Shown here piece after piece: positions 1-64,000 of a DNA stretch of 64,000 nucleotides. Location: assembly GCF_000307265.1 (NCBI RefSeq), contig NZ_DF158899.1, positions 285,952 through 349,951 on the forward strand, in the 5' to 3' direction. Numbering within the stretch: position 1 is the first letter of the stretch; each line of letters starts with the position of its first letter. Under the pieces are notes generated by a model, which did not search any database, was not told the DNA's origin, and saw only the letters and a program-made list of their open reading frames with translations. This DNA comes from Oscillibacter ruminantium GH1. GTDB taxonomy: Bacteria > Bacillota > Clostridia > Oscillospirales > Oscillospiraceae. The translations under genes and the position numbers were made by a program.

Positions 1-225
1 TACACCATTGATCACACCGGGCGGCAGAAAGCGATTGCATCCCCGGAAAAGTCCACAGGAAACGCCGCAGGAAGCACCACGCCATCTGCCACGAAAAGCA
101 CCGCCCCATCTGCCGCGAAAAGCACCGCCCCATCTGCCGCGAAAAGCACCGCCCCATCTGCCGCGAAAAGCACCGCCCCATCTGCTGGGGGAAATACCGC
201 GCTGTCGACTGTGGAAATGGACTAA
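1..225 (+). CDS. C-terminal tail of a repeat-rich protein (5' end outside window)
   Basis: Frame 1 is open from the first base to a TAA at 223-225, about 74 residues. The visible part starts with a Tyr-Thr-Ile-Asp-His stretch and then becomes a low-complexity tail of 8-residue repeats (Ala-Ala-Lys-Ser-Thr-Ala-Pro-Ser). Such Lys/Ser/Thr/Ala/Pro tails are common in secreted or surface-linked proteins as flexible linkers. The catalytic or binding domain lies upstream of the window, so no function can be given. The stop codon is the first triplet of an inverted-repeat element, so the present end of the protein may have been set by that insertion. A strong hairpin terminator follows at 292-331. 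An overlapping open frame starting at base 8 is a shadow made by the same repeats. Confidence 0.6.
   Translation, partial: YTIDHTGRQKAIASPEKSTGNAAGSTTPSATKSTAPSAAKSTAPSAAKSTAPSAAKSTAPSAGGNTALSTVEMD
64..183 (+). repeat. Five tandem 24-bp units inside the coding tail
   Basis: Units begin at 64 (degenerate), 88, 112, 136 and 160. The last three are identical and the fourth differs by one base. The period is a multiple of three, so copy number can change without a frameshift. There are no spacers, so this is not a CRISPR. Confidence 0.9.
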
Positions 226-264
226 GGCAAAGCCGCAAGGCATTCTTTGTGCGGTATTGCCCTA
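223..264. repeat. Short derivative of the TAAGG/CCTTA inverted-repeat element (copy 1)
   Basis: About 42 bp bounded by TAAGGCAA at the left and TTGCCCTA at the right, with the inner motif TTTGTGCGGTATTGCC. It matches the right terminal repeat of the 178-bp element at 42554-42731. The left end supplies the TAA stop of the preceding gene. Confidence 0.6.
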
Positions 265-291
265 GGAATCTCCGCAGCCTCGATAACTTAG

Positions 292-331
292 AAAAGAGTT
301 CCAAACGCCTTTGGCGTTTGGAACTCTTTTT
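292..331. terminator. Strong hairpin terminator
   Basis: An 18-bp perfect stem (292-309 with 313-330), a TTT loop, and T or A runs on both sides. It can end transcription of the plus-strand gene before it and of the minus-strand DUF4914 gene (stop at 418). Confidence 0.85.
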
Positions 332-417
332 GATATGATTTCTTTTCCCACGCTGTGTAAGCCAGTCAGAAAGCATTTTCCTTGCCGAACCGTCAGCATT
401 TCCCCACAGACGGGACC

Positions 418-2280
418 TTATTCCAGCCCCAGAGGGATAATTTTGCAGTAATCCTCCACGCTGCCGCCTGCGGCAAAGCATTCCAGAATCTGTTTCCCCA
501 CCGGATGCAGCTCCGCCGTGTTGTAGACCTGCAGCTCCTTTGCAAAGAAGTCGGTCAAAATCTTCGCGCCGACCTCATAGCCCTCTTTGCCCAAAAGCTC
601 CTGCAGTTCGGGGCGAAGGAACTTGGGCGGAATGTGCTGGCCATCCACCTTCATGTCCTTCAGGCAATAGCCCAAAATCGGGCAGAGCGCCGGAGTCAAA
701 CGGTCCATACGCATGTTCACGCCGCCGCGCCGGGCCAGATATTCCCGGGAAATCCACTCCGGTGCAAAGCCCACCTGATAGATACCAATATTTTGGTTGG
801 GAATCAGCACGTAGCGGGTGGATGTACAGCTCAAAACCTGCTCCATCAGCAGATTTGCCTGCTTGACCCGCAGTCCCGTGGCAAAGGGCCAATAGGACCC
901 CACACCCTCCGCCGCCAGCGGGGAATCGCCGCTGATGGAGGGGTTGTTGTATCCTCTCGGAGCCACCAGCCGCCACAGCCACGCCAGAGCCGGAGGCAGA
1001 ATGTGCAGCAGTCCCACAATGCCGTAACTGGGGCGCTGCGCTGTGGACGGCGGCATCCGCACGCCAAAGCTCCGCACGTCCACTTCCACGGGCTGGGTGA
1101 CGATATTATCCACCATCCGGCGGGGAATAATGACCCGGGGATTGGAGCAGGTTTTACCGGTGGAGTCCAGCGTGTGCTCCCAGAGGAGGCAGGTGGCGTC
1201 GGGCACGCCGTCCAGATTGAAGAAGATCAGCGGTTCCTTAGTATGGATGGTGATGCGCTCATACAGCGGGTCGCAGCCATATTCCGTGATACCGTCCACC
1301 CGAACAAACCAGCCGTCCTCTCCGTCCGCCACGGCCAGCTTGCCGTTGCCGGGCTGAAGATCGGGGTGGCAGATGGCCATGTCGTCCGTCACCGGCTGAA
1401 TGGTGCAGGTATCGCTCATGCTGATATAGTGGTGTGTGCCGCTGATCGTGTTCACGCCCACCAGCACCCGTCCGTCAGACTCCCGGCGAACATCCTGCAA
1501 CAGCTCGCTCTTTCCGCCGCCGGACGCCCCCTCGTGCATCATCACCATCTCGTTTTCATAGGGGGTAATGATGCGGGCTGCGGAGGCGTGAGCCGTGACC
1601 CAGCCCTCCTGCTCGCCGATGTCCAGCAGGACGCTGTAAACGCCCTTTTTGGCAGAGGGGCCGGGATAGAGGTTGTAAGAGAAAATCTCATGGAGGTCGT
1701 GGCTCCGATTGTGAACCACCACCTGCTTGCCGTTAAAAACGGTGTGCCGGAAGGGCGGCGCCACGTAAATGATGGCCCGGGGTGTGAACTTCTTCATCTC
1801 CCGGACGTTGACGAACGCCTGCAGCTGGGACATGGCAAAAGCGAAAAACGCCGCGTTTCGGGGGCATACCAGCGCCGCCTCATAACCGTGGTCATATCCA
1901 CCGGCCTTGAAGGGCACCAGAATCAGCTCCTGCGTAGAAAGCCAGTGGAACGTCTCTTTTCGCACATCGTCGAAAGAATTCCCGTAAACGTCTTTGAATT
2001 TAGGCTTGTCCGTGGGCTGGTCGTCGGCGATCCGCATACAGTCCGGGTCCCGGCGGCGCATATAATCCTCTGTGTAATTCACCACGGCTCCGTTTTTACA
2101 GCGGACCACGTCCGCCTCGTGGACAGGCCGCCCCTCCACATCGTACACCACGTCGATCCGGTTGGTGTGCTCATTGCCGAAAATCAACTCATAGAGCGTC
2201 TCCTTGCTCTCCGGCACGATGACGCTGGGACTGCAGTCCACGATGGCGCTCAGCTCCTTCGGCAGGGCAAAGCGCTTCAA
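418..2280 (-). CDS. DUF4914 family protein (PEPCK-like P-loop)
   Basis: About 620 residues, the usual length of the DUF4914 family (recognised from overall sequence character; function not established). A phosphate-binding loop, GASGGGKSE, lies at about residues 251-259. It resembles the kinase loop of phosphoenolpyruvate carboxykinases, so nucleotide binding is likely, but no reaction is known. No signal peptide or membrane segment is seen, so it is probably cytoplasmic. It is a single-gene unit with its own promoter (2377-2405). The start is unclear. TTG at 2280 has no well-placed ribosome site. In-frame CTG at 2292 sits 7 nt after GAGGGG and would add four residues (LNEV). Confidence 0.75.
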   Translation of the reverse strand: MKRFALPKELSAIVDCSPSVIVPESKETLYELIFGNEHTNRIDVVYDVEGRPVHEADVVRCKNGAVVNYTEDYMRRRDPDCMRIADDQPTDKPKFKDVYGNSFDDVRKETFHWLSTQELILVPFKAGGYDHGYEAALVCPRNAAFFAFAMSQLQAFVNVREMKKFTPRAIIYVAPPFRHTVFNGKQVVVHNRSHDLHEIFSYNLYPGPSAKKGVYSVLLDIGEQEGWVTAHASAARIITPYENEMVMMHEGASGGGKSELLQDVRRESDGRVLVGVNTISGTHHYISMSDTCTIQPVTDDMAICHPDLQPGNGKLAVADGEDGWFVRVDGITEYGCDPLYERITIHTKEPLIFFNLDGVPDATCLLWEHTLDSTGKTCSNPRVIIPRRMVDNIVTQPVEVDVRSFGVRMPPSTAQRPSYGIVGLLHILPPALAWLWRLVAPRGYNNPSISGDSPLAAEGVGSYWPFATGLRVKQANLLMEQVLSCTSTRYVLIPNQNIGIYQVGFAPEWISREYLARRGGVNMRMDRLTPALCPILGYCLKDMKVDGQHIPPKFLRPELQELLGKEGYEVGAKILTDFFAKELQVYNTAELHPVGKQILECFAAGGSVEDYCKIIPLGLE

Positions 2281-2376
2281 TACTTCGTTCAGTTTTGGTC
2301 CCCTCGCTTTCCATTGATTGTATATAGAAACTTTTTCCGGTTGGAAATCCGATCTGTCTGAAATTGCAACCGATTA

Positions 2377-2405
2377 AATATAACATATTCTACAACGTTT
2401 TGCAA
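2377..2405 (-). promoter_or_regulatory. Sigma-70-type promoter for the DUF4914 gene
   Basis: On the minus strand TTGCAA (2400-2405) is followed after exactly 17 bp by TATATT (2377-2382), about 85-95 bases upstream of the coding start. Confidence 0.65.
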
Positions 2406-2449
2406 GAGTGGTACGTGCTTTTCCCCACCTTCTCAACTTTTTTTAACGG

Positions 2450-2484
2450 GCAAAAAACGGAGCGCCCCAGCAGGCACTCCGTTT
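2450..2484 (-). terminator. Terminator after the GDPD gene
   Basis: On the minus strand an AAACGGAGTGCC...GGGGCGCTCCGTTT hairpin is followed by a T run. It lies about 100 bases past the stop at 2587. The bases between hold nothing recognisable. Confidence 0.75.
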
Positions 2485-2586
2485 ATCGGCGTGTCATGAC
2501 AGTGTTAACAAAAACCTCGTAAAAGCGCCGGCTTTTGAACTGGCAGCAAGAAGTTTTTATCCGAAAGTGCCGGCTCCATACGGTAA

Positions 2587-4413
2587 TTAGCTTCTAGTGC
2601 CGTATTTCCCCCGCTGCGTCGTCGTGTCATTAAAAAACACTTGAAGCGCGGTATCTAACAGGCGGCTTTCCCATGTCTGCGCGGTGCAGTATTTTACCAA
2701 CTCGGGGTTGTCTGTCACAATGCCGTTTACCTGACATTCCAAGTTCTTCTGAATCGTCTCTTTGGAGTTAGCGGTCCACCCATATACGTCCTTCCTTTGG
2801 AACTGCATGGTGGCAACCATCTCCCGCGTGATGGCAGTGGTTTCCACGCTGAACGCATCCACAAAATCCATGTCATATTGGCCGGAAAAAATCAGAGGTG
2901 TAATATAAACCGTTTCAATTTTCGGATTTACGGCTTTTACCTCCTTTAAAATGTCGAGATTTAACGAGCCGATGCTGCACTGGTCAAGCATCTCATTCTT
3001 TTCAATCAACTCGACAACCTGTTCCGCCAGATGCTTTTCGTGACCTGTCTGCTTCAGCTCGATCATGACTTGGATGTTACCCTTTGCCCGACGCAAAATA
3101 TCGTCCAGCCTTGGAACGGGCTCGCCGGCAAATTCAGGGGAAAACCAGCTGCCGGCATCATAAGTTTGCACTTGGTCATACCCCACCTCCCAGACTTTTT
3201 TGCCGTTTCCTGTGGTGCGGTTAAAATCGCTGTCATGCAGTAAAACCAAAGTGCCATCCTTGAGCTGCTGCACATCAATTTCAACCATATCAATTCCCAT
3301 TGCAATTGCGTTCTCCACTGCCGCCATTGTATTTTCAGGGGCAAACGCAGCGCCTCCGCGATGGGCAACGATTTCCGGTTTCGTATCAGTCTGATGGAGG
3401 TAACTTACGCCCAGCTCCGTTTCGCTAAAGATCAGCAGGACAATTGCGGTGCACAGGAGCGCTGTCCCGCGTTTTAGATAGCAGCCGAGGCCAGTTTTTA
3501 CTTTTTTGCTGCCAGCGGGCCGCATATCTTCGCGATACTGATGAAACAGCGTGATCAGCACGGAAAAGAACCAAACGGTGGTCAGTGTCTCCATAATCAG
3601 CACAACCGCAGGCGCAGCGCGCTGAAAGTAAAGCGCAAAAGAAGCAACGGCATCTGCCGGAGATTCGATGAGCTTTACATAGAAAGCCAGCCCCAGAACA
3701 GCAACACCAAGCACTGCCATGGCTGCAGCACCAAATATCAAAAAAGCACCGAGCGCTCGAAAGACCGTGACTGCTTTTTTGTTCCTTAAGCGCTGCATCC
3801 CCTCTTTCCATGCCATTTTTATTGACTGATCGTAGAACAACGTATCGGGCAGGATCAGCAAGAACAAAAAACATACGAAATTTGCGGTCAGCGCAGCCAG
3901 TCCATAAATCAAAAGCAGCAGTGGATTTTGCGTAATAAAATCCATCACAAACTCCGGAATCCCCAGCCACCGCAAAATATAGGGCGAAAATGGCAGAATA
4001 GTCAACAGTTTGGTAAGGACGAAGCCAAAAAACAGCCATACATTTTCTACTTGCAGCAGCTTTTTGCACTGCAGTAAGGTGCGCTTTAATAAGGCTGCAA
4101 TCGAAATTCGCTCCTGCTTCCAGCCAGATTCGCAATAGGTATATAATGCCACTGTCTCAAAAAACACTGAAAAGGTAATTAGGAGCATCATGCAGATGCA
4201 AAGGATAATCGTAAGTGGGTTCATGAACACAATATACAAATTCTCGGTCGATAAATAAGAGAGCCCCGCCGCTTTTAAGATCAGAGATAATAAGTCGCTG
4301 GTAACTGCATAAAGAATGGAATAGCTAAAGACTTTATACACAATGTCAAACAACAGCAGGGTTGACAAATTCTTAAGCGAAATATCTGCGGAGCGTTTTA
4401 GAAGCTGTTTCAT
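2587..4413 (-). CDS. Membrane-anchored glycerophosphodiester phosphodiesterase
   Basis: 608 residues. The N-terminal half (about 1-340) is a multi-pass membrane region with about eight hydrophobic segments, of the type annotated as the GDPD membrane domain. The C-terminal third (from about 347) is the catalytic GDPD/GlpQ fold, with the AHRGG motif at about 349-353, then ENT, EIDVQ and the catalytic HDSDFNRTT segment. Family role: hydrolysis of glycerophosphodiesters to glycerol-3-phosphate and an alcohol, often for phospholipid or teichoic-acid turnover. The start was chosen at the ATG at 4413 because GAGGTG lies directly before it. An upstream in-frame ATG (4500) overlaps a hairpin and has no ribosome site. 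Monocistronic, with its terminator at 2450-2484. Confidence 0.85.
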   Translation of the reverse strand: MKQLLKRSADISLKNLSTLLLFDIVYKVFSYSILYAVTSDLLSLILKAAGLSYLSTENLYIVFMNPLTIILCICMMLLITFSVFFETVALYTYCESGWKQERISIAALLKRTLLQCKKLLQVENVWLFFGFVLTKLLTILPFSPYILRWLGIPEFVMDFITQNPLLLLIYGLAALTANFVCFLFLLILPDTLFYDQSIKMAWKEGMQRLRNKKAVTVFRALGAFLIFGAAAMAVLGVAVLGLAFYVKLIESPADAVASFALYFQRAAPAVVLIMETLTTVWFFSVLITLFHQYREDMRPAGSKKVKTGLGCYLKRGTALLCTAIVLLIFSETELGVSYLHQTDTKPEIVAHRGGAAFAPENTMAAVENAIAMGIDMVEIDVQQLKDGTLVLLHDSDFNRTTGNGKKVWEVGYDQVQTYDAGSWFSPEFAGEPVPRLDDILRRAKGNIQVMIELKQTGHEKHLAEQVVELIEKNEMLDQCSIGSLNLDILKEVKAVNPKIETVYITPLIFSGQYDMDFVDAFSVETTAITREMVATMQFQRKDVYGWTANSKETIQKNLECQVNGIVTDNPELVKYCTAQTWESRLLDTALQVFFNDTTTQRGKYGTRS

Positions 4414-4498
4414 ATTCACCTCTACAATTTGAGAAACGCCGGGAACAAATACATTTGCGGTATCAGCCGTCGTCCTTTGATTTTCAGAACGTGAAAGC

Positions 4499-4533
4499 AT
4501 GAGCCGCTACACCCTTCATAGTGTAGCGGCTCA
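4499..4533. terminator. Intergenic hairpin (probable weak terminator)
   Basis: A 13-bp perfect stem TGAGCCGCTACAC/GTGTAGCGGCTCA with a 9-nt loop, between the end of the 4Fe-4S membrane gene (4563) and the GDPD gene. There is no clear U tract on the minus strand. Confidence 0.5.
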
Positions 4534-4562
4534 ATACAAAAATATTTATGAGATTCATGCCT

Positions 4563-5147
4563 TCAATACATTTTCTTCTCCCCACACTTAGCCTTGCAGA
4601 TCAGCTGCGTCATGGTCCCCATCGGGCAGTACACGCACCAAGAGCGCGGTTTAAACAGGAGCATTGTAAAAAAGCCAAGAACGGTGGAGGTGAGCATGAC
4701 GCTGTAAAAGCCAAAGGCAAACTGCGCAACCCACGGCGCAACTGCCGTCCCGTGATACGCCCAGTGCCAAGGCAGTTTAAAGGTCCACAGCAGTTTCACC
4801 ACTTGACGCAGCTCCTGCGCTCCGTCAAACACCAGCCAAGTGCTCCAAAGCATTTGAAAGAACATGGTAAAGAAGAAAATCAAAAAGCCATAGCGAAACC
4901 ACTTGTTTTTTAAAAATTGGGGTGGGTCCTTTTTGCGGGACAAGCCAAATCGCCCGCCCAGCAGCGCGAATAGCTGCCCCCGCCCGCAAAAGCGGTTGCA
5001 GTAAGCCTTGCTGCCGCCCGCAATGGCGATAATCAATGGAATAAAAAAGCACAGCAGGCCGATCCACGCAAACAGGATATTGAAAAAGCCGAGGATCAGA
5101 TAGGTCAGAGAAACGATCCACAGATAGTCATACCAGTGTTTTTTCAT
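4563..5147 (-). CDS. 4Fe-4S-binding membrane protein (NapH-like)
   Basis: 194 residues with about four to five membrane helices. Two cysteine clusters face one side of the membrane: CNRFCGRG near residue 49 and CVYCPMG near residue 175. This matches the Fer4_5/NapH-type membrane iron-sulfur proteins that pass electrons between quinols or flavins and soluble ferredoxins. The start ATG at 5147 overlaps the stop of the ferredoxin gene (ATGA), so the two are translationally coupled. A much longer reading frame (from 5486) only runs backwards through the ferredoxin gene in the wrong frame. The oxidoreductase partner is not encoded here. Confidence 0.8.
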   Translation of the reverse strand: MKKHWYDYLWIVSLTYLILGFFNILFAWIGLLCFFIPLIIAIAGGSKAYCNRFCGRGQLFALLGGRFGLSRKKDPPQFLKNKWFRYGFLIFFFTMFFQMLWSTWLVFDGAQELRQVVKLLWTFKLPWHWAYHGTAVAPWVAQFAFGFYSVMLTSTVLGFFTMLLFKPRSWCVYCPMGTMTQLICKAKCGEKKMY

Positions 5148-5356
5148 TCGCTTACCTCCATCACTGTGATCACGGATGCGGGACACTCCCGCGCGCATCT
5201 GCCGCAGCCCACGCACCGCTCTTGATCCACCACGGCACAAACTCCCTTGACCACCCGAATGGCGGCATTGGGACACACCTTGACACAGCATCCGCAGGCA
5301 ACGCAGTCCTGCCGGGCCACCTCCGCTTTTCTCCTGCGCGTTCCCGTTTTCTGCAC
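5144..5356 (-). CDS. 2x[4Fe-4S] ferredoxin
   Basis: 70 residues with two ferredoxin clusters, CVACGCCVKVCP and CVGCGRCARECP, the classic 8-Fe clostridial type. It carries electrons for the downstream membrane Fe-S protein. The start is GTG at 5356, 6 nt after GGAGGT. It is first in a two-gene operon with a 4-base overlap. A promoter with a CRP/FNR-like operator at position -41 lies directly upstream, suggesting redox or anaerobic control. Confidence 0.85.
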   Translation of the reverse strand: MQKTGTRRRKAEVARQDCVACGCCVKVCPNAAIRVVKGVCAVVDQERCVGCGRCARECPASVITVMEVSE

Positions 5357-5384
5357 AACAGCACCTCCAAGATTTTATAAAAGA

Positions 5385-5425
5385 AGTATACAGTAAATCT
5401 TTCGGAGCGTCCGTGACAATATCAC
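5385..5425 (-). promoter_or_regulatory. CRP/FNR-family class II promoter of the ferredoxin operon
   Basis: On the minus strand TATACT (5385-5390) is the -10. The -35 (CGGACG) is poor. The inverted repeat GTGATATTGTCAC (5413-5425) is centred at about -41, the position where CRP/FNR activators touch polymerase and replace a -35 element. The activator is not in the window. Confidence 0.5.
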
Positions 5426-5642
5426 GAATCAGATTCGGTGCAAGGCATATTGCCCGGCAGTTCGGGGCATTCCCGCTGTGCCGCAATCGGTATATTCACC
5501 GCCCCACCCTGACGCGGAACAGCTTTCGATCTATCCCTTTAGCGTTCGACACAGTCATCACCCTGCCGCGTGTATCAAGGTGAGCGCAGGTTCCCTTTTG
5601 ACGCGAGCAAATAATAAAACTGGAATTTGGGAAATACAGTCT

Positions 5643-5683
5643 AAAAAAGGGCCCTCTCCTCAATAACGAAGAAAGGGCCCTTT
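5643..5683 (-). terminator. Terminator of the sigma/anti-sigma/lipoprotein operon
   Basis: On the minus strand an AAAGGGCCC/GGGCCCTTT stem is followed by TTTTTT. It lies about 105 bases after the lipoprotein stop. Nothing recognisable is seen between 5487 and 5640. Confidence 0.75.
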
Positions 5684-5788
5684 GCCATTTTAATTCAAGT
5701 TTGCCAGAGAAAACATTGCTGCTGCATAAGCAGTAGGGAATCTCCTGTAAAAGCCCGCCCCGCACTTCCTCATGGCAGTTACACAGTG

Positions 5789-6472
5789 TTATCCCTTCGC
5801 GTCTTCCAATGTCAGATAATTGCCCGATTCCATATCCGCAGCCACATCGTTGCAAAGAATCGCCGTTCCCTCAACTTTACTGATATCCTCAACGACCTCA
5901 GCATCGGAAGGGTTGCTGTACGTTCCGTCCGAGCAAGTTAACCGAACATATTCCGTTTCGCCACCGCCGCCACTGCGCTGGAAAATCAGGTCGTGCGCGC
6001 CGCCTGTCATGGTATCGCTTATGATAATGGGTGTTCTGATAAGCGTAAACGTCTGAGATACCGCCATACCGGCATAGGGGATCAGCCACATTCCGGAATC
6101 GCCGCCGGTGCCGCTGGTGTAGGGTCCGATGACTACGGCAAAGATTTCATCCGTTCCATCGTCGTTTAAGTCAACATAATTATAGTAATATTTCGTATTT
6201 GCCCATTCCTCTTCAGGAATTTCATACTCTTCCACAATCGCCCGTGCCAGTTCCGGCAAAGGCTCTGTCTCTGCCATCACCTGTTTAACGCCCTGCGGAA
6301 GCCAGTCGTTTAACAAATTCTCCGTGTCTTTTGCGCTGGCGGATGCGCTGCCTTCCGGCTCAGAATATTCGGGGTTCGACTGTGCGCTCTCTGACGGGGA
6401 ATTCGTGGCTCCGCAGCCGCCAAGCAGCAATGCGGTTAGAAACAGTGCCGTGATTTGAACTTGCTTTTTCAT
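5789..6472 (-). CDS. Lipoprotein of the ECF operon
   Basis: 227 residues. The N-terminal signal peptide ends in a lipobox (LLLGGC), so the protein should be acylated and attached to the outer face of the membrane. A Ser/Glu/Ala linker follows. The body carries a Tyr-rich segment and DLNDDGTDEIF, the type of Asp-rich loop seen in calcium-binding or VCBS/FG-GAP-like lipoproteins, followed by a Gly-rich region. No enzyme family is recognised. The start at ATG 6472 has an AAGGA site, and an upstream extension in frame lies inside the anti-sigma gene. It is the third gene of the sigma operon, 19 bases after the anti-sigma gene, and may be a target or sensor of it. Confidence 0.7.
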   Translation of the reverse strand: MKKQVQITALFLTALLLGGCGATNSPSESAQSNPEYSEPEGSASASAKDTENLLNDWLPQGVKQVMAETEPLPELARAIVEEYEIPEEEWANTKYYYNYVDLNDDGTDEIFAVVIGPYTSGTGGDSGMWLIPYAGMAVSQTFTLIRTPIIISDTMTGGAHDLIFQRSGGGGETEYVRLTCSDGTYSNPSDAEVVEDISKVEGTAILCNDVAADMESGNYLTLEDAKG

Positions 6473-6491
6473 AAAAATATCCTTCTTTTCT

Positions 6492-7340
6492 TTAATTTTC
6501 AAGAATTTCATAGGTGCCGCCGTGTGCCACAGACAGCCCCAAGGATTTGCCAAACTTTTCCTCGATGCCAGCCTTTGCTTCGCGCGCCTGCTCCTCCGTA
6601 CGATAGTTTCCAAGCACGACGCGATACTCGCCGGCGGCCGTTTTAACCTGCGTTGCACCTTCCCAGGAAAGCTGCTGTGTCAGATCAGCCAGTTCTTCGC
6701 CCAGCGGCATAGCCTCGCTGCGCAAAAAGTACGAGGTGGCGTTTTGGTCGGATTCTCCGTCGTAAAAGTCCACCACCAGCGTTCCCGGTGAATCGTTCTC
6801 CTCAACGGAAAACTCGCAGTCCCGGTTTAGTACCACCGTAATTCCCTGATCTCCAGCTGTTGTATAGGCATTCAGGTAAACGTCCGCCACGGCGTCAAGC
6901 GAGGAAAATGCCGTCAGCAGGGATTCGGTATCCATGCTCTCAATTCCGTGCAGCCGCAGGATCATACGAAAGGGCGCCGTCCTGCGCGTGACGGAATAGA
7001 CGGGGACTTGCGAGTCTTTTCCACCCTTCGTGTGAAAACTGATTTCCACGCCAGTTGTAGTTGCTTTTGCGGTCACAAAGACATCGTCGGTGGCATGACC
7101 GCCCGAGCCGATTCGCAACACGCGAACCATCTGGCCTAAAATAGGCACCTCGGCAGCGGAAGCATAGAGCGGCGTTATATTTGCACAAATAAGCAGCAGC
7201 GTAAAAACAGCGGCAAAACCGGTGAGCCATTTCTTAACAATGCGCCGATGGGAACTACGTCGACAGGCTCTCGCCACAATCCATTCAAGATCATCCGGAA
7301 TAGGGATTTCTTCGTATCTCCTTTTCCCGATATTTGTCAT
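6492..7340 (-). CDS. Membrane anti-sigma factor with C-terminal SPOR-like domain
   Basis: 282 residues: a cytoplasmic head (1-36), one membrane helix (about 38-58) and an extracytoplasmic part. The segment around the helix end (NITPLYASAAEVPILG) resembles the DUF4179 anti-sigma family. The middle (about 85-200) has a beta-rich AMIN-like look, and the last 55 residues (YRVVLGNYRTEEQA) look like a SPOR fold, which in other proteins binds denuded peptidoglycan. This suggests a cell-wall signal passed to the sigma factor encoded immediately upstream (15-base gap). AAGGAG precedes the start. The domain calls are by eye. Confidence 0.75.
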   Translation of the reverse strand: MTNIGKRRYEEIPIPDDLEWIVARACRRSSHRRIVKKWLTGFAAVFTLLLICANITPLYASAAEVPILGQMVRVLRIGSGGHATDDVFVTAKATTTGVEISFHTKGGKDSQVPVYSVTRRTAPFRMILRLHGIESMDTESLLTAFSSLDAVADVYLNAYTTAGDQGITVVLNRDCEFSVEENDSPGTLVVDFYDGESDQNATSYFLRSEAMPLGEELADLTQQLSWEGATQVKTAAGEYRVVLGNYRTEEQAREAKAGIEEKFGKSLGLSVAHGGTYEILEN

Positions 7341-7355
7341 ACGTTTACACTCCTT

Positions 7356-7841
7356 TTACGCAGAAAGCTGTGCTTTCAGTTTTTTTAAAACTCGATATAG
7401 TCTGGATTTAACGGTCGGTTCCGGCAAGTCCAGAATTTCTGCCATTTCACGGAAGGGACGATCCTCAAAATAATGAAGAATCACAAGAGATCGTTCACTC
7501 GGCTCCAACAGTTCCAGCGCCTCATATAAATCCAACGACGCCTCTACCGAAAGCGCAGCCTCATCCACCCGGATATCCTCCGGCAGTTCACCTTTGTTCG
7601 CTGGCTGATTGACCGCCTTTCGCAAATGGGTCAACGCTGCATTGATGACGATTCGGGTCATCCATGTATCAAAATAATCTGCCTGCTTCAACTGATGCAG
7701 AGAAGAAAGGCCCTTGTAAATTGCCTCGCTTACAATGTCCAGTGCATCCTGTGTGTTTTTCACATAGCAATACGCAATGCGGTAAAATTGGCCGCGTCCG
7801 GCCTGAACCCGCCGTGCATATTCAACTTGGCTGATCACCAT
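7356..7841 (-). CDS. ECF-type RNA polymerase sigma factor
   Basis: 161 residues with sigma region 2 (QFYRIAYCYVKNTQDALDIVSEA, split here as an N-terminal helix pair and -10 recognition helix) and region 4 (LEPSERSLVILHYFEDRPFREMAEIL, then TVKSRLYR). The start was placed at ATG 7841, 8 nt after AAGGAG. A 10-residue upstream extension has no site. It heads an operon with its anti-sigma factor and a lipoprotein. Upstream on the minus strand CGTCTAA occurs, similar to ECF -10 elements, so autoregulation is possible, but a matching AAC-type -35 is not clear. Bases 7842-8061 hold nothing else recognisable. Confidence 0.85.
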   Translation of the reverse strand: MVISQVEYARRVQAGRGQFYRIAYCYVKNTQDALDIVSEAIYKGLSSLHQLKQADYFDTWMTRIVINAALTHLRKAVNQPANKGELPEDIRVDEAALSVEASLDLYEALELLEPSERSLVILHYFEDRPFREMAEILDLPEPTVKSRLYRVLKKLKAQLSA

Positions 7842-8061
7842 ATCGGGAACTCCTTTTCCGCAGAAAATCAAAGCGCTTTATCCATTAGACGCAGGCAATG
7901 ATAAAAACGATGAAGTAATTTTGATTTTTAAAAACAACTTACAGCAGAGCAGCTGACCGGCCCGCAGATTAGGACAACGCATTCTGCAAGTTGAGGTTCT
8001 GGTTGATTTTAAAAGTCAAACTTGTTCGCCCCCCATTTTTGTCAAAACCCCTGACAAATAC

Positions 8062-8092
8062 AAAAATACCGCACTTTCGCGCGGCGTTTTTA
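8062..8092 (-). terminator. Terminator after the YolD-like gene
   Basis: On the minus strand a GCCGCGC-GAAA-GTGCGGT hairpin is followed by ATTTTTG. It ends the phosphatase-polymerase-YolD operon, about 100 bases after its last stop. Confidence 0.75.
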
Positions 8093-8194
8093 CTGTGCAG
8101 CTTTTTATCAACTCATTTTGGCCCGAGAGGGGCCGTTCAAATTCCCGGCCTGACAGACCCAAAGCTGTTATCTTATTGTTATACCGCGCACACA

Positions 8195-8626
8195 TCATGC
8201 AAAGGGATCAAGGAAGCGAAACAGGTTTCCTTCGATTTGGAGGATCTCGTCTATCGGTATTTTTGTGCCGTCGCACATTATCACGGCTCGCTCATAGCCG
8301 TCAATCTTTTTTACCGTTCCGGATGCCTCAATATAAGCGCCGCCGACTTTCTTTTTGTCCGGCATAAAGTATGTGATTGTGACTTCGGTTTCGTCTCCAA
8401 TATGCCCCTGAAGAAACTGAAGTCTTTCGTCCAGAGCCGCCTTCGCGCTCTCGTCCAGTTCAATGTGCCGATCTGTCAGTCGAGCCATTTCCTCGACCGC
8501 CGCTTCATAGCCTGTCAGTGCGGCGAAGGGAGCGAACTGCGCCGCCCGGTCAAGCCGGGCCATTTGCGGGTGCGTGGCAGAGACATGGTGGGGCAGATCA
8601 ATGATATCGTCGTATCGTTCGCTCAT
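8195..8626 (-). CDS. YolD-like family protein
   Basis: 143 residues of the YolD-like family, with RAAQFAPFAALTGYEAAV near the N-terminus, an alpha-helical region, then a beta-rich half. In Bacillus and clostridia these small proteins are encoded beside Y-family polymerases of the UvrX/UmuC type and are thought to act like a UmuD-type partner or regulator. Here the ATG overlaps the polymerase stop by 4 bases, which supports coupled translation and a joint role in translesion synthesis. It is the last gene before the terminator at 8062-8092. Confidence 0.85.
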   Translation of the reverse strand: MSERYDDIIDLPHHVSATHPQMARLDRAAQFAPFAALTGYEAAVEEMARLTDRHIELDESAKAALDERLQFLQGHIGDETEVTITYFMPDKKKVGGAYIEASGTVKKIDGYERAVIMCDGTKIPIDEILQIEGNLFRFLDPFA

Positions 8627-10137
8627 TTTTTGTGCCCTCCGATCTGTTCATTGCGCTCGATGGTCGTCGCTCCCTCCTGCAAATTCGTGCCCTTCAGAAT
8701 GGAATTTTTTCCAAACTTCTCCTGTATAGCGAGCATAGCGCGCTGCATCCGTTTTTCACGCTCCAAAGCGGATACCTCCCGTTCACGTTTTTCCTTTTCA
8801 GCTTCGTAATTCGTGAATAAGTCGAGCTGTTCAACGTCGGGCTGCCGGTCAGCCTCGCCCTCCGGCACTACATGGTTTGCCGTGAGATAAACTCGCCGCG
8901 CCGTGAGTTTTGGGTCCACAACGCGGTCAAAAAGCTCCAAAACGCTGCCCACGATCTGCTTTGTGGAGGAGGTCTGCCAGCCGAGATTCGCCGTGCCGTG
9001 GGCGTGCTTGGGCGTCTCGCGCCCGTAGCGGTCCACAGATACCGGGCCGGTATAGGCTTTGCGCCGCGCCTCGTCGCTCAGATTCTCAATGTCATAGCCC
9101 ACCGTCAGCACTATCTGATCGGTTACCAAACCCTTGCCCACCAGATTCAGCACCAGCAGTTCCGTCATCTCCCGCACGATTATCCTTGCCTTGTCAAAAG
9201 GATAGGGGGATTGCAGCACCTGACCGGAGCCTATGCTGTTTGATTCCGGCCTGTACGCTTTAACGTCGGCAATGGTGCAGGGCTCCCAGCCCCATGCGTG
9301 GTCAATAAGCAGCTCCGCGTTCACGCCGAAGATCTTATAAAGGCGTTCCTCGTCTCGGACAGAACAGCGCGCCACGTCGCCCATGGTGAGCATCCCGTTG
9401 GCCTCCAGCTTTTTGGCGTAGCCCTTGCCAACTCGCCAGAAATCCGTCAGCGGGCGGTGGCTCCAGAGTTGGCGGTGATAAGTCGCCTCGTCCAGTTCCG
9501 CAATGCGCACGCCGTTTTTATCAGGCACGATGCGCTTGGCCCCGATGTCCATGGCGATCTTGCAGAGATAGAGATTTGTCCCGATACCCGCCGTTGCCGT
9601 GATTCCGGTGGTCTTCAAAACGTCCTGTATGATAGTCATGGTGAGCTCTCGAGCGGTGCAGTGGTAGGCGTGCAGATAGTCGGTCACATCCATGAATACC
9701 TCGTCAATGGAATAGACATGGATGTCCTCGGGTGCGACGTAGTTCAAATAGATGTTATAAATTTCGGTACTGCGCTTCATATAGAGCGCCATTCTGGGCT
9801 TGGCGACGATATAGTCCAGCGCCAGCGAGGGATTGCATTTTACCTCTGTGTCGTCGCAGGATGCGCCGGTAAATATGCGTCCGGGCGCCCGGCTCTTACG
9901 CTGGGCGTTGACCTCTTTTACCTTCTGTACAACCTCAAAGAGCCGCGCCCGTCCCGGTACGCCGTATGCCTTCAGAGACGGCGAAACCGCCAGACAGATG
10001 GTTTTCTCCGTCCGGCTCATATCCGCTACCACAAGGTTTGTGGTCATGGGATCGAGCTGCCGCTCCATGCACTCCACGGAGGCATAAAACGATTTCAGAT
10101 CAATCGCAACATAAACTCTCTGCCTTTCCTGTGCCAT
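8623..10137 (-). CDS. Y-family DNA polymerase (UmuC/UvrX type)
   Basis: 504 residues, longer than DinB (about 350) and close to UmuC/UvrX proteins with an extra C-terminal tail. Catalytic carboxylates are visible: AIDLKSFYASVE at about 11-22 and YSIDEVFMD at about 142-150. The HhH thumb region and little-finger domain follow, and the last 60 residues are a charged helix. The role is error-prone bypass of damaged DNA. The start at 10137 has GAGGG 9 nt upstream. It overlaps the 3' end of the phosphatase gene by 38 bases and the YolD start by 4, so the three form one operon. No LexA-type box was recognised upstream. Confidence 0.9.
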   Translation of the reverse strand: MAQERQRVYVAIDLKSFYASVECMERQLDPMTTNLVVADMSRTEKTICLAVSPSLKAYGVPGRARLFEVVQKVKEVNAQRKSRAPGRIFTGASCDDTEVKCNPSLALDYIVAKPRMALYMKRSTEIYNIYLNYVAPEDIHVYSIDEVFMDVTDYLHAYHCTARELTMTIIQDVLKTTGITATAGIGTNLYLCKIAMDIGAKRIVPDKNGVRIAELDEATYHRQLWSHRPLTDFWRVGKGYAKKLEANGMLTMGDVARCSVRDEERLYKIFGVNAELLIDHAWGWEPCTIADVKAYRPESNSIGSGQVLQSPYPFDKARIIVREMTELLVLNLVGKGLVTDQIVLTVGYDIENLSDEARRKAYTGPVSVDRYGRETPKHAHGTANLGWQTSSTKQIVGSVLELFDRVVDPKLTARRVYLTANHVVPEGEADRQPDVEQLDLFTNYEAEKEKREREVSALEREKRMQRAMLAIQEKFGKNSILKGTNLQEGATTIERNEQIGGHKK

Positions 10138-10594
10138 CCGTTCTTTCCCTCAATCGCTTCAGCAGCCCTTGGCAGCCTGCCTCAATATCGCGCCACGCCG
10201 CATCAAAATCGCCCGAGTACCACGGGTCCGCGATATCCCCCTGACGGCCTGCATACTCCAAAAGCAGATGCATCTTCTCGCCATAGTCTCCGCCGCAGAT
10301 GCGCTGCATGTTGCGCAGATTTACCTGTTCCATACCGATCAGCAGGTCGTAATAATCGTAGTCGGCATTTTTGAGCTGCCGCGCCGTCTTTCCGGTACAG
10401 TCGATGCCGTGTTTGGTAAGCATCCGCCGCGCGGGGGGATACACCGGGTTGCCGATTTCCTCCGCACTGGTCGCCGCCGAGGATATCCGAAACTCGTCCG
10501 AGAGTCCCGCCTTTTTTATCATATCCTTCATGATAAACTCCGCCATCGGGCTGCGGCAGATGTTGCCGTGGCAAATGAATAGTATCTTTTTCAT
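10100..10594 (-). CDS. Low-molecular-weight protein tyrosine phosphatase
   Basis: 164 residues. The P-loop CHGNICRSP (CX5R) is at the N-terminus (8-16) and the general-acid Asp lies in IADPWYSGDF near residue 131, both as in the LMW-PTP family. Length is normal. Reaction: hydrolysis of phosphotyrosine on proteins, in the cytoplasm. GGAG precedes the ATG. Its 3' end overlaps the polymerase gene by 38 bases, an unusual depth that suggests rearrangement or strict coupling. Linkage of this enzyme to a Y-family polymerase has no obvious mechanistic reason. Confidence 0.9.
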   Translation of the reverse strand: MKKILFICHGNICRSPMAEFIMKDMIKKAGLSDEFRISSAATSAEEIGNPVYPPARRMLTKHGIDCTGKTARQLKNADYDYYDLLIGMEQVNLRNMQRICGGDYGEKMHLLLEYAGRQGDIADPWYSGDFDAAWRDIEAGCQGLLKRLRERTDGTGKAESLCCD

Positions 10595-10626
10595 TGTTGT
10601 TCTCCGAATATTCCGTTTTTATGCTC

Positions 10627-10899
10627 TCAGTATAGCATGGATCCGTATCGCAGTCGAGCCGGTATTGCTTTGCCTTGGGCATGGGATCGTCCGGCTCGCA
10701 AGCACTGCCTCTGGTAGCGAGAGAGAAGACACGCCCATAGGTAAACGGTGTGCCCGTCGATGGCACAGAACTGCCCGCGCATCAGATGCAGAATATTGGG
10801 CAGAGATTCACCCGCCAGTATGCGGAGCATCTGCTGAGGGTATTCGCGGTCAGGGTGGTCGGCAATGGCCGTCGATACGCAAAAATTCCTCCAATCCAA
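10627..10899 (-). other. Unrecognised open frame, possible gene remnant
   Basis: A 90-codon frame with a plausible amino-acid mix (PQQMLRILAGESLPNILHL) but no clear ribosome site and no family recognised. It lies in the 480-base space upstream of the phosphatase gene, where no other gene is convincing. Confidence 0.2.
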
Positions 10900-11076
10900 A
10901 ACTCGGACTTAGAGGGATATCGGCATGCTTCTCCCTGTCAAGACCTTGTTTGTGATTGGCGGGGTAAAACTTGTATTTCGTGAACGCGGTATTTATACAG
11001 TTGTGGAGAACACAGGAAAACGCCGAGTTACGATGTCCTGTGTAAAAGCGCATTGGATAGGCGAGCGAAGTAACTG

Positions 11077-11119
11077 CGCAGAGCCAATAACCATAGTAAA
11101 TATGGTTATTGGCTCTGCG
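11077..11119. terminator. Perfect 19-bp hairpin downstream of the ABC exporter
   Basis: CGCAGAGCCAATAACCATA pairs perfectly with 11101-11119 around a GTAAA loop. It sits about 40 bases after the end of the ABC operon. The T run is on the plus-strand side, so it may serve as a bidirectional terminator or RNA-stabilising hairpin. Confidence 0.6.
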
Positions 11120-11156
11120 TTTTCTATGAGTAAACTTTGCTTATCGCGTGAAGCGC

Positions 11157-12893
11157 CTACATCTTCCACGCGCCGGTGCGCTGCTGAAGCTCCAGCATGT
11201 GGCGGTAGATACCATTCTGGGCCTCCAACTCTGCGGGCGCACCCTGCTGGGACACCACTCCACCGGAGAGAACGACAATTTTATCCGCCCCGGCAACCGT
11301 CCGCATCCTATGCGCGATAATCATCACCGTTTTGTTCTGGATAAGCTGAGACAGCGACTCCTGAATAAGTGTCTCGTTCTCCACGTCCAATGAAGCGGTG
11401 GCCTCGTCCAGCAGGATAATGGGTGCATTTTTCAGGAAAGCGCGGGCAATGGAAATGCGCTGGCGTTCACCGCCGGACAGCTCCGAACCATTCTCGCCGA
11501 TGAGGGTGTGATAACCTTGGGGCAGCTTATCGGCAAACACATCACAGTGCGCCAACTTTGCCGCACGAATAACCTCTTCGTCGCTGGCGTCCTTGCGTCC
11601 GATGCGAATATTTTCCAGAATGGTATTATTAAACAGCGTCACATCCTGAAACACGATGGAATACAGCCCCATTAGCGTTTCTGGGTCGGTTTTTGCCACA
11701 TTCATGCCTCCCACAGTAATTGTACCTCTGGTGGCATCCCAAAACCGGGCAGCCAGACGGGATACGGTGGTCTTGCCTCCGCCGGAAGGACCGATGAGCG
11801 CCGTGACCTCGCCCTGCCGGGCGGTAAACGTGACATCCTTCAGCACCTGCTCCGACTGGTTGTAGGCGAAGCCCACATGATCAAAGACAATGTCGCAGCC
11901 CTGATTGGTAAGCTGCTCCGCGCCCTCCTGTACGGGGTACTCCAAAATCTCATTCATACGCCCGCAGGGAATGTTCAGGGAGACGATGGCGCTTAAATTA
12001 TCCAGTGTTGTGATCATGGGGTCGTAGATGCGGGAAACCACCAGCAAAAACATAAAGAAGGGCAGCACATCCAGCGTTCCGTTTGCCAGCAGTGTGCCGC
12101 CCATCAGCGCGGTGGAGGCAATGCCCAGTTTCAAGATCATGCGGGCGGAGCCGTTGAACACGGCGTTGCCCAGCTCTGTGGTAATGGTTTTCTTTTCTAC
12201 ATCTTTGATTTTTGCATCCAGCCCCACCAGATATTCATCCTCGGCATTGTTCGCTTTCAGATCCCGCACCGATTCCAAGCACTCCTGAATGCCGTCCGCA
12301 AAAACCATTTTTGCTTGCATCTGCTTTGCCTGCTTGCGATTCATCGCTTTGGCGGAAGTGAGGATGACGGCAAACGAGACGGGCAGCACCCACAGAGCAG
12401 CCAGCGCCATGCGCCAGTCGAAGAAAAACAGGCTGAGGGCGATGAGCAGAGTGGAAATCATAGAGCCGATTAACTCCGGTATCCAGTGGGAAGAGGCCGT
12501 TTCCAGCGTGGCGCAGTCGGCCATAATGGTGCTGGTCAGGTCGGCAAGGTCTTTCTTTCCGAAAAAGGACAGTGGGAGCTTGCGCAGCTTTTCTGCCAGC
12601 GTGATCCGCCGCACGCCACTTTCCTTGTAGGTTGCGAAGAAGGTGGCGTTGTACTGGAGATAAGTAGTAACCAAGATCAGTCCAAGGCAAATTACGATTC
12701 CAACCACATAAAAAGCAGTCCGGGTAGTGCCGGTTCCGCTCATCAAGTCGCTTACAAGGGAAACCAGCAGACCCACAGGAAACATCAACACCAGATAGGA
12801 CAGCGTGCAGGAGACAAAGGCCCAAACCATGTCCTTTGCACCCTTTTGAGAGAGTGCGTATTTATGCTGCAAATATTTAAGCATTGAGAGCAC
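11157..12893 (-). CDS. ABC exporter half, subunit 2 (membrane domain + ATPase)
   Basis: 578 residues: six-helix exporter membrane domain (about 1-310), then the ATPase with Walker A GPSGGGKTT, signature LSGGERQR and Walker B ILLDEATASLD. Both catalytic motifs are intact. It follows subunit 1 with a 17-base overlap, the usual layout of heterodimeric exporters. Sequence flavour and operator context point to the IrtAB/YbtPQ-like side of the family (siderophore or metal-related), but substrate cannot be read from sequence. The operon is preceded by a DtxR-type palindrome (14672-14689), which supports metal control. Multidrug export remains an alternative. Confidence 0.85.
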   Translation of the reverse strand: MLSMLKYLQHKYALSQKGAKDMVWAFVSCTLSYLVLMFPVGLLVSLVSDLMSGTGTTRTAFYVVGIVICLGLILVTTYLQYNATFFATYKESGVRRITLAEKLRKLPLSFFGKKDLADLTSTIMADCATLETASSHWIPELIGSMISTLLIALSLFFFDWRMALAALWVLPVSFAVILTSAKAMNRKQAKQMQAKMVFADGIQECLESVRDLKANNAEDEYLVGLDAKIKDVEKKTITTELGNAVFNGSARMILKLGIASTALMGGTLLANGTLDVLPFFMFLLVVSRIYDPMITTLDNLSAIVSLNIPCGRMNEILEYPVQEGAEQLTNQGCDIVFDHVGFAYNQSEQVLKDVTFTARQGEVTALIGPSGGGKTTVSRLAARFWDATRGTITVGGMNVAKTDPETLMGLYSIVFQDVTLFNNTILENIRIGRKDASDEEVIRAAKLAHCDVFADKLPQGYHTLIGENGSELSGGERQRISIARAFLKNAPIILLDEATASLDVENETLIQESLSQLIQNKTVMIIAHRMRTVAGADKIVVLSGGVVSQQGAPAELEAQNGIYRHMLELQQRTGAWKM

Positions 12894-14652
12894 CTACCTT
12901 CCATTTTGCAGCTTTGCCGTACTGCGTCCACATGGCGTTATAGATACCGCTTTGGGCGGTCAATTCCTCATGCGTTCCGCTTTCGGCAATCATGCCGTTA
13001 TCAAGCACGTAGATGCGGTCGCAGCTCGTCACGGTGGATAGACGGTGGGCAATCATAATCACGGTTTTATCTTTGAATAGCTCCGTGAACGCCGATTGCA
13101 CCTTTACCTCATTGTCCGGGTCGGCGAAGGCGGTTGCTTCGTCGAGAATAAGAATCGGCGAATTCTTCAGCATAACCCGCGCGATGGAGATGCGCTGCTG
13201 CTCGCCGCCGGAGAGATAGATGCCCTTTGTGCCCACCACCGTGTCGATGCCATGGGGGAGTTTTTCGATGATATCGCCGCACTGGGCCGCATGGAGCGCA
13301 GAGAGCACCTCCTCGCGGGAAGCCCCCGGCTTTGCCATGCGGACATTTTCGAGAATGGAGTTTTTGAAAAGTTTGGAATCCTGAAACACAAAGGAAACTG
13401 TGTTCATCAGCTCCTCTTTTGCCATGTCTTTCACATTCACGCCGCCGATTTTCACCTCTCCGTCCGTTGCATCCCAAAAGCGGGCCACCAGACTTGCCAG
13501 CGTCGTCTTACCCCCGCCGGACGGCCCCACAAGGGCAACGTGTTCGCCGGGCCTGATGGCAAGGGCAATGTGGGTGAGCGCGTTTGCCTTGGCGTCTTTA
13601 TATTGGAAAGATACGTCTGCCAGCGTCACGGAGTTATCCGCCGGATGCTTCGGCGCGGAGGGTTCAGACAGCGGCTGCACCGCCATAATGGAGTTGATGC
13701 GTTCCAGCGCGTCCGCGACCACCATTGTATTCTCGCTGGAATACATGATTTTATTGAGGGTGACGGTAATAACCGGCGTAATAATGATGTAAAACAACAA
13801 ATTCAAAAGGAAGTCGTTTGTGACCCCATTTTTGGTCACAATCAGCCCCACCGCAATCAGCACCGCAAACACCGCGTTGATGGCCGTGGTATAGATCGTC
13901 ATGGGAAGACGCAGGTCTTTCGTATAAGAAACCACCCATTTTTCATATTCGTCGATGGAGCTTTTGAAGCGCTTGAAGGAAAACACCGACTGCCCGAAGG
14001 TCTTGACCACCGGGATGCCACGCACATACTCCACCGCCTCGTTGGACATGGTATCCAGAGAGTTTTGATATTCCTCCATCTTTTTCTTCATTTTTGCCCC
14101 GGTCATGCTTCCCATAATGGCAAACGCCAGCATGACGGGTATCAGGCTCAGTAACCCCAACCGCCAGTCGAAGACCAGCAAAAGCGCCAGCAAGCCCACC
14201 GGCGTTGCATACGCGCCCGCCATGTCCGGCAACTGGTGGGCAAGATAAGTTTCTGTGGCGGCGCTGGATTCGTTGACGATTTTTCTGAGCTTTCCGCTGC
14301 CGAAGTCGTCCATAAAGCCCATGGGCAGCTTGACGATGTGGTGCATTGCCTGAGAACGAATATTGGCCTGCACACGAAATGCCGCCAGATGAGAGCACAC
14401 GAGCCCACACAGATAAACCACCATGGACGTCACCGCAAACAGCACCGCCATCCAACCGTTGCGGGCAAGCCCGGTCGCAGCGCCAAAGTTTGGAGCAACC
14501 GCCAACACCTCCCGGATGATACGCCAAATGTACACAAAGGGAGCCAGCGCCATCAGGGCGCTGACCACCGATAGTATCCATGAGCACATCGTCAGGTATT
14601 TGTACGCCCCGGCATAGCCAAAGAGCTTTTTTAGATCGGATTCTTTTTTCAA
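12877..14652 (-). CDS. ABC exporter half, subunit 1 (membrane domain + ATPase)
   Basis: 591 residues with six membrane helices followed by an ATPase domain: Walker A GPSGGGKTT, signature LSGGEQQR, Walker B ILDEATAFADP. The catalytic Glu is present, so unlike many heterodimers neither site is obviously degenerate. First gene of a two-gene operon. The leader on the minus strand carries an extended -10 (TGCTATAAT), a small GAAA-loop hairpin and the 18-bp palindrome near the ribosome site GGAGGGG. The pair likely acts as one exporter or importer in the cytoplasmic membrane. Confidence 0.85.
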   Translation of the reverse strand: MKKESDLKKLFGYAGAYKYLTMCSWILSVVSALMALAPFVYIWRIIREVLAVAPNFGAATGLARNGWMAVLFAVTSMVVYLCGLVCSHLAAFRVQANIRSQAMHHIVKLPMGFMDDFGSGKLRKIVNESSAATETYLAHQLPDMAGAYATPVGLLALLLVFDWRLGLLSLIPVMLAFAIMGSMTGAKMKKKMEEYQNSLDTMSNEAVEYVRGIPVVKTFGQSVFSFKRFKSSIDEYEKWVVSYTKDLRLPMTIYTTAINAVFAVLIAVGLIVTKNGVTNDFLLNLLFYIIITPVITVTLNKIMYSSENTMVVADALERINSIMAVQPLSEPSAPKHPADNSVTLADVSFQYKDAKANALTHIALAIRPGEHVALVGPSGGGKTTLASLVARFWDATDGEVKIGGVNVKDMAKEELMNTVSFVFQDSKLFKNSILENVRMAKPGASREEVLSALHAAQCGDIIEKLPHGIDTVVGTKGIYLSGGEQQRISIARVMLKNSPILILDEATAFADPDNEVKVQSAFTELFKDKTVIMIAHRLSTVTSCDRIYVLDNGMIAESGTHEELTAQSGIYNAMWTQYGKAAKWKVGALNA

Positions 14653-14671
14653 ACCGAATCCCCTCCTTTTT

Positions 14672-14741
14672 AATTAGATGCAACTAACCATTTGCCCTGT
14701 AAGAAGGCATCTTTCGATGCCTAACAGGTTTGATTATAGCA
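14672..14741 (-). promoter_or_regulatory. Promoter and DtxR-type operator (site A) of the ABC operon
   Basis: The -10 TATAAT is at 14733-14738 with TG just upstream (extended -10). A GGCATC-GAAA-GATGCC hairpin lies in the leader (about 14706-14721). The palindrome GGTTAGTTGCATCTAATT occupies 14672-14689, between the hairpin and the ribosome site. It matches the GGTTAR-N6-YTAACC consensus of the boxes at 16.7 and 21.8-21.9 kb. Confidence 0.55.
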
Positions 14742-14997
14742 AATGGGGCGGCTGTTTCCACTCCGTTGCGCATCGTTTGGCTCCGTTTGGTCGGGCACTT
14801 TTTCCTTGCCTGACGGTGTAGACGAACTTTGAAAGCTGCGGGCGTTTTTCCCCATCAACAAAAAGTAGTCTGAAAGTCCTGGTCCGCACGCTCCCCGCCT
14901 ACGATGACAGCGCAGTAATCATACGCGTCATACTTGGCGTTGAAGGTCGCACCCTAAAAAAGCTGCCGATAAGTACGGAGACGGCGGTCAGCAATTC
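14742..14997. other. No gene seen
   Basis: About 250 bases between the ABC promoter and the end of the GLUG lipoprotein gene. No reading frame with coding character and no clear terminator was found. Confidence 0.5.
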
Positions 14998-16233
14998 CTA
15001 CACATTGCTGCTTCCGTCGCTATACTGATCGCCGCCCTGATACATACGGTCTGTTGTGCCGATCTGGCTCTCGCTTTGTTTTCCATCAATTTTAACATTC
15101 GTTTTGCAGCTGATGATTTCACTGCCGACCGCGCGTCCCGCGACTGTACCCGGGGTAACCGCGCCATTAATGGCACCGGGCACAGAGCAGTTTTCAACAG
15201 TAAAACGGTCCTCCATGCCATAGTAGTAAAGCCCGGTTCCCACAAGACCGCCCACATGGGTGGCACCATTGGCATTGACGGTGACATTCACCGTGCAATC
15301 GGTAATGCTGCAAGGCGGATCGATGGTTCCGTCTCCATCGTCACCCATACCTGCATACCCGCACAGGCCGCCGATGGCATGTCCATTGCCTGCATTGATC
15401 CTCACGGTCACGGTGTTGCCTGTAATACTGGGGGCACACTGAATACATCCGGCAATACCGCCAAGCCCCACCGGCTCATTCCCCGTGGCTGTGACCGTTC
15501 CATTTGCGGTGCAGTTGTCCACAGTGCCCATAAAGCTGCCGCCCACCACAAGGCCGCCGCACTCCGCAATATCACACTGAATGAGTCCGCCCGTAAAGTC
15601 GTTATCGCCAATGACGACGATATCGGCATTTTCTACGGTGCAGCCGTCCACCCTGCCCTGATTACCGCCAACAATGCCACCTACGCAGTTGATGCCGGTA
15701 ATGGTATTATCGCCCTTCAGGGTGATGTCAGTGACCGTTCCCATACCGTAGCCCATCACGCCGCCGATAGCCATATTCGTTTCACTGCCGATCACCACGG
15801 CGTTTTCCATGGTCAGATTGGTCACGGTTCCTGTCATACAGCCGAAGAGGCCCGCTGCAATGCTGTCGTCAGCCGCCGTGCAGTTTAAATTGGAAATCGT
15901 ATAGCCGCCGCCATCAAAGGTGCCGGAAAAGGCTGTGGAAAAATCCACTTCACCGGTTTCCGGATCGGTGGCGCTTAGCTTGACATCTCCAATAGACGTC
16001 CAATTCTCAATGCCGACAAGATCAATATCCGCCGTCAGCACATAGCTTGCTGTCAGTTCGTTGCGAACCCGTTCCAACTGCTCTGCGGTCGCAATCTGAT
16101 AAGGGTCATCCGCTGTGCCGCTGCCGCCGACAAAGCCGACGGTTGTTTTTTGCGCACTGCACCCACTCAGCGCCAGCGCAAGAACCATTACTGCCGCAAT
16201 CAGGGCAGCAGCGCCTCTTTTTTCCGTTTTCAT
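14998..16233 (-). CDS. GLUG-motif repeat lipoprotein
   Basis: 411 residues. Signal peptide with lipobox LALSGC near residue 22-27, so it is surface-anchored. Next is a GTADDPYQIATAEQL segment typical of the start of GLUG/Listeria-type surface repeats. The body has about ten short Gly-rich beta repeats (G-G-x-x-G-x-x-x-G-x-V type, with Asn-Cys pairs), consistent with a right-handed beta-helix. Numerous Cys occur for an exported protein. The start at ATG 16233 has AGAAAGGA upstream. Role unknown, perhaps surface binding. It is monocistronic, inside the metal island but without a DtxR-type box of its own. Confidence 0.8.
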   Translation of the reverse strand: MKTEKRGAAALIAAVMVLALALSGCSAQKTTVGFVGGSGTADDPYQIATAEQLERVRNELTASYVLTADIDLVGIENWTSIGDVKLSATDPETGEVDFSTAFSGTFDGGGYTISNLNCTAADDSIAAGLFGCMTGTVTNLTMENAVVIGSETNMAIGGVMGYGMGTVTDITLKGDNTITGINCVGGIVGGNQGRVDGCTVENADIVVIGDNDFTGGLIQCDIAECGGLVVGGSFMGTVDNCTANGTVTATGNEPVGLGGIAGCIQCAPSITGNTVTVRINAGNGHAIGGLCGYAGMGDDGDGTIDPPCSITDCTVNVTVNANGATHVGGLVGTGLYYYGMEDRFTVENCSVPGAINGAVTPGTVAGRAVGSEIISCKTNVKIDGKQSESQIGTTDRMYQGGDQYSDGSSNV

Positions 16234-16443
16234 TGATTTATTTCCTTTCTCATTCCTCATTCCGCCAGAGCCGCGCCCGGCGCCTTGCGGATTTTCACCC
16301 CAATTGCATCGGGGCTTCGTTGCAGACTGCGCTTTCACAGTTTTGATCTGCTTTTTGATTTAAACGGACAGGACGAAAGAGCGCCCGTTTTAATGCCCGC
16401 CCGCGCCGGCGTATAATGGCGCATCAACCGCTCTTCCGACCTG

Positions 16444-16734
16444 TTACGCCTCCAAGCCGGTATGCTTTTCCAATATTCCGCGCAGTGCAGATGCAGAGCT
16501 GGTGTGACACCGCTCGATAATGGTATTCGTCCCTTTGATTTCGCTCATCGCGCCCCGCACCATTTTGTGAGACATGGTACTTGTAAAAAAGATCAACAGA
16601 TCCGGCTCGCCAAGTTTCTTCCGCAGTCCTCCGGCCGCCTTTGTGAACACCTTTACCTGACAGTCATATTCACCACAGAGCTCCCTATAACGGCGCTCCA
16701 TACATTCGTTTCCTCCCAGAATGACAACACTCAC
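16444..16734 (-). CDS. DUF2325 domain protein
   Basis: 96 residues, whole DUF2325 family length, starting SVVILGGNECMERRY and containing FTSTMSHKMV and HTSSASALR, the conserved core of the family. Its biochemical role is unknown. Members often occur next to iron or heavy-metal transport genes. The start is GTG at 16734, 5 nt after GGAGGTGAA. It is separated from the ATPase gene by that gene's terminator and carries its own DtxR-type box (16754-16771), so it is a separate unit of the same putative regulon. Confidence 0.85.
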   Translation of the reverse strand: MSVVILGGNECMERRYRELCGEYDCQVKVFTKAAGGLRKKLGEPDLLIFFTSTMSHKMVRGAMSEIKGTNTIIERCHTSSASALRGILEKHTGLEA

Positions 16735-16753
16735 CGCTTCACCTCCTCTCTTT

Positions 16754-16771
16754 AGTTAGATAACCTTAACC
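16754..16771 (-). promoter_or_regulatory. DtxR-type operator (site B) before the DUF2325 gene
   Basis: Minus strand GGTTAAGGTTATCTAACT: two 6-bp arms with a 6-bp spacer, directly upstream of the ribosome site. It shares the arm sequence and spacing with sites A, C and D. Confidence 0.55.
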
Positions 16772-16825
16772 GCAACGCTAAAAAACAGTGCCTAATGGCA
16801 CGATTTCATTACAGAAACTATTATA

Positions 16826-16872
16826 TAAAAAAGCAGGAGCTTTCTCCGCTCCAAATGGGCGGAGAAAGCTCC
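16826..16872 (-). terminator. Terminator after the P1B ATPase
   Basis: On the minus strand a 14-bp stem GGAGCTTTCTCCGC/GCGGAGAAAGCTCC is followed by TGCTTTTTTA. It begins 11 bases past the stop. Confidence 0.9.
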
Positions 16873-16883
16873 AAACGGACATA

Positions 16884-18953
16884 TTATGCAAGAAGATTTG
16901 TCATGCCGTGCAGGCTGACGCCAAGGGTCGAGGCATTGTGCAGCAGCGCGGAGGTCGCCGGCGGCAGCACTCCTGCCACACCCAGCGCAATCAGCACACC
17001 GTTGAAGGCGATGATAAAGCGGTAGTTGCCGCGGATGCGGGCCATCAGCGCATCGCTGAGTGCTTTGAGGGTCACAAGGGCAAACAGGTCGTCGGCGGAG
17101 ATGGTGATATCGGCAATCTCCCGGGCGATGGCCGCTCCATCCGCAATGGCAATTCCGGCGTCGGCCTCAGAGAGGGCGGGAGAATCGTTAACGCCGTCGC
17201 CAATCATGATGACTTTTCGCCCGGCCTCGTGCTCGGCGCGGATAAATTCCGCTTTGTCCTCCGGCAGCACCTCGGCGTGATATTCGTCCACGCCGACGGC
17301 CTTGGCAACAACTTTTGCGGTGCGGTCATTGTCACCGGTCATCATCACAATTTTCTGAAGCCCCAGCCTCCGCAGACTGGTAATCACGGCGGAAGCCTCC
17401 TCCCGCAGAGGATCGTCAATGCAGATCACCGCAGCCAGTTCTCCGCCGATGGCCATGTAGAGATGGGAATACTCGTCGGGCAGACTGTCAAAGCGTATCC
17501 TCCCCTCATCGGGAATCCGGCAGCCCTCATCCTGAAAGACAAAGTGATAGCTGCCGATGATGACCTTTTCGTTTTCCACAAGGCTGGAAATACCATGTGC
17601 CACCACATATTCCACCTTGGAATGGCGTTCTTCGTGGTGCAGTCCCCTCTTTGTGGCCTCCTGCACCACGGCGTTGGCCATGGAGTGGGGGTAATGCTCC
17701 TCCAAACAAGCAGCTAAGCGCAGCATTTCGTTTTCGTCCCGGCCGCCAAAGGTGACAAGCTGGGCCACCTGTGGGGCAGCATGGGTCAACGTCCCCGTTT
17801 TGTCAAATACAATGGTGTCCGCCTCGGACACCGCCTCCAGAAAGCGGCCGCCCTTCACCGAAATGTGATAAAAACCCGACTCCCGCATGGCGGAGAGCAC
17901 CGTAATGGGCATGGACAGCTTCAGGGCGCAGGAGAAATCCACCATCAGCACCGAGAGCGCTTTGGTGACATTGCGGGTCAGCAGATAGACCAACACGGTG
18001 CCGCCCAGACTGTATGGCACCAGCCGGTCGGCCAGATGGGAGGCCTTGTCCTCCGTCATGGACTTGAGCTTTTCCGATTCTTCAATCATTTTGACGATAC
18101 GGTCATAGCGCCCGCTGCCGGAAACCTTATCCACGCAGACGACGCACTCGCCCTCCTCAATGGCGGTTCCGGCATAGACATAGCTTCCCACAGTCTTGCG
18201 CACCGGCATGGATTCGCCGGTCATAGATGCCTGATTAATCATGGCCTCGCCGGAGATGACTTTGCCGTCCAGAGGGATCATGTTGCCGGTTCGAATAACC
18301 ACGCTGTCGCCAACACGAATCTGTGTAACGGGGACCATCACCTCCGTTCCGTCCACCTGCAGCCAGACCTTTTCCACATTCAGCGCCATACTGCGAGCCA
18401 AATCATCCACCGACTTTTTGTGGGTCCACTCTTCCAGAATGCCGCCCAGCTTCAGTAAAAACATGATGGAAGAAGCCGTTTCGTAATCGCCCCGCAGCAT
18501 GGAGACGGTGATGGCGGTTGCATCCAGCACCGCTACCTCCAGTCTGCCGCGGAGCAAGGCGCGAATGCCCTTCCAAAGATAACCGCCGGATTTGAAAGCG
18601 GCCGCGGCGATGCGGACAGGCATCGGAATAAACAGCCGACTGACCGCGCGGCCGAGCACCGTAAAAACGATTTTGTCCTCATACGCGCGGTTCAGTTCCC
18701 GTCCGGTATGTTCGGGAGCAAAGACGGCGCTGCTTTCATAGGAAAAAGCGGACAGTGCATTGATGATCGCGGCTCTGCCGCAGAGATAGTGAATGACAGC
18801 GTCGCCTGTCCGGTCGTAGACCTGCACATCCGTTACGCCATCTACGGTTTTCATATAATATTCGAGCACATCGGCCTGCGCGAGCGTCATGCGCGTCTGC
18901 ATCAGATGCACGCGCAATCTGCCTTTGGATTCATGGAGTATTTTGCATTTCAT
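16884..18953 (-). CDS. P1B-type metal-transporting ATPase with SCA membrane motif (FezB-like)
   Basis: 689 residues. No CXXC metal-binding domain at the N-terminus (starts with a basic ESKGRLRVHL segment). TGES phosphatase motif at 245-248, phosphorylation site DKTGTLT at 384-390, an HP-like locus (HYPHSMA) and the hinge GDGVNDSPAL near 595. The membrane motif that is CPC in copper or zinc pumps reads Ser-Cys-Ala at 341-343 (DFSCALKL). This, the lack of an HMA domain and the DUF6110 neighbour recall the P1B-6 ATPases (FezB) that load iron into ferrosomes. That link is by recollection and inference. A mini-terminator (18969-18992) lies between this gene and DUF6110. Confidence 0.85.
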   Translation of the reverse strand: MKCKILHESKGRLRVHLMQTRMTLAQADVLEYYMKTVDGVTDVQVYDRTGDAVIHYLCGRAAIINALSAFSYESSAVFAPEHTGRELNRAYEDKIVFTVLGRAVSRLFIPMPVRIAAAAFKSGGYLWKGIRALLRGRLEVAVLDATAITVSMLRGDYETASSIMFLLKLGGILEEWTHKKSVDDLARSMALNVEKVWLQVDGTEVMVPVTQIRVGDSVVIRTGNMIPLDGKVISGEAMINQASMTGESMPVRKTVGSYVYAGTAIEEGECVVCVDKVSGSGRYDRIVKMIEESEKLKSMTEDKASHLADRLVPYSLGGTVLVYLLTRNVTKALSVLMVDFSCALKLSMPITVLSAMRESGFYHISVKGGRFLEAVSEADTIVFDKTGTLTHAAPQVAQLVTFGGRDENEMLRLAACLEEHYPHSMANAVVQEATKRGLHHEERHSKVEYVVAHGISSLVENEKVIIGSYHFVFQDEGCRIPDEGRIRFDSLPDEYSHLYMAIGGELAAVICIDDPLREEASAVITSLRRLGLQKIVMMTGDNDRTAKVVAKAVGVDEYHAEVLPEDKAEFIRAEHEAGRKVIMIGDGVNDSPALSEADAGIAIADGAAIAREIADITISADDLFALVTLKALSDALMARIRGNYRFIIAFNGVLIALGVAGVLPPATSALLHNASTLGVSLHGMTNLLA

Positions 18954-18968
18954 AGCTGCCTCCGTTAT

Positions 18969-18992
18969 AAAGAAAAGCCGCCCTGCGGCGGC
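18969..18992 (-). terminator. Intraoperonic hairpin between DUF6110 and ATPase genes
   Basis: Minus strand GCCGCC-GCAG-GGCGGC followed by TTTTCTTT, ending 15 bases before the ATPase start. It looks like a short intrinsic terminator that could lower ATPase expression relative to the upstream small membrane proteins. Confidence 0.5.
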
Positions 18993-19012
18993 CTCTCCAT
19001 GACTGTTTGGGG

Positions 19013-19300
19013 TTATTCTGCGGCGCTTTCCGCCGCAGCTGCTTGGCGGATTGCCCGATCCTCAATTATTTTGTCGTTTTCCTCGGCATATTTTTCGTTT
19101 ATCGCCTTTGCATCGGCATAAATGTCGCAGCAGTCCTCCTTGATGTCCGTCACAATGCCCATGATGTGTTCCTTCTCCCGCAGCACGGTGGCGGCGGCAA
19201 AGGAATAGAGTTTCTTTGCGTCCCGGCTCCTGAGAATGCGGTATCCCAGCGTGCTCAGAAGAGCGCCGCCAGCCACCAGCTTCAGTTTGCACCAATCCAT
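19013..19300 (-). CDS. DUF6110 family small protein (FezA-like candidate)
   Basis: 95 residues. A short N-terminal hydrophobic/amphipathic helix (KLVAGGALLSTLG) is followed by RSRDAKKLY and a charged helical tail with DIYADAKAINEKYAE, the DUF6110 signature. It probably sits on the inner face of the membrane. In clostridia such proteins accompany P1B-type ATPases. In ferrosome loci a small membrane protein (FezA) is needed with FezB, and this is the best local candidate. The start at 19300 (AAGGAGG 8 nt upstream) was preferred over the longer frame from 19372, which overlaps the 26-residue gene. Confidence 0.8.
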   Translation of the reverse strand: MDWCKLKLVAGGALLSTLGYRILRSRDAKKLYSFAAATVLREKEHIMGIVTDIKEDCCDIYADAKAINEKYAEENDKIIEDRAIRQAAAAESAAE

Positions 19301-19314
19301 ACGATCAGCCTCCT

Positions 19315-19395
19315 TTATTTCTTTTCGTAGCCTGCAATGATGGCAAGCAGAAAGCACAGCACGGTCAGCCATGCAAATGTTTTATGAATCTTCAT
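19315..19395 (-). CDS. 26-residue single-span membrane peptide
   Basis: ATG at 19395 to TAA at 19315, beginning MKIHKTFAW and ending GYEKK, with about 17 hydrophobic residues between basic ends. AGGA lies about 9 nt upstream. It is the first of the three tightly spaced genes peptide-DUF6110-ATPase, 14 bases before the next start. It has the form of a small transporter subunit or scaffold peptide. Too short for family assignment. Confidence 0.6.
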   Translation of the reverse strand: MKIHKTFAWLTVLCFLLAIIAGYEKK

Positions 19396-19421
19396 GCGAT
19401 CACCGTCCTGTTCTTAAATGT

Positions 19422-20456
19422 TTAAATGATACCAATCTTTTTGATTGGCTTCCGCTCCATTCGGACATTTTTCACGGTTTTTTCCGGCGCCCAATCCGCA
19501 CGGGAAGCGCGCCTGTATTTGTCAGGGGTTTCCCCCATCACATCACGAAAGGCCTTGGCAAATTTGCTGCCGTTGTCGTAACCAAAGATTCCCGCAATTT
19601 CCATCACATTTTTATTCGTCTGCCGCAAGAGCACAGCGGCTTTCTGCATTTTGAACTGCCGGGCAAAGGTATAGACGGATTCCCCAAAGACACCCCTGAA
19701 GCAGGCTTTCAGAGTCGTCTGTGAAATACCGAACCGTTCCGCCAGCTCACTGACGGTGATATGCTTTTCCGTGTGCTGCGTCAGATATTCCTTCGCCGCC
19801 TTGACCGCCTCCACCTGTGCCGCAGGAAAGTACCTCGAATCGGATACGGCGTCGGCAGCAAGGTCTGTTCCACCCAGAAACAGCAGCAGTTCCATGACCT
19901 TGATTTTCAGATAGCCCTCCCGAATCTGTTCGGGAATGGAATACAGCTCCGAGAAAATGTGTTCGATGCCGGGCCGCGCACGAATGACGGTACACGCGTG
20001 ATTTTGACAATAACGCTCCATCAGCTCCGAGGACTTCACCGGGGTATCCTCCAAAATACAACTCAGACACCGGGAGGCGGAGTCTGTGTCAAGGGCGACG
20101 GTGATACCGTGATAGTGGCTAAGTGGAAAATAGGTGTTATGAACGTTTCCAACCTTTCTGTGGATAGTCAAATCACCGGGCGTCATGTAAATATATTCGC
20201 CGCAAACCTCACACTCCATGCGGCCCTCGCGGCAGTGGTCGATTTCCAGCAGTCCATCCAGCGGCAGTACATCAGTGCCGCAGACCGGTCTATGTACATC
20301 GTTATAAATGACATCTACGCCGGGAAACACCTGATAACTTGTCATCACGGCCTCGCCCGTTTCATCGGCAAGCCGGTAAACCGTGCAGCCCTTCTCGCGG
20401 CGAACAATTTCTACGCCGGGTCCGTATATTTGCTTTTCGCGTTCCGTTGCGCTCAC
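19422..20456 (-). CDS. AraC-family transcriptional regulator
   Basis: 344 residues. The N-terminal sensor part (about 1-230) contains a Cys-rich patch (HCREGRMECEVCGEY) that could sense metal or redox. The C-terminal AraC DNA-binding domain (about 235-330) has two helix-turn-helix units, including ISQTTLKACFRGVFGESVY and GYDNGSKFAKAFR. It starts with GTG at 20456 after GGAGG. Located between the HMA protein gene and the ATPase cluster, same strand. Likely a second, local activator of the metal genes. The effector is unknown. Confidence 0.85.
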   Translation of the reverse strand: MSATEREKQIYGPGVEIVRREKGCTVYRLADETGEAVMTSYQVFPGVDVIYNDVHRPVCGTDVLPLDGLLEIDHCREGRMECEVCGEYIYMTPGDLTIHRKVGNVHNTYFPLSHYHGITVALDTDSASRCLSCILEDTPVKSSELMERYCQNHACTVIRARPGIEHIFSELYSIPEQIREGYLKIKVMELLLFLGGTDLAADAVSDSRYFPAAQVEAVKAAKEYLTQHTEKHITVSELAERFGISQTTLKACFRGVFGESVYTFARQFKMQKAAVLLRQTNKNVMEIAGIFGYDNGSKFAKAFRDVMGETPDKYRRASRADWAPEKTVKNVRMERKPIKKIGII

Positions 20457-20489
20457 GGCATCCCCTCCTCCTGCATCGCTTTCTTCCGT

Positions 20490-20741
20490 CTATATGTGAC
20501 CAAACAGTCCTTTCTTCTCATAAGGCTCTGTCTTGACGCAGGTAAGCGTATAGCCGGTCTTGCCGATTACTTCTTTCAATGCCGCCTCGTCAATAACCGT
20601 CTCGGTCAGAATGACCGTTTCTCCCTTGCTGCGGGAGGAGGATACCTTTTTGACCGGAAACGCCCGCCGAATGGCGTCGTTTACATGGGACTCACACATG
20701 CCGCAGGCCATCCCGTCAATTTTTAGAATCATGCGGTTCAT
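20490..20741 (-). CDS. HMA-domain metallochaperone-like protein
   Basis: 83 residues. One heavy-metal-associated domain with the GMACGMC binding loop at about 9-15 and the DEAALKEVIGKTGY helix near the end. The family binds soft metals (usually Cu+) and hands them to a P-type ATPase. Here the ATPase itself has no HMA domain, so this may be its separate donor. Gap to the AraC gene is 33 bases. AGGAG lies upstream of the ATG. Confidence 0.85.
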   Translation of the reverse strand: MNRMILKIDGMACGMCESHVNDAIRRAFPVKKVSSSRSKGETVILTETVIDEAALKEVIGKTGYTLTCVKTEPYEKKGLFGHI

Positions 20742-20854
20742 TTTTCCTGTCTCCTCTCTCTTTCACTGCACTTTGATTGGCATAGCGGAGCCGCGTACCA
20801 GCTAGGACGTGCCACATCAAAGTTTCGCAGAAAGTATATTCCAGACATGATTCC

Positions 20855-21664
20855 TCATTTTCTGCCGCAGATGATACCCATCTGCCCCAAAATCAACGGC
20901 GTGTTCAGAAGTACCGGTGCATAGTCCGGGCGGCGCATATCCAAAAAATGAACCTCTGCGGTGTAAGGCTCCAATGCCTTGACAAATTTATGAATATCCC
21001 CGTAATGACTCTTTGCGAAAAATATATCCTCAAAAACAAAATATCCGCCGGGTTTTACTACACGCAGCGCCTCCCGTACCAGCGCAAACTTGTCCGGCTG
21101 GCTCATGACCTCGTGGAACACAAAATTGCTGATGGCCGCGTCAAAGGTCCCATCTGAAAAATCAAGTTTTGCGGCATCTCCCTTTTGAAAGGTGATCCGC
21201 TCCGCGACGCCCTCGATCTTGGCATTGCTCTCGCAGAGAGTTTTGCTGTAATCCCAGCCTGCACCCCAATAGTCCATGCCGGTGACAACCACATCGGGAA
21301 ATTTCTTCGCGGCTTTGATACTCATCGCTCCGCTGCCGCAGCCGATGTCCAGCAGCTTTCCCTTGCCGTCCCAGCCCAGCGCCTCCAATTGGGACAGCAC
21401 GCCGTCCAGAACTTTGCCCTGAACGCCGCCGCCATGATAGGAAAGGATTCCCCGGGCAATGAACATGTAGAGGGTAACCACGCAGGCGATAACCGCCAGC
21501 ACAATCAGCACCAGACCAAGCCATGTCGTTTGCTTGGTCAGGCTGAAAACGGTGACCGAGCCCGCCGCGAGCAGGACGGTTGCTATGCCTCCCGTAATGG
21601 GTATCCATTTGGAAACCCAGTTGGAATACTCCGGTTTTAACTGCGTCTGCGATAATTGTTTCAT
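20855..21664 (-). CDS. Membrane-anchored SAM-dependent methyltransferase
   Basis: 269 residues. Two hydrophobic helices at about 18-38 and 47-68 anchor the protein. A class I methyltransferase fold follows, with motif I LLDIGCGSG near 99-107 and the acidic/NFVFHEV and LRVVKPGGYF segments. Substrate unknown. The start at ATG 21664 has GGAGG; a 45-residue upstream frame extension crosses the operator region and is rejected. First gene of the minus-strand metal operon, preceded by three DtxR-type boxes, which ties a methyltransferase to metal status. Confidence 0.85.
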   Translation of the reverse strand: MKQLSQTQLKPEYSNWVSKWIPITGGIATVLLAAGSVTVFSLTKQTTWLGLVLIVLAVIACVVTLYMFIARGILSYHGGGVQGKVLDGVLSQLEALGWDGKGKLLDIGCGSGAMSIKAAKKFPDVVVTGMDYWGAGWDYSKTLCESNAKIEGVAERITFQKGDAAKLDFSDGTFDAAISNFVFHEVMSQPDKFALVREALRVVKPGGYFVFEDIFFAKSHYGDIHKFVKALEPYTAEVHFLDMRRPDYAPVLLNTPLILGQMGIICGRK

Positions 21665-21790
21665 CCTCTTGCCTCCATAGCGTAAAGCTCTATTTTTTCG
21701 ATGGTGGAAATGAAATACAGTGGTTTGCACTCCGCTTGTATGCGCAATAGCCGGATCCGAGGCGCGACTCCATCCACCTATATTCTTGCG

Positions 21791-21867
21791 GATTAGCATA
21801 AACTAACCAGACGGAAAAACAATTGGTTAGTAATATCTAACCGTCTTTTAGTTTAACTACCCTAACC
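21791..21867 (-). promoter_or_regulatory. Operator array (sites C2, C and a weak third) for the metal operon
   Basis: Reading the plus strand: GATTAG-CATAAA-CTAACC at 21791-21808, the perfect palindrome GGTTAG-TAATAT-CTAACC at 21825-21842, and a degenerate AGTTTA-ACTACC-CTAACC at 21850-21867. On the minus strand site C2 overlaps a candidate -10 (TATGCT), so binding should block transcription of the methyltransferase/HMA/AraC/ATPase genes. Confidence 0.65.
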
Positions 21868-21915
21868 AAAAATGTCAAGGCTTATTTTTCCATTTTCTTT
21901 GCTGCTTGAAAATTT

Positions 21916-21933
21916 GGTTAGAGTATGTTAACC
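21916..21933 (+). promoter_or_regulatory. DtxR-type operator (site D) before the regulator gene
   Basis: GGTTAG-AGTATG-TTAACC, 38 bases upstream of the regulator ATG and next to TTGAAA, a possible -35. This suggests autoregulation. Confidence 0.65.
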
Positions 21934-21970
21934 TGTACCTATTAAAGACTGAAAGTTGGTGCAGCTTGCC

Positions 21971-22333
21971 ATGACGATACACAGAGCCTCTGAAGACTAT
22001 CTGGAAGCCATGCTGATGATGCAGGAGAAGCACGGCTATATCCGTTCTCTTGATGTGGCGGAACAGTTGGGCGTGACCAAGCCCTCCGTCAGCTATGCCA
22101 CGAAACGCCTGCGGGAGGGCGGCTATATTACCATGAACAGCGACAGCCACATCACCCTCACCGAGACCGGCATGGAAATCGCCCAGCGAATGTACACCCG
22201 GCATAAGTTGTTGACCGAGTATCTGATTTGTCTTGGCGTAGACGAGGAAACCGCACGGAAGGACGCCTGCAAAATTGAGCACGACATCAGCGAAAAGACC
22301 TTCGAAGCACTCTGCAAACACGTAGGAAGATAA
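21971..22333 (+). CDS. DtxR/MntR-family metal-dependent repressor
   Basis: 120 residues: winged helix (SEDYLEAMLMMQ, then SLDVAEQLGVTKPSVSYATKRL) and the metal-binding/dimer domain with ETGMEIAQRMYTRHKLLTEYL, plus C-terminal EHDISEKTFEALCKH. The SH3-like third domain of DtxR is absent, as in MntR-size members. The start was set at ATG 21971 by family alignment; an upstream TTG (21956) is possible. Divergent from the metal operon, with boxes on both sides of the intergenic region, so it is the natural regulator of the GGTTAR-N6-YTAACC sites. Metal (Fe2+ or Mn2+) not determined from sequence. Confidence 0.85.
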   Translation: MTIHRASEDYLEAMLMMQEKHGYIRSLDVAEQLGVTKPSVSYATKRLREGGYITMNSDSHITLTETGMEIAQRMYTRHKLLTEYLICLGVDEETARKDACKIEHDISEKTFEALCKHVGR

Positions 22334-22541
22334 GCTGCGTGGTAAATTGGCCACACTTGCCCTGCTTGCCATTTGCGTGTTTTCCGGGGCTTGCACTAAA
22401 GTGCAAGTCGGAGAAAGAGGCAAAAACACCGCTCAGCCTAGAGATTCTGCCCTGTTTAAAAGTGAATCTCACATCGTGATTATTGTGGGTCGGACGAAGG
22501 ACCGAAAGCTACTAGTCTGCCATTGCTCCTGCGGGCAGAAT

Positions 22542-22569
22542 AAGGGACAGAGCCGCGGCTCTGTCCCTT
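22542..22569. terminator. 28-bp perfect palindrome, bidirectional terminator
   Basis: AAGGGACAGAGCCG/CGGCTCTGTCCCTT followed by TTT, between the regulator gene and the convergent gene ending at 22647. The remaining bases of 22334-22646 hold no gene. Confidence 0.7.
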
Positions 22570-22646
22570 TGTGCTGAATTCAGTTGAGCGGCAACCGGAA
22601 GGAATGCTTTCCTGACCTCCCTTATTTGAGCAACATGCTCGTTGCA

Positions 22647-23072
22647 CTAAGGGACCAGAGAAACGCTTCCATCCGTATCCCATACCCGCACCAGAATTTT
22701 GTCGTAGGGCGGCGTAAGCATCGCCTCCAGACGAGAATAGGCGTAGGGCTGAAGACCGATGCCTGTGGATACCCGCTCTGCGTTGCTGACCAGCATATAG
22801 CGTCGGTAAATAGGGAGAAACAGAATCTGTTCATAAGACAGCAGATATGCGGATTCGCCGCTGTTGCCGTGGCCCAGAAGAAGCAGAAAGGGTGCATATT
22901 GTCGCGTTTCCATCAAAGAGAATCCTTGAAAATCGGCCCCTGTTTGCTTCTCCACCCAGTTTGAGGCATCTTTCGGAATGCCGCTTTCCAAAATTGGATG
23001 ATACCACAAAAGAAACAGTACAATTCCAACAAAAATCAGCATAAGCCAAAGCCAGCGGCGGAAACGATTCAT
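22647..23072 (-). CDS. Small membrane-anchored hypothetical protein
   Basis: 141 residues with one N-terminal hydrophobic helix (about 8-25) after a basic start (MNRFRRW), so probably an extracytoplasmic protein with a membrane anchor. The rest is Tyr/Leu-rich with no known motif. The start at 23072 has GGAGGG upstream. No family recognised. It follows a frame-broken secreted-protein gene by about 45 bases on the same strand. Confidence 0.55.
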   Translation of the reverse strand: MNRFRRWLWLMLIFVGIVLFLLWYHPILESGIPKDASNWVEKQTGADFQGFSLMETRQYAPFLLLLGHGNSGESAYLLSYEQILFLPIYRRYMLVSNAERVSTGIGLQPYAYSRLEAMLTPPYDKILVRVWDTDGSVSLVP

Positions 23073-23116
23073 ATAACAGCCCTCCACTTTGAATCAAAAT
23101 ACTGGTTTGATAGCGG

Positions 23117-24009
23117 TCAGACAGCGGTAACGGTCATACTTCTGCACGTCCCGTAGCCACTAAAGAAGCTGTTGAAAATTTGTTGACCTTGCGCAAGATT
23201 TCCACTCAAAATATTATACGAACACATACCATCATAAAATGTCTGATTAGCATATTTCCCATTACTTGCTGCTCCGGACGCAACGATACGGGCACCTTCG
23301 ACGTAATCAACACTACGGTTATTATAAGTTGCCCGGAGGCTTTCTCCATATCGGCGGCTTTCAAGATCCGCATAATCAACAGATTGACTGACTGCATTAC
23401 CGCCAATAAGAATACCCAATGCAATCAGAAAAGATTTTACTATGGATAATTCAGGAAAGACCACGCCCAACACAACAGAAAATAAAGAAACAACTTGCGT
23501 CACACTGTTTCCAAGAGAGCTAACTTGCACTCTTTGTACGACTAAATCACCCGGTGTATTGGTCCGAACAAAAACTTGAGCTGTTGGAGTAAAGAAAAAG
23601 TCGGTGCCAATTTGTGAGCGAAAAGAAACGTCGGCAAAGTGACTGTATGCCCTAACGGCTAAGGTACTAGGATTTTCAGAGAGGTTGTTTTGATCAAGAG
23701 CACTATTTCCCATAAAACTCTCAAAAGTAATTACTTGAGTCGATGCAGCTCGTGTTGTGTTGCTGTAACTAACGGTAATCAGGGTTTGGTTTTCATAATC
23801 AGTTTCAGTTGATTCAAGCAGAGTATCTCTTTAGACAATGAAACTAAAAGATGCCCATTATCCAGAATTTTGCTTGAAAGCATATACCCGCGCTCAAGCA
23901 TACATGAATCAGAATATCCGATCTGCTGTTCAGTCGCCAGCACCGGGACACACAGAGACAGGCACATGACCAGTGCTAAAGCTAAACTTGCCAGTTTCTT
24001 TGTCATCAT
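23117..24009 (-). pseudogene. Secreted protein gene broken by a frameshift
   Basis: The 5' part (start 24009, AGAGGT site) encodes a signal peptide (KKLASLALALVMCLSLCV, cleavage after VLA) and about 60 residues. At about 23824-23829 the frame shifts: reading AAAGAT instead of AAAGAGAT would continue SKDTLLESTETDYENQ into the downstream frame, which stays open to 23117 (ending SMTVTAV). A 2-base GA duplication explains the break. The restored protein would be about 297 residues, exported, with a hydrophobic stretch (SLFSVVLGVVFPEL) in the middle. No family was recognised. A sequencing error is the alternative. Confidence 0.65.
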
Positions 24010-24242
24010 CGTATACCTCTTTCTTTTATTTGTAAAGGACATGCGTGTGAACGCGGAACAATGCTTGCTTTTGGCTTTTATGCCAACTTTTTTAATTACT
24101 GCATCGGCCCGCTCCTTTCGCACCCCCGGTGGCGTGGGATCGTCGGTTTCGGTTTCCCTTCGTAATAATTCTGAAGATATTGCTTCTACAAACTTTTACG
24201 CCTTTGCGAAGATAGCCGCAGAAGCAGAAACCGGCAATTTTC

Positions 24243-24881
24243 TTAGCCTAAAATCCACATTTGACCATCTGGCATCACTGTGATACTCCCTGAAACTCTG
24301 TCAACAATTTTGCTTGTATCCATGTTTCGGACCATTATCTCTTCTCTGTAATCCGGATCTTCATACCACGCGGAAAAATACAGCTTTTCCCCTATTCTAA
24401 AGTAAAAACTCTCCGTATTTTCAATATTAAATTCCACTTTCTCCGGCCACAGTATTTGGAACTTGTTATCGCTTGACTGTCTAGTCAGCATGAGGGGCGA
24501 TGTTTTCAACAACAGATTATAACAATCTTCTACCGTTGCGAGAGGAATCTCCACCAAGGCTAAAGTTTGTTCCGTTGCATCATTAAATTGCAGTATCTTT
24601 ATCTTTCCATTTGGAAAATCAACCATCAGAATATAAATGCGGTTGTCGTAGTAAATCGGTCGCCCAAAGTATTGCCCTTTTCCCGCAACCACAGGCTGAA
24701 CTGTTTTCCCGTCTGGATAATGGATAAACAAAAGCCTGTTTTGATTGATAGGATGGCCTTGTTTAAAAAGTTCTTCTGCTTCATACAAGTCACCACTTGT
24801 ATAGTCGGTTCCCCAATACCAGTCTTTACTGCCCTCCAAAGTCTCTATGTAGGTAATTCCTTGTGTATCTATTTTTTTCAT
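24243..24881 (-). CDS. Hypothetical protein, beta-rich
   Basis: 212 residues without signal peptide or membrane helix. Repeated aromatic/Asp motifs (YYDNRIYILMVDF, FYFRIGEKLYFSAWYEDPDY, ITVMPDGQMWILG) suggest a beta-propeller or beta-sandwich fold. No family recognised. The start at 24881 has AAGGAGAG upstream; an earlier Met lacks one. Surrounded by broken genes, so it may itself be a leftover of a lost system, but its frame is intact. Confidence 0.5.
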   Translation of the reverse strand: MKKIDTQGITYIETLEGSKDWYWGTDYTSGDLYEAEELFKQGHPINQNRLLFIHYPDGKTVQPVVAGKGQYFGRPIYYDNRIYILMVDFPNGKIKILQFNDATEQTLALVEIPLATVEDCYNLLLKTSPLMLTRQSSDNKFQILWPEKVEFNIENTESFYFRIGEKLYFSAWYEDPDYREEIMVRNMDTSKIVDRVSGSITVMPDGQMWILG

Positions 24882-24945
24882 GGATGCTCTCTCCTTAAAC
24901 TGCATTACATAAATGCAACTTTTTCGTCTGTTTTCAAGGTAGTTT

Positions 24946-25293
24946 TTAGTTGCCTTTTTCTATGAGCGGCAGCCATCCCTTGTATGTTTCAAGAGGATTT
25001 AAGGCAATGGCTTGTTTAATATAGTGCATAGCGAGTTGGCATGAACCGGGTGGGGTCAGGGTAATAAACAGGTAATATGCCATTAAAAAGCACAAATGCG
25101 CGACCTTTTCCTGCTCTCCCTCATCCATATAATGATGAAACGAAGTGAGAAGAACAATAAAGCACAGCTGCTACAAGAGAAAAAACGGTAACGATTCCCC
25201 AAAATAAAAAATAGCGCAAGGCTTTTGGAAAGTTTTTGGAGGCAGCGCCTTCCATGGCGCGTTCCATAATGAATCAAGCAAAATCTCTAGCAT
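24946..25293 (-). pseudogene. Broken gene of a small membrane/TPR-like protein
   Basis: ATG at 25293 with AAGGAG opens a frame that soon meets TAG. A second frame (ALRYFLFWGIVTVFSLVAAV) encodes a clear membrane helix. A third (QLAMHYIKQAIALNPLETYK) looks like a TPR helix pair and ends at 24946. These pieces join only through at least two frameshifts. Confidence 0.5.
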
Positions 25294-25380
25294 TTTCGCT
25301 CCTTGGTTACCTGTCCAGTCCGCTTCTTTACCTACAAATAAAACTTCAATCGTCCGTTTTCTTTTTTACAAAGGTGCGAT

Positions 25381-25694
25381 TCATGTATTGAGGTTGATCC
25401 ATAAGACATAGCCGATGCAGATGGCGAGAAGCAGCACGGATCCTAAGAATGTAAAATGGCTGAAATACGCAGACAGGGCGACGATGAGCAGAACCGTGGC
25501 CATACGCCAGTTCGATTTTTGTGTTTTTTCTGCACTGTTCCGGATCTTTCTCATATCGCAGATGAAACGCCATCCAAATGGTGCTGGACAGCAGCAGCAC
25601 AAACCTGATGAAAACCAGCACCGCGTCCGGTATGACGTTCCTGCGACAAACCTTTTTCGATTCTGTGGTTTTTCAGTTTTTCTCCAAGTTCCAT
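25381..25694 (-). pseudogene. Remnant of an XRE-family regulator with C-terminal membrane helices
   Basis: ATG 25694 (AGAGGTG upstream) encodes MELGEKLKNHRIEKGLSQE, the first helix pair of a Cro/CI-type HTH. The rest of the HTH is missing. Downstream, in two other frames, come STIWMAFHLRYEK and a two-helix membrane segment ending GYVLWINLNT at 25381. So the gene has an internal deletion plus a frameshift. Confidence 0.55.
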
Positions 25695-25844
25695 AGAATC
25701 ACCTCTTGCCACTATTCTACCGAACCGCACTTTCTTCTCTACTAACTATCCGGCAACTATTGGTTGCATCTCAAAATTTAAAATAAATTTCGTAAATTAT
25801 ATCATGCTGTCCAAACAAAAAGCAATTTCTCTTTATAAGAAGCG

Positions 25845-26060
25845 ATGTCCACGGCCTCAACCTACATCAAGTCCTATAAAAAAACTGCGGCAATAAGCGC
25901 TGTTCAGACGATACAAGGCCGTTTTGACTACCGGCTCACCCCGAAAAAGTGGGGCGCCAATTGCCGAGCAAACGCGCATCGTCACCAAATAGGAAGGCTC
26001 CCGCCCCTATGCGAGAGGCTAACATTAGAACGTAACAAATGCAGAATACTTCAAAGAACT
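25845..26060 (+). pseudogene. Possible relaxase N-terminal remnant
   Basis: The first 30 codons (TYIKSYKKTAAISAVQTIQG, then RFDY) resemble the start of clostridial mobilisation relaxases. After about codon 35 the similarity is lost and the frame ends. The following bases to 26330 are AT-rich with short open pieces and no gene. This may be the footprint of a lost conjugative element. Confidence 0.3.
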
Positions 26061-26485
26061 TAGAAAAAACCAGCTTATTACCTTGTGGACGAAAGCGATT
26101 TCTGTTTCGGTAAGTATTATCGGGCAGACTCATTTGAAAGAAAATCTCTGTTTCTGTGCTTCATCAAACCGCTGTATTCCTCTGACTATTTCCTAGTGCC
26201 GCACAAAAAACAGCACCCCCTCATATCCGCCCATACCAATTCTGCCAAAGCAACCGCCCGGATAAAGCATGCCGTGCAACTCCTGGTATTACTTCAGCCA
26301 GATGCTTATATAAAGTATACCATTTTGTGACAGAAGCACTTCTTTTCAAGGGTAATTCCTGCACTGCGAGAATCTCCTCACAATTTCAAAAACATTGTGC
26401 AGAAGCGGCAAGCAGAGTTAAATAGCAAGAATGATTATGGCAAAAATGCACAAAGCAGCTCAAAAATATTAGTAGAGTAAATAGA

Positions 26486-26562
26486 TTGACGGGAATGCGT
26501 GAAGAGAGTAATATGTAAGTGCAAGATAAAGTATACAAGTAAAATACATGTAGCATACAAGT
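26486..26562 (+). promoter_or_regulatory. Promoter and candidate GntR operator of the AcnX/TRAP operon
   Basis: TTGACG (26486-26491), 17-bp spacer, TAATAT (26509-26514). Immediately downstream are GTATAC-, ATACATGTA- and GCATACAAG-type repeats (about 26531-26562) that could be the target of the FadR-type regulator encoded at 32351. Bases 26335-26485 and 26563-26630 show no gene. Confidence 0.55.
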
Positions 26563-26630
26563 TGGCACAGCAGTGAAAAGAGAACGCAAGTCCTAAGAAA
26601 AAGTGCTTGATGGAAAGGATCTGACGAACA

Positions 26631-27602
26631 ATGAAAGAACCCCTGATTTGGATTATTGATGAGGAGTGGGGTGACTACGAGGTAGAACACGACGTCCTCC
26701 CCAAGGAGTATCCCGGGTGTACGATTCGCCGCTCCACTTATGACTACAAGGCAGACTTGGAGGAGTTTGGTTATCGGGCTGATCTAATTCTGGCACAGGT
26801 CTATGCCAGCATCCCCAAGGAGACAATCGACCGTTTGGAGAACTGCAAGGGAATCGCGGTCTACGGCGGCGGTTATGACCGCATTGATATAAAAGCCGCC
26901 AAGGAAAAGGGCATCCCGGTTACCAATGTGCAGGGTTACTGCGCTGAGGACATCGCCGACTATGTGATGGCTGCCATGTACCGCTTTAATAAGAAACTGG
27001 ACTTCTTCAACGACAACCTGAAAAATGGCCTGTGGGGAGCCGGTGCGGTGGATCGCCCCATCCATCGTCTGAGCAATTGCACTTTGGCGGTGGTCGGCTG
27101 CGGCCGGATCGGCCAGACGGTTGCGGCGCGCGCTAAGGCACTGGGAATGCGGGTCGTCGGTTATGACCCCCATGCTTCCGCGGATGCGCTGGGGAAGGCG
27201 GGCATTGAGCCGGTTTCTCTGGAGGAGGGGCTGGCACAGGCCGATTTTGTGACGGTTCACGTAAAGTACACCCCCGCAACGCATCATCTGCTGTCGATGC
27301 ATCATTTTTCTCAAATGAAAAAGAGCGCGGTGCTCATCAACTCCGCCCGCGGAGGGATTCTGGTGGAGGACGATCTGATTGCTGCCGTGGATCAGGGTGT
27401 GATTGCCGGCGCGGTGGTAGACGTCATCACCCACGAGCCTCCCGCGCCCGACGAGAAGATTTTTGGACACGAAAATCTGATCGTTACGCCCCATGTTTCC
27501 TATATTTCGGTGGAGTCCTATCAGGAACTGAAGATGCGAACCCTTCGTAATGCCATGAAAATGTACCGGGGCGAGCGCCCGGACGATCTGGTAAATGGCT
27601 AA
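26631..27602 (+). CDS. D-2-hydroxyacid dehydrogenase (NAD-binding)
   Basis: 323 residues. The nucleotide-binding domain has VVGCGRIGQTVAARAKALG (GXGXXG near 155) followed by YDPHA. The catalytic set is present: Arg in NSARGG, Glu in VITHEPPAPDE and His in VTPHVSY. The family interconverts 2-keto and D-2-hydroxy acids with NAD(P)H. First gene of the operon with aconitase X and a TRAP transporter, so it should oxidise or reduce a hydroxy acid that the transporter imports or that AcnX forms. Substrate unknown. Closest style is the CtBP/phosphoglycerate dehydrogenase-like branch. Confidence 0.85.
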   Translation: MKEPLIWIIDEEWGDYEVEHDVLPKEYPGCTIRRSTYDYKADLEEFGYRADLILAQVYASIPKETIDRLENCKGIAVYGGGYDRIDIKAAKEKGIPVTNVQGYCAEDIADYVMAAMYRFNKKLDFFNDNLKNGLWGAGAVDRPIHRLSNCTLAVVGCGRIGQTVAARAKALGMRVVGYDPHASADALGKAGIEPVSLEEGLAQADFVTVHVKYTPATHHLLSMHHFSQMKKSAVLINSARGGILVEDDLIAAVDQGVIAGAVVDVITHEPPAPDEKIFGHENLIVTPHVSYISVESYQELKMRTLRNAMKMYRGERPDDLVNG

Positions 27603-27667
27603 CCCGTAATTTAAGCAGCAATAGATTCCAATAAAGCAATCAATGATTATTTTAGGAGGCGGTTTCA

Positions 27668-28876
27668 ATTAAACTCACACAGATGCAGCAGGATATGCTG
27701 GACGGAAAGTATGGCAAAGGCACTGCCTATGCCATGAAGATTCAGGTCGCCATTGGCGAGTGCTTTGATGCGGAACGCATGGTACCTATCACCAAAGCGC
27801 ATGTGGCTCTTTCCAATCAGGACGCAGATCTCTGGTTCTGCGAAAAGCTGCTCAACGAGGGCGCCCACTGCCGCGTGACCCCCACAGTCAACCCCGGTTT
27901 CTGCTATGACTTCTTCACTAAAAGGGATATGGTCGATCCCAAGTTTGCGGATTTGATGCAGCGCACCCACAACGCCTACAAGGCGATCGGCGCTGAGCTG
28001 AGCTATAACTGCACGCCCTACATCGACACCAACGTACCCATGTATCAGGAGGTCATCGCTTTTTCCGAGTCCAGTGCGACCCCCTACGTCAACGCTGTTT
28101 GGGGTGCCCGTAGCAACCGTGAGGGCGCCAACAGCGCATTGTGCGCCGCTGTGACCGGCTTCGTTCCTGAGTACGGTCTGCTGCTGGACGAGAACCGCAA
28201 GGGCGACATTCTGGTCGAGGTTCAGGCCGACCTGAAGACTCCCTACGATTACCACATCCTCGGTATGCTGGGCAAGAAAATCGGCGATGGTATCCCTGTT
28301 TTCACCGGTATGCCGCGTGAGACGATCACCAAGGAGGCCCTGAGAAATCTGGGCGCGGAGCTGAACACCTCCGGTGCTTACGGCATGTACCACATTCTGG
28401 GCGTCACTCCCGAGGCTCCCGATATGGAAACCGCCTTCGGCGGCAAGGCTCCCAAGAGAACGGTGGTCCTGACGAATCAGGACATGGAGGATATTCTCAA
28501 AGAGATCTCTCTGGAAGGCAACCGTAAGATCGACTTTGCCATGTTCGGCTGCCCCCATTTCACTCTGGAAGAGGTAAAGTACATTGCCAACAAGATTGAG
28601 GGCAAGAAACTGGAAAAGGAAATGTGGATTCTCACCTCCAGTCTGGTGAAGGATATGGCTGTCCGTATGGGCTTTGATGAGATCATTACCGCCGCCGGCG
28701 GCAACATCGTGGCCGACACCTGTCCCGACCAGCCCTGCTGGCGTCACCTGCGGGGCAAGGTTGGTGTAACGGAGTCTCCCAAGTGTGCCTACTATCCTCA
28801 GCGCCGCGGCATCAACTTTGTCATTCGTGATTTGAACACCTGCATTGAAGCGGCTCTGACCGGGGAGGTAAAGTAA
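27668..28876 (+). CDS. Aconitase X large (catalytic) subunit, probable AUU start
   Basis: 402 residues if started at ATT 27668. The AcnX family (DUF521) is recognised by LVPITKAHVALSNQDAD-type residues near the N-terminus (here MVPITKAHVALS), SYNCTPY, NSREGAN-like SNREGANSALCAA, FGCPHFT and ADTCPDQPC. The Cys residues hold an Fe-S cluster in characterised members, which are dehydratases (mevalonate-5-phosphate, cis-3-hydroxyproline). The family N-terminus (LTxxxxxMLDGxYG) is complete only with the ATT start, which sits 8 nt after AGGAGG. The ATG at 27683 has no ribosome site and falls inside that motif. No other start exists before an upstream TAG. Confidence 0.85.
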   Translation: MKLTQMQQDMLDGKYGKGTAYAMKIQVAIGECFDAERMVPITKAHVALSNQDADLWFCEKLLNEGAHCRVTPTVNPGFCYDFFTKRDMVDPKFADLMQRTHNAYKAIGAELSYNCTPYIDTNVPMYQEVIAFSESSATPYVNAVWGARSNREGANSALCAAVTGFVPEYGLLLDENRKGDILVEVQADLKTPYDYHILGMLGKKIGDGIPVFTGMPRETITKEALRNLGAELNTSGAYGMYHILGVTPEAPDMETAFGGKAPKRTVVLTNQDMEDILKEISLEGNRKIDFAMFGCPHFTLEEVKYIANKIEGKKLEKEMWILTSSLVKDMAVRMGFDEIITAAGGNIVADTCPDQPCWRHLRGKVGVTESPKCAYYPQRRGINFVIRDLNTCIEAALTGEVK

Positions 28877-28878
28877 CC

Positions 28879-29280
28879 ATGAAAAAGTTCAATTGTCATA
28901 AGATTTCCGAAGGCTGCGTGGAGGCGGAGGCGATTGTCTCCAAGGACCACATCATGTTTTATCTGATGAATCCCGAAACGGGCGACGTCATCGAGAAGGC
29001 TCATGACTTGGAGGGCAAATCTGTCGCCAACAAAATCCTGATTTTCCCCGGCGGCAAGGGAAGTTCCGTGGTTCAGGCTGACGGCCTGTTTCAGCTTAAT
29101 ATGCACAAGAACATGCCCGCCGCCATGGTGGTGCAGTTCCCGGAGACGGTTCTGGTGTCCAGCGCCATCATCATGGAGGTTCCCATGGTGGACAAGGTGA
29201 GTCCCGAGTTCTATGAGACGGTTCAGGATGGCGACCGTGTACGCGTGGATGCAAATAATGGTGTGATCGAAATTCTGTAA
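28879..29280 (+). CDS. Aconitase X small (swivel) subunit
   Basis: 133 residues of the AcnX swivel domain (DUF126): KISEGCVEAEAIVSKDHI at the start and the substrate-binding loop FPGGKGSSVVQADGL near 57-71. It starts 2 bases after the large-subunit stop. The two form the heterodimeric dehydratase of the bacterial/archaeal type, as opposed to fused fungal forms. Reaction class: dehydration/hydration of a hydroxy acid using an Fe-S centre. The actual substrate here is not known. Confidence 0.85.
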   Translation: MKKFNCHKISEGCVEAEAIVSKDHIMFYLMNPETGDVIEKAHDLEGKSVANKILIFPGGKGSSVVQADGLFQLNMHKNMPAAMVVQFPETVLVSSAIIMEVPMVDKVSPEFYETVQDGDRVRVDANNGVIEIL

Positions 29281-29314
29281 ACAACAATTACATATTAGGA
29301 AGGAATGCAATGCT

Positions 29315-30367
29315 ATGAAGTTTGCTAAGAGATTGACTGCTCTCGCCTTGGCCAGCGTTATGAGTATGAGCTTGACTGCCTGTGGCCGAAACTCTGGCAA
29401 CAAGGGGCCTGCGAATGCGGGTCAGGAGAATACCGACAGTTCCTCCGTTGTAACGATCGACATTGGCCATGTGGAGGCGGAGGACCGCTCTACCCATCAG
29501 GCTTTGGTGAAGTATTTCAAGGAACCTGTGGAAAAGAATTCTAACGGCAGCATTCAGGTTGTCATCCATCCCAACAGCTCACTGGGCGGCGACAGCGAAC
29601 TTACCGAGTCCGTGGCCATGGGTACTCTGGAGGCCGCTCTGCCCTCCACCTCCGTCTTAGTCGCCTATGATGCCAGATTCGGCATCATGGACATGCCTTG
29701 GCTCTTCAACAACGCCGAGCAGTCCTTCGCTGCTATGGACGGCGATCTGGGCGAATACTTCAATCAGCAGTTGGAGAACGTGGGCATTCACAGCTTGGGC
29801 TACTCCTACAACGGCCTGAGAAGCATGACCAACAGTGCCCGCCCCATCACCTGCCCTGACGACCTAAAGGGCCTGAAGATGCGCGTGATGGAGAATCAGG
29901 TCTTTATCGACTTCTTCAACACTCTGGGCGCCAGCGCCACCCCCATGAGCTTTAGCGAGCTGTTCACCGGCTTGCAGCAGCACACCGTTGACGGTCAGGA
30001 GAATCCCCCCTCCCTGATATACGCCACTAAGTTTCAGGAGGTCCAGAAGTACCTGAGTGTCACCGAGCACGTCAACAACTTCCTGGGTTTCATCATGAAC
30101 AAGGACTTCTTTGACAACAAGCTGACTGCCGAGCAGCAGACAATTGTGAGCGAGGCCGCCGCGGAATTTGTCAAGGAACAGCGTGCCATGGAGCTGAAGG
30201 ACACCGACCTCTATGTGAAGAAGCTCGAGGAAGAAGGCATGGAAGTCAACTACTTGAGCGACGACCAGAAGAATGAGTTCAAGGCCGCTCTGGCCCCCAT
30301 GTACGAGAAGTACAGAGGCGAGTTTGGCAACGAACTTTTCGACATGGCTGATAAATACAACAAGTAA
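29315..30367 (+). CDS. dctP: TRAP transporter substrate-binding lipoprotein (DctP)
   Basis: 350 residues. Signal peptide with lipobox MSLTAC (Cys about 23), a Ser/Gly linker, then the DctP fold: SLGGDSELTESVAMGTLE, MPWLFNN, then LKGLKMRV with the Arg that in this family pairs with a substrate carboxylate, and SFSELFTGLQQHTVDGQENP. Expected ligand: an organic acid. It follows the AcnX genes and is followed by a very strong hairpin (30378-30412) before the permease genes, an arrangement that usually gives excess binding protein. Confidence 0.9.
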   Translation: MKFAKRLTALALASVMSMSLTACGRNSGNKGPANAGQENTDSSSVVTIDIGHVEAEDRSTHQALVKYFKEPVEKNSNGSIQVVIHPNSSLGGDSELTESVAMGTLEAALPSTSVLVAYDARFGIMDMPWLFNNAEQSFAAMDGDLGEYFNQQLENVGIHSLGYSYNGLRSMTNSARPITCPDDLKGLKMRVMENQVFIDFFNTLGASATPMSFSELFTGLQQHTVDGQENPPSLIYATKFQEVQKYLSVTEHVNNFLGFIMNKDFFDNKLTAEQQTIVSEAAAEFVKEQRAMELKDTDLYVKKLEEEGMEVNYLSDDQKNEFKAALAPMYEKYRGEFGNELFDMADKYNK

Positions 30368-30377
30368 TCAGAGCGCT

Positions 30378-30412
30378 CGGCGGGGCGGTCCGGTCTGCGG
30401 ACCGTCCCGCCG
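30378..30412 (+). other. Intercistronic mRNA hairpin after dctP
   Basis: 15-bp GC-rich stem (30378-30392 with 30398-30412, one G-U pair) and GTCTG loop, without a T run. It likely protects the 3' end of dctP mRNA rather than terminating. Confidence 0.7.
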
Positions 30413-30436
30413 GAACATATGTGAAGGAGCTTTGAC

Positions 30437-30970
30437 ATGGAGAAAAAAGCTTTATTGGGAAGAATCCGCAGTTTTTACGACCACGCGGAGGAATACCTTC
30501 TGGTCGGAAGTCTGATCGTCAATGTACTGTTGGTGTTTGTGCAAGTCATCATGCGCTTGAGCAAAAATTCCCTTACCTGGTCCGAAGAACTGGCGCGGTA
30601 TATTTTTATCTGGCAAATTTGGCTGGGTAGCAGCATTGCCTTGAAGTATAATGAGCATATTCGAGTGACCCTGATCTTCTCCTTTCTAAAGAACAAACGA
30701 GTTCAGGCTTTTATCAGTTTCTTGGCGGACATGATTTGGTTCCTGTTCTGCGGCTATATGGCCGTCAATGGATGGGAGCTTATGCAGTCTATGGCCGCTA
30801 GACACGCAGTATCCTCTGGATTGGGACTGCCGCTTACCTATGTCTATTCCATATTCCCCATCGCATCCATACTGGTTTGTGTGCGGCTGTTGAGTGTGCT
30901 ATGGGTGGATATCAAGAATTTATTTGGACCCCAGCCTGACGAGTCTGAGAAAGGCGGTATGAACACATGA
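30437..30970 (+). CDS. dctQ: TRAP transporter small permease (DctQ)
   Basis: 177 residues with four membrane helices. Contains TWSEELARYIFIWQIWLGSS, the DctQ family signature with the conserved Glu-Glu-Leu-Ala and Trp residues. GGAG precedes the ATG. The last codons overlap the start of dctM (ATGA). With DctM it forms the Na+-driven membrane part of the importer. Confidence 0.9.
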   Translation: MEKKALLGRIRSFYDHAEEYLLVGSLIVNVLLVFVQVIMRLSKNSLTWSEELARYIFIWQIWLGSSIALKYNEHIRVTLIFSFLKNKRVQAFISFLADMIWFLFCGYMAVNGWELMQSMAARHAVSSGLGLPLTYVYSIFPIASILVCVRLLSVLWVDIKNLFGPQPDESEKGGMNT

Positions 30971-32238
30971 GTGCAGCCGTACTGTTTGGAAGCTTTTTCG
31001 TACTGCTTCTGTTGACCGTCCCCATTGGCTATGCCATTGGTCTTTCAAGCCTGATTGCAATTTATTTTTTCTCTGATATCCCTCTGGTCATCATTGCGCA
31101 GAAGGCGATCACCGGCGTGGATTCCTTCCCTCTTCTGGCCATCCCGTTCTTTATGCTGGCTGGCAACTTGATGAGCGGCGGCGGTATCGCCAAGCGGCTG
31201 GTCAACTTCTTCGATTCTCTGGTGGGACATCTGACCGGTGGCTTGGGCATGGTAACCATTATCGTGTGCATGTTCTTTGCCGCAATCTCTGGTTCTGCCG
31301 TGGCTACCGTTTCCGCTGTGGGCGCTTTCATGATCCCCGAGATGGTGAATCATGGATACAGCAAGTCCTTCAGCGCAGCTCTGACAGCTGCCGCGGGAAC
31401 CATCGGTGTGATTATCCCGCCGTCCATTCCCTTTGTGATTTACGGTGTGGTGTCCGGTACTTCTATTACCGATCTGTTTACCGCCGGTTTCCTGCCCGGC
31501 ATCATGATGGGCGCTGCCCTGATGGTGGTCTGCTACTTAGTTTCCAAGAAGAATGGCTATGGCGGTAAGGATCATGCTTCCAGCCTGCGTGAGATATGGA
31601 TTGCATTCAAGGATGCCTTCTGGGCAATCCTCTCTCCCGTTATCATCCTAGGCGGTATTTATTCGGGCAAGTTTACGCCCACTGAGGCCGCTGTGATCTC
31701 CGTGGTATACTCCTTCATCGTGGGCGTGTTTGTCTACAAAGAGCTGAACATCAAGGGCGCCTATAAGGCGTTTAAGGACGCTATTGTGGTCAACGGTTCT
31801 ACCACCTTCATGGTGGGCTTCTCCACCGTGTTTGCGGCCTTCCTGACCATGGCTCAGATTCCCACCATGGTTGCCAACCTTATTCTTGGCATTACCGACA
31901 ACAAGTTTATGATCCTGCTGATTATTAATATTTTCCTGCTGGTTGTTGGCATGTTCATCGACAATATCCCGGCGACCATTATTCTGTCCCCCATCCTGCT
32001 CCCCATCTGCATTGGGGTGGGTATGCACCCGGTCACCTTTGGTATTATGCTGACCATGAACCTGGCCATCGGTTTCTGCAGCCCTCCCTATGGCATCAAC
32101 CTGTTTGTTGCGTCCTCTATCTCCAAGGTTCCAATTGAAGACATGACAAAAAAGATACTTAAGCCTCTGCTGGCCCTTCTGGTTGTGCTGCTGCTTATCA
32201 CCTATGTGCCTTTTTTGACCGAAATGTTTGTGAAATAA
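30967..32238 (+). CDS. dctM: TRAP transporter large permease (DctM)
   Basis: 423 residues, about 12 membrane helices. Family motifs: PLLAIPFFMLAGNLMSGGGIA near 55, FAAISGSAVATVSAVG and IIPPSIPFVIYG, and near the end LGITDNKF then NIPATIILSPILLPI. Complete and of normal length. Translationally coupled to dctQ. Followed by a terminator at 32263-32300. It catalyses Na+/solute symport of the acid delivered by DctP. Confidence 0.9.
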   Translation: MSAAVLFGSFFVLLLLTVPIGYAIGLSSLIAIYFFSDIPLVIIAQKAITGVDSFPLLAIPFFMLAGNLMSGGGIAKRLVNFFDSLVGHLTGGLGMVTIIVCMFFAAISGSAVATVSAVGAFMIPEMVNHGYSKSFSAALTAAAGTIGVIIPPSIPFVIYGVVSGTSITDLFTAGFLPGIMMGAALMVVCYLVSKKNGYGGKDHASSLREIWIAFKDAFWAILSPVIILGGIYSGKFTPTEAAVISVVYSFIVGVFVYKELNIKGAYKAFKDAIVVNGSTTFMVGFSTVFAAFLTMAQIPTMVANLILGITDNKFMILLIINIFLLVVGMFIDNIPATIILSPILLPICIGVGMHPVTFGIMLTMNLAIGFCSPPYGINLFVASSISKVPIEDMTKKILKPLLALLVVLLLITYVPFLTEMFVK

Positions 32239-32262
32239 AAAATTAGAAACGGCAATATGGGT

Positions 32263-32300
32263 AAAAGGGTGCCTGTCATGCTGGACAGGCACCCTTTTTA
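32263..32300 (+). terminator. Terminator after dctM
   Basis: AAAGGGTGCCTGTC-loop-GACAGGCACCCTTT followed by TTAA. It separates the catabolic genes from the regulator gene. Confidence 0.85.
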
Positions 32301-32350
32301 ATGTTAAAATAAACCTATTACTCAGGTTACCTTGAAGTGAGGTGTATAGT

Positions 32351-33031
32351 GTGAGTACGTATGGTGCACTGGTAAAAAAAGCGGACAAGCCTAGCTACGC
32401 ACAGGTGGCCTATGATGGAATTAAGGAACTGATCAGCAATGAGGAAATTGGACCCGGTGAGTTGCTGAGTGAGAACCAGCTTGCAGATTATTTCCATATG
32501 AGCCGGACCCCGGTGAGAGAGGCGATTCGCCGACTTCAGGCGGAGGGACTGGTTGAAATCAGAAAGGGAATCGGAACTTTTCTGAAGCCTTTGACGGCTA
32601 AGGATGTCAAGGATATCTATGAGGTCAGAAAAGCCATGGAGTTGATGGCCTGCGAAACCTCAATCTATCAAATCACGGATGAGGAAATTCAAGAGGTGCG
32701 TAAAAATCTCGAGGATCTGTTACGGAGACGGCAGAGCGGAGAGAAAATCAAAAGTATAGATTTCAGCCAGATTGATGGGCAATTCCATGACCTGATTATC
32801 CAGCGCTCCAATAATAAGTATATTGAATTGCTGATGGAACAGATCTACTTCAACGTGGATCGTTACCGGCGGCTATCTTTCCATGTCTCTCTGGATTTAG
32901 AGGACAGCACCAGACAGCATTTGAACCTGCTGAAATATTTGGAGCAGCGGGACCTGAAAAAGCTGCAGGATAATCTTGAAAAGCATCTCAGCTGGTCGCT
33001 TGACCTCCTGCTAAAGCATCTGGAACTCTAG
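32351..33031 (+). CDS. GntR-family regulator (FadR/FCD type)
   Basis: 226 residues. Winged HTH at about 18-80 (LLSENQLADYFHMSRTPVREA, GTFLKPL), then an FCD ligand-binding domain (IYEVRKAMELMACE, FHDLIIQRSNN, HLNLLKYLEQRDL) with Asp and His residues typical for metal/carboxylate binding. Start GTG at 32351 with GAGGTG 5 nt upstream. A second GTG nine bases earlier lies in the ribosome site. It probably represses the operon at 26631 in response to an intermediate. Its TAG stop is the first triplet of an inverted-repeat element. Confidence 0.85.
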   Translation: MSTYGALVKKADKPSYAQVAYDGIKELISNEEIGPGELLSENQLADYFHMSRTPVREAIRRLQAEGLVEIRKGIGTFLKPLTAKDVKDIYEVRKAMELMACETSIYQITDEEIQEVRKNLEDLLRRRQSGEKIKSIDFSQIDGQFHDLIIQRSNNKYIELLMEQIYFNVDRYRRLSFHVSLDLEDSTRQHLNLLKYLEQRDLKKLQDNLEKHLSWSLDLLLKHLEL

Positions 33032-33057
33032 GGCAATCTCTGTGCGGTGTTGCCCTA
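33029..33057. repeat. Short derivative of the inverted-repeat element (copy 2)
   Basis: TAGGGCAA ... TTGCCCTA, 29 bp, with inner TCTGTGCGGTGTTGCC matching the terminal repeats of the 178-bp element at 42554. The left end supplies the TAG stop of the GntR gene, as copy 1 does for its gene. Confidence 0.6.
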
Positions 33058-33103
33058 GACTGCATTGTCTGCACTGGTTGCCGTTCGTCCCCTGTCTACC
33101 CAG

Positions 33104-33154
33104 AACGCCTATCGTATCCTCTGCCGCTGGAAGAGGATACGATAGGCGTTTTGT
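33104..33154. terminator. Terminator after the GntR gene
   Basis: 19-bp perfect stem AACGCCTATCGTATCCTCT with its complement at 33132-33150, then TTTTG. Bases 33155-33361 hold no recognisable gene. Confidence 0.85.
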
Positions 33155-33361
33155 TCTGGCATCAAGAATCCTGCGTCATTTCCTGAATCAGCCTCTACTG
33201 AATGCGCTCACCCATCGGCCCCGTTATTTCGCGGGCAAGCCGCTCCCCCGCTCTCTGATTCATAAGATAGAAAATGGAAATGATTTCTGATCGTCTGCAT
33301 TTCGATCAAACACTTCAAATGCGGCTCCATGGGGAAGGCAACTCAGGGTTGGCCGCTTTTC

Positions 33362-35089
33362 TTACAGGGATGCTGTATCATACAACTTAAATTGCGCCAC
33401 CAAGGATTTCAGCATATTTGCCTGTCCTGATAATTCCTCGCTGGCTGCCGCGCTTTCCTCTGCGGTAGCACTGTTTGTCTGCACAACACTGGAAATTTGA
33501 TCGATGCCGGTTGCTATCTGTGCCACTCCGGCAGATTGTTGTTCCGATGCAGTTTCGATTTTCTTGATAGTCTGAACAATCTCTTCCGTATTCCCTACAA
33601 CAGACTTAAGTCTTTCAGCCGTTTCATCTGCAAGAATGGAACCCTTTTCTACCGCTGAGATGGAGTCGGCAATTAAATCGGTAGTGCTTTTTGCTGCCTC
33701 AGATGATTTTGACGCAAGGTTTCTTACTTCATCTGCGACAACAGCAAAGCCCTTTCCCGCGCTTCCCGCACGGGCGGCCTCTACCGCCGCATTCAGAGCA
33801 AGAATGTTGGTTTGAAATGCAATATCATCTATGGTTTTAATAATGTTTGAAATTTGAGCGGATTTCTCACTGATTTCTTTCATGGCCAAAACCATTTCGG
33901 TCATTTTTTCATTGCCAGCAATCATTTCTTCCCCGGTATTTTCCACAAGTTGGGTCGTGTCTATAACGCGCTGTGTATTTGCTTTAATTTCATTGCTGAT
34001 GTCAGAAATAGCACCGGACAGTTCTTCAATCGAGGAAGCCTGCTCCGTTGCACCTTGTGCCAAAGCCTGAGCGCCGCTTGAAACCTGCTCCGAGCTGCAG
34101 GAAACTTGGTTTGCCGCTATTCCGATTTTGGAAAGAGTATCTCCTTGCTTTTCTTTCAGTATTTTCATAGAGTTCAAAATCGGCTGATACGCCCCAATGT
34201 AGGTATCCTCGCACTTTGATTCCACAGTAAAATTGCCTTCCGCAAGTTCCTTCATCACATATCCAATGTCATCAATAATACGCCCTGTGCGTTCTTTGGT
34301 ATCCTTTACGGCAAAACTTAGCTGACCAATTTCTGTTTGGTCCGCCTCCACAAAGAGGGCGGTATCAAGATTTCCCTGCGCCATTTGCAGCATATTTTCT
34401 TTAATTGCCAATATCGGAGAAATAATGCGCTTGTTAACATACAAGATAATACTCATTTGGATGATCCCCACCACAAGCAGGCAGAAAAACACCGCATAAA
34501 AAGACATGTCGATAATATTGCTTAGAGAATCCAGCTTTTCTTGCATTCTATTTTCAATAGAAGTATTAAAATCTGTCGAGATAGCGTTTATCTGTGATAC
34601 ACTGCCCTCGTACTGGTCACTGTATAAAAGCGAAATTGCCTCGGCTGTGTTTCCTCTACTAGCCAGTGTCATGGCTTGCTCTTCCAACGGAACTAAGTTG
34701 TTGGAAAGAACGGCCATTTCGCTAATCATGGCTTCTTCTTCCTCGGTAATCCCAATTGTACGCATAGCAGAGAGCGCCTGTTCCCTGTTTTTATCGGTAT
34801 CTACTTCTTTCCAATAGTTATCGTAGTGCTCTTTATGCGCCGTGGCCGCATAGGAACGAGCCTCCCGTGTCAAATTAGCGGAAGCTGTCTCAAATCGTTC
34901 GGCACTCGTTATCAGGGCGTCTTTATTTTCTAAAACAACGTCAAAACGATTGCTTGAACTCCTGTTCCATAGAAGCATAACGAAAACAAGGATAATTGAC
35001 AATATTGAAATTCCACTCAATATTTTTACGGCTGTGGATTGCTTCATTGTTTTATTTTTGGATGATGCTAACGACTTTTTTCTCTCCAT
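33362..35089 (-). CDS. Methyl-accepting chemotaxis protein
   Basis: 575 residues: membrane helix about 22-43, an extracellular four-helix-bundle-like ligand domain (about 45-190), second helix about 192-214, HAMP, and the cytoplasmic signalling hairpin with [18 protein letters not shown] and [15 protein letters not shown]. Glu/Gln methylation-type positions occur on both sides ([20 protein letters not shown]). No C-terminal CheR-binding pentapeptide. AGGAGG precedes the ATG. Transcribed divergently from a DUF6485/GGDEF pair. No che or flagellar genes in the window, so it may feed a signalling array elsewhere or a c-di-GMP output. Confidence 0.9.
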
Positions 35090-35171
35090 AGTATATCCTC
35101 CTACAATATCTCTCTGTTTTCATGTAGCACACCCTTTGCCAGCAAATTATGCGACAAAGTTATGGATACAC

Positions 35172-35200
35172 ATTATATTATGATATTTGTTTTTTGTAAA
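35172..35200 (-). promoter_or_regulatory. Promoter of the chemoreceptor gene
   Basis: Minus strand TTTACA (35195-35200), 17 bp, TATAAT (35172-35177), about 83 bases upstream of the start. Confidence 0.65.
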
Positions 35201-35475
35201 GTACACTGAAATGTCGTGCTTATTGAGAACAAATAAAGCGAAAAAAATGCGACCATCTTAAGGAAACATCAAAAAATAAAGCCGAATTGGCAAGAAACGC
35301 TTACACAATCTCTCTTATATTTCCCACATCTTTTTGTTAGGCCTCTTGCCTGTAATACCTGATTTACAAAAGGCAAAACCATGACAGATAGGAGATCTGG
35401 CATCCTATAAAAAGCCTTGGTATACAGGCCGATGCAAGAATTGGATGAGCGAAACAAATCAACTATCCGTTTGTA

Positions 35476-35504
35476 TTGAAAGAACGTTTGCTATCCGTTA
35501 TAAT
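35476..35504 (+). promoter_or_regulatory. Promoter of the DUF6485-GGDEF operon
   Basis: TTGAAA (35476-35481), 17 bp, TATAAT (35499-35504), 100 bases before the DUF6485 start. The bases between this and the chemoreceptor promoter contain no gene. Confidence 0.7.
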
Positions 35505-35604
35505 AACAAAAACTGTATTATGCAATAAAAAGGCGATACGTGCATATCTGCTTTAAAAGTTGAAAAACCAGCGGATAAGACCATCTATTGCGGAGGGGTT
35601 AAAT

Positions 35605-35838
35605 ATGGAAAAAAGAAAGCATTTCTGCACCTGCAGAGATATCGAGTGTAAGTTGAATCCAATCAACCACGATCAAGGATGTGACCTCTGTGTGCAAAAG
35701 AATTTGAAGCAAGGTGAAATTCCCGGTTGCTTTTTCCATCTGGTGAAAGATGATCTATCGGGAATCGAAGACTTCTCAATCAACGGTTTTGTTAAACTGT
35801 ACCTGAAGGAGCTTGCCTCAAAGGAAGGGCAGCCATGA
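35605..35838 (+). CDS. DUF6485 small Cys-rich protein
   Basis: 77 residues. Cys pairs in FCTCRDIECKLNP and GCDLCVQKN, and later IPGCFF, suggest a zinc or Fe-S site. This is the DUF6485 pattern (function unknown). The start at ATG 35605 follows GGAGGGG. A longer frame from 35560 lacks a site. The stop overlaps the GGDEF gene start (ATGA), so the two proteins are made together. It could be a metal or redox sensor for the cyclase. Confidence 0.8.
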   Translation: MEKRKHFCTCRDIECKLNPINHDQGCDLCVQKNLKQGEIPGCFFHLVKDDLSGIEDFSINGFVKLYLKELASKEGQP

Positions 35839-37133
35839 AAAAAGCAAGAGAAAAACGCTTTATTTCCATTAAGCAAAAAATACTACTGGCTTTGGTCAGT
35901 GTATTTGCCGTTTTGCTTGCAATCAGCATGTTTTTCATCTACAAGAATCTTCAGCGTGTTACATATCAGAATTTCGAGGAAAACGTCCACTCACTGGCAA
36001 GGACAATATCCATGTCTATCGAAGCGCTTCCCGTGGCGCAGTGGAAAGAGATTGTTACTGAAAAGGATTTTTCGGCAGAGGGATACCAGCAGCTTCACCA
36101 TGAGGTTCAAAAATATATTACAAATTTTCAATCCATCGAATATATACATATCACGCTAAAAGGTGATGAAAATGAACTCTACTGGCTTGTCAACACAGAT
36201 AATGCAATCAATTACACGAAAGAAGCTGGAACTGTCGCGCTGATTCCAGAAGAAGATGCGGAATTTTGGGCAGAGGAAGGCAGCTATTTTTTTAGTGATA
36301 AAACCCATAACACCTTTGTGGTTCTGACTGCCGTGTATGATAAGCAGAGCAATGTTGTTGGAGATATCGGAATCGGTGTGGCGACAAAGAGCATTACTGC
36401 GCAAATGCTGAGTTCCATGCAGGTGTATTTGCTTTCATTTGTTGGGATTTTTGCGATAATCATAGGGGCCTTTATTTTTCTGATGTACCGCATTGTAATT
36501 AACCCGCTTGAAAAGGTTACTTCGGCAGTAAAAGAGCTGGACTACGCCGTAGAAAAATTTGAAATTCGGGAGGTGACACTTCAGGGCAACGACGAGGTGT
36601 ATCTGCTGTATTCTTCTATCAAAGTCATGCTGTCAGAATTGCGAAAATATATTGACTTTTCCAAAAAAGCAAGTTGGGACGCGGAGCATGACGCCATGAC
36701 AAAGCTTTATAACAAACGAAAATTTCATAATATGTATGACGAATACAGTAAAAGTTCCTCTATCGGCGTCATTAGCTTTGATGTCAATTTTCTGAAACGC
36801 ACAAACGACATCGAAGGCCACGCAGCAGGAGACACGCTAATCCAGAAAGCGGCAAAAAGCATTCGGTCCATTACAGGGGAAAAGGTTCATGGATACCGAA
36901 TGGGGGGCGATGAATTTTTAGTAATTTGCTGCGATATGGCAAAGGGCGAGTTCTTGGAGATTGTTGAGAAATGGAAGAAAAATTTGGGCATTTTAAATCA
37001 GGCGGGCGTTGTTTGCTCAATGGCGCATGGGTGTGCCTATGCATCTGGAAAGTTTAACGTGGACGAGCTGCTAAAGCTCGCGGATTTTGATATGTATAAT
37101 GATAAGAATAAAATGAAAAGCATTGCGAATTGA
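35835..37133 (+). CDS. Membrane diguanylate cyclase (GGDEF)
   Basis: 432 residues: helix about 13-34, an extracellular Cache-like sensor domain (about 35-190), helix about 195-217, a HAMP-like stretch, then GGDEF from about 285. The active-site motif reads RMGGDEF, intact, and DxxxLxNK-like DAMTKLYNKRKF is present. No EAL domain. Product: c-di-GMP from two GTP. Translationally coupled to DUF6485. Facing the chemoreceptor, the three may form one sensory locus. Confidence 0.88.
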   Translation: MKKAREKRFISIKQKILLALVSVFAVLLAISMFFIYKNLQRVTYQNFEENVHSLARTISMSIEALPVAQWKEIVTEKDFSAEGYQQLHHEVQKYITNFQSIEYIHITLKGDENELYWLVNTDNAINYTKEAGTVALIPEEDAEFWAEEGSYFFSDKTHNTFVVLTAVYDKQSNVVGDIGIGVATKSITAQMLSSMQVYLLSFVGIFAIIIGAFIFLMYRIVINPLEKVTSAVKELDYAVEKFEIREVTLQGNDEVYLLYSSIKVMLSELRKYIDFSKKASWDAEHDAMTKLYNKRKFHNMYDEYSKSSSIGVISFDVNFLKRTNDIEGHAAGDTLIQKAAKSIRSITGEKVHGYRMGGDEFLVICCDMAKGEFLEIVEKWKKNLGILNQAGVVCSMAHGCAYASGKFNVDELLKLADFDMYNDKNKMKSIAN

Positions 37134-37372
37134 CTGGCAAAAAGCATCCGCATCGCCTCTTTCGCGCGGAGAGGATTTCTCCATGCTCCTGAATCGGAAC
37201 TGTGTTTCCAAGCCGTTCTCGCAAGCGGTCAATTTGGCCGTTTAGATTTTACCGTATGCAGGCTCACGTCCAAGAACCGCTTACAATGGTTCATCGGTCT
37301 TTTGCACAGCCCCTCTCAAAAGGGCGGTTGAATTTTATTTTCGTCGATTCCGTGCAGCATAAATCAAGTCGC

Positions 37373-37402
37373 TTGAACAGGCTGGAAACGGCATGGTATA
37401 CT
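37373..37402 (+). promoter_or_regulatory. Promoter of the two-component operon
   Basis: TTGAAC (37373-37378), 18 bp, TATACT (37397-37402), about 100 bases before the response-regulator start. Bases 37134-37372 contain no gene that I recognise. Confidence 0.65.
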
Positions 37403-37500
37403 GAATGTAAAAGCAGGCTCTTGCATTTATCAATGAGTGCGGAGCAAGTGTACCGTACACGGAAATCGTTTCATATTGAAATTGAGGGGAGGCAACTTGC

Positions 37501-38178
37501 GTGATTGAAATTTTAGTGGTAGAGGATGATATTGCGCTCAGCAATGGAATTGCAATGGCTCTGCGAAGTGCGCAGGTCCATGTGGTGCAAGGTCACTCGC
37601 TGTTTGCTGCGAAAAATCATCTTGCTGCCCACCATATCGGACTGGTCATTTTAGATATCAATCTTCCGGACGGAAGCGGCCTTGACCTACTGCGAGAATT
37701 GTCTGACAGGCAGGACACATCCGTCATTCTATTGACTGCAAACGACACCGAGACGGACATTGTAACAGGGCTTGAACTGGGTGCGGATGACTACATTACC
37801 AAGCCCTTCAGCCTCGCTGTGCTCCGTGCAAGAGTCAATACGCAGCTGCGAAAACTGGAAAACAGCACTTCTTCTGTCTTCCGGCAGGATTGCTACTGTT
37901 TTGCCTTCGACCAGATGCAATTTTTCAAGGGTACCACACCGATAGAACTGAGCAAAACAGAACAGAAGCTGCTGCGGCTTCTGGTGGAAAATAAGGGAAT
38001 CACCTTGGAGCGCGGCAAGCTCCTTGACCGCATTTGGACCGACGGCGCGGAATATGTGGACGAGAATGCACTTTCTGTTACCATAAAGCGCTTGCGCGAT
38101 AAGCTGGAGGATACCCCCTCCCATCCTCAATACATCAAAACCGTCTATGGCGTGGGTTATACATGGGCGGTGAAGTAG
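37501..38178 (+). CDS. OmpR-family response regulator
   Basis: 225 residues. Receiver domain with acidic pair EDD at 8-10, phospho-acceptor Asp in VILDINLPDGSG (about 51), Thr in LLTAND and Lys in DYITKPFS. Winged-helix output domain from about 130 (LSKTEQKLLRLL, then VDENALSVTIKRLRDKL and YGVGY). GTG start 8 nt after GGGGAGG. First gene of regulator-kinase-ABC operon, of the Bce/Vra/Ytr-like type that responds to antimicrobial peptides or cell-envelope stress. Confidence 0.9.
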   Translation: MIEILVVEDDIALSNGIAMALRSAQVHVVQGHSLFAAKNHLAAHHIGLVILDINLPDGSGLDLLRELSDRQDTSVILLTANDTETDIVTGLELGADDYITKPFSLAVLRARVNTQLRKLENSTSSVFRQDCYCFAFDQMQFFKGTTPIELSKTEQKLLRLLVENKGITLERGKLLDRIWTDGAEYVDENALSVTIKRLRDKLEDTPSHPQYIKTVYGVGYTWAVK

Positions 38179-38179
38179 T

Positions 38180-39097
38180 ATGACACCCCTTGAAATGATT
38201 TTGTCGGCAACTGCTTTGCTGGCAGCTGCGCTCTCCATCGTGATTGTATTCGCCTATCACCGGAAAACAAAGCATCTTTTAGAACACATGAATGCCATGC
38301 TGACGGCTGCCATGAACGGTAGTTTTTCTGAAAAGACGTTTGATGAGAGCCTGCTTTCGGCAGTGGAAACCAAACTGGCCCACTATCTTTCCGCCTCCAC
38401 CGTATCCGCTCAAAATCTTCAAGAAGAAAAGGAGGAAATCAAGGCACTGATTGCGGACATTTCCCACCAGACAAAAACACCGATTGCAAACATTCTGCTG
38501 TACGCCCAGCTATTAAGTGAGCAAACGCTGCCCGAAGAAAGCCAGCCCTGCGTGGCGGCTTTGAACACTCAGGCGGAAAAGCTGAGCTTTCTGATCGGTG
38601 CGCTGGTCAAAACCTCGCGGCTGGAAGCCGGCGTGATTCAGCTTCAGCCAAAGCCTTCAAACGTGCAGCCCATGCTGAATACCGTCTTGGCGCAAATTGC
38701 GCCTAAGGCGGCAAAAAAGGAAATTACCATCAATTGCGCGGAAACAGACGCCGCCGCCTGCGCTGACGTTAAGTGGACAGGCGAGGCAATCTACAACATT
38801 CTTGACAATGCCGTGAAGTATACGCCGCGCGGTGGAAGCATCCAAGTTTCAACCACGGTCTATCATCTTTTCTGCCGAATTGATCTTGCGGATACGGGCA
38901 TTGGCATCGTGGAGGACGAGCAGGCAAAAATTTTCGGCCGATTTTATCGCTCTCCTGACGTGAGTGAAGCGGAGGGGGTCGGCATCGGGCTGTATCTTGC
39001 AAGGCAGATCGTTTCCGGGCAGGGTGGGTATATCAAGGTGTCGTCCAGACCCAGCGAAGGAGCCTGTTTCTCTATTTTTCTTCCGTTGCAGCCTTAG
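38180..39097 (+). CDS. Sensor histidine kinase
   Basis: 305 residues. One membrane helix at about 8-27 and almost no extracellular domain, so it is an intramembrane-sensing type kinase. H-box ISHQTKTPIANI (about 93), N-box NILDNAVKYTP, G1 DTGIGI and G2 GVGIGLYLA are present. The ATG is one base after the regulator stop. Such kinases usually take their signal from the associated FtsX-type ABC transporter, here encoded just downstream. Confidence 0.9.
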   Translation: MTPLEMILSATALLAAALSIVIVFAYHRKTKHLLEHMNAMLTAAMNGSFSEKTFDESLLSAVETKLAHYLSASTVSAQNLQEEKEEIKALIADISHQTKTPIANILLYAQLLSEQTLPEESQPCVAALNTQAEKLSFLIGALVKTSRLEAGVIQLQPKPSNVQPMLNTVLAQIAPKAAKKEITINCAETDAAACADVKWTGEAIYNILDNAVKYTPRGGSIQVSTTVYHLFCRIDLADTGIGIVEDEQAKIFGRFYRSPDVSEAEGVGIGLYLARQIVSGQGGYIKVSSRPSEGACFSIFLPLQP

Positions 39098-39192
39098 AAT
39101 CTTTCAAAACTGTTAGATTTTCTTTCCTGTCGAAAGATTCTGGAAAGATTCATCTGTTAAAGTGTGTATTGTTGAGATGCAGTACACACTTT
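39097..39192 (+). promoter_or_regulatory. Response-regulator target repeats and leader hairpin before the ABC genes
   Basis: GAAAGATTC occurs twice as direct repeats at 39132-39140 and 39143-39151 (start-to-start 11 bp, one helical turn, as OmpR-type regulators bind). A third copy lies inverted at 39097-39105. Then AAAGTGTGTA/TACACACTTT (39159-39192) forms a hairpin followed by CTTTTT before the ribosome site. Confidence 0.6.
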
Positions 39193-39211
39193 CTTTTTGG
39201 AGGAACAAAAA

Positions 39212-39892
39212 ATGAATATATTGGAAACCAAGGAGTTAAAGAAAATATATGGCAGTGGCGAGACGGCGGTTCATGCGTTGGACGGCGTGGATTTCACTGT
39301 CCAAAAGGGGGAGTTTGTCGCCATTGTAGGAATGTCCGGCAGTGGAAAGTCCACGCTGCTGCATATGCTGGGCGGTCTTGACCGTCCCACCTCCGGCAGC
39401 GTCACGGTGGACAGGAAGGACATCTTTTCACTAAAGGACGAGGCACTCACCATTTTTCGCCGCCGAAAAATCGGATTTGTTTTTCAAAACTACAACTTAG
39501 TACCCGTGCTGAATGTATATGAAAACATTGTGCTTCCCATTGAGCTTGACGGCAACGTCCCCGATAAGGCTTACCTTGACAGCATTATTGACACACTGGG
39601 TCTGCAAAGCAAGCTGCAAAACCTGCCGAACAATCTCTCCGGCGGACAGCAGCAGCGCGTGGCCATTGCAAGAGCGCTGGCGGCCAAGCCCGCCATCATT
39701 CTGGCCGACGAGCCAACCGGCAATCTGGACAGCAAAACCAGTCAGGACGTGCTGGGGCTTTTGAAGGTGACCAGTCAGAAATTCAGCCAGACCATCGTGA
39801 TGATTACTCACAACGAGGAAATTGCGCAGCTTGCCGACCGTATTATCCGCATTGAGGACGGTAAAATCGTAGGCGGTGGGCAGCATGATTAA
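39212..39892 (+). CDS. ABC transporter ATPase (MacB/LolD/BceA type)
   Basis: 226 residues: Walker [11 protein letters not shown]-loop [10 protein letters not shown], signature LSGGQQQR, Walker [12 protein letters not shown]. Full length for this family. The ATG at 39212 follows GGAGG by 8 nt; an upstream TTG lies in the site itself. The stop overlaps the permease start by 8 bases. Together with the 845-residue permease it forms a mechanotransmission-type ABC complex that extracts or senses compounds at the membrane. Confidence 0.9.
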
Positions 39893-42422
39893 GGTAAACA
39901 ACAAAAAAGCCGTTGCAACTCTTTCCGCCAAAAGTTTTCGCGCCAACAAGACCCGCAATATCATTGCCGTTATCGCGATTGCGCTCACGACCATTCTTTT
40001 CACCAGTATTTTCACCATGGGAATCGGGACGGTGGAAAGCCTGCAAAAAGCAACAATGCGGCAGGCAGGCGGAGACGGCCACGCAATGCTGAAATATTTG
40101 ACGCAGGAGCAGTTTGATGCGGTAAAGGATAACTCTTCCATTCAGGAAATCGCATTTGACATGGCATTGTGCGACAGCGTGGACAACGAGGCGCTTCTCA
40201 AACGCCACGCCGAGTTCTGGTACAATGATGTCATCGGCCTCAAGCTGGCCTTTATCGAGCTAAAGGTTGGGCATCTTCCGAAGAAGGAAAACGAAGTGAT
40301 TGCCGATTCCAAAACGCTGGAGCTTTTGGGTGTGCCGCTGGAGCTTGGCGCGCCGGTCCGTCTGGAGCTGAACATCCGCGGCGAAACCATCCCGCGGGAT
40401 TTTGTCCTGTGCGGCTGGTGGGAGAGCGATCCTGCGTTTAATGTGGGGCAAGTATTCGCCTCTCGCGCCTATGTGGATGCACATTTGGATGAACTGCAAT
40501 GCACCTACTACGACGATTACTCCATGACTGGGGCAATCAGCGCCTATATCATGTTTCCCAACAGCACAAATTTGCAGGAGAAGTTGGATAAGCTGCTGAC
40601 AGAGAGCGGATTTTCTTCCATCGAAACGGACCCCACTTATGTCGCCAGCAATGTGAACTGGTCTTATCTTTCCACCAACTTCGGTTTGGACACGGGGACG
40701 ATTCTGGGGCTTGGCTGCGGGCTGCTGCTGATTGTATTCACCGGTTATCTGATTATTTATAACATCTTTCAAATCTCCATTGTGCGGGATATCCGCTTTT
40801 ATGGTTTGCTGAAAACAATCGGAACAACGGCAAGTCAACTGCGCCGCATTATTCGCAGGCAGGCGTTGCTTTTGTCCGCCGTCGGGATCCCCATTGGGCT
40901 GTTTTTAGGTTTCTTTTCCGGCAAAGCGCTTGTGCCGCTGCTGATGGGCAACTCCAGCTATGCCGGCAGCGCCGTTTCCGTTTCCCCCAATCCGCTCATT
41001 TTTATTGGCTCCGCACTGTTCGCCCTCATAACAGTGTTCATCAGTACCTTAAAGCCCGGACGAATGGCCGGCAAGGTTTCTCCCATCGAGGCGGTGCGCT
41101 ATACGGAGAGCGATGTGCCCAAAGGCGGGCGCAAGAAGCGCGTGAGCGGCGCAAGAATGGGGCGCATGGCGTTGTCCAACGTGGGACGGAATAAAAAGCG
41201 TACCATTCTGGTTGTCATCAGCCTGTCACTGAGCATCGTGCTTTTCAATACTGTGATTACGCTTTCCGGCAGCATTGATATGGATAAGTTTCTCTCTAAA
41301 TTCTCCGATACAGATTTTCTCATTGCCCATGCAGACTATTTTAACAATGACTTTTACGGCACAGAGAACGAGCTGAGCGAGCAAATGATTTCCACAGTGG
41401 AGGCTCTGGACGGTTTTGAAAAAGGCGGACGGCTGTACGGCGGGCGGAAAAACATGTTTTTTGCCGAAAACAGCGCTGACACCGGCAGTATTAACAAAAC
41501 TGAGGAAGGGTTCATTTATAGCGCGGTCTATGGTTTAGAACGGCTCCCTATGGAGCGTCTGGAATTAATAGACGGCGAAATCGACTTGAAAAAGCTCCTG
41601 AGCGGCAATTATATTCTGGAGGGCGTCCATCTGGACGATAACGGCCGGGTGGAGATGGAGACTGCCCACTATGAGGTGGGCGACACCGTGGTTCTGCACA
41701 ACTGGCGTGCAACCGACCCATCCAAACCTGACGAGCAGACTGATACCTCGCACACCTTCACCGTTCTTGGGCATGTTGCCATAAAGACCTATACCAACAG
41801 CGACAGATCCTATTGGGGTTACACCTTTTACCTCCCGGCAGAGATTTACAAAACGCTGGTTGATGTTCCCGCAGTGATGAGCTATGCCTTTAATGTCGCT
41901 GACCCGCAGGAGGCTGCTGCGGAAACCTTCCTCGAGGAATATACCTCCAGCGTGGAACCGCTGATGAATTACGAATCCAAAGCAACAACCGCCAGTTCCT
42001 TTGGCGGCATGAGAAGCACTGTGCTTTTGGTTGGCGGTGCGCTTGGAGGTATCATTGGGCTGATTGGCATTCTGAATTTCATCAATGCGGTACTTACCAG
42101 TATTGTTGCACGAAAAAAAGAGTTTGCTATGCTGCAAAGCGTTGGAATGACCAAGCGGCAGCTTAAAAAAATGCTGTGCTATGAGGGAACATACTATGCA
42201 GGGCTTTCGGGTCTGTGCGCCCTCGTGCTTGGTCTTGTAATTTCGCTGGTTGTTGTGCGGTCAATCTGCACGCAGCTTTGGTTTTTGAGTTATCGCATGG
42301 TGGTATGGCCGCTGCTTGTTGCGGTTCCTGTGCTGCTTCTGCTCGGCGTGGCGGTTCCGCTCGTTTTGTACGGCATCACCGACCGCCAGAGCATTGTCGA
42401 GCGGCTTCGTGAGGCTGAATAA
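39885..42422 (+). CDS. FtsX-type ABC permease
   Basis: 845 residues. N-terminal helix (about 23-45), a large extracytoplasmic domain, three helices (about 270-400), a fourth at about 435-455, a second large extracytoplasmic domain (to about 690), then three helices (about 705-830). This is the two-FtsX-core layout of BceB/YtrF-like or peptide-resistance permeases, though longer than BceB (about 650). The start at ATG 39885 overlaps the ATPase gene. A hairpin at 42501-42536 ends the operon. Confidence 0.88.
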   Translation: MIKVNNKKAVATLSAKSFRANKTRNIIAVIAIALTTILFTSIFTMGIGTVESLQKATMRQAGGDGHAMLKYLTQEQFDAVKDNSSIQEIAFDMALCDSVDNEALLKRHAEFWYNDVIGLKLAFIELKVGHLPKKENEVIADSKTLELLGVPLELGAPVRLELNIRGETIPRDFVLCGWWESDPAFNVGQVFASRAYVDAHLDELQCTYYDDYSMTGAISAYIMFPNSTNLQEKLDKLLTESGFSSIETDPTYVASNVNWSYLSTNFGLDTGTILGLGCGLLLIVFTGYLIIYNIFQISIVRDIRFYGLLKTIGTTASQLRRIIRRQALLLSAVGIPIGLFLGFFSGKALVPLLMGNSSYAGSAVSVSPNPLIFIGSALFALITVFISTLKPGRMAGKVSPIEAVRYTESDVPKGGRKKRVSGARMGRMALSNVGRNKKRTILVVISLSLSIVLFNTVITLSGSIDMDKFLSKFSDTDFLIAHADYFNNDFYGTENELSEQMISTVEALDGFEKGGRLYGGRKNMFFAENSADTGSINKTEEGFIYSAVYGLERLPMERLELIDGEIDLKKLLSGNYILEGVHLDDNGRVEMETAHYEVGDTVVLHNWRATDPSKPDEQTDTSHTFTVLGHVAIKTYTNSDRSYWGYTFYLPAEIYKTLVDVPAVMSYAFNVADPQEAAAETFLEEYTSSVEPLMNYESKATTASSFGGMRSTVLLVGGALGGIIGLIGILNFINAVLTSIVARKKEFAMLQSVGMTKRQLKKMLCYEGTYYAGLSGLCALVLGLVISLVVVRSICTQLWFLSYRMVVWPLLVAVPVLLLLGVAVPLVLYGITDRQSIVERLREAE

Positions 42423-42500
42423 TGGGCTAAACGGGCATCGGACTGTGCGCCATAAAAAGCATGTTTCCTCCGCTGAAAAATGAAGAATCTCTATAAGAAA

Positions 42501-42536
42501 GCCAGCCCACGAACTTTTTACGGTTCGTGGGTTGGC
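42501..42536 (+). terminator. Hairpin after the ABC operon
   Basis: GCCAGCCCACGAAC/GTTCGTGGGTTGGC stem (one G-U), loop TTTTTACG, followed by TGCTTCTC (weak T run). Confidence 0.6.
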
Positions 42537-42553
42537 TGCTTCTCGGTATAAAT

Positions 42554-42731
42554 TAAGGTAACACCGCACAGAGATTGCGTGCAGATTGCGCAGTCAGATT
42601 TTTCGTCAGATTGTATCGGAATTTTGCCGCAATGCTGACGTATGGCAAAAAGTTTCTGTGCAAGATGGCGGAGAATATGCATGCGAGCTGTGCGCAAAAC
42701 CGCTAGGCGTTCTTTGTACGGTGTTGCCTTA
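42554..42731. mobile_element. 178-bp MITE-like element with TAAGG/CCTTA terminal inverted repeats
   Basis: Left end TAAGGTAACACCGCACAGAG and right end TCTTTGTACGGTGTTGCCTTA pair over about 20 bp with two to three mismatches. The interior has no reading frame of note. Flanking bases give a possible TA duplication. It shares its ends with the short copies at 223-264 and 33029-33057. The rest of 42423-42857 holds no gene. Confidence 0.65.
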
Positions 42732-42857
42732 AGTCTGCCGCACTGCGCTCAGCTGGCCTTCTTCTCAATTTTGGGAAATACAGCGGCTTGCTTTGCTATA
42801 CTCTTTTTTCCAGTGCAAATTTCCGAATTTCTACTCGCCTTTTGCTAGCAGACCATT

Positions 42858-44258
42858 TCAAATTTGGGCATGGCTGCCCAGCTTGTTTTTCAGATCTTCA
42901 AGGGCCTCTGTCAGAGCTTCGTCAAATGTGGGATGGGGCCGCATTGCCAGCAGCATTTGTTCCACGGTCATGCGGTTTGCAATGGCTTGGCTGATTTCGC
43001 CGATGATGTCCGTGCTGTTTTTGCTCATCAGCTGCGCGCCGAGAATCTCATGGGTTTCGCTGTTTGCCACGAGCTTCATAAAGCACCGGCCTGAATTCAC
43101 GATCAGCGTTCGCGCATTGCCGAACATCACGCATTTCCCGGTCTTGACGGGGATGCCTGCCGTCTTGGCCTCCGCGTCCGTCATGCCTGTCACGGCGATC
43201 TCCGGGCGGCAATAAATGCAACTGGGGATCACATTCATTTGAACGGTAGGCTCCGCACCACAAAGCATTTCCACACAGGCCACCCCCTGCGCAGAGGCCA
43301 CATGAGCCAGCTGCACTTTAGAGGATACGTCGCCGATGGCGTAAACACCGGGAATGCTGGTTTGATACCGCGCATCTACCCGGATGGCGCGGCCATCCAT
43401 CTCCGGCTGCAAGGTTCCGGGAAACAACCCCTCCAGATACGGCCTGCGGCCAATAGCGCACAGTACGGCCTCGCCGGAGACGGCCTCTGCTTTGTCTTTG
43501 GCTGTGAAGTTCACGGTCAGTCCACCGTCCCCCAGTTCCACGTTTTGCACCATGGAGCCGGTAAAAATCTTCACGCCCTGCTTTTTTAAAATCATTTCCA
43601 GATTTTGGCCAAGTTCCCGGTCCAGCGTGGGCAGCAGACGATTCATCCCCTCGATCATGGTAACGTCGCAGCCCAGATCGCTGTAAAACGTTGCAAATTC
43701 TACACCGATGACGCCGCCGCCCATAATAACAATGGATTGATAGAGATGATCCGTCCCCTCCAGCAGCTCATCCGAAGTCATAACTCCCGGCAGTTCCAAA
43801 CCCGGAATGGGTGGCCGGGCGGGTACGGATCCTGTGGCAACCAAAATATGTTCCGCTGTTAAAACGGTTTCGTTCCCCTCGTTATCCGTCACATGGACCG
43901 TGTACGGCTCCGAAACGGAGGCGGTTCCCTGGACAAACGCAACGCCGGTGCTTTGGAATAATCCCTCCACGCCGCCGCTGAGTTTTTGAGAGATTTGGCG
44001 CTTATAGGCAAAAATGGCGCTCATGTCTGCCCGCGCGCCCTCAATTTGAATGCCGATGTCGGATGAGGAAACGGCGTCGTGATAGATTTCCGAAGCGTGG
44101 AGCAGCGTTTTTGTGGGGACGCAGCCCCGGTTCAGGCAGGTACCGCCCGCCTCCCGCCGCTCCACCACGACGGTGCGCAGGCCCAGCTTTGCGGCGCGCA
44201 GTGCCGCCATATAACCGCCGGGACCTGCGCCAATAACAATCAATTGGTACTCACTCAT
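42858..44258 (-). CDS. lpdA: Dihydrolipoyl dehydrogenase (glycine cleavage L protein)
   Basis: 466 residues. FAD site GAGPGGYMAALRAAKLG at the N-terminus, redox disulfide GGTCLNRGCVPTK at 39-51, NAD site GGGVIGVEFA, second FAD motif GVYAIGDV and the C-terminal His-Glu pair in MRPHPTFDEAL. All catalytic parts present. It reoxidises the lipoyl arm of GcvH with NAD+. Last gene of the gcv operon, preceded by a stable intercistronic hairpin that may reduce its level relative to the decarboxylase. Confidence 0.92.
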   Translation of the reverse strand: MSEYQLIVIGAGPGGYMAALRAAKLGLRTVVVERREAGGTCLNRGCVPTKTLLHASEIYHDAVSSSDIGIQIEGARADMSAIFAYKRQISQKLSGGVEGLFQSTGVAFVQGTASVSEPYTVHVTDNEGNETVLTAEHILVATGSVPARPPIPGLELPGVMTSDELLEGTDHLYQSIVIMGGGVIGVEFATFYSDLGCDVTMIEGMNRLLPTLDRELGQNLEMILKKQGVKIFTGSMVQNVELGDGGLTVNFTAKDKAEAVSGEAVLCAIGRRPYLEGLFPGTLQPEMDGRAIRVDARYQTSIPGVYAIGDVSSKVQLAHVASAQGVACVEMLCGAEPTVQMNVIPSCIYCRPEIAVTGMTDAEAKTAGIPVKTGKCVMFGNARTLIVNSGRCFMKLVANSETHEILGAQLMSKNSTDIIGEISQAIANRMTVEQMLLAMRPHPTFDEALTEALEDLKNKLGSHAQI

Positions 44259-44309
44259 ATAAACGCTCCTGTTCCGCCGGGATCCGGCAGGACTTTTAAA
44301 TTGCTTTTC

Positions 44310-44344
44310 ACTGGGCTGGCCGTTCCTTGAAAGGCCAGCCCAGT
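44310..44344 (-). other. Intercistronic hairpin between gcvPB and lpdA
   Basis: 12-bp perfect stem ACTGGGCTGGCC/GGCCAGCCCAGT with an 11-nt loop and no T run on the minus strand; likely an RNA-processing or attenuating structure. Confidence 0.55.
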
Positions 44345-44349
44345 TTGCA

Positions 44350-45753
44350 TCATGCCTCCCGCCATCTCAAAATGGGATTCCGAGCGGCGCGCACTTCGTC
44401 TGGGCGGGCAATCTGTGCGCTGTGGGGTGCGCTGCGCATGAAATTCGGGTCTTCGTCAGCCAGCGCATACAGCTTGCAGAATCCCTCCGCAGCCCGATCC
44501 AGCGCCGCCCGACTCTCCGTTTCGGTTGGCTCCAGCATCAGCGCCTCGTGAACGATGAGAGGAAAGTACATCGTTGGCGGATGCATACCGTAATCAATCA
44601 GCGATTTGGCAACCTCCAGCGCAGAGACGCCCGTTCTCTTTTTGAATTCCGACAGGTCCAATACAAACTCGTGCATACAGATCCGGTCAAAGGCCGGTTC
44701 AAACGTACCTTGAATTCTCCGCATCAGATAGTTGGCGTTGAGCACTGCGTTTTGGGCGGCTTCTGGAATTCCCTCCCGACCCAGCGTCATGAGATAGGCC
44801 AAAGCCCGCACGACCACCAAAAAGTTCCCGGCAAAGCTGCGCACCTGTATCCGCTCCCCGCCGTCCATCAAGGCAGACTTGGGCAGGAAATCGGCAAGAA
44901 ACGCTTTGCAGCCCACAGCACCCGCTCCGGGCCCGCCGCCGCCGTGGGGGGTGGCAAAGGTCTTGTGCAAGTTCATGTGGATGCAGTCAAAGCCCATGTC
45001 TCCGGGACGAACCACGCCCATGATGGCATTGAGGTTTGCTCCGTCGTAATAGCACAGGCCGCCGGCCTCGTGAACCAAACGGGTAATTTCCAGAATGTTT
45101 TCATCGAAAAGGCCGACGGTATTGGGATTCGTCAGCATCAATCCGGCTGTTTCTTCGTTTAGAACGGCCTTCAGCGCCTCTAAATCCACACAGCCGTCCG
45201 GTGCAGAGGCAATATTCACCACCTCAAAGCCGCACATGGCGGCGGTGGCAGGGTTGGTGCCGTGGGCAGAATCCGGAACGATGATCTTGTTTCGCTTTGT
45301 ATCTCCGCGGGACGCGTGGTACTGCTTAATCAGCAGTACACCGGTGAACTCTCCGTGTGCTCCGGCGGCAGGCTGGAACGTCATATCGTCCATCCCAGCG
45401 ATTTCGCACAGGTAGGCTTTTGCGGTATCCAGCACTTCCCGGCAGCCTTCCGCCGCATGGGCCGGGGCCAAGGGATGAACACCCGCAAAACCCGGCAGGG
45501 CAGCTATTTCCTCATCAATGCGCGGATTGTATTTCATGGTGCAGGAGCCCAGCGGATAAAAGCCGCAGTTCACGCCATAGGTGTGGCGGCACAGCTCTGT
45601 ATAGTGCCGGGAAATCTCCGTTTCACTGATTTCAGGCAGCGCCGGAGCGGTTTTTCGGTTCATGTATTCCGATGGATACACGGTTTCCACATCGCAGGGC
45701 GGCAGCAGGCTGCATCCTCGTCCGGGAACGCTTTTTTCAAAAATCAGCTTCAT
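44350..45753 (-). CDS. gcvPB: Glycine decarboxylase subunit 2 (P protein, beta)
   Basis: 467 residues of the GcvPB type: LGSCTMKYNPRIDE, PAAGAHGEFTG, DSAHGTNPATAAMCG and the PLP lysine in HMNLHKTFATPHGGG. Length is normal for the split form used by clostridia and Gram-positives. With GcvPA it decarboxylates glycine and transfers the aminomethyl group to lipoyl-GcvH. The ATG overlaps the gcvPA stop by 4 bases; a longer frame from 45828 has no ribosome site. Confidence 0.93.
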   Translation of the reverse strand: MKLIFEKSVPGRGCSLLPPCDVETVYPSEYMNRKTAPALPEISETEISRHYTELCRHTYGVNCGFYPLGSCTMKYNPRIDEEIAALPGFAGVHPLAPAHAAEGCREVLDTAKAYLCEIAGMDDMTFQPAAGAHGEFTGVLLIKQYHASRGDTKRNKIIVPDSAHGTNPATAAMCGFEVVNIASAPDGCVDLEALKAVLNEETAGLMLTNPNTVGLFDENILEITRLVHEAGGLCYYDGANLNAIMGVVRPGDMGFDCIHMNLHKTFATPHGGGGPGAGAVGCKAFLADFLPKSALMDGGERIQVRSFAGNFLVVVRALAYLMTLGREGIPEAAQNAVLNANYLMRRIQGTFEPAFDRICMHEFVLDLSEFKKRTGVSALEVAKSLIDYGMHPPTMYFPLIVHEALMLEPTETESRAALDRAAEGFCKLYALADEDPNFMRSAPHSAQIARPDEVRAARNPILRWREA

Positions 45754-47066
45754 TTGGCCAATACCTCCTTGACGACGGAAATGGTTTTGTCCAGCGCCGC
45801 CTTGGACGCTTTCTCCGTGGCGCACCACAAAACGCCGCCGTCCACCGGCAGTCCGCCTAAGATATCCGCATCCTCCAGTGTAGACAGCACCGCTTCCATG
45901 CGCGGCATTTCCGTGACAAATTCATGGAAAAATTCGCCGGAATAACGCATGGAAACGCCGGGAATCGCACACAAGCCCTTTGCCAAATAGTGGGCCTTGG
46001 ACATGGATTGCCGCGCGGCCTCCGCGATCCCTTCAGGCCCCATGGCGGCCATATAAACCGAAGCGGTCAGGGCGCACAAAGCCTCGTTGGAGCAGATATT
46101 ACTTCCCGCTTTTTCCCGGCGGATATGCTGCTCCCGCGCTTGCAGGGACAAGACATAGGCCCGCTGGCCGTTACTATCCGCCGTCTCGCCCACGATTCGG
46201 CCCGGCAGCTTGCGCATGAGCTTGCCGGTACAGGCCATATACCCCAGATACGGGCCGCCCCAGCCCATGGGCAGGCCAAGCGGCTGTCCTTCGCCCACAG
46301 CAACGTCTGCACCGCAGTCCTGCGGCGTTTTCAGAATTGCCAGCGAGATGGGGTTGCAGCCCATCACATACAGCGCGCCGGCCTCGTGTACCAACTGCCC
46401 AAGCGCCGGCGCATCCTCCAGCTGTCCATAAAAATTAGGCTGCTGGACATAGAAGCAGGCGACCTCGTCCGTCAGCATTTCCCGTAAGGCCGCCAAATCG
46501 GTAACGCCGTTTTGTGCGGGCACAATGCGCATCTCGTCCCCACTGCCATAGCAGTAAGTGCGGATGGTATGGATCACGTCTGGATGGGCGGCGGCGGACA
46601 CCAACGTGACCCGGCGCTTCCGGTCGCGGCACATGGCGGCGGCTTCGGCGGCGGCAGAGGCCCCGTCATATACGGAGGCATTGGACACAGCCATACCGGT
46701 GAGCTGGCAGATCATGGTCTGATACTCGAAAATGGATTGCAGCACGCCTTGGCTGATCTCCGCCTGATAAGGGGTATAGGCCGTTAGAAATTCTTCCTTG
46801 GCGGGAATGTACTTTACAATGCTGGGGATATAGTGGTCATAAGAACCAGCCCCCCGCAGAACCGTGGAAAACACTCGGTTTTTTGCCGCCATGGATTCCA
46901 TCGTCCGGCGAACCTCCAGTTCGCTCATTCCGGCGGGAATCTCCAGCGGGCGGTCCAGCAGCATCTGCTCGGGCACATCGCAGTACAGTTCCTGATAGGA
47001 TTTCAGGCCGATGGCCTCCAGCATTTCCTGCCGCTCCGCTCGTGTGGAAGGTACATAGCTTCCCAT
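45750..47066 (-). CDS. gcvPA: Glycine decarboxylase subunit 1 (P protein, alpha)
   Basis: 438 residues. Starts with YVPSTRAERQEMLEAIG and contains AYTPYQAEISQGVLQSIFEYQ, the GcvPA hallmark, and GQPLGLPMGWGGPYLGYMA. No PLP lysine is expected in this half. Two bases separate it from gcvH, four bases overlap with gcvPB, so dosage of all three should be matched. Confidence 0.93.
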   Translation of the reverse strand: MGSYVPSTRAERQEMLEAIGLKSYQELYCDVPEQMLLDRPLEIPAGMSELEVRRTMESMAAKNRVFSTVLRGAGSYDHYIPSIVKYIPAKEEFLTAYTPYQAEISQGVLQSIFEYQTMICQLTGMAVSNASVYDGASAAAEAAAMCRDRKRRVTLVSAAAHPDVIHTIRTYCYGSGDEMRIVPAQNGVTDLAALREMLTDEVACFYVQQPNFYGQLEDAPALGQLVHEAGALYVMGCNPISLAILKTPQDCGADVAVGEGQPLGLPMGWGGPYLGYMACTGKLMRKLPGRIVGETADSNGQRAYVLSLQAREQHIRREKAGSNICSNEALCALTASVYMAAMGPEGIAEAARQSMSKAHYLAKGLCAIPGVSMRYSGEFFHEFVTEMPRMEAVLSTLEDADILGGLPVDGGVLWCATEKASKAALDKTISVVKEVLAK

Positions 47067-47068
47067 GT

Positions 47069-47446
47069 TCAGCCCTCCACGCGGCAGAGCGCCTCATATT
47101 CATTGGCGGAGATCAGTTCTTCCTGCTCGCTGAGTTCCTTTACCTGAATGAGCCACGTGCCATAGGGATCGCTGTTCAGCTTTTCGGGCGCGTCCAGCAA
47201 ATCCGCATTGACGGCGCACACAACGCCGGAAACGGGGCAAATCAAATCGGACACCGTTTTGACGGATTCCACATCGCCGAAAGCCTCTCCCACAGAAACG
47301 CTGTCGCCCTCCTGCGGCAGATTTACAAAGACCACGTCGCCCAGTGCGTTTTGCGCGAAATCGGAAATGCCAATCACCGCAGTGTCCCCATCCATTTTTA
47401 CCCATTCATGGGACTTGGAATAGTTCAGTTCTGCCGGATAATTCAT
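47069..47446 (-). CDS. gcvH: Glycine cleavage H protein
   Basis: 125 residues with SHEWVKMDGDTAVIGISDFAQ-type N-terminal half and the lipoyl-lysine hairpin GDVESVKTVSDL (Lys about 64), then NSDPYGTWLIQV. It carries the aminomethyl group between P, T and L proteins. AGGTATCG lies before the start. Placed right after the GcvT-SHMT fusion gene, 74 bases downstream. Confidence 0.93.
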   Translation of the reverse strand: MNYPAELNYSKSHEWVKMDGDTAVIGISDFAQNALGDVVFVNLPQEGDSVSVGEAFGDVESVKTVSDLICPVSGVVCAVNADLLDAPEKLNSDPYGTWLIQVKELSEQEELISANEYEALCRVEG

Positions 47447-47520
47447 AACGATACCTCCATATATTTTATAGATTGACTGTATTGATTTGCAGGATTCTGC
47501 GTTTCACCGGGTCTGTCGGA

Positions 47521-50169
47521 TTACAGAGCAATCTGACCGAGGAAGCTCTCCAGCGCCGTTTGCATCTTTTCGTCGCTGAAGCAGTAGTGCATAGTGTCAT
47601 AGGAGGCGCGGAGCTTCTCCACTTCGGCGCTGACGTCCTTTGCGCGGAGAATGCAGTCCGCCATCAGTCCGGCCAGTCTGGAAAACGCCTCTTTCCCAAA
47701 GCCAAAGCGAGTCATCTCGCTCACGCCCATCCGCAGAGCGCCGGAGGCAGTAAATCCCTCTTCATCCGGCGTGGCCTGATAGTTGACAATGATATTGTTC
47801 TGCTCCAGCCGCTCGGCCACCTCGGGGCCGCTTCCGTATCCCACGGAGACAATGACCTGATGGGTTTCGGTGTATCCGACGGCGGGATCTCCGGCCACGT
47901 CCAGCCCCTGCTCCTTCAGGCATTTGGCAAAATATTTTGCGTTTTCCACAACGGCTTTCTGATAGGAATCCTTAAAAGCGTTCATTTCATAGGCGGCCAT
48001 CAGCAGCCCCAGCTGGGTGCCAAGGTGATGATTGGAAACGCTGCCGGGGAATGCGCGGCTCTCGATTGTCTCCCAAAGCCCGTATTTCAAATCGCCTTTT
48101 TGGTAATTCACGCCAATGACACCCCGCTGCGGGCCAAAAAACGTCTTGTGGGTGGAGCCGGTAACGATTTCAGCGCCTTCTTCAAAGGGCTTCTGGAAGT
48201 GATCTCCAATCAGTCCCAAAACGTGCGCCATATCATACATGATGGTGGTGGGGATATTCTGCTCATCCACAAACTGGCGGATGGCGGCCACAGGCTCCTT
48301 GTGCAGCACCATGCTCTTGCCGAAAATAATCAACTCCGGGCGGTATTTCTCAATGACGTTCTTCGTTTCGTCCACGTCAATTTTATAAATGTTGTCCTTG
48401 CACACCGGGAAATTCACCACGGCCGAGCGCTCTGTCACCGGGTCCACAGCGATATAGTCGTGCAGCGCCCCCATGGGCTGGGCGGACAGGTGCCCGCCCT
48501 TGATGATGTGGTTATTCAAAACATAGCCCAGCCGCTGGGGCGTATGCTTCCGATCCAGACGGTTTTTCCAGTCCATCAGGGCCGAGAAGACAGCCATGTT
48601 GGACATCTGTCCGCTGATGACACGGGTTTCCGCCTCGGAGCAGCCCAGATACTGTTTCATCTGCTCGGTCAGCAGCTGCTCCACCCGGTCGATAAACTTG
48701 GTTCCCTGATAATAGAAAATATCCTGATCGTAGAAGGACTTGATCTTCTTGTGCTCGGCATAGCGGAAGGCGGGATCGGACGCGCACAGCAGCTGCACCG
48801 CGCGGCTGGCGCTGTTTTCAGAGGGGATCAGGTTTATGCAGCATTTCTGCCGCCATTGGTGATTGTCAGACGCCTTCTGAATAAGCTCCAGTGCTTTTGC
48901 CTCGAAATCGTTATCCTTTGCGGCGGACTGTTCCTGCTCGGTCTTATAGAGAATCGGCCGGGCAAAGGGGGGCGCGTCCACCCGCATATGATAAGGAGGA
49001 ATCACGGCCTTCAAGCGCTTTCCCCTGACATCCACCTCTACGCAGTCCTCCTCCAGCACATCACTGGAAAGATAGGCAAGGCCGATGGAACGCTTGGCTG
49101 TATCGTCCAGAATTTTAGTGGACAGTCCCTCCCCTTCGTGACAGTAATAGGGCACCATGGTGCCGCTGGTGACCCAGCCGATCTGTTCCTCGCCGCGATA
49201 GACCGGCATTCCCGCCCGCATGACGCCTCGATCCAGCAGCGTGATGGGCATGATGCGTCTGGGCAGCACATCCATCTCGCTGAAGTCCCGGTTCATGATC
49301 TTCTGATAGGCGGCGGATTGTTTTTCAAGCACTTTGCGCCCAATATAGTCGCCTTTTTGCGAAGAAAAGCTCACCGCCAGCCGCGCCAGAGGCACGGAGA
49401 AAATTGGGATTACCGCACCGGAGGGGTCGGTTCCCATCTCATGGCCGTACAGCGGAAAGCCGGCCTCTAGACGCAGAGTGTCCCGCGCGCCCAGACCGGC
49501 AGGCTTGGCGCCCAGCTCCACCAAGCGATTCCACAGCCACGCAGCCTCTCCGCTTTCTATGTACACCTCATAACCCAGCGGTTCGCCGGTATATCCGGTT
49601 TTGGCGACGCGAACCGTGCGGCCCTCAAATTGCAGGGTATTCAGTGCGTTTTTCATCGGCTCGGTCACAGCTTCTCCGCCGGAGAGGGTCATCAGCAATT
49701 CTTTGCTCTTGGGACCCTGCACGGCGATGGACGCATAGTCCGCCGTGATGTTGGTGATGGTGCAGTCGTATTCCTTCACGGCTTCCAGCAGATGCTTGAG
49801 GTCTTTGTCCGTATTGGCGGCGTTTACCACCAGCAAAAAGCGCTCCTCTTCAAAGCGGTACAGATACGCATCGTCCACAGCGCCGCCGTTTTCTGCGGGA
49901 ATCATACAATACTGGGCCTGATTCAGATCCAGCGCCATTACATTGCTGGTGAGGACGTGCTGCAAAAACTTCACCCGCTCCGGTCCCTCCACCAGCAGAC
50001 GGCCCATATGGGATACGTCGAACAGGCTGCAGGCGTGGCGGGTATACAAATGCTCTGCCACGATTCCGTCGGGATACTGGATGGGCATCTCCCATCCGCC
50101 GAAGTCCACCATAGAGGCTCCGGCGTCCGTGTGAACCGCAAAAAGCTGGGTGCGTTTGAGATCGCTCAT
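47521..50169 (-). CDS. Natural GcvT-SHMT fusion (aminomethyltransferase + serine hydroxymethyltransferase)
   Basis: 882 residues in one uninterrupted frame. Residues about 1-425 are GcvT: DFGGWEMPIQYPDGI, LFDVSHMG, GYTGEPLGYEVYI (family GYTGExGYE-like, with a Pro-Leu change), LRLEAGFPLYGHEM. After a short linker (about 425-445) residues to 882 form SHMT: INLIPSENSASRAV, FYYQGTKFIDRVE, MYDMAHVLGLI, and the PLP lysine in TGSTHKTFFGPQRG. GcvT releases NH3 and 5,10-methylene-THF; SHMT joins that to glycine to give serine. Fusion would channel folate between the two. First gene behind the glycine riboswitch. I recall similar SHMT of the divergent type in related anaerobes, but prevalence is unchecked. 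Confidence 0.92.
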   Translation of the reverse strand: MSDLKRTQLFAVHTDAGASMVDFGGWEMPIQYPDGIVAEHLYTRHACSLFDVSHMGRLLVEGPERVKFLQHVLTSNVMALDLNQAQYCMIPAENGGAVDDAYLYRFEEERFLLVVNAANTDKDLKHLLEAVKEYDCTITNITADYASIAVQGPKSKELLMTLSGGEAVTEPMKNALNTLQFEGRTVRVAKTGYTGEPLGYEVYIESGEAAWLWNRLVELGAKPAGLGARDTLRLEAGFPLYGHEMGTDPSGAVIPIFSVPLARLAVSFSSQKGDYIGRKVLEKQSAAYQKIMNRDFSEMDVLPRRIMPITLLDRGVMRAGMPVYRGEEQIGWVTSGTMVPYYCHEGEGLSTKILDDTAKRSIGLAYLSSDVLEEDCVEVDVRGKRLKAVIPPYHMRVDAPPFARPILYKTEQEQSAAKDNDFEAKALELIQKASDNHQWRQKCCINLIPSENSASRAVQLLCASDPAFRYAEHKKIKSFYDQDIFYYQGTKFIDRVEQLLTEQMKQYLGCSEAETRVISGQMSNMAVFSALMDWKNRLDRKHTPQRLGYVLNNHIIKGGHLSAQPMGALHDYIAVDPVTERSAVVNFPVCKDNIYKIDVDETKNVIEKYRPELIIFGKSMVLHKEPVAAIRQFVDEQNIPTTIMYDMAHVLGLIGDHFQKPFEEGAEIVTGSTHKTFFGPQRGVIGVNYQKGDLKYGLWETIESRAFPGSVSNHHLGTQLGLLMAAYEMNAFKDSYQKAVVENAKYFAKCLKEQGLDVAGDPAVGYTETHQVIVSVGYGSGPEVAERLEQNNIIVNYQATPDEEGFTASGALRMGVSEMTRFGFGKEAFSRLAGLMADCILRAKDVSAEVEKLRASYDTMHYCFSDEKMQTALESFLGQIAL

Positions 50170-50225
50170 GGTTGATTTCCCCCTTTAAGAAAAATTCTGT
50201 TTTTTTGAATTTCCCGATTTGCGCG

Positions 50226-50445
50226 CAAAAAGAGACACAAAGTTCCCTTTAGAACTTTGTGCCTCCGTCATTCGCCTGAGAGATTCCCCGCCACGCCCAT
50301 GATCTGAGGGCAGCTCGAGTTGCACCTTTGGCGTACAGCATCAATGCCGTACTCTTCGAAGCATCGTCATAGCCCGACCCATTTTACCTGAGAGATTTTG
50401 CATACCCCTTCGGTGCCGTGTCCAGCACGGACTCTCCCGGACTAA
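50226..50445 (-). promoter_or_regulatory. Tandem glycine riboswitch with terminator
   Basis: On the minus strand the first aptamer starts CGGGAGAGTCC and has CACCGAAGGGG and ATCTCTCAGGTAAAA. The second has GGCTATGACGATGCTTCG, GCCAAAGGTGCAA and AATCTCTCAGGCGAATGACGG. Then the hairpin GGCACAAAGTTC/GGAACTTTGTGTC with TCTTTTT (50226-50264) is the expression platform. Glycine binding should prevent termination and switch the gcv operon on. Confidence 0.95.
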
Positions 50446-50515
50446 TCATTCGATCTTATTCAGTTTACAGGCTGCTCCGAAGCGGATGGCTGCGCCAATT
50501 GCAGTTGCGTCTGCT

Positions 50516-50743
50516 TCAATTGCATTCTAAATTACCACAGTGGCTGGGCAATGTCAAGGCCTTTGGAAGGATATCAATCACACAGGTACCCTGTCCGAAC
50601 AGCAAGGTGTATATTGCGTCAGCTTCGGACTGCTGGAACAACGAGTTTATTGATCTGGCGATGGACGACACGCAGAAATCCTGTTCGGGCAATTCCCCGT
50701 TGTCCATCTATCCGGGAATGATATCAAAACACTTCAACACAAT
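50516..50743 (-). pseudogene. Possible protein remnant with in-frame TAG
   Basis: Two open stretches in one minus-strand frame (VLKCFDIIPG, then a TAG, then MDNGELPEQDFCVSSIARS to CGNLECN) look like a real protein tail in which a Trp codon became TAG. No family recognised. It lies between the glycine riboswitch and the T-box, where no intact gene is present. Confidence 0.3.
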
Positions 50744-50814
50744 TTGAAACATGTTACAAACAAAATGAAAAATGCCACTTGCTTCTTTCTCTCTGATGTG
50801 TTATGGTTTAAAGC

Positions 50815-51090
50815 AATGAATAAAATGCGAAGAGGGAAACCAGTAGAACAGAATCTGTCTTTCAGAGAGCATCCGGTCGGTGGAAGGATGCAGACGGACT
50901 GTTTGAATACATTCCTGAGCAGCTGCCTGAACAGAGCGGAGTAGGGTAAGCCGGGTGCGCCCGATACAGCGTTGCGTGTGTGTTTGCACACAAAGAGGAG
51001 CATTTTGCGAGAACTGCTCAAACCAGAGGTGGTACCACGATAAATCATCGTCCTCTGTCCCTAGACCGGGACAGAGGGCGATATTTTATT
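50815..51090 (+). promoter_or_regulatory. T-box riboswitch with tyrosine (TAC) specifier
   Basis: Stem I signals: GAAGAGGGAAACCAGTAGAA, CAGAGAGCATCCGGTCGGTGG-type distal part (here split at 50856-50886). The specifier loop reads GAA-TAC-ATTCC with TAC at 50908-50910. Antiterminator/T-box: AGAGGTGGTACCACGAT (51026-51042). Competing terminator: CGTCCTCTGTCCC/GGGACAGAGGGCG then ATATTTTATTTT (51046-51090). Uncharged tRNA-Tyr should turn the downstream transporter on. Confidence 0.9.
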
Positions 51091-51124
51091 TTAATTTGGA
51101 ATGATTTGAAAAGGAGCAATTAAC

Positions 51125-52450
51125 ATGGAACAGAAGGAACATGGATTTCGAAGTCGATGGGGCGTCATTCTCGCCTCTGTCGGTTCGGCGGTCGGCATGG
51201 CAAATGTGTGGGGGTTCCCCAACAAGCTGGGCAGCAACGGCGGAGGCGCTTTTTTGCTGGTCTATCTGTTTTTCATTTTTGTGTTCAGCTATGTCGGTCT
51301 GCCTGCGGAGTTTGCAATCGGGCGGCGTGCAAAAACTGGCACACTGGGATCTTACGAAAACGCATGGAAAACCAGAGGTGCGCGAGCTGGGAAGGCCGGC
51401 GGCCTTTTGGCCTGGCTTCCTCTGGCCGGTTCCATGTGTATCGCCATCGGCTATGCCGTCATCGTTTCTTACATTTTAAAGGCACTGTTTGACTCGCTGA
51501 CCGGCACGCTGATGTCCGTGGAGACAGGCGCCTGGTTTGAGTCGTTCTCCCTTTCTACCTATTCCGTAGTCCCTTTCCATATCATCGTCGTAATCGGCAC
51601 CCTGCTGACGCTGCTGCTTGGTGCAAAGAGCATTGAAAAAACCAATAAAATTATGATGCCCGCCTTCTTCATCATCTTCGTGATTCTGGCAATTCGGGTG
51701 GCAATGCTCCCCGACGTTCTGGAAGGATACCGCTTTCTCCTGATTCCCCGCTGGGAAGCGCTAAAAGATCCGATGGTGTGGATCTGGGCAATGGGGCAGG
51801 CATTTTTCTCTCTTTCCATTACCGGAAGCGGCATGATTGTTTATGGCGCTTATTTAGACGACCACGAGGACGTCGTCTCCATTGCCCGCCATACCGCTTT
51901 TTTTGACACCATTGCCGCGTTGGTTGCAACGCTTGTGATTATCCCTGCGTGTTTTTCATACGGCGTGGATGTCGGGGCAGGCCCCAGCCTGCTATTTGTC
52001 ACCCTGCCCACGATTTTACAGGACGTTCCCTTCGGGCAGTGCTTTGCCGTGATTCTTTACATTGCAATGATCTTCGCAGGGATCAGTTCTCTGCAAAATA
52101 TGTTTGAAGCCGTTGCGGAATCCCTGCTGCACCGGTTTCCAAAGCTGGGGCGCAAAGTCACGCTGGGAATTCTCTGCCTGATCTGTCTGGGTGCTGGTCT
52201 CAACATGGAGGCCATCTTCCAATGGGGGCCTTGGATGGATCTGGTGTCGATCTATATCATTCCCATCGGTGCAACTCTCGGTTCAATTTCCTGGTTCTGG
52301 ATCATGAAGAAGGACGATCTAATGGCGGAAATCAACAAGGGCAGTTCTGTCCGGCGCGGTGACGGATGGTATCGGACGGGCCGCTATCTCTATGTTCCCT
52401 TCGCCATCATCCTCTGCTGCGTCGCACTGTTTATGAAGGTGGCCTTTTGA
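51125..52450 (+). CDS. Na+-dependent amino-acid transporter, SNF/NSS family (probable tyrosine)
   Basis: 441 residues, 11-12 membrane helices. First helix SVGSAVGMANVWGFPNKLGS contains the unwound Na+/substrate-binding segment of LeuT-fold NSS proteins; later GSGMIVYGAYL and MIFAGISSLQNMFEA. Length matches bacterial 11-helix NSS such as Tyt1 of Fusobacterium (a tyrosine transporter, from memory). The Tyr-type T-box directly upstream supports tyrosine or aromatic amino-acid uptake. AAGGAG 8 nt before the ATG. Monocistronic. Confidence 0.9.
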   Translation: MEQKEHGFRSRWGVILASVGSAVGMANVWGFPNKLGSNGGGAFLLVYLFFIFVFSYVGLPAEFAIGRRAKTGTLGSYENAWKTRGARAGKAGGLLAWLPLAGSMCIAIGYAVIVSYILKALFDSLTGTLMSVETGAWFESFSLSTYSVVPFHIIVVIGTLLTLLLGAKSIEKTNKIMMPAFFIIFVILAIRVAMLPDVLEGYRFLLIPRWEALKDPMVWIWAMGQAFFSLSITGSGMIVYGAYLDDHEDVVSIARHTAFFDTIAALVATLVIIPACFSYGVDVGAGPSLLFVTLPTILQDVPFGQCFAVILYIAMIFAGISSLQNMFEAVAESLLHRFPKLGRKVTLGILCLICLGAGLNMEAIFQWGPWMDLVSIYIIPIGATLGSISWFWIMKKDDLMAEINKGSSVRRGDGWYRTGRYLYVPFAIILCCVALFMKVAF

Positions 52451-52609
52451 CGTCCACCACATGGGAAAGCCACGTTGGCGCGAGACACTTTCGTGCTGTG
52501 TCTTTTCTGCTTTTTGTCTATTGATTTTTAAGGCCGCAATAAGCAGGTTTGTTCGGCTGCGTTACCTGTTGTGGTACTGCTCTACAATTTATAGTGTCTC
52601 ATTCTGTTC

Positions 52610-52639
52610 ACAAGCCCAAGGGATCTCCCTTGGGCTTGT
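52610..52639. terminator. Hairpin downstream of the NSS transporter
   Basis: 14-bp perfect stem ACAAGCCCAAGGGA/TCCCTTGGGCTTGT with a 2-base centre, followed by CCTT. Probably a (weak) bidirectional terminator. Confidence 0.6.
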
Positions 52640-52907
52640 CCTTATAAACGTCCTGCGACGTTCCAATCCTGACTGCCCTCTCCGTGGGTAGTTTTTTATA
52701 CCCCTATGAGGGCCTTTGCTCGATGTGTCTTAAGCCGCATTGAAATGTAGGCCAGCCTTTCGGTTCGCTTGAAGGATTTAACAGCGCCAGTCTATCTCTT
52801 TATCTTTTCTCCGGCGAACAGGTCTGTTTTTATCGAACGGCCATCCCACATTATTCCCGTTGGTAGCATCGCCACCGTGCCGAACTCCCTCAGGTCACTT
52901 TAGGGTA
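52640..52907. other. Non-coding stretch of unknown origin
   Basis: No intact gene. On the minus strand a short frame ends MLPTGIMWDGRSIKTDLFAG..., followed after a TAG by another open piece, which looks like a decayed reading frame. No family recognised. Confidence 0.3.
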
Positions 52908-53876
52908 TCAGGATAGCTGTGGCTTTTGCGATGTAAACATCCTCTGGATCAACTCCATGCACTCCCGGACAGGAGTGCTGAGATATTTCCGCTTGTGCCA
53001 GACCAGCATGGCCTGATGGCAATGTTCAAAGTTCCGCACCGGAAAGATGTTCATGCCTTCCATGCGCCCGGTGTACTCTTTTTGAAACATCCGCAGCAGC
53101 ATAGGCGTGCAGAATATGACGCCGTACCCTTGGGCCACCAACGGCAGCAATCCGCTGGTGTTGGTGGATTGCAGCAAAATGCTGGGTGAAAAGCCCTTGT
53201 CCTTCAGATATTCCACGATCTGGTGGTGGACCCGGCTGGTAGAGGGGCGGATAATCATTGGCAGTGTACGAATATCCACCAGATCAACTCCACGCTGAAA
53301 TGCCTCCCGGCAGGCAGGCCAACGTTTCGGCAGACAGCGTTCCAACAGCGAGTCGGCAATGACTGCATAGAGGGACTCATCCCCCAGAGAGCGATAGCGG
53401 TAAACCAGCGGGTCCAGCCGGTTTTCTCCTGCCGAGGCCAGAATGATCGCCAGATCCACCTCGTTTTGCAGGACTGCCTCCAGCAGTGTGGAAGATGTTT
53501 TTTCGTACAGCGAAATGGTCATATTGGGAAACTTTTTTGTATATTCGGGAACAAACTCCATGGCAAAGGCATTGGACCGGTTGGGCGGAAGCCCCACCGT
53601 AATCGTTCCGTAATAGTCTTGATGGAAGGTGTTGAGTTGGTCACTGAGAATTTCGTCCGCAGCAATCATCTCCTTTGCAAACAGCAAAAGAGTTTCGCCC
53701 GCAGCGGTCAGCTTCAACGTGGGCCGCCGCTCAAACAACTCCACATGGTATTCATCCTCCAGCCGCTTGATATGCGTACTGACAGACTGTTGAGAAATGT
53801 ACAGTTCCTCCGCCGCGCGGGTAAAGCTCATGCGTTCCGCAACTTTCACGAAATATCGAAACGACGTTAAGTTCAC
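52908..53876 (-). CDS. LysR-family transcriptional regulator
   Basis: 322 residues. N-terminal winged HTH (FRYFVKVAERMSFTRAAEELYISQQSVS), helical linker, and the periplasmic-binding-type effector domain (TITVGLPPNRSNAF, LVAQGYGVIFCTP). GTG at 53876 follows GGGAGGG; the longer frame (53897) starts inside that region. Divergent from the TTT-transporter operon starting at 54036, with a T-N11-A-like palindrome between. Most likely its activator, responding to a pathway substrate or intermediate. Confidence 0.9.
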   Translation of the reverse strand: MNLTSFRYFVKVAERMSFTRAAEELYISQQSVSTHIKRLEDEYHVELFERRPTLKLTAAGETLLLFAKEMIAADEILSDQLNTFHQDYYGTITVGLPPNRSNAFAMEFVPEYTKKFPNMTISLYEKTSSTLLEAVLQNEVDLAIILASAGENRLDPLVYRYRSLGDESLYAVIADSLLERCLPKRWPACREAFQRGVDLVDIRTLPMIIRPSTSRVHHQIVEYLKDKGFSPSILLQSTNTSGLLPLVAQGYGVIFCTPMLLRMFQKEYTGRMEGMNIFPVRNFEHCHQAMLVWHKRKYLSTPVRECMELIQRMFTSQKPQLS

Positions 53877-53917
53877 GATGCGCCCTCCCTGTATCACAAC
53901 TTTTCAGCTGTTAATTT

Positions 53918-53932
53918 AACAAAAATTTCGTT
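53918..53932. promoter_or_regulatory. Candidate LysR operator
   Basis: AACAAAAATTTCGTT, an imperfect palindrome with AAATTT centre, 42 bases upstream of the LysR start and about 100 upstream of the divergent operon. TTGTGC-16-TAAAAT follows on the plus strand as a possible promoter. Confidence 0.45.
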
Positions 53933-54035
53933 ATTTTCTTTGTGCTTGTCTTAGTGTACCATAAAATCTGTAAAAAGCAAATGACATTTATGCAAAACAG
54001 CTATGGATAAAAATTTCTGCACAAGGAAATGAGGA

Positions 54036-54920
54036 ATGCAACAGATGAGAGTCGGTTTTATTGGATTCGGGGAAGCGGACGCCTCCATTGCCGCAGGACT
54101 TCACGAGGAGGGTGTACGCCAGCTGCTGTGCTACGACGCCATGAACAAGGACCCCGGCTTTGCGGAAAAGCTGGCAGCCACGTGCGACCATACACACACC
54201 GCCCCGCAGGAGTCAGCCGCACTGGTAGCGGAACGGAGTGACGTAATATTCATGGCCGTTCCTTCTCAGTTCTCCGTTACCGCCGCCGAGGGAGCTCTGC
54301 CCGGCGCGCATCCGGGACTGATCTACGTGGACGTATCCACCGCCACCCCGGCGGACAAACGACTCATTGCCACCAAGTTTGAAAGTCGCGGCGCCAACTA
54401 TGTGGACGGTGCTATGATGGGGCCTTTGCTGCAAAACCGTCATCAGGTACCGATGCTGCTCAGCGGCAAAACAGCAGAGGAACTGCGAGAGCGAATGCAG
54501 CCCTATCACATGAAGATGACCGTGGTGGGAGAGGAACCCGGCGTGGCCACCAGTATCAAATTCATCCGCAGCATTACGGCCAAGGGCGTGGGATGCCTGC
54601 TTTTTGAATCCTTGCAGGCCGCCCAGCGCTATGGTGTGGAGGACACCATTGTAAGCTCCCTCATCGACTCCTTCGGTCCCGGTTTTCAACCGGTTATTGA
54701 CAACTATCTCTCCGGAGCCATCATCCACGCCGACCGCCGGGAGCACGAAATGCAAAACGTGGTCGACTTTTTGCAGCAGGACGGCCTGCCCTTTGAAATG
54801 GCTGAAGCCGCTCGAAAAAAGCTGGCCTGGATGCGGGACAGCCGGGTGAAGGAGCATTTTGACGGCGACGTCCCCCGCTCCTGGCAGGGCGTGCTGGCTG
54901 GCTGGGGCGTCAACGGCTGA
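54036..54920 (+). CDS. NAD(P)-dependent beta-hydroxyacid dehydrogenase-like protein (DUF1932)
   Basis: 294 residues. Rossmann motif VGFIGFGEADASIAAGL at the N-terminus, D(V)STATPADKRLIA and YVDGAMMGPLL as in 3-hydroxyisobutyrate/6-phosphogluconate dehydrogenases, catalytic Lys in ATSIKFIRSITAKG, and a C-terminal DUF1932 helical domain. Likely oxidises a branched 3-hydroxy acid. Two starts are possible (54036 or 54045); both have an AAGGA/GAGGA site. First gene of the LysR-divergent operon. Confidence 0.82.
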   Translation: MQQMRVGFIGFGEADASIAAGLHEEGVRQLLCYDAMNKDPGFAEKLAATCDHTHTAPQESAALVAERSDVIFMAVPSQFSVTAAEGALPGAHPGLIYVDVSTATPADKRLIATKFESRGANYVDGAMMGPLLQNRHQVPMLLSGKTAEELRERMQPYHMKMTVVGEEPGVATSIKFIRSITAKGVGCLLFESLQAAQRYGVEDTIVSSLIDSFGPGFQPVIDNYLSGAIIHADRREHEMQNVVDFLQQDGLPFEMAEAARKKLAWMRDSRVKEHFDGDVPRSWQGVLAGWGVNG

Positions 54921-54978
54921 ACGGCGCAAGATGCCTTTCCGGCAACTGCCGGAACGAGAAATATAGGAGGATTTTTAC

Positions 54979-55680
54979 ATGTCCGTAGGAAAACGCATTT
55001 ACCTGAAGCGGGAACTGCCCGATTCTGAGATTATGGCGCAGTTCAAAACCATTCCTGCCTCCAACACCGGCGATGTGATGAACCGCGATTGCGCAATGAA
55101 TCCCCGTATCCGTCTGGTCAGTTCGCCAAAAGAGCAGATGATGGTGGGCCCGGCCTACACCGTCAAGGCGCGGGCGGGCGACAATCTGGCCCTCCACGCG
55201 GCGCTGAACTTCTGTCAGGAGGGCGATGTGATCGTTGTCTCCAACGAGGAGGATGACACCCGCGCCCTCATGGGGGAGGTCATGATGGCCTATCTCAAGT
55301 ACACGAAAAAGATCGCCGGCATTGTGCTGGACGGCCCCATTCGGGATATTGACGAGATCGGCAAGTGGGATTTCCCGGTGTACTGCACCGGCACCACTCC
55401 CGGCGGCCCCTATAAGGACGGCCCCGGCGAAATCAACGTACCCATCGCCTGTGGCGGAATCAGCGTCAATCCCGGCGATATTATTCTGGGCGATCCCGAC
55501 GGCGTAATCGTCATCCCCCGCAAAGACGCGGCCAGGGTTTTGGAGGATGCAAAGGCGTTTCAAGCTGCCGACGAGACGAAGCTGCAAGCGTCCAAAAACG
55601 GTACCGCCAACCGCGCATGGGTGGAAAAATCACTGACCGAAAAGGGGTTCGAGATCATTGATGACGTTTACCGCCCCTGA
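54979..55680 (+). CDS. RraA-like / HMG-aldolase family protein
   Basis: 233 residues. Contains NTGDVMNRD, the DGPIRDIDEI loop with the Arg-Asp pair that binds Mg/oxaloacetate-type ligands, and the C-terminal GDIILGDPDGVIVIP, all features of the RraA/4-hydroxy-4-methyl-2-oxoglutarate aldolase family. Reaction in known aldolases: cleavage of 4-hydroxy-4-methyl(or carboxymethyl)-2-oxoglutarate to pyruvate and a keto acid. As part of a catabolic operon an aldolase or decarboxylase role is more likely than RNase E inhibition. AGGAGG before the ATG. Confidence 0.82.
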   Translation: MSVGKRIYLKRELPDSEIMAQFKTIPASNTGDVMNRDCAMNPRIRLVSSPKEQMMVGPAYTVKARAGDNLALHAALNFCQEGDVIVVSNEEDDTRALMGEVMMAYLKYTKKIAGIVLDGPIRDIDEIGKWDFPVYCTGTTPGGPYKDGPGEINVPIACGGISVNPGDIILGDPDGVIVIPRKDAARVLEDAKAFQAADETKLQASKNGTANRAWVEKSLTEKGFEIIDDVYRP

Positions 55681-55755
55681 TTTTTATTGAAATTTTTTAA
55701 GGAGGATTTTTTCCTGCATTTCGATCAACACAACAAAAGAAAAGAGGATTTTAAG

Positions 55756-56793
55756 ATGAAAAAGCTGTTCACACGTACGCTTGCACTGGCAATGACCTGC
55801 TCGACCCTGTTCCTGTCCGGCTGCGGCAGCAGCGGCTCCGCATCTGGCGGCGCGGCCTCCGGCATGGCTTCCGGCTCCGCCGGCGGAACCGATTGGCCCA
55901 CCGGTACCATCACCGTTACTCTGCCTTACAGCGCGGGCGGCGACACGGATACCTATTGCCGCGCTCTGTTCCAGCGGGTTGGCGAAAAGCTGGGACAGAC
56001 CTTTGTTGTGACCAACCTCACCGGCGGGTCCGGCGTGGTTGCCGCCATGGATGTGATGACAAAAGCTCCCGACGGATACAACATTCTGTTTAACCACACC
56101 GGCGCGTCTCTGGTGCAGGAGGCCACCGGAACAGTGGATTTCTCCTATACGGAAGATTTTGAAAACTGCTGTACCGTAGCAATCGACCGCACCTATGCGC
56201 TGATGGCAGTCTCTAAGGACGGCCAATACAGCCAGTACAGCCGCGGCTGGGAGAATCTGGAGGACATGGTCGCGGACGCCATAGCCAATCCCGGCGCGGT
56301 GCGTTACTCCACCGTTTTCGGCTCCACCACGGAGTACGTGGGCCTGATGCTGGAGAAAGACGCCGGAATCACGCTGGACAACATCGACGTGGGCAGCGAC
56401 TCCGCCTCCCGTATGGCGGCTCTGCTGGGCGGACAGGTGGATCTGGTGGCGATCAACTACATGAACGTCAAGGACTATGTGGAGAGCGGCGATCTCATTT
56501 GTCTGGGCATTATGGCCGACGAGCCGGTGGAAGGCATCGACTTCCCCACCTTCGTGGAGCAGGGCTATCCCAGCGTGGTAACCGCAAAAAAGTATGAGGT
56601 CAAGTTCCCCAAGGGGACCGATCAGGCCATTGTGGACAAGCTGGCGGCCGTGTGCAAAGAAGTTGTGGAAGACCCTGAATTTGCTGAAGTGTTGACCGGA
56701 TACTTCGCCGAGCCGCTCTACCGCGACGCGGCCACAATGAATACCGAGGACCCTGCCGAGGTCGAGGCGCTGGAAACCGGTCTGGCTGGCTGA
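55756..56793 (+). CDS. tctC: TTT transporter solute-binding lipoprotein (TctC family)
   Basis: 345 residues. Signal peptide with lipobox LFLSGC, a Gly/Ser linker of about 25 residues, then the TctC fold: ITVTLPYSAGGDTDTYCR (substrate loop), VVTNLTGGSGVVA, KAPDGYNILFNH. Binds a carboxylated solute outside the cell. A longer frame begins at 55687 without a signal sequence and is rejected; GAGG lies upstream of 55756. Followed by a 15-bp hairpin (56821-56854). Confidence 0.9.
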   Translation: MKKLFTRTLALAMTCSTLFLSGCGSSGSASGGAASGMASGSAGGTDWPTGTITVTLPYSAGGDTDTYCRALFQRVGEKLGQTFVVTNLTGGSGVVAAMDVMTKAPDGYNILFNHTGASLVQEATGTVDFSYTEDFENCCTVAIDRTYALMAVSKDGQYSQYSRGWENLEDMVADAIANPGAVRYSTVFGSTTEYVGLMLEKDAGITLDNIDVGSDSASRMAALLGGQVDLVAINYMNVKDYVESGDLICLGIMADEPVEGIDFPTFVEQGYPSVVTAKKYEVKFPKGTDQAIVDKLAAVCKEVVEDPEFAEVLTGYFAEPLYRDAATMNTEDPAEVEALETGLAG

Positions 56794-56820
56794 TTGACAA
56801 ATACGTTGTGTTTTTAAACC

Positions 56821-56854
56821 TGCCCCGGCGCCGCCCAAAGGCGGCGCCGGGGCA
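56821..56854 (+). other. Intercistronic mRNA hairpin after tctC
   Basis: Perfect 15-bp stem TGCCCCGGCGCCGCC/GGCGGCGCCGGGGCA with CAAA loop and no T run. Same position and type as the hairpin after dctP. Confidence 0.75.
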
Positions 56855-56871
56855 GTAGAAGGGAGACGTCC

Positions 56872-57342
56872 ATGACAAATAAACAGCGGGACATCCTGTG
56901 CAGCGCCGTCTTTTTGGTGTTTGGCACCGCGATGTTCTACTTTTCCTTGGGAATCGCACACAAGATTGAAAGCGACGTGGGTTCCGCCTATGTTCCAAAA
57001 TTCATTGCCATCTGCATCCTGATCGTTTCCAGCGCAAAACTGCTTCTCACTCTGCGGGACCACAGCGCGTCGGGCAAGAAAAAGGATGCCGCGCAAAACG
57101 ATTGGTTGGGCGGACTGGGCACCATCGGGCTGATGATGGCCTACATGCTGGCGCTGCAGCCGGTGGGCTTTATCCTCTCCAGCATCGCGTATCTGTTCGC
57201 ACAGATCATGCTGATGAGCAACCGGGAAAACCGCAAGCCGGTTCTGTTCGCCGTTATCAGCATCGCATTGCCTATTGCGGTGTACGGCCTGTTCAACTAC
57301 GTCATCAAGATGCCGCTTCCCCGTGGCATTCTGGGTTTTTAA
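56872..57342 (+). CDS. tctB: TTT transporter small membrane protein (TctB family)
   Basis: 156 residues with four membrane helices and a hydrophilic loop in the middle (SASGKKKDAAQNDW). TctB proteins are poorly conserved; the call rests on helix layout, size and place between tctC and tctA. GGGAG precedes the ATG, and 12 bases separate it from tctA. It is required for the permease in known systems. Confidence 0.85.
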   Translation: MTNKQRDILCSAVFLVFGTAMFYFSLGIAHKIESDVGSAYVPKFIAICILIVSSAKLLLTLRDHSASGKKKDAAQNDWLGGLGTIGLMMAYMLALQPVGFILSSIAYLFAQIMLMSNRENRKPVLFAVISIALPIAVYGLFNYVIKMPLPRGILGF

Positions 57343-57354
57343 GGAGGGAAAAAT

Positions 57355-58887
57355 ATGGAGATGTTTTCTGTTGCCATTGGCAACGTATTTAATCCCGCCT
57401 GCCTTGCCCTGATCTGGGCCGGTACCATGCTGGGCATTATCTTCGGTTCAATTCCCGGCCTCTCCGCCACCATGGCGGTGGTGCTGTTTTTGCCCATGAC
57501 CTTCAGCATGGAACCTACCATGGGCCTCGCGCTGCTGGTGGGACTGTACATGGGCGGCATTTCCGGCGGATTGATCTCCGCCATTCTCTTGAAGATCCCC
57601 GGCACCCCCTCCTCCATCTCCACTGTTTTTGACGGCGGCCCCATGGCGGACAAGGGACAGGCCGGCCGGGCCTTGGGCGTGGGTATTCTCGCCTCCGGCA
57701 TCGGTTCTCTCATCGGCATCGTGGCGTTGATCTTCATCTCTCCTTTGCTGGCAAAGGTTTGCCTGCTGTTCAGCGCCGCAGACTATTTCGGCGTGGCGGT
57801 ATTCTCGCTGACCATTATCGCCTCGCTCTCCGGCAAGGATATGCTCAAGGGTCTGCTGGCAGGTCTTCTAGGCATTGCCTTGTCCATGGTGGGCATGGCC
57901 CCGGTGGATGCGGAGCTGCGGTTTATCTTTGGCAACTACCAGCTGATGGCCGGATTTGACATTACCGTACTGCTGATCGGCGTGTTCGCCGTCACCGACA
58001 TCATTCAGGCCGGGCTGAACCGCCGCCATCTGGCGGACGGCTTTGAGAAAAAGAAATTCCACCTGAAGGGCTACGGCCTGTCCGTCAAGGAGTTCATCAC
58101 CCAAATCCCCAATTTCCTGATCTCCTCCGTCATCGGCATCGCCATTGGAATTTTGCCCGGCATCGGTGGTTCCACCGGCGGGCTGATGGCCTATACTGCG
58201 GAAAAAAACCGCTCTAAGTATCCGGAAAAATTCGGCACCGGCATTATCGACGGCGTGATTGCCTCGGAAACAGCCAACAACGCGGTCATCGGCGGGTCAA
58301 TGGTCCCTCTGCTGTGCATGGGCATCCCCGGCAACACGGTAGCCGCCATCTTCCTCGGCGGATTGACTGTCCACGGTATCAGCCCCGGGCCGCTGATCTT
58401 CGACAAGTCCGCCCAGTATGTCTACGGTATTTATCTGGCCCTGATTGTCTCCACCATCTTCATGGTCGTTTTCGAGCGTTTGGGTCTGCCCATCTTTGCA
58501 AAACTGCTGGATATCCCCAAGCACATCCTGCTGCCCATCATCATGGTCATGTGCTGCGTGGGCGCATTTTCCAGCAACAGCCGGGTGTTCGACGTCCAGT
58601 GCGTACTGGTGTTCGGCCTCATCGGTCTTGTGATGAAGGTATTCAAGATGCCCACTACGCCTCTGATTATCGGATTTATCCTCGGCCCCATGTTTGAGGA
58701 GAACCTGCGCCGCGCCCTGCAAGCCAGCCACGGCAGCTGGAGCGTATTTGTCACCCGTCCCATCTGCTGCGCCTTTTTAATTGCCGCCGTGGTCTTTTGT
58801 ACCTGGACCGTGCGCAATAATCTGAAAGCCAAGAAAATTGCCGAAACACAGGGACAGTCCTTTGATACCGCAGAGGAGGAAGGCTGA
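57355..58887 (+). CDS. tctA: TTT transporter large permease (TctA family)
   Basis: 510 residues, about 12 membrane helices. TctA motifs: GSIPGLSATMAVVLFLPMT near the start, GLYMGGISGGLISAILLKIPGTP, GILPGIGGSTGGLMAY, and VPLLCMGIPGNTVAAIFLGG. Complete. Na+-linked uptake of tricarboxylates or other carboxylated solutes in known members. The substrate here is probably that processed by the amidohydrolases and aldolase of the same operon. Confidence 0.92.
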   Translation: MEMFSVAIGNVFNPACLALIWAGTMLGIIFGSIPGLSATMAVVLFLPMTFSMEPTMGLALLVGLYMGGISGGLISAILLKIPGTPSSISTVFDGGPMADKGQAGRALGVGILASGIGSLIGIVALIFISPLLAKVCLLFSAADYFGVAVFSLTIIASLSGKDMLKGLLAGLLGIALSMVGMAPVDAELRFIFGNYQLMAGFDITVLLIGVFAVTDIIQAGLNRRHLADGFEKKKFHLKGYGLSVKEFITQIPNFLISSVIGIAIGILPGIGGSTGGLMAYTAEKNRSKYPEKFGTGIIDGVIASETANNAVIGGSMVPLLCMGIPGNTVAAIFLGGLTVHGISPGPLIFDKSAQYVYGIYLALIVSTIFMVVFERLGLPIFAKLLDIPKHILLPIIMVMCCVGAFSSNSRVFDVQCVLVFGLIGLVMKVFKMPTTPLIIGFILGPMFEENLRRALQASHGSWSVFVTRPICCAFLIAAVVFCTWTVRNNLKAKKIAETQGQSFDTAEEEG

Positions 58888-58911
58888 TCCCCGTTTGCGG
58901 AAGGAGTATTT

Positions 58912-60054
58912 ATGCTGATTATCAAAAACGGCCGGGTACTGGACCCCTTGAACCGGGTGGACTGCGTTACGGACGTCGCCGTGGAGGGCGGGAGCATCGT
59001 CCGCGTCGGCTCTGCCGATCTTCCAAACCCCGGCGACGTTGTGATTGACGCCACGGGCTGTATCGTAACCCCCGGCCTCATTGATCACCACGCCCACCTG
59101 TACCCGCTGGCTAAGATCGGCATTCCGGGGGAGGCTGTATGCTTTGCCTCCGGTGTCACCACCGCGGTGGACGCGGGAAGCACCGGCTGGGCGACCTATG
59201 CGAGCAAACGCCCATTTGTGCAATTGTCTAAACTGAAGATTTTGGCTTATCTGAACGTCTGCACCACAGGCTTGGACTCCCTGCCCGTTTTGGAAAATGT
59301 AGACCCCCGCTGCTGGGACGAAGGCCGGATACGTGACTGCCTCAGCCAATATCCCGACGAACTGGTGGGGCTGAAGCTGCGCACCAGCCACTCCATCGTC
59401 AAAGAACTGGGGTATGCGCCGCTGCGGTCCGCCGTAAAATTAGCGGAAAAATTGGACACACATCTCATGGTGCATTGCACTGACCCCCCCGGCGAATTGA
59501 GCGAGCTGCTGGATTTGCTCCGGCCGGGGGACATTCTCACTCATATGTACATGAATCAAGGCCCTGCCTTGGTGGAAAACGGACGTGTTATCCCGGCCGC
59601 GCTGCGGGCGCGGGAGCGGGGCGTGCTGTTTGAGGCGGCGGATGCGCGGATGCACTTTGGGCTTCCGGTAGCAAAGGCCGCCATTCAAGATGGATTCTAT
59701 CCGGATATGATTGCCACCGATCTGACGCAGCTGAGTATGCATCTGCGGCCCACGTCCTTCAATCTTGCCATGCAGATTTCAAAATATGCTGCGCTGGGCA
59801 TCCCCATTGAAGCGGTGATTGAACGGTGTACGGCGGCTCCCGCCCGCCAGCTGGCGCGGTTGGAGCAAATCGGATCGCTGACGGTGGGGCATGCGGCAGA
59901 TATTGCGATATTCAAGCCGGTCTTGCAGGAAAATGCCTTTGGAGATCGCCCCGACGGCGTAACCGGGCAATGCCTGCATATTGGCAGCATGCTGTATCAG
60001 CCGATGCTGACCGTGAAAAACGGCGAGATGGTATATCGCAGCCTTCTTTTCTAA
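58912..60054 (+). CDS. Metal-dependent amidohydrolase (dihydroorotase/hydantoinase-like)
   Basis: 380 residues. Typical N-terminal IIKNGRVLDP barrel flank, metal site TPGLIDHHAHL (HxH), bridging Lys in ELVGLKLRTSH, His in MVHCTDPP, His in ILTHMYMN, and Asp in IATDLTQL, then a C-terminal GHAADIAIFKP flank. So a binuclear-metal enzyme that opens cyclic amides or deacetylates amino acids. Often annotated amidohydrolase/deacetylase. GGAG precedes the ATG. Position between the transporter genes and a dehydrogenase suggests it makes the first or second cut of an imported amide. Confidence 0.85.
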   Translation: MLIIKNGRVLDPLNRVDCVTDVAVEGGSIVRVGSADLPNPGDVVIDATGCIVTPGLIDHHAHLYPLAKIGIPGEAVCFASGVTTAVDAGSTGWATYASKRPFVQLSKLKILAYLNVCTTGLDSLPVLENVDPRCWDEGRIRDCLSQYPDELVGLKLRTSHSIVKELGYAPLRSAVKLAEKLDTHLMVHCTDPPGELSELLDLLRPGDILTHMYMNQGPALVENGRVIPAALRARERGVLFEAADARMHFGLPVAKAAIQDGFYPDMIATDLTQLSMHLRPTSFNLAMQISKYAALGIPIEAVIERCTAAPARQLARLEQIGSLTVGHAADIAIFKPVLQENAFGDRPDGVTGQCLHIGSMLYQPMLTVKNGEMVYRSLLF

Positions 60055-60073
60055 GTACAATATATTGGCGGGA

Positions 60074-60101
60074 AAAAACCACAGGAAACTGTGGTTTCTT
60101 C
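60074..60101 (+). terminator. Hairpin inside the catabolic operon
   Basis: AAACCACAG-GAAA-CTGTGGTTT followed by CTTCTT. It may partly separate the second half of the cluster (60153 onward). Confidence 0.65.
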
Positions 60102-60152
60102 TTCGGCAAAAATAAAAACCAATAACGAAATTTAATTAAAGGAGAACTGACT

Positions 60153-61181
60153 ATGGCATGGAAAATCCTTCTCCCACAGGAAATTATGGCGGAGGGCCGC
60201 CAGCTTTTGGAGGACGCGGGCCACACAATCATCGACGGACGCGGGTTTGAAACTGCGGATGTTTTGGCGGATATGAAAGAGCATCAGCCGGACGCCATGA
60301 TCGTCCGTATTACCCCCATCACGCGGCAGGTTATCGAGACCAACCCCAACTTGAAAGTCGTTGTGCGTCACGGCGCCGGGTTTGACGCACTGGACGTAAA
60401 AGCCTGTCACGACAATGGTGTGCAGACGCTGTACGCGCCGGTAGCGAACAGCGCATCCGTTGCGGAAACCGCGCTGCTGCTGATCTTGGAGTGCAGCCGC
60501 AACGTCATCGCCCTGCGCAAAACCTGGGTGAACGCCTACTACGAGGCAAAGTTGAAGCTCCGTAAAAACACGATTGGAGGCAAAACGCTGGGTATCGTGG
60601 GTTGTGGAAACATCGGCAGCCGACTGGCTGTCCGGGCGCTGGCAATGAACATGAATGTGTTGGCGTACGATCCCTTCAGGCCCGCCGCCGATTTTCCCGA
60701 TGGGGTAGAGGTGGTACGGGATCTGGACCGCATTTTCACAGAAAGCGACTATGTCTCCCTCCACGCGCCCAACACCCCGGTTACCCACGATCTGGTGAAT
60801 CGGGAGCGGCTTGCCATGATGAAGCCCACCGCCTTCCTCATCAACACGGCCCGGGGCGGTCTGGTGGTAGAGGAAGATCTCTACGCAGCCTGCAAAAACG
60901 GCGTGATCGCCGGGGCGGGACTGGACGCTATCCGTAAGGAACCGGTGGACCCTGCCAACCCGCTGTTGACATTGAACAATGTCATCATCTACCCCCATAT
61001 TGGCGGCAACACCTCCGAGGCCGCGCACCGTGCCTCCTACTTCGCGGCCTTAGGCGTTCAGGAAGTCTATGAGGGCAAAACACCCACGTGGCCCATTCAC
61101 GACATTGACTATGCCACTGCTCCCACGTATACTGATACAAAGAAACCAAATCGGATACCGGCGGGGCTGTTCGACTATTAA
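60153..61181 (+). CDS. D-2-hydroxyacid dehydrogenase (phosphoglycerate dehydrogenase-like)
   Basis: 342 residues. NAD site GIVGCGNIGSRLAVRAL followed by YDPF; catalytic Arg in INTARGGLVVEEDL, Glu in IRKEPVDPANP and His in YPHIGGNTSEA. Short C-terminal part without ACT domain, so not a regulated biosynthetic SerA. It likely handles a D-2-hydroxy acid in the catabolic route. AAAGGAG 9 nt before the ATG. Paralogous in function to the enzyme at 26631, about 30 per cent similar by eye in the motif regions only. Confidence 0.87.
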   Translation: MAWKILLPQEIMAEGRQLLEDAGHTIIDGRGFETADVLADMKEHQPDAMIVRITPITRQVIETNPNLKVVVRHGAGFDALDVKACHDNGVQTLYAPVANSASVAETALLLILECSRNVIALRKTWVNAYYEAKLKLRKNTIGGKTLGIVGCGNIGSRLAVRALAMNMNVLAYDPFRPAADFPDGVEVVRDLDRIFTESDYVSLHAPNTPVTHDLVNRERLAMMKPTAFLINTARGGLVVEEDLYAACKNGVIAGAGLDAIRKEPVDPANPLLTLNNVIIYPHIGGNTSEAAHRASYFAALGVQEVYEGKTPTWPIHDIDYATAPTYTDTKKPNRIPAGLFDY

Positions 61182-61213
61182 GGCGTTTTTAGAAATAGAA
61201 AGGAGAACTCTTG

Positions 61214-62467
61214 ATGAGTCCTATCGCTGTCGCCTTAATCATTTTGGCGATTACCATCGCTCTGTTTATTTGGGAGCCGGTTCCCATCGTCGTCACCGCC
61301 ATCGGCGCCTCCATAGCCTACGCTTACACCGGGCTGATCGAAGTCGGTGATATTTTTTCCGGCTACAACAGCACCACCATCGTTCTGCTGGCAGGTATGA
61401 TGGTCATCGGCTCTTCCCTGTTTCACACCGGCATCACCAATATCATCGGTGAAAAGATGGTGCGTGTTACAGGAAAAAGCGAGCGCAATATTCTCCTTGC
61501 CACACTCATCGTCTCCTGCCTGCTCAGCGCAGTGTGCAGCAACATCGGGGTCATGACGGCCATGGCCCCGCTGGTCACCGCCATGTGCATTTCTGCCGGG
61601 GTTGCCCCGTGCAAGGCGCTGCTGGCGCTGCTGTTCGGCGCACAGTTCGGCGGCTTCGTGACCTTGGTTGGTGTCGGCTCCAACGCTACCTCCGCCAGCG
61701 TGATGGCAGAGCTGGGCTATGAGTCCTTCGGCTTTTTCAGCATCACGCCTTTCGGCATCGGCGTTTGTATTTTGGGTACGCTGTATTTTACCTTCATTGG
61801 CTCTAAAATGATTCCGGATACCGGTTATATTCCCGAATTTGCCAAGGCCGAGAAAAAAGTGCTGGATAAGAAAAAGGCCGCCATCGCCTGCATCACGCTG
61901 CTGTGCGTGCTGGTTGTTATTGCGGCGGCTCCCGCCGCTGTACCGATGCACGTCGCCGCCGTGGCGGGCGCGCTGGTGGTGGTCGCCACCCGGTGTATGT
62001 CGTTGCAGGAAGCCATCCACGCCATCGACTGGAACTGTATGCTGTTGGTAGGCTCCCTTACTGCCATCTCCACGGGCTTTAAAAACAGCGGCGCGGGAGA
62101 CGCCGTGGCGGAGTTGATCCTGCGGCTGCTGGGCAATGAGCCCAGCACCTTTCTGATCACCACCGTGATCTTCTTTGCCGCCGCCATTTTGACCCAGTTC
62201 ATGTCCAACATTCCTACCATTACGCTGTTCCTGCCCATCGGCTGTTCCATTGCCGAGGCCATCGGCGTGAGTCCTTATCCGGTCGCAATGGTGATTACGC
62301 TGGCCGGCGCGGCCTCCTATGCAACACCGTTCGCCGCGCCTCAGAACATGATGACGGTGGGCTGGACCCGCTATCGCTTTGCCGACTTTGTTAAAATAGG
62401 GCTGCCCATGCTGCTGATTACTTACCTTGTGGTCGTGGTGCTGATTCCCGTCTTTCTGCCCTACTAA
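61214..62467 (+). CDS. SLC13/DASS-like anion permease
   Basis: 417 residues, about 11 membrane helices in two repeats, with SNIGVMTAMAPLV and the later MSNIPTITLFLPIG as the paired SN-x(P/G)-T-type loops and LVGVGSNATSASVM, as in the divalent-anion/Na+ symporter and ion-transporter superfamily. Second transporter of the cluster, probably for the product or an alternative acid. Start ATG 61214 has GGAG 8 nt upstream; a TTG directly before is in frame but less likely. Confidence 0.82.
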   Translation: MSPIAVALIILAITIALFIWEPVPIVVTAIGASIAYAYTGLIEVGDIFSGYNSTTIVLLAGMMVIGSSLFHTGITNIIGEKMVRVTGKSERNILLATLIVSCLLSAVCSNIGVMTAMAPLVTAMCISAGVAPCKALLALLFGAQFGGFVTLVGVGSNATSASVMAELGYESFGFFSITPFGIGVCILGTLYFTFIGSKMIPDTGYIPEFAKAEKKVLDKKKAAIACITLLCVLVVIAAAPAAVPMHVAAVAGALVVVATRCMSLQEAIHAIDWNCMLLVGSLTAISTGFKNSGAGDAVAELILRLLGNEPSTFLITTVIFFAAAILTQFMSNIPTITLFLPIGCSIAEAIGVSPYPVAMVITLAGAASYATPFAAPQNMMTVGWTRYRFADFVKIGLPMLLITYLVVVVLIPVFLPY

Positions 62468-62487
62468 ACTCAGAAACGAGGTGCATC

Positions 62488-63321
62488 ATGAACAAGCTGC
62501 TGCGCGGCATCTATGACCTTCATGTCCACGCCGCGCCGGACGTAGTCCCCAGAAAATGCGACGATCTCGAGTTGGCCTGCCGCTTGACGGATGCGGGCAT
62601 GGCGGGCTGCTGCATCAAATGCCACTTTGCCGAAACCGCGGCTCGGGCAGCACTTCTGCAAGCTCAATTTCCGACGCTGCGAATTGCCGGAGGGATTGCG
62701 CTCAACCGCGCGGTCGGAGGGCTCAACCCTCATGCGGTGGAACGCTGCGGGCAACTGGGCGGAAAATTCGTCTGGTTCCCCACGCTGGAGGCACGAGCCT
62801 TCCAGTGCTACCGCCACTCAAGCGAGCCGGAGGCGGATTTGTCCGACTATCTCGCCGTGTGCGGCGAGGACGGGCGACTGCTGCCCGCCGCGTTGGAGGT
62901 ACTGGACGCCGCCGCGGAGAACCGCATGGTGATAGCTACCGGCCATATCGGCACGGAGGAGGGCATGGCTTTGGTGAAGGCGGGTGCTGACCGGGAACTG
63001 CAGATGGTACTGACTCATGCGGACAACCCTGCCAACGCCTATTCTGTGGAACAGCAGCGTCAGGCTGTGGCGCTGGGCGCTTTGGTAGAACACAGCTTTT
63101 TTACCACCTATTACGATCGGACGCCCATTGGGGAAATCACCCGGCAGATTCGGGCTGTGGGCTGTGAAAACGTCCTGCTTACCACAGATTTTGGCCAGCC
63201 GGATTCCCCGTATGTCGATGAGGGCATGACCCAATACGGTACGCTGCTGCTGCGTCAAGGATTCACATTGGACGAGTGGCGCGTTATGACCCGTGACAAT
63301 CCGTCCCGGCTTCTCCGCTGA
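62488..63321 (+). CDS. DUF6282 family metal-dependent hydrolase
   Basis: 277 residues. DLHVHAAPD at 10-18 (HxH metal pair), CCIKCHFAETA, MVIATGHIGTEEG, VLTHADNP, and LLTTDFGQ near the end give the His/Asp ligands of an amidohydrolase/PHP-type TIM barrel. DUF6282 members have no confirmed reaction. The family is commonly near TTT transporters and RraA-like proteins. GAGGTG lies before the ATG. Last gene before the terminator. Confidence 0.8.
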   Translation: MNKLLRGIYDLHVHAAPDVVPRKCDDLELACRLTDAGMAGCCIKCHFAETAARAALLQAQFPTLRIAGGIALNRAVGGLNPHAVERCGQLGGKFVWFPTLEARAFQCYRHSSEPEADLSDYLAVCGEDGRLLPAALEVLDAAAENRMVIATGHIGTEEGMALVKAGADRELQMVLTHADNPANAYSVEQQRQAVALGALVEHSFFTTYYDRTPIGEITRQIRAVGCENVLLTTDFGQPDSPYVDEGMTQYGTLLLRQGFTLDEWRVMTRDNPSRLLR

Positions 63322-63346
63322 TGCCATCCGAGGAATATCTGCAGTT

Positions 63347-63388
63347 AATCGGGCAGTCCAAAAAGGACTGCCCGATTCCCATTTTTTT
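63347..63388 (+). terminator. Terminator of the LysR-divergent operon
   Basis: AATCGGGCAGTCC-AAAAA-GGACTGCCCGATT followed by CCCATTTTTTT. Bases 63389-63647 are AT-rich and show no gene. Confidence 0.92.
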
Positions 63389-63647
63389 AATATTAATAAA
63401 AGAATCGAGCTTTATTTGCTTTATCATACAGTAATGCGCTAAAAAGCATCCGCTTAGGCTCATTTCTCTAAATGTATCAACAAGACACAGCGCAGCAAAT
63501 TAAAACCTTGGGCGTGAACTAACTCGATAAGCCTGCTAATCTTAAAGATCGTCAGAAAACATTTTAGCTATACTTATAATTATTGCTGGAAATGATGAAG
63601 ATTTAGGCTTTCAGGGTGCATTTATTCCGCCGCAGGCCGTCTCCCGG

Positions 63648-64000
63648 TCATGTATTGATGTTCGCTTTTCTTGCCTGTGACATCATCTGGCGGGCATTGA
63701 GCTGATACAGCTTTCCGTCCTTTATGAAATTGCTGCCGCACTGGCAAAATTCAAATTTTACGCACTGCTACAGGCATTGCTCCCGAATGTTCAGAAATCA
63801 CGCATAGTCCAGCGGTCTGGCATTGCGGCAGACTCGCCGCGCCATTGGTCTGCATCAGGCAGCAGGAAATCCGAAGAAAAGCTGAGATAGACCATTTCGC
63901 CGCTCTTCATCTTGTATTCTCCCTCCTTTTCGCCCCGCTGGTATTGCTCAACGGACGCGCAGAAACCGTCGGTTTTCGTTACCACATCGGTGTCCACACC
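63648..64000 (-). pseudogene. Deleted DUF5131 (phage Gp37/Gp68-like) gene, 5' end outside window
   Basis: From the right edge the minus strand encodes a piece of DUF5131: GVDTDVVTKT, YKMKSGEMVYLSFSSDFLL, DADQWRGE, then it loses similarity and stops at 63791. About 50 bases on, another frame encodes FEFCQCGSNFIKDGKLYQLN and SQARKANINT ending at 63648, which looks like the C-terminus of the same family. The middle part is missing, so the gene carries an internal deletion and frameshift. Confidence 0.6.

Follow-up and report, generated by a model that had tools for sequence, protein, structure and literature searches.

In a window of 64,000 nucleotides from Oscillibacter ruminantium GH1, a bacterium of the class Clostridia, a locus was delineated that probably (about 0.72) encodes an iron system of the ferrosome type, similar to fezAB. 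Three genes follow one another on the minus strand: those for a 26-residue membrane peptide, a DUF6110 protein and a P1B ATPase carrying Ser-Cys-Ala in its membrane motif. The ferrosome reading put forward in the initial annotation is supported at the level of sequence, and neither of the outcomes it had set against that reading, namely grouping of the ATPase with Zn/Cd or Cu exporters or a DUF6110 protein unrelated to FezA, occurred. To our knowledge, few bacteria have been shown to form ferrosomes, and the locus offers a concrete candidate case in a Clostridia lineage outside Clostridioides difficile. With DUF6110 as a FezA-like family, further candidate loci would become findable by profile search; the locus also adds a conserved peptide, predicts an iron sensor and an operator of another kind, and would link the ferrosome protein FezA to PacL, the scaffold of efflux platforms in mycobacteria.

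The genes and predicted operators are listed below. The three consecutive genes were confirmed at their coordinates, and each member of the extended set described earlier (HMA protein, AraC regulator, methyltransferase, DUF2325 and divergent DtxR-type regulator) is present.

11157..12893, minus strand: ABC exporter-type half transporter 2 (profile match)
12877..14652, minus strand: ABC exporter-type half transporter 1, operator upstream (box at 14672; PF00664 and PF00005)
14672..14689, plus strand: predicted DtxR-type operator AATTAGATGCAACTAACC (pattern search)
16444..16734, minus strand: DUF2325 protein, own operator upstream (box at 16754; PF10087, E 1.3e-28)
16754..16771, plus strand: predicted DtxR-type operator AGTTAGATAACCTTAACC (pattern search)
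16884..18953, minus strand: P1B-6-type ATPase, putatively FezB-like (SCA in TM4, HN near the C terminus, without HMA domain)
19013..19300, minus strand: DUF6110 protein, 95 aa, putatively FezA-like and PacL-like (PF19605, E 1.4e-21; one hydrophobic span, then a long helix)
19315..19395, minus strand: 26-residue single-span membrane peptide (accompanies DUF6110-P1B6 in 12 of 38 loci, window included)
19422..20456, minus strand: AraC-family regulator (profile match; similar AraC genes before the peptide in 8 other loci)
20490..20741, minus strand: HMA-domain protein of metal chaperone type, CxxC (PF00403, 26.6 bits against a cut-off of 24.8)
20855..21664, minus strand: methyltransferase, N-terminal region hydrophobic (start behind GGAGG, read from the sequence)
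21791..21808, plus strand: predicted DtxR-type operator GATTAGCATAAACTAACC (pattern search)
21825..21842, no strand assigned: predicted DtxR-type operator, perfect palindrome GGTTAGTAATATCTAACC (a promoter-like site, TTGACA-17-TAAACT, lies 7 bp upstream)
21916..21933, plus strand: predicted DtxR-type operator GGTTAGAGTATGTTAACC (the regulator's start lies 37 bp downstream)
21971..22333, plus strand: DtxR/MntR-family regulator, mixed Asp...Cys-x-x-Glu-His metal site (PF01325 and PF02742; alignment)

Under the ferrosome reading, the DtxR-type regulator would leave its TTAG-N6-CTAA operators when iron is scarce, and the operon would be expressed. The DUF6110 protein may then gather the ATPase into membrane patches or vesicles, across whose membrane the ATPase would pump Fe(II), and iron returning after starvation would be stored through this pumping. 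The HMA protein, methyltransferase, AraC regulator, DUF2325 protein and ABC pair would be accessory parts of the same predicted regulon.

The ATPase and its DUF6110 partner

The ATPase (689 aa) matches TIGR01525 at 482 bits and carries VDFSCALK in the fourth transmembrane segment (TM4), with the DKTGT, TGES and GDGVND motifs all intact; neither an HMA match nor a CxxC domain was found in it, which agrees with the earlier description of a Ser-Cys-Ala ATPase without its own metal-binding domain. Its N-terminal stretch contains GRLR, and GRxR occurs within the first 60 residues in 31 of 35 clade members. The features of a P1B-6 ATPase are present, namely HN near the end of the membrane region, a motif described for this group in PMC9374683, and the absence of CPC from TM4. 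In a P1B tree, one side of a 100/100 branch holds all 35 DUF6110-linked ATPases, among them that of the window and the two C. difficile-type copies; the window ATPase thereby stands apart from 20 CPC-type and 2 CPG-type ATPases, and the window ATPase does not group with ATPases of its own genus. The marks of a Cu or Zn/Cd exporter, that is, CPC and a placement among CPC-type ATPases, are missing. Among the 35 clade ATPases, the TM4 motif is SCA, which we take to be a mark of P1B-6, in 31 and CCA in 4, and HN is found in all 35. The tree omits five rows of the window's own genome (L006, a duplicate of the window, and L002, L004, L005 and L007, without a P1B-type TM4 motif), as well as L161, L164 and L165, without a full ATPase, and three further CD160 matches.

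Residues 5-688 share 59% identity with the best match in C. difficile CD160, whose four other matches all reach at most 32%, and the window ATPase is 60% identical to the copy in genome G324. The RpoB stretch of G324 is 99% identical to a PDB chain that is presumably from C. difficile. Both SCA and HN are shared between the C. difficile-type ATPases and that of the window, which qualifies as a putative orthologue of FezB, the FezB identity of the C. difficile-type copies resting on locus tags and neighbourhood.

The DUF6110 protein exceeds the profile cut-off of 26 with 76.8 bits and was aligned with the C. difficile-type copies. Its likely start, read from the sequence, is the ATG at 19300 behind GGAGG and not the longer open reading frame start at 19372, and a single-sequence model (mean pLDDT 79.8) consists of two helices, one hydrophobic and one long. 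The profile search detected DUF6110 in 34 of 393 genomes of the class; there were 34 places outside the window's own genome, and G395, G240 and G108 were left out of the fetched loci. DUF6110 adjoins the P1B6 gene in 36 of 38 loci, a pairing that is itself already published, and FeoB lies within the fetched stretch of 8 of these 38.

In keeping with a relation between DUF6110 and FezA, the gene next upstream of the ATPase in both C. difficile-type genomes (CD160 and G324) belongs to the DUF6110 family. One paper gives fezAB as CD630_05910-05920, and another lists an ATPase and a hypothetical protein under these neighbouring tags; from this neighbourhood and the neighbouring locus tags it is deduced that FezA corresponds to the DUF6110 gene, so that the FezA-like partner in the window would be the DUF6110 protein and the peptide an extra component. 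Compared with C. difficile fezAB, which shares the gene order and the ATPase, the window adds the 26-residue peptide, AraC, HMA, methyltransferase and DUF2325 genes and the ABC pair.

The core pump of the Fez system of Desulfovibrio magneticus is also a P-type ATPase. According to PMC10979944, its Fez cluster (FezB, FezC) has, like the window, a putative ferrous-iron pump as its core. No match to the FezC-type DUF4405 (PF14358), reported for that organism, was found in the Oscillibacter genome at E 0.01; DUF4405 is not counted as defining here, since it is FezA and FezB that a review names as required for ferrosomes in C. difficile.

Operators and the DtxR-type regulator

The pattern TTAG-N6-CTAA occurs at 5 places in the locus and at 9 distinct places in the genome, and the three operators of the main operon lie at least 126 bp before its first start codon. 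A promoter scan returned one site, not above shuffles (0.7); the same scan rates the operator palindrome as a terminator-like stem (2 such stems against 0.3 expected), and it could conceivably act as a terminator. A box allowing three mismatches is not above chance (19 against 14.5), only the stricter pattern being so, and since the latter was written after the window sites had been viewed, the exact palindrome in relatives served as the independent test. There, 36 of 46 sites lie between -80 and 300 bp relative to the start of a feoA, feoB, flavodoxin or DUF3793 gene (28 of 31 genomes), compared with 1948 of 8000 positions drawn at random from the same loci, where such genes are abundant to begin with. 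The 46 comprise all sites in all 31 other genomes with a match; a subset of 29 loci gave 27 of 34, to which 12 sites were added. On the strength of these neighbours, the locus is predicted to be induced by iron starvation under a DtxR-type regulator and not Fur.

A looser operator pattern has at least one match in 11 of the 37 other DUF6110 loci and none in 26. In L159, one operator is followed by FeoA and an HMA protein and then by the peptide, DUF6110 and ATPase; in L021, one operator precedes flavodoxin, DUF3793 and DtxR genes and then the same three. The DtxR/IdeR iron box TTAGGTTAGSCTAACCTAA (PMC10317159) contains, like the operator, TTAG and CTAA six bases apart. Whereas that box is overlapping, for two dimers, the window operator is a single palindrome, and in our own reading it may represent one dimer's half of the box. 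No description of the operator was found in the literature searched.

The regulator has the Fe_dep_repress and Fe_dep_repr_C domains of the DtxR family and, from its position, would act at the operators; other DtxR-like genes lie near the other operators of the genome. In the alignment, the Met-Cys-Glu-His iron site is incomplete, Cys, Glu and His being kept and Met10 replaced by Asp as in MntR. Metal specificity is not decided by these residues, given that in Porphyromonas gingivalis a regulator that has these ligands accepts Mn as well as Fe.

The contrast drawn earlier with C. difficile, DtxR-type instead of Fur control, gains support from the operator analysis. The window contains no copy of the Fur palindromic core ATAATNATTAT, and Fur control of the locus was set aside. 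In CD160 this core lies about 255 bp upstream of the DUF6110 gene, and in the G324 locus there is only a near-match, judged by eye, so that the contrast rests mainly on a review and a published table, which place the C. difficile ferrosome genes under Fur.

Competing readings of the pump

A plasma-membrane iron efflux platform, in which DUF6110 would cluster the ATPase as PacL clusters CtpC and Fe(II) would be expelled with no organelle, is considered unlikely. DUF6110 is related to DUF1490/PacL and has been proposed in print to assemble P1B6 platforms, its modelled hydrophobic helix and long helix are in keeping with such a role, and the mycobacterial PacL-CtpC platforms likewise combine a small one-span protein with a P1B ATPase. 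However, the window has no DUF1490 match, only DUF6110, and no metal-binding C terminus (AAAESAAE, without His, Asp or Cys), and its ATPase has SCA where CPC is reported for CtpC. Its operators resemble those that accompany iron-starvation genes in relatives, not those of a zinc system, and fit repression by iron, whereas an efflux pump should be induced by it; according to a review, moreover, both FezA and FezB are needed for ferrosomes in C. difficile.

A zinc, cadmium or copper exporter with its usual HMA chaperone and an unusual motif is very improbable, although a CxxC-bearing HMA protein does lie in the operon and the ATPase exceeds the cut-off of TIGR01512 (Cd family, 340 against 313). 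It stays below that of TIGR01511 (Cu), its SCA and its position in the tree separate it from CPC-type pumps, and the operator marks Feo and flavodoxin genes. A manganese system, with an MntR-like regulator and a pump handling Mn(II), can hardly be expected either: the best NCBIfam matches of the regulator are MntR models, all below cut-off, and Asp stands in place of the DtxR Met ligand, but Cys occupies the position of DtxR Cys102, whose sulfur ligand is said to favour iron, and the operators of relatives neighbour feoAB, flavodoxin and DUF3793.

The membrane peptide

Ten copies of the peptide gave a mean pN of 0.20 against a mean pS of 0.76, pN being the lower in 45 of 45 pairs; the peptide is a selected gene, more than a product of chance. 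It was ruled out as FezA, the FezA-like gene being DUF6110; the two C. difficile-type loci have neither such a peptide nor matched accessory genes beside the pair. The peptide probably sits beside the ATPase or the DUF6110 protein in the membrane, tuning or stabilising the complex. No description of it was found in the literature searched, and a small gene annotated within a cluster of Azospirillum bore no resemblance to it.

A broader proposal is held tentatively, at somewhat less than even odds: the peptide may be a dedicated subunit of the ferrosome pump, similar in kind to KdpF and sarcolipin, tiny membrane subunits known from other P-type ATPases; within the membrane it would bind either the P1B-6 ATPase or the DUF6110 scaffold and govern assembly or pumping, it may together with DtxR-type control define a second, separately regulated Clostridia ferrosome type, and DUF6110/PacL may be one scaffold common to iron-storing and metal-exporting P1B platforms.

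Assignment of the peptide to the known family DUF6219 was rejected, the window copy scoring 13.9 against a cut-off of 27. The L170 copy scores 21, and two relatives' copies reach 24.7 and 27.6 bits over the profile's first 24-25 positions. Full-length DUF6219 genes number three in the 393 class genomes, all in G435 and on contigs other than that of its DUF6110 gene. Six weak matches start at profile position 1 or 2 (G286, G096 twice, G321, G279 and G233), and every one of them lies at a DUF6110 locus; the other weak matches begin later in the profile and fall outside this tally. Among the accessory genes, a half transporter resembling the window's by eye adjoins HMA and methyltransferase-like genes in L163.

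Gene organization and the 26-residue peptide

The window corresponds to C4:285952-349951 of the 3.1 Mb genome. The class was taken as Clostridia because it also includes G324, a genome with C. difficile-like RpoB; among 80 named loci, the closest RpoB to that of the window's genome shares only 63-64% identity. As proposed in the initial annotation, the 26-residue peptide, the DUF6110 protein and the P1B ATPase lie consecutively on the minus strand (19395-16884), and the four genes said to extend the set (HMA protein, AraC regulator, membrane methyltransferase and DUF2325) are all present on that strand.

Genes of the candidate ferrosome-type cluster, the first seven in transcription order
21664-20855, minus strand: methyltransferase with a hydrophobic N-terminal region (first)
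20741-20490, minus strand: HMA protein (second)
20456-19422, minus strand: AraC regulator (third)
19395-19315, minus strand: 26-residue peptide (fourth)
19300-19013, minus strand: DUF6110 protein (fifth)
18953-16884, minus strand: P1B ATPase (sixth)
16734-16444, minus strand: DUF2325 (seventh)
21971-22333, plus strand: DtxR/MntR-family regulator, divergent from the minus-strand genes
14652-11157, minus strand: ABC half transporter pair, further along, beyond a GLUG-repeat protein

The GLUG-repeat protein, lipoprotein-like in character (14998-16338, minus strand), is located between DUF2325 and the ABC pair, with no operator directly upstream.

Judged on sequence, the 26-residue peptide is a real gene. 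A profile search matched 12 of 38 DUF6110 loci; their E values lie between 4e-21 and 3e-12, and no further match fell below 0.28. The peptide lies immediately upstream of DUF6110 in 11 loci and after the ATPase in L170, where the copy also has 26 residues when counted from an internal ATG. Met1, Lys2, His4, Ala8, Cys14 and Gly22 are invariant among nine aligned copies, the L170 peptide carries Ala at position 14, and two copies start with TTG. Across ten copies, mean pS is 0.76 and mean pN 0.20, with pN below pS in 45 of 45 pairs. An AraC gene is found upstream of the peptide, as in the window, in 8 of the 11 other peptide loci; its place is taken by a DtxR gene in L021 and by an HMA protein, behind FeoA, in L159. 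Some copies bear a weak likeness to part of DUF6219. Two genomes, G023 (L017, L020) and G096 (L165, L166), each contain two DUF6110-peptide loci, and L165 has DUF6110 and the peptide with no adjoining ATPase.

The DUF6110 protein and the P1B-6-type ATPase

One paper assigns fezAB to CD630_05910-05920, and a table in another lists CD630_05910 as an ATPase and CD630_05920 as a hypothetical protein, with positive values in the comparison columns; the "+" at CD630_05920 was taken as a Fur-box mark. A DUF6110 protein, read here as 132 residues long, is encoded immediately ahead of the ATPase in both C. difficile CD160 and the C. difficile-type genome G324. Because of these tags and this position, the FezA-like protein is deduced to be the DUF6110 protein, on the basis of gene neighbourhood. 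On this deduction, the suggested pairing of a small membrane protein with a P1B-6 ATPase, as in FezA/FezB, is supported. The window DUF6110 protein is 35% identical over 86 residues to the G324 protein. The 580-bp gap between DUF6110 and the ATPase in CD160 (L123:5753-6307) is filled by 12.4 copies of a 44-bp tandem repeat; that in G324 is only about 86 bp.

The family was found in 34 of 393 Clostridia genomes (28 above the Pfam cut-off); within the genus, 4 of the 36 other genomes carry it. The 38 loci examined comprise the window, five from these four genus genomes, the CD160 locus and 31 of the 34 remaining places from the class search. A P1B6 ATPase adjoins DUF6110 in 36 of them, the exceptions being L161 and L165; the 13.9 kb contig carrying the L161 gene (L161:6309-6569) has no match to the window P-type ATPase. 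A single-sequence model of DUF6110 gives two helices (mean pLDDT 79.8, pTM 0.38), which would be compatible with a one-span scaffold but proves little.

Family models identify the window ATPase as a heavy-metal P-type ATPase. Both its Ser-Cys-Ala membrane motif and its lack of an own metal-binding domain were borne out: domain models gave no HMA match, and of the seven proteins in its genome that match E1-E2 ATPase, this one alone reads LMVDFSCALK in TM4. A P1B-type TM4 occurs in just two more of the seven, both with CPC. The best CD160 match is 59% identical across residues 5-688, against at most 32% for the remaining four. The G324 copy reaches 60%, and the RpoB stretch of that genome matches the C. 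difficile-type query at 99% identity. When 57 P-type ATPases were placed in a tree, the 35 linked to DUF6110, both C. difficile-type copies included, all fell on the same side of a branch supported at 100/100. TM4 reads SCA in 31 and CCA in 4 of them, with HN in all 35, and CPC in 20 and CPG in 2 of the 22 others. The grouping with Zn/Cd or Cu exporters that would have counted against the ferrosome reading was not observed. Among the 35, the window ATPase nests with L157 and L160, which come from other families, rather than with copies of its own genus; this placement points to transfer.

Predicted DtxR-type operators and a probable mechanism

Five distinct positions in the window match the predicted operator, RNTTAGNNNNNNYTAACC (0.02 expected). 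They are found ahead of the ABC pair, ahead of DUF2325 and in the interval separating the methyltransferase from the regulator. Genome-wide there are nine such places (one match for the reversed control). A sixth site lies 27 bp ahead of a flavodoxin gene. The pattern was written after the window sites had been seen; therefore, the exact palindrome was examined in 59 relatives and the own genome, and was found in 32 of these 60 genomes, with 49 sites against 3 for the reversed control. The 31 genomes other than the own one hold 46 exact sites, of which 36 are -80 to 300 bp from the start of feoA, feoB, flavodoxin or DUF3793 (phmmer, E 0.001, queries taken from this analysis), feo accounting for 28, compared with 1948 of 8000 random positions in the same loci. 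At least one such neighbour is present in 28 of the 31 genomes, those of L211, L219 and L228 having none. Sites of a looser pattern head gene runs into DUF6110-ATPase in L017, L019, L020, L021, L159 and L162; the looser pattern is absent from 26 of the other 37 DUF6110 loci, among them the two of C. difficile type. In L165, such a site heads a run into peptide-DUF6110 with no ATPase.

According to a review, the iron box of DtxR-type sensors is TTAGGTTAGSCTAACCTAA, bound by two dimers. Within it, one TTAG and a CTAA six bases on reproduce the spacing of the window sites, and we read TTAG-N6-CTAA as probably one dimer's share. The regulator aligns with Cys-x-x-Glu-His as in DtxR, with Asp replacing Met10. 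A hybrid site of this kind is described for a P. gingivalis regulator that binds both Mn and Fe, so the case for iron is made from the regulon and not from the ligands. The presumed DtxR-type control is supported by the operator analysis.

The operators are more suggestive of repression than of activation, since they lie about 20 bp ahead of the start codons of DUF2325 and ABC half transporter 1, and 37 bp ahead of the regulator's. In the main operon, 126 bp separate the methyltransferase start from the closest operator. The palindrome adjoins a promoter-like TTGACA-17-TAAACT, which alone is not above chance.

Most likely, the predicted operators would be freed under low iron, and the peptide, DUF6110 and ATPase would then be produced; DUF6110 would gather the pump in the membrane, and the pump would load Fe(II) into a compartment. 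Low-iron release is supported by the operator analysis, and homology supports what the parts are; the later steps are inferred. Loading accords with the need of C. difficile ferrosomes for FezA and FezB, as stated in a review.

Elsewhere in the genome, a feoB-like gene (L195:7596-8987, C3 near 502 kb) that has the Gate and FeoB_C domains and lacks FeoB_N stands beside a FeoB-associated peptide, a DtxR-like gene with no metal-binding-domain match and a methyltransferase, with three operators nearby. On C5, a perfect palindrome (L196:6373-6390) follows a DtxR-like gene of 291 residues at a distance of about 190 bp and precedes proteins of 171 and 1729 residues that look secreted by eye.

Related systems

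DUF6110-P1B6 pairs are already known in kind. Boudehen et al. 2022 (PMC9374683) describe DUF6110 as PacL-like and typically encoded alongside P1B6 ATPases, and a later paper (PMC13043812) also treats the family. In the literature searched, these two are the papers that name DUF6110, and neither uses the word "ferrosome". Within the literature searched, with the founding papers on FezA/FezB outside its scope, the conserved peptide, the extended operon and a DtxR-type operator of the kind that also marks Feo and flavodoxin genes are new. Related pumps on Deinococcus, Arcobacter and Azospirillum plasmids (12 records) are all below 60% identity. In Deinococcus peraridilitoris, the gene immediately upstream of the pump is annotated as DUF6110, and an IS4-family transposase gene lies upstream of this pair on plasmid pDEIPE02 (L253). 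On an Azospirillum brasilense plasmid (L254), a SCALK P1B ATPase is preceded by two GRIR/GRVR-motif proteins, one annotated HMA2, with two hypothetical proteins and a YtxH protein also ahead of it, forming a differing extended cluster.
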